Source: a virus
IMG/VR virus record: IMGVR_UViG_3300042691_027445
Span: 1 to 22,118 of that record
Reading direction: 5' to 3' (one strand)
Length of the DNA stretch: 22,118 nt
Positions 1 to 22,118 of this stretch are shown here, one piece after another; the stretch's first letter is position 1; every line of letters starts with the position of its first letter. Under the pieces are notes generated by a model that searched no databases, was not told the DNA's origin, and saw only the letters and a program-made list of their open reading frames with translations. The translations under genes were made by a program, and so were the position numbers.

Positions 1-2
1 AT

Positions 3-908
3 TTCTTAAATACAATCAGAAAATTCGTTCAAGAACAAAACTTTGATAAGGTTGTTGTATTTTGGGATGGAGATGAATCCGCATCCAAAAGAAAACTTAT
101 ATATCCCCAATATAAACTCAACCGGAGAAATCCATTAGAAGAAAATAAGTTGGCGTCTTTTGAAAGACAGAAACAAAGAATCAAACAGTATTTGGAGGAG
201 GTGTTTATAAGGCAATTAGACGTTGAAGGTAACGAGGCGGACGATATGATAGCACACTACTGTTCAATCTCTAAAGACGAAAATAAGGTCATTTTCTCGT
301 CTGATAGAGACCTTACACAACTTATATCTGATCAGGTATCAATCTACTCACCTAATACAAAGAAGACCTATAAGAAGGGTGATAAGATACCTATGAAAGA
401 ATGTGAGATTCCGCATTACAATATAAAAACATTTAAGATCTTATCCGGTGATAAATCAGATAACATTGATGGTATCTATTATATGGGAGAAAAAACTTTG
501 GTAAAATTATTTCCCGAGATACTTGAAAATGAAATAACTATTTCCGATATTTTAACAAGAGCGGAACAAATTTTTGAACAAGATAAAAACAACTCAGCAA
601 TCAAGAATCTTCTAACCGGAAAGACGAAATCCGGAATCTATGGTAACGAATTCTTTCAGATAAATGAAAGTATTATTGATCTCTCAAATCCTTTATTAAC
701 AGAACAGGCAAAAGAAATGGTTCAAACTTATTATTCCGAAAGTTTGGATCCCGAGGATAGAGGGTATAAGAACCTGATGAAGATGATGATGGAGGACGGG
801 TTATTTAAGTATCTACCAAAACAAGACGACGCTTGGATTAATTTTCTCAAACCATTTTTAAAAATAACAAGAAAAGAAAAATCAAAATTCAAAAACAAAA
901 AAGTATGA
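3..908 (+). CDS. 5'-3' exonuclease, FEN / T4 RNase H-like (5'-truncated by window edge)
   Basis: This is a structure-specific 5' nuclease expected to remove RNA primers and 5' flaps during phage replication. The frame is already open at base 3, so the gene starts outside the window. A TTG at 150 is an internal Leu codon, because the sequence before it (63-125) encodes the family hallmark VVVFWDGDESASKRKLIYPQ. Downstream come the acidic metal-site motif EADD (234-245), SSDRD (297-311), and the helix-3-turn-helix DNA-binding motif GDKSDNIDGIYYMGEKT (447-497). 301 residues are visible; T4 RNase H has 305. The first catalytic Asp motif should lie just upstream, so the full protein is probably about 340-350 residues. 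The stop overlaps the next start as ATGA, suggesting translational coupling. The family call is firm; whether it acts on RNA, DNA flaps or both is inferred. Confidence 0.9.
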   Translation, partial: FLNTIRKFVQEQNFDKVVVFWDGDESASKRKLIYPQYKLNRRNPLEENKLASFERQKQRIKQYLEEVFIRQLDVEGNEADDMIAHYCSISKDENKVIFSSDRDLTQLISDQVSIYSPNTKKTYKKGDKIPMKECEIPHYNIKTFKILSGDKSDNIDGIYYMGEKTLVKLFPEILENEITISDILTRAEQIFEQDKNNSAIKNLLTGKTKSGIYGNEFFQINESIIDLSNPLLTEQAKEMVQTYYSESLDPEDRGYKNLMKMMMEDGLFKYLPKQDDAWINFLKPFLKITRKEKSKFKNKKV

Positions 909-1357
909 AAGAACAGGATGCTATTAAATTGGAATTTTTGTTGACACTAAATGACATCATTATTGTCCAAAGATTTTTCAATGTAAAGGGGTTTAACCCA
1001 AGAGTAAAAAACTCGTATGATCTTTATGAGTTAGTTTCAGGTATTAAAGAACAACTTGAATACAACCTCAAAATGAAAACAACGGTTTATATGTTGGACA
1101 ATATGGATTACATCATCCAAGACCCGACAATTATGAATACGTCGATGACTGAAGGTCCGGAGAATTTTAACATCTATATTAAGATAGATAATGAGACAAT
1201 TTGTCATAGACAATTCAACGCTAAGATATACCCTCCGAAGGTAAGATACACTGTAGATGTTCGCCCATACCTAAAAAACATATTGAGGGACTTAACTGAC
1301 ATTTTTTCCGAAAGAAAATTAACTTTTGATTACCTTGGACTTCCGCTTGAGGTGTAA
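905..1357 (+). CDS. Hypothetical protein, 150 aa, replication block
   Basis: I do not recognise this protein. It is 150 residues long, soluble-looking, with no signal peptide, membrane segment or Cys cluster. The N-terminal half looks helical, including a run of Tyr/Leu/Glu-rich residues (DLYELVSGIKEQLEYNLK). The C-terminal half alternates basic and aromatic residues, ending in a short helix and DYLGLPLEV. The ATG overlaps the exonuclease stop by the four bases ATGA, so the two are probably translated together, and the helicase begins 29 bases after its stop. The context suggests a replication accessory role. T4 has small helicase-loading or ssDNA-handling proteins near these genes, but I see no sequence match to any of them, so the function is left open. 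Confidence 0.8.
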   Translation: MKEQDAIKLEFLLTLNDIIIVQRFFNVKGFNPRVKNSYDLYELVSGIKEQLEYNLKMKTTVYMLDNMDYIIQDPTIMNTSMTEGPENFNIYIKIDNETICHRQFNAKIYPPKVRYTVDVRPYLKNILRDLTDIFSERKLTFDYLGLPLEV

Positions 1358-1371
1358 TATTTATTAAATTA
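1358..1371 (+). promoter_or_regulatory. AT-rich TATTTATTAAAT element before the helicase gene
   Basis: The 29-base gap between the 150-aa gene and the helicase contains TATTTATTAAATTA, with the core TTTATTAAA at 1360-1368, 19 bases before the helicase ATG. The same 9-base core occurs in two other gaps (2772-2780 and 16930-16938), and a variant lies before the giant virion gene. It may be a phage promoter, or an A/T-rich unstructured leader that helps translation without a Shine-Dalgarno sequence. No transcription data support either reading. Confidence 0.25.
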
Positions 1372-1386
1372 TAACGGACTATACAT

Positions 1387-2769
1387 ATGAATTCTGACAA
1401 AAATTTTAATTATTTAGGGGACACATTTCAAATACAACTACTAAATCAGATCATATTAGATAAAGATTTTTCCCGTTCAATTATAGATGTTATAGAGCCA
1501 AATTACTTTGAAAACAAGTATTTCAAAATCATCATTCAGATGATTAAAGAATACTACAAAAAGTATGAATCAAGTCCTTCTTTTGACACAATTGAACAGA
1601 TAACAAAATCGGAAATCAAACAAGATCTGGCCGTCAAAATTATACTTGACACACTTAAAAAAATAAATGAAGCACCTTTTGAGGGTGTTTCATTTGTTCA
1701 AGAAAAAGCCTTGAAATTCTGTAAGCAACAAGAACTTCAGAAGGCAATAACCAAAGCCCAAAAGATCATTGATGGAGGTGAATTTGAGAACTATGATGCT
1801 CTTGAAGAGATGGTTAGAGGGGCTCTACAGGTTGGTGAAATAGAGAAGGGAACTGAGAGTGTTTTTAATAACCTTGATGAGGTTTTAAACGATGATTTTA
1901 GACACCCAATCCCTATGGGTATACCTTCTATTGATAAGTTATTGAAAGGTGGTTTAGCGAAGGGAGAAATAGGTGTGATACTCGCTCCGACCGGGGTAGG
2001 TAAATCAACCTTATTAACTAAAATGGCTAACCACGCTTATAATTTGGGTTATAATGTTTTACAGATATTCTTTGAAGACAACTTAAAGATAATCCAAAGA
2101 AAACACTTCACACTTTGGACCGGTATTTCTCCTGATGAGTTGTCAAATAAGAAAGAAGAGGTTTTGAAAAAAGTTGTTGAGATTAAAGAAAAAATGCCAA
2201 ATGAACTCATATTAAAAAAATTACCATCTGACACTTTGACACTTTCTCAGATTAAGAATCAGGTTAGAAAGATGGTTGCGGAAGGAACAAAAGTTGATAT
2301 GGTTGTATTGGATTATATAGATTGTATTGTCCCGGACAAGAATTTAGGTGACGAGTGGAAAAGTGAAGGATCTGTTATGAGAGGATTTGAAGCTATGTGT
2401 CACGAACTTAATCTTGTTGGATGGACTGCAACACAGGGTAACAGAAGCTCTATATCTTCTGAGGTTGTCACCACCGACCAAATGGGTGGTTCTATTAAAA
2501 AAGCACAAGTAGGACACGTTATCATTTCAGTCGCAAAAACTTTACAACAAAAAGAAATGAAATTGGCAACAATCGCCATCACCAAATCAAGAATTGGGTC
2601 TGATGGTGTAATTTTTGAGAACTGTAAATTTGACAATGAACTATTGGAAATTGATACAGAAAGCTCCGTAACCTTCCTTGGTTTCGAAGAACAAAAAGAA
2701 GAAAAAAACAAAGAAAGAGTTAAAGAACTCCTAAATAAAAGAAGGGAGAGAGAATCAAATAAACAATAA
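1387..2769 (+). CDS. dnaB: Replicative DNA helicase, DnaB / T4 gp41-like
   Basis: This is a hexameric ATP-driven 5'-3' helicase that would unwind the phage replication fork. The 460 residues match the size of DnaB and T4 gp41. Residues 1-145 form the helical N-terminal domain. The RecA-like motor starts near PIPMGIPSIDKLLKGGL (174-190) and carries Walker A APTGVGKST (200-208, Lys206), a likely catalytic Glu at FFEDN (230), and Walker B MVVLDY ending at Asp309. TATQGNRSS (347-355) corresponds to the DnaB SQLNR sensor region, and KSRIG (400-404) has the position of the arginine finger (Arg402). The C-terminal tail (435-460) is highly charged with Lys, Glu and Arg. No primase domain is fused. 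The ATG at 1387 has no Shine-Dalgarno sequence. It sits between a 5' nuclease and a reductase gene, a normal replication-block setting. Confidence 0.93.
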   Translation: MNSDKNFNYLGDTFQIQLLNQIILDKDFSRSIIDVIEPNYFENKYFKIIIQMIKEYYKKYESSPSFDTIEQITKSEIKQDLAVKIILDTLKKINEAPFEGVSFVQEKALKFCKQQELQKAITKAQKIIDGGEFENYDALEEMVRGALQVGEIEKGTESVFNNLDEVLNDDFRHPIPMGIPSIDKLLKGGLAKGEIGVILAPTGVGKSTLLTKMANHAYNLGYNVLQIFFEDNLKIIQRKHFTLWTGISPDELSNKKEEVLKKVVEIKEKMPNELILKKLPSDTLTLSQIKNQVRKMVAEGTKVDMVVLDYIDCIVPDKNLGDEWKSEGSVMRGFEAMCHELNLVGWTATQGNRSSISSEVVTTDQMGGSIKKAQVGHVIISVAKTLQQKEMKLATIAITKSRIGSDGVIFENCKFDNELLEIDTESSVTFLGFEEQKEEKNKERVKELLNKRRERESNKQ

Positions 2770-2770
2770 A

Positions 2771-2784
2771 TTTTATTAAAAATT
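2771..2784 (+). promoter_or_regulatory. AT-rich TTTATTAAA element before the reductase gene
   Basis: The 21-base gap before the reductase ATG contains TTTATTAAA at 2772-2780, starting 19 bases upstream of the ATG, followed by AATTAAAACT. The same core is found at 1360-1368 and 16930-16938. It could be a promoter core or simply the A-rich leader used in place of a Shine-Dalgarno sequence. The evidence is only recurrence and position. Confidence 0.2.
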
Positions 2785-2790
2785 AAAACT

Positions 2791-4650
2791 ATGGATGAAT
2801 CGCAAAAGATTTTGTCTGACATTACTGTCTACATGAAATACGCAAAGTTTGTTCCCGAACTCAAAAGAAGAGAAACTTGGGAAGAACTCGTAACAAGAAA
2901 CATGAACATGCACATCAAGAAATACCCAAAACTTGAAAGTGAAATTAGAGAAGTGTATAAATACGTTTATGATAAAAAAGTATTACCTTCTATGAGATCA
3001 ATGCAGTTTGGTGGTAAACCAATTGAAATTAGTCCAAACAGGATCTACAATTGTGCTTACTTACCGATTGATTCTTTAGATAGTTTTTCTGAGGCGATGT
3101 TTTTACTTCTTGGTGGAACCGGAGTTGGATATTCGGTTCAAAAACATCACGTTGACCAACTTCCTGAAATTAGAAAACCAAATTCAAACAGAAAGAGAAG
3201 ATTCTTAATTGGTGATTCTATTGAAGGATGGGCAGACGCAATTAAAGTGTTATTCAAATCTTATTTTGGAGAACAACTCTCAACTCCTGAGTTTGATTTT
3301 TCAGACATCAGACCAAAAGGTGCTCAACTTGTTACATCCGGTGGTAAAGCTCCCGGTCCCCAACCTCTTAAAGATTGTATCCACAAACTTCAAAGTATGT
3401 TAGATGCAAAACAAGATGGTGAGAAGTTGGAAACAATTGAGGTTCACGATATGGTTTGTCATATTGCCGACGCAGTCCTTGCTGGTGGTATCAGAAGAGC
3501 CGCTCTCATCTCCTTATTCAGTGCTGACGATCAAGAAATGATTTCTTGTAAATCAGGATCTTGGTGGGAAAACAATCCACAAAGAGGTAGAGCAAACAAC
3601 TCGGCAGTTCTTTTAAGACACAAGATTACAAAAGAATTCTTCTTGGATCTTTGGAAAAGAGTTGAGGCTTCAGGAGCAGGAGAACCCGGAATCTATTTCA
3701 CAAATGATAAAGATTGGGGAACTAACCCTTGTTGTGAAATTGCACTCAGACCTAATCAGTTCTGTAATCTTTGTGAGGTTAATGTTTCTGATATTGAATC
3801 TCAAGAAGATCTTAACAACAGAGTTAAAGCGGCGGCATTTATCGGAACACTCCAAGCAGGGTATACTGATTTCCATTACTTAAGAGACATTTGGAAAAGA
3901 ACAACTGAAAAAGATGCACTTATCGGTGTATCTATGACAGGTATTGGATCTGGTGTTGTATTGGGTTATAATATGAAAGAAGCTGCAAAATGTGTTAAAG
4001 AAGAAAACGCAAGAGTTGCTGACCTTATCGGAATCAATAGATCTGCAAGAACAACAACTGTAAAACCTGCAGGAACAACATCTTTAACTCTTGGAACTTC
4101 ATCCGGTATTCACGCTTGGCACAATGATTATTATATCAGAAGAGTTCGTGTAGGTAAAAATGAATCCATTTATACCTATTTGAATGTTAATCACCCTGAA
4201 CTTGTTGAAGATGAATACTTCAGACCACATGACACAGCGGTCATCTCCGTTCCACAAAAAGCACCTGAAGGGGCTATTTTGAGAACAGAAAGTCCATTCC
4301 AACTTCTTGAGAGAGTTAAGAAAATTACTCAAGAGTGGGTTAGACCAGGACACAGAAAAGGAGAAAATACTCACAATGTATCCGCAACAATCAGTTTGAA
4401 AGCTGAAGATTGGGAACTAGCTGGTGAGTGGATGTGGGAGAATCGTGAGTTTTACAATGGTTTATCAGTATTACCTTACGATGGCGGTTCTTATATCCAA
4501 GCACCTTTTGAAGATTGTGATAAAGAAACATTTGAAAAAATGTATAAAGCACTACACTCAATTGATCTAAGTAAGGTTGTTGAGATCACAGACGAAACTG
4601 ACTTAAGTGGTGAACTTGCATGTGCCGGAGGACAATGTGAAATTAAATAA
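2791..4650 (+). CDS. nrdJ: Adenosylcobalamin-dependent ribonucleoside-triphosphate reductase (class II)
   Basis: This enzyme reduces ribonucleotides to deoxyribonucleotides using a B12-derived radical, so the phage can make dNTPs with or without oxygen. All five cysteines known from the Lactobacillus leichmannii enzyme (119, 408, 419, 731, 736) have matches here. Cys88 lies in RIYNCAY. The thiyl-radical Cys314 is in TNPCCEI, with the catalytic Glu at 316, and Cys325 is exactly 11 residues later in FCNLCEVN. The C-terminal shuttle pair is Cys611 and Cys616 in CAGGQCEIK. Other family blocks are SMRSMQFGG, LLLGGTGVGYSVQ, SGGKAPGPQPL and TTTVKPAGTTSLTLG. At 619 residues it is about 120 shorter than the 739-residue reference; about 63 of the missing residues fall between the first substrate Cys and the thiyl Cys, where the reference enzyme carries its effector-binding insertion. 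It has more G+C than the tail genes. Confidence 0.95.
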   Translation: MDESQKILSDITVYMKYAKFVPELKRRETWEELVTRNMNMHIKKYPKLESEIREVYKYVYDKKVLPSMRSMQFGGKPIEISPNRIYNCAYLPIDSLDSFSEAMFLLLGGTGVGYSVQKHHVDQLPEIRKPNSNRKRRFLIGDSIEGWADAIKVLFKSYFGEQLSTPEFDFSDIRPKGAQLVTSGGKAPGPQPLKDCIHKLQSMLDAKQDGEKLETIEVHDMVCHIADAVLAGGIRRAALISLFSADDQEMISCKSGSWWENNPQRGRANNSAVLLRHKITKEFFLDLWKRVEASGAGEPGIYFTNDKDWGTNPCCEIALRPNQFCNLCEVNVSDIESQEDLNNRVKAAAFIGTLQAGYTDFHYLRDIWKRTTEKDALIGVSMTGIGSGVVLGYNMKEAAKCVKEENARVADLIGINRSARTTTVKPAGTTSLTLGTSSGIHAWHNDYYIRRVRVGKNESIYTYLNVNHPELVEDEYFRPHDTAVISVPQKAPEGAILRTESPFQLLERVKKITQEWVRPGHRKGENTHNVSATISLKAEDWELAGEWMWENREFYNGLSVLPYDGGSYIQAPFEDCDKETFEKMYKALHSIDLSKVVEITDETDLSGELACAGGQCEIK

Positions 4651-4654
4651 TCAT

Positions 4655-4861
4655 ATGAAAAACATAGATGACAAAATTAGGGAGAAGGGAAAACTTCTCC
4701 CTTCTTTATACTACATAAATGAAAAAGGTTTGTTAGTATTTACTGAGGAATACCATCTTCAGAGGGGACATTGTTGCGGTAAAACTTGCAAACATTGTCC
4801 TTTTGAACCAGTGGGAATAAAAGGAAATACAAAAACAAGAAATGATATCAACGGTAATTGA
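4655..4861 (+). CDS. DUF5522-like small Cys-rich protein, 68 aa
   Basis: This tiny protein resembles the DUF5522 family, common in Bacteroidota chromosomes and of unknown function. Residues 19-50 carry the family pattern: a YYINEKGLLVFTEEYHLQRG stretch followed by CCGKTCKHCPF. The four cysteines (40, 41, 45, 48) and His47 look like a metal- or cluster-binding site, but that is inference. I chose the ATG at 4655, four bases after the reductase stop; a longer frame from 4607 would overlap the end of the reductase and adds nothing family-like. The 3' end overlaps the next gene by 20 bases. A 9-bp hairpin lies inside its first codons (4679-4702). It directly follows a Cys-dependent reductase, so a redox or metal-related helper role is possible but unproven. 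Confidence 0.8.
   Translation: MKNIDDKIREKGKLLPSLYYINEKGLLVFTEEYHLQRGHCCGKTCKHCPFEPVGIKGNTKTRNDINGN
4679..4702 (+). terminator. 9-bp perfect hairpin after the reductase gene, inside the 68-aa gene
   Basis: AGGGAGAAG (4679-4687) pairs perfectly with CTTCTCCCT (4694-4702) around the six-base loop GGAAAA. It is followed by TCTTTATA, a weak T-rich tract. It is the most obvious stable stem in this AT-rich window and lies 29 bases after the reductase stop. It may be a partial intrinsic terminator, or a 3' mRNA-stabilising stem for the reductase message that has been overprinted by the small gene. It encodes REKGKLLPS in the 68-aa protein. Confidence 0.35.
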
Positions 4862-5231
4862 TATTTGTAAAAACATTATTGACTTCATAAGACAGAGTGA
4901 TGAGGTTGAGAAAGATAATATTGAAAGGATATCCGATATATTGAATAATATATCTAATGTATTGAATGATACTGCGGAAAAATTGTTAAATGATGTATAT
5001 CCACACGATAATTGTGTGGTTATGCAAAGGTTATCCAAAGATTTACATTCAAATTTATTGGGTTATTTACCGAAAGAGGATATTGATATATTATATAATT
5101 CTCTTATGGAATCATCTATGGTGGAAAAAGAATTTGCGTTAAGAAAAGAACTTGATACGATACCATCAATTGAAAGGGCAGCCGGAGAATTTAAAGCAAT
5201 GTCAATTCTAATAAAATTGAGAAATACTTAA
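4842..5231 (+). CDS. Hypothetical helical protein, 129 aa, upstream of gp25-like gene
   Basis: I do not recognise this protein with confidence. It is 129 residues, almost entirely predicted helical, acidic in its first 50 residues (SDEVEKDNIERISDILNNIS) and without membrane segments. A central VYPHDNC motif is followed by amphipathic helices, and the C-terminal part is charged (EKEFALRKELD). Helical domains with a PHxxC-like turn occur in some uncharacterised bacterial proteins, but the likeness is weak and from memory. The start overlaps the end of the DUF5522-like gene by 20 bases in another frame, which suggests coupling. In T4 the recombination mediator gene uvsY lies just upstream of gene 25; this protein has a similar place and length, but I see no UvsY sequence signature. 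Confidence 0.75.
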   Translation: MISTVIDICKNIIDFIRQSDEVEKDNIERISDILNNISNVLNDTAEKLLNDVYPHDNCVVMQRLSKDLHSNLLGYLPKEDIDILYNSLMESSMVEKEFALRKELDTIPSIERAAGEFKAMSILIKLRNT

Positions 5232-5261
5232 TCAAAAAAATAGAATTGAATATTTATCATT

Positions 5262-5723
5262 ATGGCTAATGGTAGAACATTTGGTATTGCGTTTCCTTTT
5301 AATGATTCACCCGAAGGTAAATATTTAAAATTAACCCAAACGAGTGATGATGAAATTAGATCTAATCTAATACATTTATTATTAACAAGAAAAGGATCAA
5401 GATATTTTTTACCGGATTTCGGGACAAGATTATATGAGTTTATTTTTGAACCTTTAGATAGTCCGACATTTAATAATATTGAATCTGATATTAGAGATGC
5501 GTGTGAAAAATATATTCCAAATTTGAGAATTACCGACATTTCAATTACCGCAGCATCAAGCGAAGAAGAAACAATTTCAGTAACAACTGAAGGAAATACA
5601 ATAAACAGAGAATTTTCTATGCCAAATCAAAGTCAAATTGAATATACGGCAAAGGTTAGAATTGAATATACCGTAACAGATAGTGTTTTCGGTAGTAAAG
5701 ATTTTGTTATTATTAATATTTAA
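5262..5723 (+). CDS. 25: Baseplate wedge protein, gp25 / GPW family
   Basis: This is a small conserved protein of the inner contractile baseplate, homologous to T4 gp25 and P2 gpW, which joins the wedge to the tail tube/sheath base. The 153 residues slightly exceed T4 gp25 (132). The opening ANGRTFGIAFPF and the central segment LLLTRKGSRYFLPDFGTRLY (39-58), followed by EFIFEP, are the family signature, with the Glu after the FGTRLY turn present. The C-terminal third (100-153) is a beta-rich Thr/Glu extension ending in a paired IEYTV repeat. The gene begins the structural block, 30 bases after the preceding stop. The next gene follows four bases after its stop and encodes the usual partner, a gp6-like wedge protein. 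Confidence 0.92.
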   Translation: MANGRTFGIAFPFNDSPEGKYLKLTQTSDDEIRSNLIHLLLTRKGSRYFLPDFGTRLYEFIFEPLDSPTFNNIESDIRDACEKYIPNLRITDISITAASSEEETISVTTEGNTINREFSMPNQSQIEYTAKVRIEYTVTDSVFGSKDFVIINI

Positions 5724-5727
5724 TAGT

Positions 5728-7569
5728 ATGGCAGAAAAAAGAATATCATATACAACTAGAGATTTCCAATCAATAAGAACGGAATTAATTAATTTTGTTA
5801 AAATTTATTATCCGGATCTAGTTGATAATTTTAATGATGCCTCGGTTTTTTCTGTTTTTTTGGATTTAAATGCTGCGGTTTCTGACAATCTTCATTTCCA
5901 TATTGATAGGAGTATTCAGGAAACTGTTTTACAATATGCTCAGCAAAAATCTTCAATATTCAACATCGCAAGAACATATGGGTTGAAATTACCCGGACAA
6001 AGACCTTCGGTTACGTTGGTTGATTTTTCAATAACCGTTCCGGTATTTGGGGATAAAGATGATGAAAGATATGAAGGTATTTTAAGGAGAGGAAGTCAAG
6101 TTTTGGGTGCGGGAAATGTATTTGAAACTGTCTATGATGTTGATTTTACATCACCTTATGATGCGAAAGGGTTTCCAAATAGGTTGAAAATACCAAATTT
6201 TAATGCTAACAATATCTTGGTTAACTATACCATAGTTAAAAGAGAGTTGGTGGTTAATGGTGTGACAAAAGTTTTTAAACAATCAGTTTTACCTTCTGAT
6301 GTTAGACCATTTTATGAGTTATTTTTACCTGAAAAAAATGTTTTAGGTATTACTTCAGTTATACAAAAAGACGGAACAAATTATGCTAACGTACCAACCG
6401 CTCAAGAATTTTTGTCCAATGATGGGAGGTGGTATGAAGTTGATGCTTTGGCTCAAGATAAGGTTTTCATTGAAGATCCCACTAAAAAATCTGATGATCC
6501 GGGTATAAAGGTAGGTAGATATATTACAACTAATGATAGATTTATAACTGAATTTACGCCGGAAGGATTCTTAAAGATGACTTTCGGTGGTGGAAATACT
6601 TCAGCGGAAGATCAACTTAGGGAATTTGCAAGATCAGGTGTTAATGTTCAACCTATGCAATCTTATTTGAATAATTTTTCATTGGGTGGAACATTAAGAC
6701 CAAACACTACTTTATTTATTCAATATAGAGTTGGTGGTGGGTTGGCAACTAACATTGGAGTTAATGTTTTAAATCAGATTGGAACTGTTGATTTTTTTGT
6801 AAACGGACCTTCACAAGATATTAATACTTCGGTTATTAATTCTTTGACTTGTAATAATGTAACTGCGGCTATTGGAGGTGCGGGATTACCAACCTTAGAA
6901 GAAGTCAGAAACTTTGTTTCCTTCAACTTTGCTGCTCAGAATCGTGCGGTCACAATTAATGATTATGAGGCATTGATTAGAAAAATGCCGGCTCAATTTG
7001 GAGGACCAGCAAAAGTGGCTGTGGTTGAAGAAGATAATAAAGTTAAAATAAAAATTTTAAGTTATGACACGTCTGGGTCTTTAACTCAAATAGTTTCCAA
7101 TACTCTGATTTCAAACATTGCAGAATATTTATCTAACTATAGAATGTTGAATGATTATATATCGGTTGAAACTGCTGAAGTTATAGATTTATCTATTGAA
7201 ATTTCAGTTGTTTTGGATTCAAGTCAAAATCAAGGTTCGATTATAACTTCAATAATAAATAAAATTACAAGTTATTTTAATCCATTATCAAGACAAATGG
7301 GTCAAAATATTAACACGTCAGATCTTAATAGGTTGATTCAAGATGAAAACGGGGTATTATCCATAACTTCTCTACAGTTCTTTAATAATGTTGGGGGTCA
7401 ATACTCGTCTTCAGAAACTTCAATGGCTTATAAAAATAGTGAAACAAGAGAAATTGATATTGTTGATGGAACTATTTTTGCATTACCTAATCAAATTTAT
7501 CAGATTAGATTTCCTAATAAAGATATAAGAGTAAGAGTTAAGAATTTCCAAACTGTTACTATATCATAA
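5728..7569 (+). CDS. 6: Baseplate wedge protein, gp6 / baseplate J-like
   Basis: This is a core wedge subunit; in T4 gp6 dimers form the continuous ring around the hub. I take the ATG at 5728 (613 residues). The frame is open back to 5683, but that would overlap the gp25-like gene and add a hydrophobic stretch with no family likeness. The N-terminal part carries SYTTRDFQSIRTELINFVK and ETVLQYAQQKSSIFNIARTY, typical of gp6-like proteins. The baseplate-J core is at 383-414: GGAGLPTLEEVRNF, then AAQNRAVTINDYE. A C-terminal alpha/beta region with LSIEISVVLDSS and LNRLIQDENGV follows, as in gp6. T4 gp6 has 660 residues, so the size fits. The adjacent gp25-like gene confirms the assignment. Confidence 0.9.
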   Translation: MAEKRISYTTRDFQSIRTELINFVKIYYPDLVDNFNDASVFSVFLDLNAAVSDNLHFHIDRSIQETVLQYAQQKSSIFNIARTYGLKLPGQRPSVTLVDFSITVPVFGDKDDERYEGILRRGSQVLGAGNVFETVYDVDFTSPYDAKGFPNRLKIPNFNANNILVNYTIVKRELVVNGVTKVFKQSVLPSDVRPFYELFLPEKNVLGITSVIQKDGTNYANVPTAQEFLSNDGRWYEVDALAQDKVFIEDPTKKSDDPGIKVGRYITTNDRFITEFTPEGFLKMTFGGGNTSAEDQLREFARSGVNVQPMQSYLNNFSLGGTLRPNTTLFIQYRVGGGLATNIGVNVLNQIGTVDFFVNGPSQDINTSVINSLTCNNVTAAIGGAGLPTLEEVRNFVSFNFAAQNRAVTINDYEALIRKMPAQFGGPAKVAVVEEDNKVKIKILSYDTSGSLTQIVSNTLISNIAEYLSNYRMLNDYISVETAEVIDLSIEISVVLDSSQNQGSIITSIINKITSYFNPLSRQMGQNINTSDLNRLIQDENGVLSITSLQFFNNVGGQYSSSETSMAYKNSETREIDIVDGTIFALPNQIYQIRFPNKDIRVRVKNFQTVTIS

Positions 7570-7590
7570 TAATTTATTTATTCCTATTAT

Positions 7591-7626
7591 AGTTTATGTT
7601 TAGTTAAACTGCCTGTAAAAAACGGG
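7591..7626 (+). other. Two weak stems in the longest intergenic gap
   Basis: The 88-base gap (7570-7657) between the gp6-like gene and the giant virion gene is the largest in the window. It holds AGTTTA/TAAACT (7591-7596 with 7605-7610) and a 5-bp stem CCTGT/ACGGG with one G-T pair (7612-7616 with 7622-7626, loop AAAAA). Neither is followed by a T run, so termination is unlikely; they could be leader structure for the following gene. No small gene was found in the gap. Confidence 0.2.
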
Positions 7627-7634
7627 GGATTAAC

Positions 7635-7650
7635 TATTTATAAATTAAAA
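7635..7650 (+). promoter_or_regulatory. TATTTATAAAT element before the giant virion gene
   Basis: TATTTATAAATTAAAA lies just upstream of the ATG at 7658. It contains TATAAAT, seven of eight bases of the T4 late promoter TATAAATA, and aligns closely with the element before 16952 (CTATTTATtAAaTaAA), at nearly the same distance from the start. It is preceded by the longest gap of the structural block, a sensible place for a promoter. No -35-like or Bacteroidota-type -33/-7 pair is convincing. Confidence 0.3.
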
Positions 7651-7657
7651 GATTTCA

Positions 7658-10600
7658 ATGGGTAAATCATTCAGAATAAGAACTACACCGGGTGAAGACA
7701 AAAATATCGTAATACAAGTTGACCAAGATTTTGAACAATTAGAAATCCTTTCTCTTAAAATAAGACAACAGGATGTTTATGATAGAATGTGTGCTGATTA
7801 TGGAGTGGTTGCGGGTAGGATTTTTTCAAATAACGGTTATGGTATTCCAAATGCTAAAGTATCTATTTTTGTACCCGTTTCTGATGAAGACGCTCAAAAC
7901 CCTATCATCTCCTCAATTTATCCTTACAAAACTTTAGAACAAACTAACGAAGATGGTTATAGGTTTAATTTATTACCTTATTTACCATCATATCCAGGGC
8001 ACGTCCCAACAGGAACATTCCCATCAAGATTAGATTCGGTTGTTAATCAAACGGCAATTGAAATTTACGACAAATATTATAAGTATACTGTTACTACTAA
8101 CGAAAGTGGAGACTATATGATATTCAATGTGCCTGTTGGAGATCAAACTATAGTAATGAATGTTGATCTATCTGATATAGGTCCATTTTCGTTATCACCT
8201 CAAGATTTAATAAGAATGGGGATGGCGACCGAGGAACAATTTGATGGTGTTAAATTTAGGTCATCACCTAATTTTTATGAACTTCCTCAAATTATTGTTA
8301 TCAATAAAACAATTGACATAGTTCCTTTTTGGGGTGAACCTGAAATATGTAGAATAGGTATAACTAGAACCGATTTTGACTTAAGCGCTGAGGCAAATAT
8401 TAATATTCAACCTACGGCCATTTTTATGGGTTCTATAATGAGTACTAATGAAAAGGCGTCTTTGAGGGCTAATGGGGCTGCTCAGAAATCAACAGGTGAG
8501 TTGTGTAGACTAATAACCGGACCTGGTGAAATTTTAGGAATAAGTCAAACAATTTTTCAGGATGAAAATGGATTACCGGTTCTTAGACGTGCTCAATTAC
8601 CAAATGGGGGAAAATTAATAGATGCTAATGGAACTTGGTTATTTGAAGTCCCTATGAATAGGGATTATGTATTCACAAATGAGTTTGGACAACAAGTATT
8701 ATCAGACGATCCAAATATTGGGATTCCAACTAGGGCTAAATTAAGATTTAAAATAAAATGGCAACAATCTAAAAATTTAAATGAAGATTATAAAGTTGGA
8801 TACTATTTGGTTCCAAACATAAGAGAAAGAGGTTGGGGTGTGGGAGTTGACCCTACTATAATACCTGGAACTCCACAGTGGACAGATTTTCAAAGATCCT
8901 ATGGTTTTAGTTTAGATTGGAGTGGGTATACTTCGGGTAATGTTGGGTTAACTAATAGAGACATTCGTGTGGCAATTGATTGTGAAGACACCTTTTATGA
9001 GTTTGAATATAATAAAGTATATACTGTTGCCGGATTGGTTGACAACTACAAAATAACACAGGCGTCCTCAAGCATAATACAAAATTTATTTTTTAACGTA
9101 AATCACAGAGAAAGATTTGTTGGTATAAAGAATATTGAAGATGATACTTGCCAAGACACCACAAATAGGTATCCGGTGAATGATGGGGTATTTAGAGCTA
9201 CTTTAATTTGGAGAATATTTGATTTTTTACTAATAATCGTAGGGATTTTAGGATTGTTCATTCTAATTGTTTATTCAATTGTTGCTTATATTTGGAATTT
9301 CTTAAGAGATCCTCTTTTGGCTCTTTTAATAGCTTGGTGTGTTTATCAGGCACTTTCGGCGGCCCTTGGTGCGATTTTTGCTGCAGTACCTTCAGTTGGT
9401 CTTGGTGCGGTTATTTGGTGGGCTGGTGTTGTATGGAATATACTTGTAGGTCTTTTCTGGTTAGCTTTGGGATATCTAATTTATGAAACGTTTAAAAAAT
9501 TAGAAGATTTTAGATTTGGACCCATTAGGTTACCTATGCTAACATATCCTGATTGTGATAGTTGTGATTGTAATGGCGGTTCTGAAACGGGTGGATCAAC
9601 ATTAGGAGGTCAAACAGAACCATCGACATCAGTTTCAAAACCAACTGGGGGGGGTATGTTAGTACCTGAAAAATCATTACTCCAATTTTTGGAAGATACT
9701 GAAATCTCCCAACCGTATTTTTCAGGGTTTACCGGATGTACAACATGGAATAGTGATGATTGGTATCAAATAATACCGTTGATAGAGGGTATAGATGCAA
9801 ATGCGAGGAGAAGAAAAATGGGATATAGGGTGTCACCTAAAGTTATTCAAAAGGGAGATACGATAAATAATGGTACTATAAACTCCAACTCACAGATATT
9901 TTATTATAATAATAACTTACCTTTAGGTGAAACTATTAATTTATATAATTTAAAGGCAAATTATTATTACAATCAAAAAAATTCTTGTAATAGTATTGGT
10001 GTAAGGGTAGAACCTAATTTAAATTCTAATGGTTTTGTTCACACCGATAATGTTTTGGTTTTTATAAGTGATTTAAAATCTGATTTTATAAAATCAGGTA
10101 GTATGATGACTTTTGTAGATCCTAAATTATCTCAAGATAAAAATGATATTCTAAAACCCACACTAACTCTTTCAGGAATTACAGGAACAACAAATGTTTT
10201 ATCACAGGTTTCTATAAAATTTGCAGATCCCCAAGCACCGAATCAAGGTAATTTTCAGACATTATATCAAATACCTTCAACGGCAACCACAAATAGTAGT
10301 AAATATATTTACAAGTCAGACATTGAATATTATCAAGTTATAACGGCTTATACGTATTCGGACTTTTTGAAACTTGTACCAAATGGGGCATCAACAACCT
10401 CCTTAGGTTACATATTGGCTAGCGGTGGGACAAAAATCACAAAAATTGAAAAATTAACTTCCGGTTGTGATTGTACATCACCCGGATTTACATCGGGATT
10501 TACTTATTGTTCTACGGCTTCAAATGGTACTGGGTTTACTCAGGTTAGTGTCTTTGAAAAATGGGGTGAGAACGTGGCTAACATACCATATAATCTTCAT

Positions 10601-13231
10601 ATTCCTCCTGATTCTTATGTTATTTTTTTAATGAGAGGCGTAGATCCTTATTCGCCTAAGTATGAAATGGAAATCTCTTTAGATAGATTATTAGGGTATA
10701 ATACTAACTATTTGAATGGGGCACAATCATGGACACATAAAATTAGGACTAATTTAAGATTAAACATACCAATCCAAAATCCTGATGACATTAATAATGT
10801 TTATGATCTTTTACCGGTGCATAATAATATACCTAGTAATGGATTAATAGATACCTCAAGTGATCAATACTTATTTTACCCCTCATATTTTTTTACACCT
10901 GGAACGGATTTTACTCCTTTCAATACAACATTACATAAATTTTACTCGGCTTTAGATTTTACAAAGGCTAATTACTTGGTAAAAAAAGATGATACTCAAA
11001 CCAAACTTAGTGATTATGCTATATTTTCTAATTTTTATAATAGTAATGATTCATTTGTGAGTAATAGTGTAAATTGTACTGGAAATACACAACCTGTAAA
11101 AAATGCTTTTTGGGAAAATAACCCTAATAATACTTACGATAAATACAATAACCAAGATTCTGTCGCAGGAGGATCTTTAATGTTCAAGGGTATTTTTGAT
11201 GTTGAGAGGGATTGTTTTGTTGTGCACCCTAGTTACAAATGTTGCGGTCCTACCGGTACAACAACTGCAGGTACTGGTGCAGTGACCGCTTGCACTGTAC
11301 CTATTTATTTAAATGCGGATCAGGCTAAGGATAAATGTAAGGGTGGTTGGCAAGACTCTTTATATTTTAGTTTTATATATGAAACCGGAACTACACTTAA
11401 TTTTAATGATCCAAATAGAATTGTGATGAGAACTGATAGATTACCATCAAGTTCAACTTTGGGAGGATTTTCAACTGGCACGACCGCACCTATAGGTTCT
11501 GGGGTTTACGATGGGGTTAACACAACACTATTCCAACAAAATTCTGAATTTGCATTTTATTTAATTAGTGATTCTGGGATACTTTCGATAGGAGGAGGAA
11601 TACCTAATACTCAATACGGTGCGGGTGGTACTATTTCGGGTTCAAATCAATTTTACGGTAGTGTATTTAGTACATTTGACTGTGATGGTATGGTTGAGTT
11701 AGAGTGTTACGAAAACTCAGGATTAAACTTTAATGTAAAACCCGGGTGTTCAACCGGTGATATTGTTGAAAATGGGTGTTATGTTTTTGTTAAAGAACCT
11801 TTGACTGGGTTGTTTAGACCTAAGGGAAATACTGATTTAGACAATTGGTCGGAATACATTATGAGGTATAGATTTTTTTATGGGTTATGTCAAGGTGTAT
11901 TTTCCACGGTTTTTATAAACAATTGGGTTAATGGAAATCTTTTCACGTTTTCTTTTAAAGTGGATACGTTTTACAATTCTTTGAATGAAGTTTCTAATAG
12001 AGTTTATCCTAAGGATGTTATAATATTACAAGAAGATAGTAACAATTTTTATTATAGGTCAACCCCTACAACATATTCAAGTCCTAGTTCAATAACTCCC
12101 ATTTTTCTTGGATCCACAGGAGGAACAGAAAACAACGGACAAAACGCAATGAATTTAAAATATCCTACAACAATTCTTAATATGGGGCCTAGGGATGATA
12201 TTCAAAAATTTTTGAATTTGAATTCTAATTATGATGGATTTTATTTGAATCAGGTTCCACAAACAACATATAGTGATCTATCTGATATGATTAATTTCTT
12301 TTCGATTATTAGGATGTTAGATTTTACATTTTGGGGGGGAATTGTGGGAAGAAATTTACTTACAAAATTATTTAACAACAGAGGAGATTTTAAAAATTCG
12401 GCTAAAGTTGATGCAGATTTTGCTCAGTCGGCGTCTGTAAATTCCGAACTTGGGGTGATACCATTTGACTCTGAATACTATGCTAGTAGTGGTCCGAACC
12501 CCTCATTAATATCTGCCGAAGGTTATCAGGAACCAGGAGAACCTGCTCCGGAAAGAATGATGGGGGTATATTATTATAGCCCATTGGATGATATACAATT
12601 AAGAGATTTAGTATCACCTATGAGAATAATTAGATATAAAAATTCTCAACCTAATAATTTTCAATACCAAAACTTGTCAAAAAGATCTCAAATTATTCCG
12701 AACTACAAATGGAGATTAGATTCAGGGGGGTCTACAATTTTTGGAACTCAAAGAAATAATTGGGCGACTAATTCGTCAATTATTAGGAGAGGGTATAGAT
12801 ACCAAGATTTAGATAGAAAATCTAGTGGTTATTATAGTGATGGTGATTTAACTAATGACACATTCTATAGAGGGTATATTCATGCATATGAATTTGGTCC
12901 TAAAACTCAAACAAGTAATACACCTCCTATGTTAATTTTTGGAAATTCATATACAATTTTGGAACACCAACCAGGTGATAGTTTTATAAATGTAGGAGCA
13001 CCTAATAATAATCCGGGAACAACTTTCATATATAATGGAAATTTACCTACTTGGAATAATGGTTCTAAATTGTTTTATGAAGGTAAATTTTTATATAATC
13101 CCAAACAACCAACTCCGGCATTTTTAGTTGGAGCACCTTGGCATTTTTATTTTGGTGTTAGAAAAGGAGCAACCGCAATAAATAGGTTTTTTACGAAATA
13201 TTTAGGTATAGAAGAATTAAATGAGCAATAG
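7658..13231 (+). CDS. Giant baseplate-cluster protein with Ig-like N-terminus and internal hydrophobic segment, 1857 aa
   Basis: This is probably a large virion protein, the biggest in the window; its exact role is unknown. Residues 49-170 resemble a carboxypeptidase-regulatory-like Ig fold, with GRIFSNNGYGIPNAKVSIF, TNEDGYRF and later TTNESGDYMIFNVPVGD. A second ANGTWLFEVPMNRDY strand pair occurs near 325. Residues 520-609 are strikingly hydrophobic, Trp- and Gly-rich, and fit three or four membrane-spanning helices. They are followed by a Cys cluster CDSCDC (633-638) and a Gly/Ser/Thr linker containing an eight-G tract (9647-9654). The remaining 1190 residues are Asn/Gly/Thr/Tyr-rich and beta-like, with further Cys pairs (937/939, 1195/1196). 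Its place after gp6 suggests a baseplate or fibre-network part; T4 gp7 (1032 aa) is the nearest T4 protein by position, but the gpI/gp7-like fold lies in a different gene here. It overlaps the next gene by 11 bases. Confidence 0.85.
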   Translation: MGKSFRIRTTPGEDKNIVIQVDQDFEQLEILSLKIRQQDVYDRMCADYGVVAGRIFSNNGYGIPNAKVSIFVPVSDEDAQNPIISSIYPYKTLEQTNEDGYRFNLLPYLPSYPGHVPTGTFPSRLDSVVNQTAIEIYDKYYKYTVTTNESGDYMIFNVPVGDQTIVMNVDLSDIGPFSLSPQDLIRMGMATEEQFDGVKFRSSPNFYELPQIIVINKTIDIVPFWGEPEICRIGITRTDFDLSAEANINIQPTAIFMGSIMSTNEKASLRANGAAQKSTGELCRLITGPGEILGISQTIFQDENGLPVLRRAQLPNGGKLIDANGTWLFEVPMNRDYVFTNEFGQQVLSDDPNIGIPTRAKLRFKIKWQQSKNLNEDYKVGYYLVPNIRERGWGVGVDPTIIPGTPQWTDFQRSYGFSLDWSGYTSGNVGLTNRDIRVAIDCEDTFYEFEYNKVYTVAGLVDNYKITQASSSIIQNLFFNVNHRERFVGIKNIEDDTCQDTTNRYPVNDGVFRATLIWRIFDFLLIIVGILGLFILIVYSIVAYIWNFLRDPLLALLIAWCVYQALSAALGAIFAAVPSVGLGAVIWWAGVVWNILVGLFWLALGYLIYETFKKLEDFRFGPIRLPMLTYPDCDSCDCNGGSETGGSTLGGQTEPSTSVSKPTGGGMLVPEKSLLQFLEDTEISQPYFSGFTGCTTWNSDDWYQIIPLIEGIDANARRRKMGYRVSPKVIQKGDTINNGTINSNSQIFYYNNNLPLGETINLYNLKANYYYNQKNSCNSIGVRVEPNLNSNGFVHTDNVLVFISDLKSDFIKSGSMMTFVDPKLSQDKNDILKPTLTLSGITGTTNVLSQVSIKFADPQAPNQGNFQTLYQIPSTATTNSSKYIYKSDIEYYQVITAYTYSDFLKLVPNGASTTSLGYILASGGTKITKIEKLTSGCDCTSPGFTSGFTYCSTASNGTGFTQVSVFEKWGENVANIPYNLHIPPDSYVIFLMRGVDPYSPKYEMEISLDRLLGYNTNYLNGAQSWTHKIRTNLRLNIPIQNPDDINNVYDLLPVHNNIPSNGLIDTSSDQYLFYPSYFFTPGTDFTPFNTTLHKFYSALDFTKANYLVKKDDTQTKLSDYAIFSNFYNSNDSFVSNSVNCTGNTQPVKNAFWENNPNNTYDKYNNQDSVAGGSLMFKGIFDVERDCFVVHPSYKCCGPTGTTTAGTGAVTACTVPIYLNADQAKDKCKGGWQDSLYFSFIYETGTTLNFNDPNRIVMRTDRLPSSSTLGGFSTGTTAPIGSGVYDGVNTTLFQQNSEFAFYLISDSGILSIGGGIPNTQYGAGGTISGSNQFYGSVFSTFDCDGMVELECYENSGLNFNVKPGCSTGDIVENGCYVFVKEPLTGLFRPKGNTDLDNWSEYIMRYRFFYGLCQGVFSTVFINNWVNGNLFTFSFKVDTFYNSLNEVSNRVYPKDVIILQEDSNNFYYRSTPTTYSSPSSITPIFLGSTGGTENNGQNAMNLKYPTTILNMGPRDDIQKFLNLNSNYDGFYLNQVPQTTYSDLSDMINFFSIIRMLDFTFWGGIVGRNLLTKLFNNRGDFKNSAKVDADFAQSASVNSELGVIPFDSEYYASSGPNPSLISAEGYQEPGEPAPERMMGVYYYSPLDDIQLRDLVSPMRIIRYKNSQPNNFQYQNLSKRSQIIPNYKWRLDSGGSTIFGTQRNNWATNSSIIRRGYRYQDLDRKSSGYYSDGDLTNDTFYRGYIHAYEFGPKTQTSNTPPMLIFGNSYTILEHQPGDSFINVGAPNNNPGTTFIYNGNLPTWNNGSKLFYEGKFLYNPKQPTPAFLVGAPWHFYFGVRKGATAINRFFTKYLGIEELNEQ
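9647..9654 (+). repeat. Eight-G homopolymer tract inside the giant virion gene
   Basis: GGGGGGGG encodes most of a Gly triplet (664-666) in the linker just after the hydrophobic segment and Cys cluster, and is followed by T and an in-frame ATG at 9656. Gain of one G would end the protein after seven further codons and loss of one G after four, so the tract could act as a length-switching site. It could equally be neutral, or a sequencing weak point. Confidence 0.6.
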
Positions 13232-14933
13232 AATAGATACTAAAATTATATTAGGTAAAGACAGATTCAAATCGGCAATCAATACCGATTTATCAGTTGA
13301 TATCCCTTTGGATAATATTCAAAAAGAACTTGATGAATATGATAGAAGTGTTGTATTAAGTTTGGCGGACATATTCGACGAAGAAAGACAAACTTCATCT
13401 TATTTCAGATTTACGGTTAATTTAAGTTTTTTATTTTTTAATGCGTATTTTGGAACTTCTAATTATGATAACTTTAGAAATCAATTGTATTATGTTGACC
13501 CTGAAAAATCATACCAGGATAATATTTGGGAAGGATACCCTCAATATCAGGAATTTGATTTTATTAGGAGTGATAATAACACTGTAGGTTACACAAAAAA
13601 TCCCTTATCCCACGTTCAATTTATTAATGCGCAATCTACATATTATAATTGGAATATATATTTGAGTTATCCATATCAAAATGATTTTAATAAAAAATTA
13701 AGATGGGATTTGGACTTATTAAATAATACAACATGGGTGGCATCGCAAGGCATTGCATTTCAGATAATAAATCCTTATATATTTAACGGGCAGAATCTTA
13801 TTTCCTTAAAATGTCCGGTTAAACACAATTTTTCTGTGGGTCAGTATGTTGAAATAACATATTTGAATAAAAAATATGTTGAAGAAGTTTTATCGTTGGG
13901 TAATGAGGGATATAATTCTGAAAATTATATTATTAATATAAGTGCGGTAAAATTAGGTGGTATTTTAGTAAACGGACAAACAGGGACTTTCAAGAGAATT
14001 ACTGATATTAATAGTAGCGGTGAATCAATGTCAATATACTATGTTAGAAAACATAGAATAATAACAAATCATGATGATGCGGTTATTAATAAATCCGGGT
14101 TTCAACAAAACGGATTTGGTGTTAATAATAAATTTGAATTAAATCAACTAACTCCAAATAATGTTACACGAATTTCACAAAGACATGGAAATCAAACTTA
14201 CAATGTAACATTTAAAAAAGATATTAATATATTACCTTTGAGGGATAATTTAAATAGACCTATTTCTGAACTTTTCTTCACTGTAATACATAAAGGGTAT
14301 TTTGGTTGGTTTAATGAACCAATCGCTAATAATATCGCAACAAAGGAGGGGTTTGAATTTAATCTAACAAATTATATTTCCCCGTATTGGAATAATAATA
14401 ATTTTACGTATAATTTAACAAATCTTAAATTAAATCAGTATAACTCAAATGGTAGAATTTTTTATTACAATCAAAATTTAATTATTGGTGATTTTTTGAA
14501 TGGTGATTTTTGTGAATTTAACCAATACGAACAAGTGGAATATGAGTTATCTAACATTTATCATAAAATATCATATAATAAAAATCACTTTACCATTGAT
14601 GATGTTATACCAACAAACCCCCCCGGTTATTATTATAAACCACATCATAAAATTCAACTGAGGGTTTATTCTGATTATTTGGAAGAGGCTCCAATTGATG
14701 ATGTAGAAGGAGTTCCTGATTATGCGTATTATTCTCAATCAAAGGGGGTTTTGATTTGGAGAGATTTATATACTTATGGTTATATAGATGATAATGGTTT
14801 GGGTGTAAATTTTCCGTTTATAAATGGTAATCATTACTTAACAAATAATGTTATTTTTAGATTGAAACCAGAAGGAAATGTCAATCAAGACATAAACGCA
14901 ATTGCATTACCAACAACAGATGAGTGTGAATAA
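13221..14933 (+). CDS. Putative structural (baseplate-cluster) protein, 570 aa
   Basis: I do not recognise a named family. The protein is 570 residues, rich in Asn, Tyr, Ile and Phe, with no signal peptide or convincing membrane helix, as is common for phage tail proteins. The N-terminal 60 residues are charged and partly helical (NIQKELDEYDRSVVLSLADI). A possible small beta-barrel insert lies around 195-258, opening with CPVKHNFSVGQYVEITYL, and a region around 330-400 alternates beta strands with Trp-containing turns (KGYFGWFN). It starts inside the last codons of the giant gene (ATGAGC at 13221, overlap 11 bases) and its end overlaps the next gene by 14 bases, so it is part of a tightly coupled baseplate operon. 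A wedge or fibre-attachment role is inferred from place alone. Confidence 0.8.
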   Translation: MSNRIDTKIILGKDRFKSAINTDLSVDIPLDNIQKELDEYDRSVVLSLADIFDEERQTSSYFRFTVNLSFLFFNAYFGTSNYDNFRNQLYYVDPEKSYQDNIWEGYPQYQEFDFIRSDNNTVGYTKNPLSHVQFINAQSTYYNWNIYLSYPYQNDFNKKLRWDLDLLNNTTWVASQGIAFQIINPYIFNGQNLISLKCPVKHNFSVGQYVEITYLNKKYVEEVLSLGNEGYNSENYIINISAVKLGGILVNGQTGTFKRITDINSSGESMSIYYVRKHRIITNHDDAVINKSGFQQNGFGVNNKFELNQLTPNNVTRISQRHGNQTYNVTFKKDINILPLRDNLNRPISELFFTVIHKGYFGWFNEPIANNIATKEGFEFNLTNYISPYWNNNNFTYNLTNLKLNQYNSNGRIFYYNQNLIIGDFLNGDFCEFNQYEQVEYELSNIYHKISYNKNHFTIDDVIPTNPPGYYYKPHHKIQLRVYSDYLEEAPIDDVEGVPDYAYYSQSKGVLIWRDLYTYGYIDDNGLGVNFPFINGNHYLTNNVIFRLKPEGNVNQDINAIALPTTDECE

Positions 14934-15732
14934 GTTTAAAATATTATTTTCTGAGGTTGTAGAAAAAGGTATCAATATCCCAATTGAAATCAATTGGGAT
15001 TTTATGGGTAGAGGTATGGCGATTGATGAATACCAAGAAAAAACAAGTAGGGAGGTTTTAAATCTTGATAAAGATTTTGAGGTTGCTAGATTTGCACATT
15101 CTGATAAAACAGATCCTAATAACCCAACGAAAACAGATATAAATTATGAGTTTTATTTTGTGAAAACCGGTGTAACTGCATCAGATATTCCAAACGCACA
15201 ATGGGGGTTTGATTATAGAACACAAGGATTTTCACCAAAAGAAATATATTATTTTACAAACCCATTTAAAAAGTCATTTTTCAAGTTAGATTTTTATGAC
15301 TCACCATTTCAAAGTGGTCAAACAAATTATGTGACAATTATTTTACCTACGCAGCAAGGTTTAACGACTAATGCCAACGTGGGATTTCAAACTAATGTTG
15401 ATATAAAAATACCTAAATTCAAATTAGATTTTGTTGGAGATAAAGAAGGGTTTTTTATTTATTGGTTAAAGAATAGGGATTTTTTGAATATCCCAACTTT
15501 ATATATGACGGCTAAATTTTTTGATGCTAAATCCGGAATATTCATTAAAATGATGAATAGAGAACAAAAAACTTTGCCTTCTTTTTTCAATTTTAAACCT
15601 GAAGATTATTTTTATTACAAAGTAAAATTGGACTATTCTGATTTCACATATAAAGTTTATGATGTTCAGACTAATCAAGTCGTGGGGTATGACACAAACC
15701 CAATAAAATGGTATGAATACGTTAATCCATAA
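14920..15732 (+). CDS. Putative structural protein, 270 aa
   Basis: The family is not recognised. I chose the ATG at 14920, which overlaps the preceding stop region by 14 bases; a TTG 18 bases upstream would add only six residues. The 270 residues start with SVNKFKILFSEVVEKGINIP and continue with several beta strands rich in Phe, Tyr and Lys. Landmarks are WDFMGRGMAIDEYQEK near residue 25, FDYRTQGFSPKEIYYFTN near 105 and the closing NPIKWYEYVNP. There are no Cys residues, membrane segments or repeats. The gene ends with TAATG, where its stop shares bases with the next start, implying coupled translation with the PKD-containing protein. A virion role is inferred from its place inside the baseplate cluster. 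Confidence 0.78.
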   Translation: MSVNKFKILFSEVVEKGINIPIEINWDFMGRGMAIDEYQEKTSREVLNLDKDFEVARFAHSDKTDPNNPTKTDINYEFYFVKTGVTASDIPNAQWGFDYRTQGFSPKEIYYFTNPFKKSFFKLDFYDSPFQSGQTNYVTIILPTQQGLTTNANVGFQTNVDIKIPKFKLDFVGDKEGFFIYWLKNRDFLNIPTLYMTAKFFDAKSGIFIKMMNREQKTLPSFFNFKPEDYFYYKVKLDYSDFTYKVYDVQTNQVVGYDTNPIKWYEYVNP

Positions 15733-16907
15733 TGAGTGAAGATAAATACTATATTAAGATTTCTCCGGAGAACATATTAAGTGATTTAGTTCAAGTCCCT
15801 TATACCGCTTCTTCATTTGTTATAACCGCCATAACAGGTAATTGTTGTTTCATAACAACAATACCAAAAGGGATTGGGTTTGTAACTGGCACAACCGGAT
15901 ATTATGTTCCGATGCAAAAATTATTGAGTGGTGGAACAAACGGAGCTTCTACTCTAACCGGTTTAACAATACCAATTTTATTGAGACAAAATAACGTTGA
16001 TATTGGTTATTATTCGGTTTTTGATGGAGCAATTCTTCAAAAAGATGTGGTGACAAACTTTGTATTTTCTGCAAAAACAAATCAACCATATAGATATTAT
16101 GTTTATAATACTTCTGAAAAGAATCTGAAAAACTTTCTTTCTTTATCATCATATAAGATAGATTGGGGGGATGGATCATCGGTAGATGTGTTTAATTTTG
16201 CACCAAATTCTGTTTTCAAGGACTATCCTAGTAATGTCCCTAAAAGTTATAAAATAACATTAATTCAAAAAACACCTTGGGGAACTAACACAATCACTAA
16301 AACAGTTGTAGTCCCGTATACTAAAATATCAATTCCGGATCCGTTTGGAAATGCGACCTTTACTCCTAATATTGGATCATGGTCTGCAACACCGGTATCC
16401 TATGATTATATTTTTACAGGAGACTCAATAAATTTAATTTCAAGTCAAACTTCAGATAATTATACTTCAATTCCACTTATTATAAGTGGATTTACTCAAT
16501 CTAGAATTGAAGAGTTAAGGCAATATGGGAAAATTCCTTTTATTACTAACAAATGCATACAAAAAGAAGGGGATAATTGTTGGGGTGTTATAACCTCAGA
16601 TGTGTCAATACCAAGTTCATTTACTGCGTATACTATACAAGGGGTTAATTATATGGATTTTGATGATGGTTTTACCGTTTATATGTTCAATAGTAGCGGA
16701 TTAACATCTAACTGGATGGTTCAATCTGCTATGACGAAAAATGAAGCATTATTAAATGTTGTTTCAGATCCTGAAGTTCAATCCGACATTTTCATAGAAA
16801 GAGGAAAAAATAGTGCGTTGGAAAGAGTTGAGAGAATTGGTGAAATAGACAATATTGGGGATCTTGAAAATTACGGATATAAGTTTTTTAATTTAGAAAC
16901 TCAATAA
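15732..16907 (+). CDS. Putative structural protein with PKD-like domain, 391 aa
   Basis: This is a virion protein candidate. The central part holds a PKD-like Ig fold: YKIDWGDGSS (141-150) carries the classic WGDG signature at 145-148, followed by strands ending in TITKTVVVPY. PKD folds are common in extracellular Bacteroidota proteins and in phage fibres. The last 50 residues change character to charged and helical, with DPEVQSDIFIERGKNSALER and the continuation VERIGEIDNIGDLENYGYKFF, which looks like a compact conserved anchoring tail. A Cys pair (NCCF near 37-38) and later KCIQKEGDNCW are visible. Translation is coupled to the preceding gene by TAATG. A 44-base A/T-only-like gap follows, the second largest in the structural block. 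The function is inferred as a peripheral baseplate or decoration part. Confidence 0.8.
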   Translation: MSEDKYYIKISPENILSDLVQVPYTASSFVITAITGNCCFITTIPKGIGFVTGTTGYYVPMQKLLSGGTNGASTLTGLTIPILLRQNNVDIGYYSVFDGAILQKDVVTNFVFSAKTNQPYRYYVYNTSEKNLKNFLSLSSYKIDWGDGSSVDVFNFAPNSVFKDYPSNVPKSYKITLIQKTPWGTNTITKTVVVPYTKISIPDPFGNATFTPNIGSWSATPVSYDYIFTGDSINLISSQTSDNYTSIPLIISGFTQSRIEELRQYGKIPFITNKCIQKEGDNCWGVITSDVSIPSSFTAYTIQGVNYMDFDDGFTVYMFNSSGLTSNWMVQSAMTKNEALLNVVSDPEVQSDIFIERGKNSALERVERIGEIDNIGDLENYGYKFFNLETQ

Positions 16908-16927
16908 TATAAAAAAAAAGTATAAAC

Positions 16928-16941
16928 TATTTATTAAATAA
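16928..16941 (+). promoter_or_regulatory. TATTTATTAAATAA element before the 301-aa gene
   Basis: The 44-base gap 16908-16951 is nearly pure A/T and contains TATTTATTAAATAA, with the core TTTATTAAA at 16930-16938. The motif lies 24 bases before the ATG at 16952, close to the 23-base distance of the similar element before 7658. It may start a new transcript for the last three genes of the window; an A-rich translational leader is the alternative. Confidence 0.28.
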
Positions 16942-16951
16942 ATAATAAAAA

Positions 16952-17857
16952 ATGGCAGTTGGAACATATGGAACCGTTAGACCGGCGGATGTCTCACCGG
17001 AAGATGTTGAGATAATACTAAATTACACACCATCTAGAGATGTGACAGACGATTTTGTTTTGAAGAAACTAAATTCGGCTAATATATTAAGACCTTATTT
17101 CAATAATAATAATACGGGAGGTAGACCTGTTGAAATTTTAGGTGGGTTATATAACTTGAAACTGCCGCAAGAAGAATTTAATAGATTGGGTATATACACA
17201 CTTTATGTGAGACCTGCACAAATAAGAACTCCAATAACGGATTGTGGTGTTTTATCGGCATTACCTAACGTTAAAGGGTTGGTAATTAATTTAGATAATG
17301 TTCCAAGTGATGCAAGAAATAAATTTGTTGCACAAGGGTTAGTTGGTTTCAGAATAGAATATCTTAATGATAATGGAACAAAAATTCCTAATTTCTTTAG
17401 AATTGTTACATCTAATTTCTTTTGTGAACCTGTTTTACAGAATTTAACTAATACTGCTCAAAAGGCTATAAGATATAGATATGTTGATGGTGAAACTAAT
17501 TTGATGTTTTTAACTTTATCACCATCATCATCACCAACAAACAAACCAAATGCAACCCCTTTTATAGGACAACCAAATCAAAATATAATTTTAACAAATA
17601 CATTTTTTAATCCAATCACTATTGATATAGAATTGGTGGATCAAGACATTTCAACTCTTGCAATTGCTCTTTATGGTAATCAAACTAAGTCAATTGATGA
17701 TGGTATATACACTATATACGATTCAAGTAATAATATATATAAACAATACAATCTATATGAAATCAGAAATGAATTCAATTCTCTTCTCTATGAAGTTAGA
17801 CAAGATAGAGGTGATAATATAGATTTCAGTAAAAACTTTTCAACCATAACGCAATAA
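16952..17857 (+). CDS. Putative structural protein, 301 aa
   Basis: No family is recognised. It is 301 residues and soluble-looking, opening with AVGTYGTVRPADVSPEDVEI. Next come a short charged helix, a Gly/Asn linker (NNNNTGGRPVEILGG) and beta-rich segments (GIYTLYVRPAQIRTPI, LVGFRIEYLNDNGTKIPNFF). A Ser/Pro stretch SPSSSPTNKPNATP sits near 192-205, probably a flexible link to a final strand/helix module (DDGIYTIYDSSNNIY; YEIRNEFNSLLYEVRQDRGD). It follows a 44-base A/T-rich gap and ends in TAATG shared with the start of the 981-aa wedge protein, so it is likely made together with that protein. Its place directly before the gpI/gp7-like protein suggests a wedge-associated part, but this is inference. 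Confidence 0.8.
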   Translation: MAVGTYGTVRPADVSPEDVEIILNYTPSRDVTDDFVLKKLNSANILRPYFNNNNTGGRPVEILGGLYNLKLPQEEFNRLGIYTLYVRPAQIRTPITDCGVLSALPNVKGLVINLDNVPSDARNKFVAQGLVGFRIEYLNDNGTKIPNFFRIVTSNFFCEPVLQNLTNTAQKAIRYRYVDGETNLMFLTLSPSSSPTNKPNATPFIGQPNQNIILTNTFFNPITIDIELVDQDISTLAIALYGNQTKSIDDGIYTIYDSSNNIYKQYNLYEIRNEFNSLLYEVRQDRGDNIDFSKNFSTITQ

Positions 17858-20802
17858 TGGCTAGAAAATTTTTTAGATATCCTCCTAGACCTTCAAGCGG
17901 TGCTGGTACATTCTCCGATAACATAGTTGGTTTTCAACTTGTTGATGGAGGAGGTTTGACACAAGGTAATTTTGCGTTTACAACAGGACTTGTTGAGAAG
18001 GTTAATAGAAACTTTAGTATTGGTTCTTTTTCTGAACCAATAAATTTGGATGCATTACAAATCTATAACATAAATGAATCCCGAGAAATTGTTGCTAAGG
18101 AATTCAGAGTGTATCCTAATTTTGACTTAAGTGAAATATCAAATTTTAACTTATATGGTTCTTTATCTAAAAGAATTTCTACATCAATTGAGAAAATAAT
18201 AAATTATTTTCCGGCGTCAATAGAGGTTTATAACCTTAAACCTACGTTTTTAACTGGTTATACTGCGTATAATATTGTATATGATCCTATAGAAAAAACA
18301 ACAACCTTCGAGATTAATGTTCAAGACATAAGCAATCCTTTAGGGGTAGATTTTTCTAAAAATTCAACTAGAAATCTATCTTTGAAGGAAAATAAGGTTT
18401 CACCATTAAGAAATTTGACGGTTGAGTATGAAAAATACTCTTTATATGTAGGAGAACATGAATTCAAATTATTATATTTAATACCATCTGATAGTTTATT
18501 CAATGGAAAATTAAGTTTAATAGTTGATGGAAACGCTTTTAGTGGAGAAACTATTTCTGCGGTTGATTATATTATAAGACCTGATGATTTCTATGCTGAT
18601 AAAGCGTTCATTGAACAATTTGATGAGGTAGAACAGTTTTTATTAAACAGATTAGTTATACCTAAATATACTGCGGTTTTTAATGTTCCTAAAACCGCTG
18701 AAGACGGGACAAATTTCACCGACAGCCAAAAAATAACTTGGCCTTTGGACGGTATTTGGAACTTAGATATAAGAACTCCTAGCTTTGATTTTTATCTCAG
18801 TCAGTTAAATGAAATAACAAGTTCTTTTGATAGTTTCAGAACAAATTTGATTGCCAGGTTTTTGACAACGGAGTCATTCAAAGAATTTGATACTGAAGAA
18901 AGAAAAGTTCAGAAAATTTTAGAATTATATGGTAGAAGTTTTGATGAAGTAAAAAAATTCATAGATGGTTTATCACATATGACATCTGTAAACTATACCA
19001 TCAAAAATGATATACCTTCACAATTGTTAAAAAATCTTTCTCAAACTCTTGGTTGGAAAATTAATATTTCACCAATATCGAATGAAGATTTTCTTTCATC
19101 TGTTTTTGGTAATACAAATAAAATTGAATACCCGGGATTTTCAAGGGCAAACACACCCACCGAATTAAACTACCAATTTTATAGAAATTTAATATTAAAT
19201 TCCGCATATCTTTTCAAATCAAAAGGAACAAGAAAATCAATTGAATTCTTATTAAGATTGGTTGGCGCTCCTGAAGCGATAGTTGAATTTAATGAACATA
19301 TCTATATTGCTGGACAAAGAATCAATATGGGTGAATTTGAAAAAAAATTTTTGGATTTATCTGATGGTATATATATCGATGAAATTCCAGCGTTAAATAC
19401 AGATCCATCCGGGATATATAAATTCAACGGAAATATCTACACTGCTTTTACTACACAACAAATATATCTTGCGGTTGATTCTGAAAGGGATGATTTTCCC
19501 GTAGATGATGAAGGTTATCCAAAAGCTCCAAGAGATACTGAGGATTATTTTTTCCAAAAAGGTGCGGGATGGTTTGAATTGGTTAAAGATCATCAAAGTC
19601 CTCAACAAGTTAATACTACCGCAAGCGTTTTTACCGGTCAAAACTTTAATATACAAACTCAATTTGAACCTTTTTCTTATGGACAAAAATACTTGGATAG
19701 GTTTAGAAATTTTCCATACATATCTGAAGGGTTCAAGTTGATAAGAACACCTGACAACAGAAAAAGTTGGCCGGAGACTGATGTAAATTTAAGGGTTGGA
19801 AACGGATCGGCAAAATTCAACGCTTACTATTTCACTCAAAACGAAAAATTTGTTTTGAATGTTAAAAACGTTGACATATTTATGAACCCATCACAAGGAT
19901 TGGCTTACGACGTATGGTATATGTCAAATAGATTCAATTATCCAATACCAAGTAGTGGATTATCCACGCCTTATCCAAAACCTGACGGAGTAGATTGGAC
20001 TGTAATAAACCCACAACCAAACAAAAAAACATTTTTTGAATTTGCTCAAACGTTTTGGAGAAATATGATTAATGTTAGAAATAGACAATTTATTTCTGAC
20101 GGAAAAACGGGAGGATACCCAACATTACAATCAATATATTTTAATTACTTAAATTCAAAACAGAATGTAAATATACCTAATGATAATTTTACGTATAAGT
20201 CAATGATAGATTACGTAAATGGTTTAGGGACTTATTGGATTAGATTGGTGGAACAAATGATTCCAGCAACAACAATTTGGATGGGTGGTGTTAAATACGA
20301 AAACTCAATTTTTCACAGACAAAAATTTGTTTATAGATTACAAAGAGGTTGTCCGGTTGTTCCTGTTCCTTGTGATCCTTGTTTCTTTACAACATCATTA
20401 TTTGATTATAACTGTTTTGATGAAACAGTTTCTTGTGATTTATATCCACAAGATCCGTTTAGTGTTGTTCTATCTTCAATTATGAACAATTATCAATTAT
20501 CAAATTCTTTAACTTGTAATCTTAATACATTATCAACAAAGTGGTATGTGGATTTAAGATTAGATGGTCAAACAATATTAAAAGAATTGATTTATAATGG
20601 TTCAGGTCTTTCTGATGTTCCAACAAATCAAATATGGAAAACTTCATTAGAGAATTATTTACCACAACTTTTGAACCAAGGAATATATTATTCAATAAGT
20701 GGGGACACATTAAATATTTATAATTCTGGATGTGATAGTTATCTTAATAATAAAAATTTAAAAATAAACGTGGGAGTTGATTTCTCAGTAAGCTGTAGTT
20801 AA
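17857..20802 (+). CDS. Baseplate wedge protein with tail protein I / T4 gp7-like segment, 981 aa
   Basis: This is probably the third core wedge subunit, equivalent to P2 gpI or T4 gp7. Residues about 315-475 show the tail-protein-I layout: helices around a DEVKKFIDGL segment, then IPSQLLKNLSQTLGWKI, then YQFYRNLILNSAYLFKSKGT (439-458), closing with RKSIEFLLRLVGAPEA. The ordered NLILNSAYLFKSKGT...G pattern is the family mark. Residues 1-310 are an added beta-rich N-terminal part starting MARKFFRYPPRPSSGAG. Residues 480-830 are another mixed insertion with many aromatic residues. After the Arg/Gln-rich block RQKFVYRLQRG (near 820-831) comes a Cys-rich C-terminal extension of 150 residues (Cys832, 838 and 841, with more downstream). 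T4 gp7 has 1032 residues, a similar size. Its stop overlaps the SprB-repeat gene as TAATG. Confidence 0.8.
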   Translation: MARKFFRYPPRPSSGAGTFSDNIVGFQLVDGGGLTQGNFAFTTGLVEKVNRNFSIGSFSEPINLDALQIYNINESREIVAKEFRVYPNFDLSEISNFNLYGSLSKRISTSIEKIINYFPASIEVYNLKPTFLTGYTAYNIVYDPIEKTTTFEINVQDISNPLGVDFSKNSTRNLSLKENKVSPLRNLTVEYEKYSLYVGEHEFKLLYLIPSDSLFNGKLSLIVDGNAFSGETISAVDYIIRPDDFYADKAFIEQFDEVEQFLLNRLVIPKYTAVFNVPKTAEDGTNFTDSQKITWPLDGIWNLDIRTPSFDFYLSQLNEITSSFDSFRTNLIARFLTTESFKEFDTEERKVQKILELYGRSFDEVKKFIDGLSHMTSVNYTIKNDIPSQLLKNLSQTLGWKINISPISNEDFLSSVFGNTNKIEYPGFSRANTPTELNYQFYRNLILNSAYLFKSKGTRKSIEFLLRLVGAPEAIVEFNEHIYIAGQRINMGEFEKKFLDLSDGIYIDEIPALNTDPSGIYKFNGNIYTAFTTQQIYLAVDSERDDFPVDDEGYPKAPRDTEDYFFQKGAGWFELVKDHQSPQQVNTTASVFTGQNFNIQTQFEPFSYGQKYLDRFRNFPYISEGFKLIRTPDNRKSWPETDVNLRVGNGSAKFNAYYFTQNEKFVLNVKNVDIFMNPSQGLAYDVWYMSNRFNYPIPSSGLSTPYPKPDGVDWTVINPQPNKKTFFEFAQTFWRNMINVRNRQFISDGKTGGYPTLQSIYFNYLNSKQNVNIPNDNFTYKSMIDYVNGLGTYWIRLVEQMIPATTIWMGGVKYENSIFHRQKFVYRLQRGCPVVPVPCDPCFFTTSLFDYNCFDETVSCDLYPQDPFSVVLSSIMNNYQLSNSLTCNLNTLSTKWYVDLRLDGQTILKELIYNGSGLSDVPTNQIWKTSLENYLPQLLNQGIYYSISGDTLNIYNSGCDSYLNNKNLKINVGVDFSVSCS

Positions 20803-22118
20803 TGTCATTTAGTGTAAATATATTCATAACCGGAGATTGCTCCAATAACTCATCAGGTGTAATAAATGTTGTCCCAACTGGGGGAACTACTCCTTATACT
20901 TTAAATGTCTCTTCACCAAGTTTTACTTCCATAACTTCAAATACAACATTTACCCTAACAAATTTATCACCATCAATTTTTAATTTTACGGTTGTTGACA
21001 ATTCATTACCTACAGGATTGGCGGGATTTAATTTTATATTATCTTCAGGTTTTTGTGTTAATCAACAATCTTTTAATAGTACTTGTGGACAAAATAATGG
21101 AGGTTTATCGGTAAGTGCCAATTCAATTAGTGCTCCAATTACATATAATTTGTATAATTCATTTGGATTTATACAAACAATTAGTTCAAATAACACTCAA
21201 GTTCTTTTTACGAATTTATCACCTGATTTATATTATGTGGATGTTATAGATTATTCAAATTGTACGGCCAGAACGGCTTCTTGTATTATAAAAGATTCAG
21301 GTAATTTGGATTTCGATTTATTTTCAATAAATAATTCTAATTGTTCAAATATTCCATCCGGAAAAATATATGTTTATAATGAAATCGGTACTCCACCATT
21401 CACATATCTTTGGTCGCCAACAAATGAAACCACAAAATCCATAAGTGGTTTATCTGCGGGGGCTTATTCAGTTACCGTAACGGATGGGTTAGGTTGTTCA
21501 ATACAAAAATCGGTTACAATTACTGACGTTCCTTTAGTTGGTATTACAGGTTTTATTACTCAAAAGTCGCCAGATTGTTGGCAATCAAACGGGGTTTTAC
21601 AGATTTTTATTACAGGTGGAACGCCACCATATCTATATCAACTAAACGATTATCCACCTAAAATATCATTATCAACTTCAGAAACTTTTTCAGGTTTATC
21701 AGCGGGTGTTTATAATGTGCAAGTGACAGATGCGGGTCTTTGTTTTACAAGTGGATCGACTACTTTACAGACACCTGATAAATTTGATGTTTTATCGGTT
21801 AATGTAACACCATCTACGTGTAATAATAATTCGGGTCAAATTGAAATAATTTTAAATGGTGGTGCGACCCCCTACAAGTTTGAATTAACTGACTCTTCTG
21901 GAACGACAACAATAATTTCCGGAATAAGCCCCGTGGCTCTGTTCCAAAATCTCAAGACAGGTGTATATCATATAAAAATAACAAATCAAAGTAATTGTTT
22001 ATATGAAACAGATGTTGTTATAAATAATATTAACAAATTTGAAATCGTAACCTCAGTTAATAATACAAGTTGTGGAAATTCAAATGGGAGTGTGACAATA
22101 TATGTGAATTCCGCCGGA
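20802..22118 (+). CDS. SprB-repeat protein, putative receptor-binding / fibre protein (3'-truncated by window edge)
   Basis: The frame is open from the ATG at 20802 to the last base (439 codons, no stop), starting inside the previous stop (TAATG). The visible part is five full tandem repeats and the start of a sixth. Each opens with a Cys followed by an Asn/Ser/Gly-rich turn and a strand ending in a Pro-Tyr or Pro-Phe motif; Cys codons fall at residues 13, 95, 181, 259, 340 and 424, spacing 78-86. Repeat 3 gives GTPPFTYLWSP and GLSAGAYSVTVTDGLGCS; repeat 4 gives GGTPPYLYQL and GLSAGVYNVQVTDAGLC. This is the SprB repeat pattern of Bacteroidota cell-surface adhesins. No signal peptide is present, which fits a virion protein rather than a secreted adhesin. 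A tail-tip or fibre role in host binding is inferred from position. Confidence 0.85.
   Translation, partial: MSFSVNIFITGDCSNNSSGVINVVPTGGTTPYTLNVSSPSFTSITSNTTFTLTNLSPSIFNFTVVDNSLPTGLAGFNFILSSGFCVNQQSFNSTCGQNNGGLSVSANSISAPITYNLYNSFGFIQTISSNNTQVLFTNLSPDLYYVDVIDYSNCTARTASCIIKDSGNLDFDLFSINNSNCSNIPSGKIYVYNEIGTPPFTYLWSPTNETTKSISGLSAGAYSVTVTDGLGCSIQKSVTITDVPLVGITGFITQKSPDCWQSNGVLQIFITGGTPPYLYQLNDYPPKISLSTSETFSGLSAGVYNVQVTDAGLCFTSGSTTLQTPDKFDVLSVNVTPSTCNNNSGQIEIILNGGATPYKFELTDSSGTTTIISGISPVALFQNLKTGVYHIKITNQSNCLYETDVVINNINKFEIVTSVNNTSCGNSNGSVTIYVNSAG
20838..22118 (+). repeat. Tandem SprB-type protein repeats (about 82 codons each)
   Basis: Six repeat starts are marked by Cys codons at 20838, 21084, 21342, 21576, 21819 and 22071, giving units of 246, 258, 234, 243 and 252 bases. 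The units are diverged at DNA level, so this is a protein-level repeat and not a recent tandem duplication. The last unit is cut by the window edge, and the array may continue. Confidence 0.85.

Follow-up and report, generated by a model that had tools for sequence, protein, structure and literature searches.

What is an array of SprB-type repeats, a type familiar chiefly from adhesive surface proteins of gliding Bacteroidota, doing in the baseplate operon of a phage, and what would its product contribute to the particle? The question arises from the window—the whole 22,118 bp stretch of an IMG/VR virus record analyzed here—whose final open reading frame encodes such repeats and is still open at the contig end (Table 1). 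The product of this gene is probably a structural tail arm, in which the SprB repeats would form a stalk, a pair of twin domains would dock that stalk on the baseplate, and variable tips would be optional additions. Below, we set out the evidence for the array, its conservation and its architecture, and weigh alternative roles for the protein where the relevant results are given.

A preliminary description, made from the sequence alone, had read the final frame as SprB repeats within a phage tail operon, coupled to the baseplate gene before it, and each of these points was borne out. Against the Pfam SprB family (PF13573), the whole protein scored 65.7 bits (E=2.8e-18) over four stretches, passing the gathering cut-off of 28 bits, and a search at the DNA level recovered five places, two of them individually above the cut-off, with none of the 14 control genomes positive. 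The repeats measure 78–85 residues each, R1 to R5 being complete and R6 represented by its first 26 residues; a Cys start and the motifs GGTPPY and GLSAGxYxVxVTD are literally found in R3/R4. The TAA stop of the upstream gene overlaps the ATG of the arm gene, and the gp25-type and gp6/gpJ-type genes earlier in the operon indicate the baseplate module of a contractile tail, a context reinforced by conserved synteny and by the phage-type genes downstream in relatives.

Table 1. Positions of the arm gene, its repeats and the neighboring baseplate genes in the window
Feature	Position	Strand	Evidence or remark
SprB-repeat arm protein	20802..22118	+	439 aa read, 3' end past contig; PF13573 E=2.8e-18; homologue at this position in related loci
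Repeat R1, N-terminal, conserved TGDC motif	20802..21053	+	
Repeat R2	21054..21308	+	
Repeat R3 (GLSAGAYSVTVTDGLGC)	21309..21542	+	
Repeat R4 (GGTPPY ... GLSAGVYNVQVTDAGLC)	21543..21785	+	Singly above Pfam cut-off
Repeat R5	21786..22040	+	Singly above Pfam cut-off; internal TIGR04183 (T9SS-CTD) match
Repeat R6, initial 26 residues, rest cut by contig end	22041..22118	+	
TAATG stop/start overlap of wedge and arm genes, translational coupling	20800..20804	+	
Baseplate wedge-type protein, 981 aa, arm partner	17857..20802	+	Conserved synteny; HHalign links to baseplate-region proteins of immuto and Mel-JY01
Wedge protein C-terminal domain (residues 844-981), "twin" paralogue of the post-repeat arm domain	20386..20799	+	HHalign
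gp25-type baseplate wedge protein (context)	5262..5723	+	PF04965 E=6.6e-12
gp6/gpJ-type baseplate wedge protein (context)	5683..7569	+	PF04865 E=7.4e-9; phrog_6 E=8e-23

Other genes of the window are less readily classified. Convincing family matches in Pfam and PHROG were absent for the 1857-, 570-, 276-, 391-, 301- and 981-aa proteins that follow the gp6/gpJ-type gene. The first of these (7658-13231) contains strongly hydrophobic, membrane-like segments at about residues 520–620, a feature found in 41/41 homologues checked, and the 391-aa protein (15732-16907) carries a PKD-like WGDGS motif that was read by eye and had no library match. Upstream of the module, a ribonucleotide reductase-like protein (2791-4650) is 68% identical to a protein of Microcystis phage Mel-JY01 and 62–63% identical to Vibrio and Oceanospirillum phage proteins annotated "recombinase"; since it is far closer to those phages than the baseplate genes are, it has likely been exchanged between phages.

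To place the array in a wider context, we gathered related loci from IMG/VR. A search with the wedge gene product (981 aa) returned 60 viral loci, and a second search with the 1109-aa arm protein of L006, the closest relative in which the gene is complete (86% identity in the wedge, 68% in the common part of the arm), added 15 more, comprising 13 further wedge-bearing contigs, the contig of L006 again (L066) and one locus, L080, with no wedge match. Among the 74 wedge loci in which the contig runs on for 300 bp or more past the wedge gene, a count that includes near-identical contigs, a script found a SprB-type repeat frame directly behind the wedge gene in 73. The remaining case (L067, recruited by the arm protein) was settled by eye: a 723-aa arm frame at 7995-10166 directly follows the wedge gene at 5009-8008, and was missed because the script took the arm frame's end (10163) as the wedge end, probably owing to the domain that both genes have in common (see below). 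PF13573 was matched in all 30 complete relatives at E≤0.001, and the genes behind the arm gene of L006 are fibre-like or conserved phage genes. One of the latter (L006:18970-19950) is a conserved 325-aa gene (DIVFVTAQPDVPYFHWQ...) that occupies the same place in the tail-fibre region of many relatives and belongs to phrog_4417, function unknown. In the downstream fibre region of another relative, we noted a second, separate SprB-repeat protein (L014:16218-17537), which at 28.3 bits lies barely above the cut-off.

Outside these loci, tblastn found no match to the wedge gene in 50,697 phage records, and no named phage was found to carry it. Two scans of 84,980 prokaryote genomes likewise recovered no relative, and thus neither binned contigs nor prophages pointed to a host. 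Shine-Dalgarno motifs are scarce, preceding 19 of 306 genes where 12.5 would be expected by chance (0/24 in Flavobacterium phage immuto and 8/30 in Mel-JY01), a pattern that weakly fits a Bacteroidota host. The SprB array is a real, conserved, phage-borne feature of an uncultured group of large tailed phages, among whose long members is IMGVR_UViG_3300008108_000016 at 157,807 bp.

Because R7, the following domain and any tip of the window's own protein lie past the contig end, their architecture was read from relatives. When aligned, these share seven collinear repeats, about 135 conserved residues (...KxGxxQMLxEGFxDLTSGDTNC...YDISC) and a variable end, with 63 of 73 arrays scoring seven domains. 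What lies beyond the conserved residues differs widely among the 39 distinct closed forms: 12 add no more than 15 residues to the conserved domain, 5 continue for 15–60 residues, and 22 bear tips of at least 60 residues, often behind a Pro/Thr-rich linker. DUF285 forms the tip in 6/30 complete relatives; in L006 it is found in the next gene, not in the arm protein, and tips therefore seem exchangeable between neighboring genes. An AlphaFold model of the arm shows serial beta-sandwich domains (pLDDT mostly 75–92 over residues 1–565) and then a domain of H-E-E-H-E-E-E topology predicted with moderate confidence, the overall pTM of 0.37 making the geometry between domains unreliable. Its top Foldseek match in the PDB was the Aureispira grappling-hook protein GhpA (E=2.5e-18), accompanied by many Ig/Fn3 arrays, and superposition on GhpA (VIA Z 12.2, rmsd 52.6 A over 502 residues) indicates a likeness that is domain-wise only. 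If the fold is as predicted, the seven SprB-type, Ig-like domains may act as a stalk of fixed length, probably elongated, with the optional Pro/Thr linker and tip (DUF285 or other domains) carrying the variable contact with the host—a task that could alternatively fall to the fibre-like proteins encoded just downstream.

How might such a stalk be held on the particle? In HHalign, the conserved domain behind the repeats aligns with the C-terminal domain of its neighbor, the wedge protein, at a probability of 97% (E=8e-11 to 3e-11), whereas all other operon segments tested gave E≥0.003 and eight column shuffles gave E≥0.13. The predicted secondary structures of the two domains agree (helix-strand-strand-helix-strand-strand-strand), and within the fetched loci the domain occurs in wedge and arm genes only, one more weak match lying inside a wedge protein (domain E=1.7). 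Judged from these profiles, the two domains are paralogues, and their paralogy hints at a mode of attachment to the wedge: the alpha/beta domain of the arm, as a duplicate, may pair with its twin. This offers a testable rule for arm anchoring, namely that a duplicated wedge-protein domain could serve as the anchor. A more elaborate scenario, which we regard as quite unlikely, is that a copy of the wedge C-terminal domain was donated to the adjoining SprB-array gene, making the arm a wedge pseudo-subunit that plugs into the baseplate and, being derived from a Bacteroidota adhesin, serves as an exchangeable tip platform that exploits the host adhesion surface.

The wedge protein itself had been labeled gpI/gp7-like, a label that is only partly supported. 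Its assignment to the baseplate is supported by position and by HHalign links to the protein encoded just downstream of the gp6-like gene in immuto and Mel-JY01 (E 5e-6 to 7e-6); the more specific family label, on the other hand, found no match in Pfam, PHROG or PDB sequences. A structural model of the protein, with a mean pLDDT of 44.5, matched no known fold in Foldseek at E≤0.001, and its best VIA Z was 4.7.

The same operon position bears on a different reading, in which the protein is a decoration or whisker—an ornament of the Hoc or fibritin kind, with repeats that attach weakly and reversibly to surface glycans or to the host cell, and which provides no stalk for a tip. SprB-like or Ig-like domains do occur elsewhere in phages, including RB43-type fibritins, whisker and decoration proteins, and huge phages, and some of these match the SprB profile. 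Moreover, the window protein has a weak match to a PHROG annotated "Hoc-like head decoration" (E=3.2e-5), as do 6/30 relatives; profile searches of the PDB recovered 9occ, a neck-whisker protein (E=5e-5), and 5lxk, a decoration protein (E=0.007), and the closed forms that lack a tip would suit an ornament. However, the arm gene lies directly behind a baseplate gene, is coupled to it and has a domain in common with it, and no head or neck genes are nearby in the stretch read. Pfam scans of the window protein and its relatives likewise revealed no Fibritin_C domain, and the gene sits in the baseplate operon, not in a head module. We consider this reading unlikely, and a tail arm with a SprB stalk the better account of the gene's setting.

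Whether the array was taken from a host, and whether its repeats themselves touch the host, are questions raised directly by the preliminary description, which had proposed that the phage recruited a host adhesin module for its fibre or receptor-binding protein. In a search of 72,556 plasmids, all ten matches (10/10, best E=9e-15) came from Bacteroidota, and the top solved fold is a Bacteroidota adhesin. One of the plasmids, Aureispira pAUEb (L084), has its SprB-repeat gene flanked by those for an RHS-core protein and a "tail fiber domain-containing protein", and the repeats it encodes group weakly with those at phage position R3 in the tree. It is plausible, though unproven, that the module came from a host adhesin. 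The comparison of repeat trees with host SprB-like proteins that had been proposed as a check was carried out, and a tree of such short repeats (81 columns) cannot place the origin: its backbone is unresolved, phage repeats interleave with host repeats, and there is no supported nesting of the former in a host clade.

The order of the repeats was more informative. Position-specific HMMs trained without the window's clade matched every one of that clade's 26 repeats to the position it occupies, and in a tree of Bacteroidota, huge-phage and lineage repeats each position fell on one side of a branch, with SH-aLRT values of 98–99 for R1, R2, R3 and R7, 93 for R4, 75 for R5 and 48 for R6. This positional orthology implies that the heptad is older than the divergence of the group, within which wedge identity falls to about 51%; on the evidence of these alignments, the seven-repeat array is ancestral to the group and not a recent capture. 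A lineage-specific recruitment, as originally envisaged, is not supported by an ancestral, positionally orthologous array of domains that other phage virion proteins also carry. Nor is receptor binding by the repeats supported: they are almost constant in number, and the arm, which evolves faster than the wedge (dN/dS about 0.18 versus 0.05, with synonymous sites near saturation), is still under purifying selection, the variable parts being the tips behind the conserved domain. That a recruited gliding adhesin acts as the receptor-binding protein, its SprB repeats contacting the host surface directly, therefore appears distinctly improbable, given an ancestral array of nearly fixed repeat number, with the variability lying in the tips. 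We infer that the tips are better receptor-binding candidates than the repeats.

Proteins built from SprB repeats may also be exported. The preliminary description had stated that the window protein lacks a signal peptide, and by hydropathy it indeed has no signal-peptide-like start: its best 12-residue Kyte-Doolittle value near the N-terminus is 0.97, compared with 2.5–3.1 in 5/6 host or huge-phage SprB proteins examined, and five complete relatives checked by hydropathy alone, as opposed to a dedicated predictor, also have no hydrophobic N-terminal stretch. The accompanying check for a C-terminal type IX secretion (T9SS) signal could be made through complete relatives, the window's C-terminus being outside the contig; in those inspected the last element is the twin domain or a tip, and no T9SS domain occurs at the C-terminus. 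Matches to T9SS C-terminal families within the repeats (Por_Secre_tail in Pfam below the cut-off, TIGR04183 above it) were rejected as secretion signals because of their location, the TIGR04183 match, which lies inside R5, probably stemming from the common Ig-like fold. On the contrary, two huge phages, LR756502 (642 kb; L087:6231-11255) and LR745206 (635 kb; L088:6954-9149), encode SprB-repeat proteins that combine a signal-peptide-like start with a C-terminal CHU_C T9SS signal, and that are apparently made for secretion via the host type IX system, a design opposite to that of the window protein. The idea that the window protein is no virion part but an adhesin or moron produced during infection, secreted and aimed at the host, for which these huge-phage proteins and the above-threshold TIGR04183 match might be cited, is very improbable given the N-terminus, the internal position of that match, the C-termini of complete relatives and the location in a baseplate operon.

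Compared with known systems, the arm proteins carry the same Pfam repeat as Flavobacterium johnsoniae SprB and other SprB-repeat adhesins, and their model most resembles Aureispira GhpA (PDB 9flp and others), but they differ from both in having no signal peptide and no T9SS C-terminal domain, in their place in a phage baseplate operon, and in their length of roughly 700–1400 aa. The Hoc-like PHROGs, RB43-type fibritin (wac), 9occ and 5lxk are likewise Ig-like virion domains with measurable sequence similarity to the arm, yet by name they belong to the head or neck, without coupling to a wedge gene or a seven-SprB array, and RB43-type fibritin has the Fibritin_C domain, unlike the window arm. 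The best match among viral models, A0A6J5LD72 (714 aa), is apparently the same gene, with 33% identity across 718 columns; it is named "SprB repeat [uncultured Caudovirales phage]" in UniProt/BFVD, and our literature search found no published account behind this database name. The cultured phages closest in gp6, immuto (NC_055915, 28%) and Mel-JY01 (PP395634, 26%), have gp25 and gp6 homologues and the wedge-like protein detected by HHalign; in their baseplate modules, we detected no SprB array and no convincing match to the twin domain. A search of the open-access literature turned up no account of such repeats in the tails of phages. The SprB protein has been considered as a candidate receptor for phages, a different relation (PMC13288928).

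The closest described case is that of the crAss-like phages, in which BACON domains, typical of Bacteroidota proteins, form tandem repeats in tail-associated proteins, the array of one lineage having arisen by duplication and being distinct from bacterial copies (PMC6949934). The likeness lies in tandem Bacteroidota-type domains within tail-associated phage proteins; the difference is that here the family is SprB—Pfam scans of the window protein and its relatives contained no BACON match—and that a fixed heptad is followed by a domain common to the adjacent wedge protein. The window arm is thus probably a variation on tail-associated Ig-like arrays, a design already known in other phages, and it would make SprB the second Bacteroidota-type domain after BACON to be used as a tail-associated tandem array, in this case across widespread uncultured large phages. 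What had been described as a host adhesin turned receptor binder is better viewed as an ancestral stalk with swappable tips.
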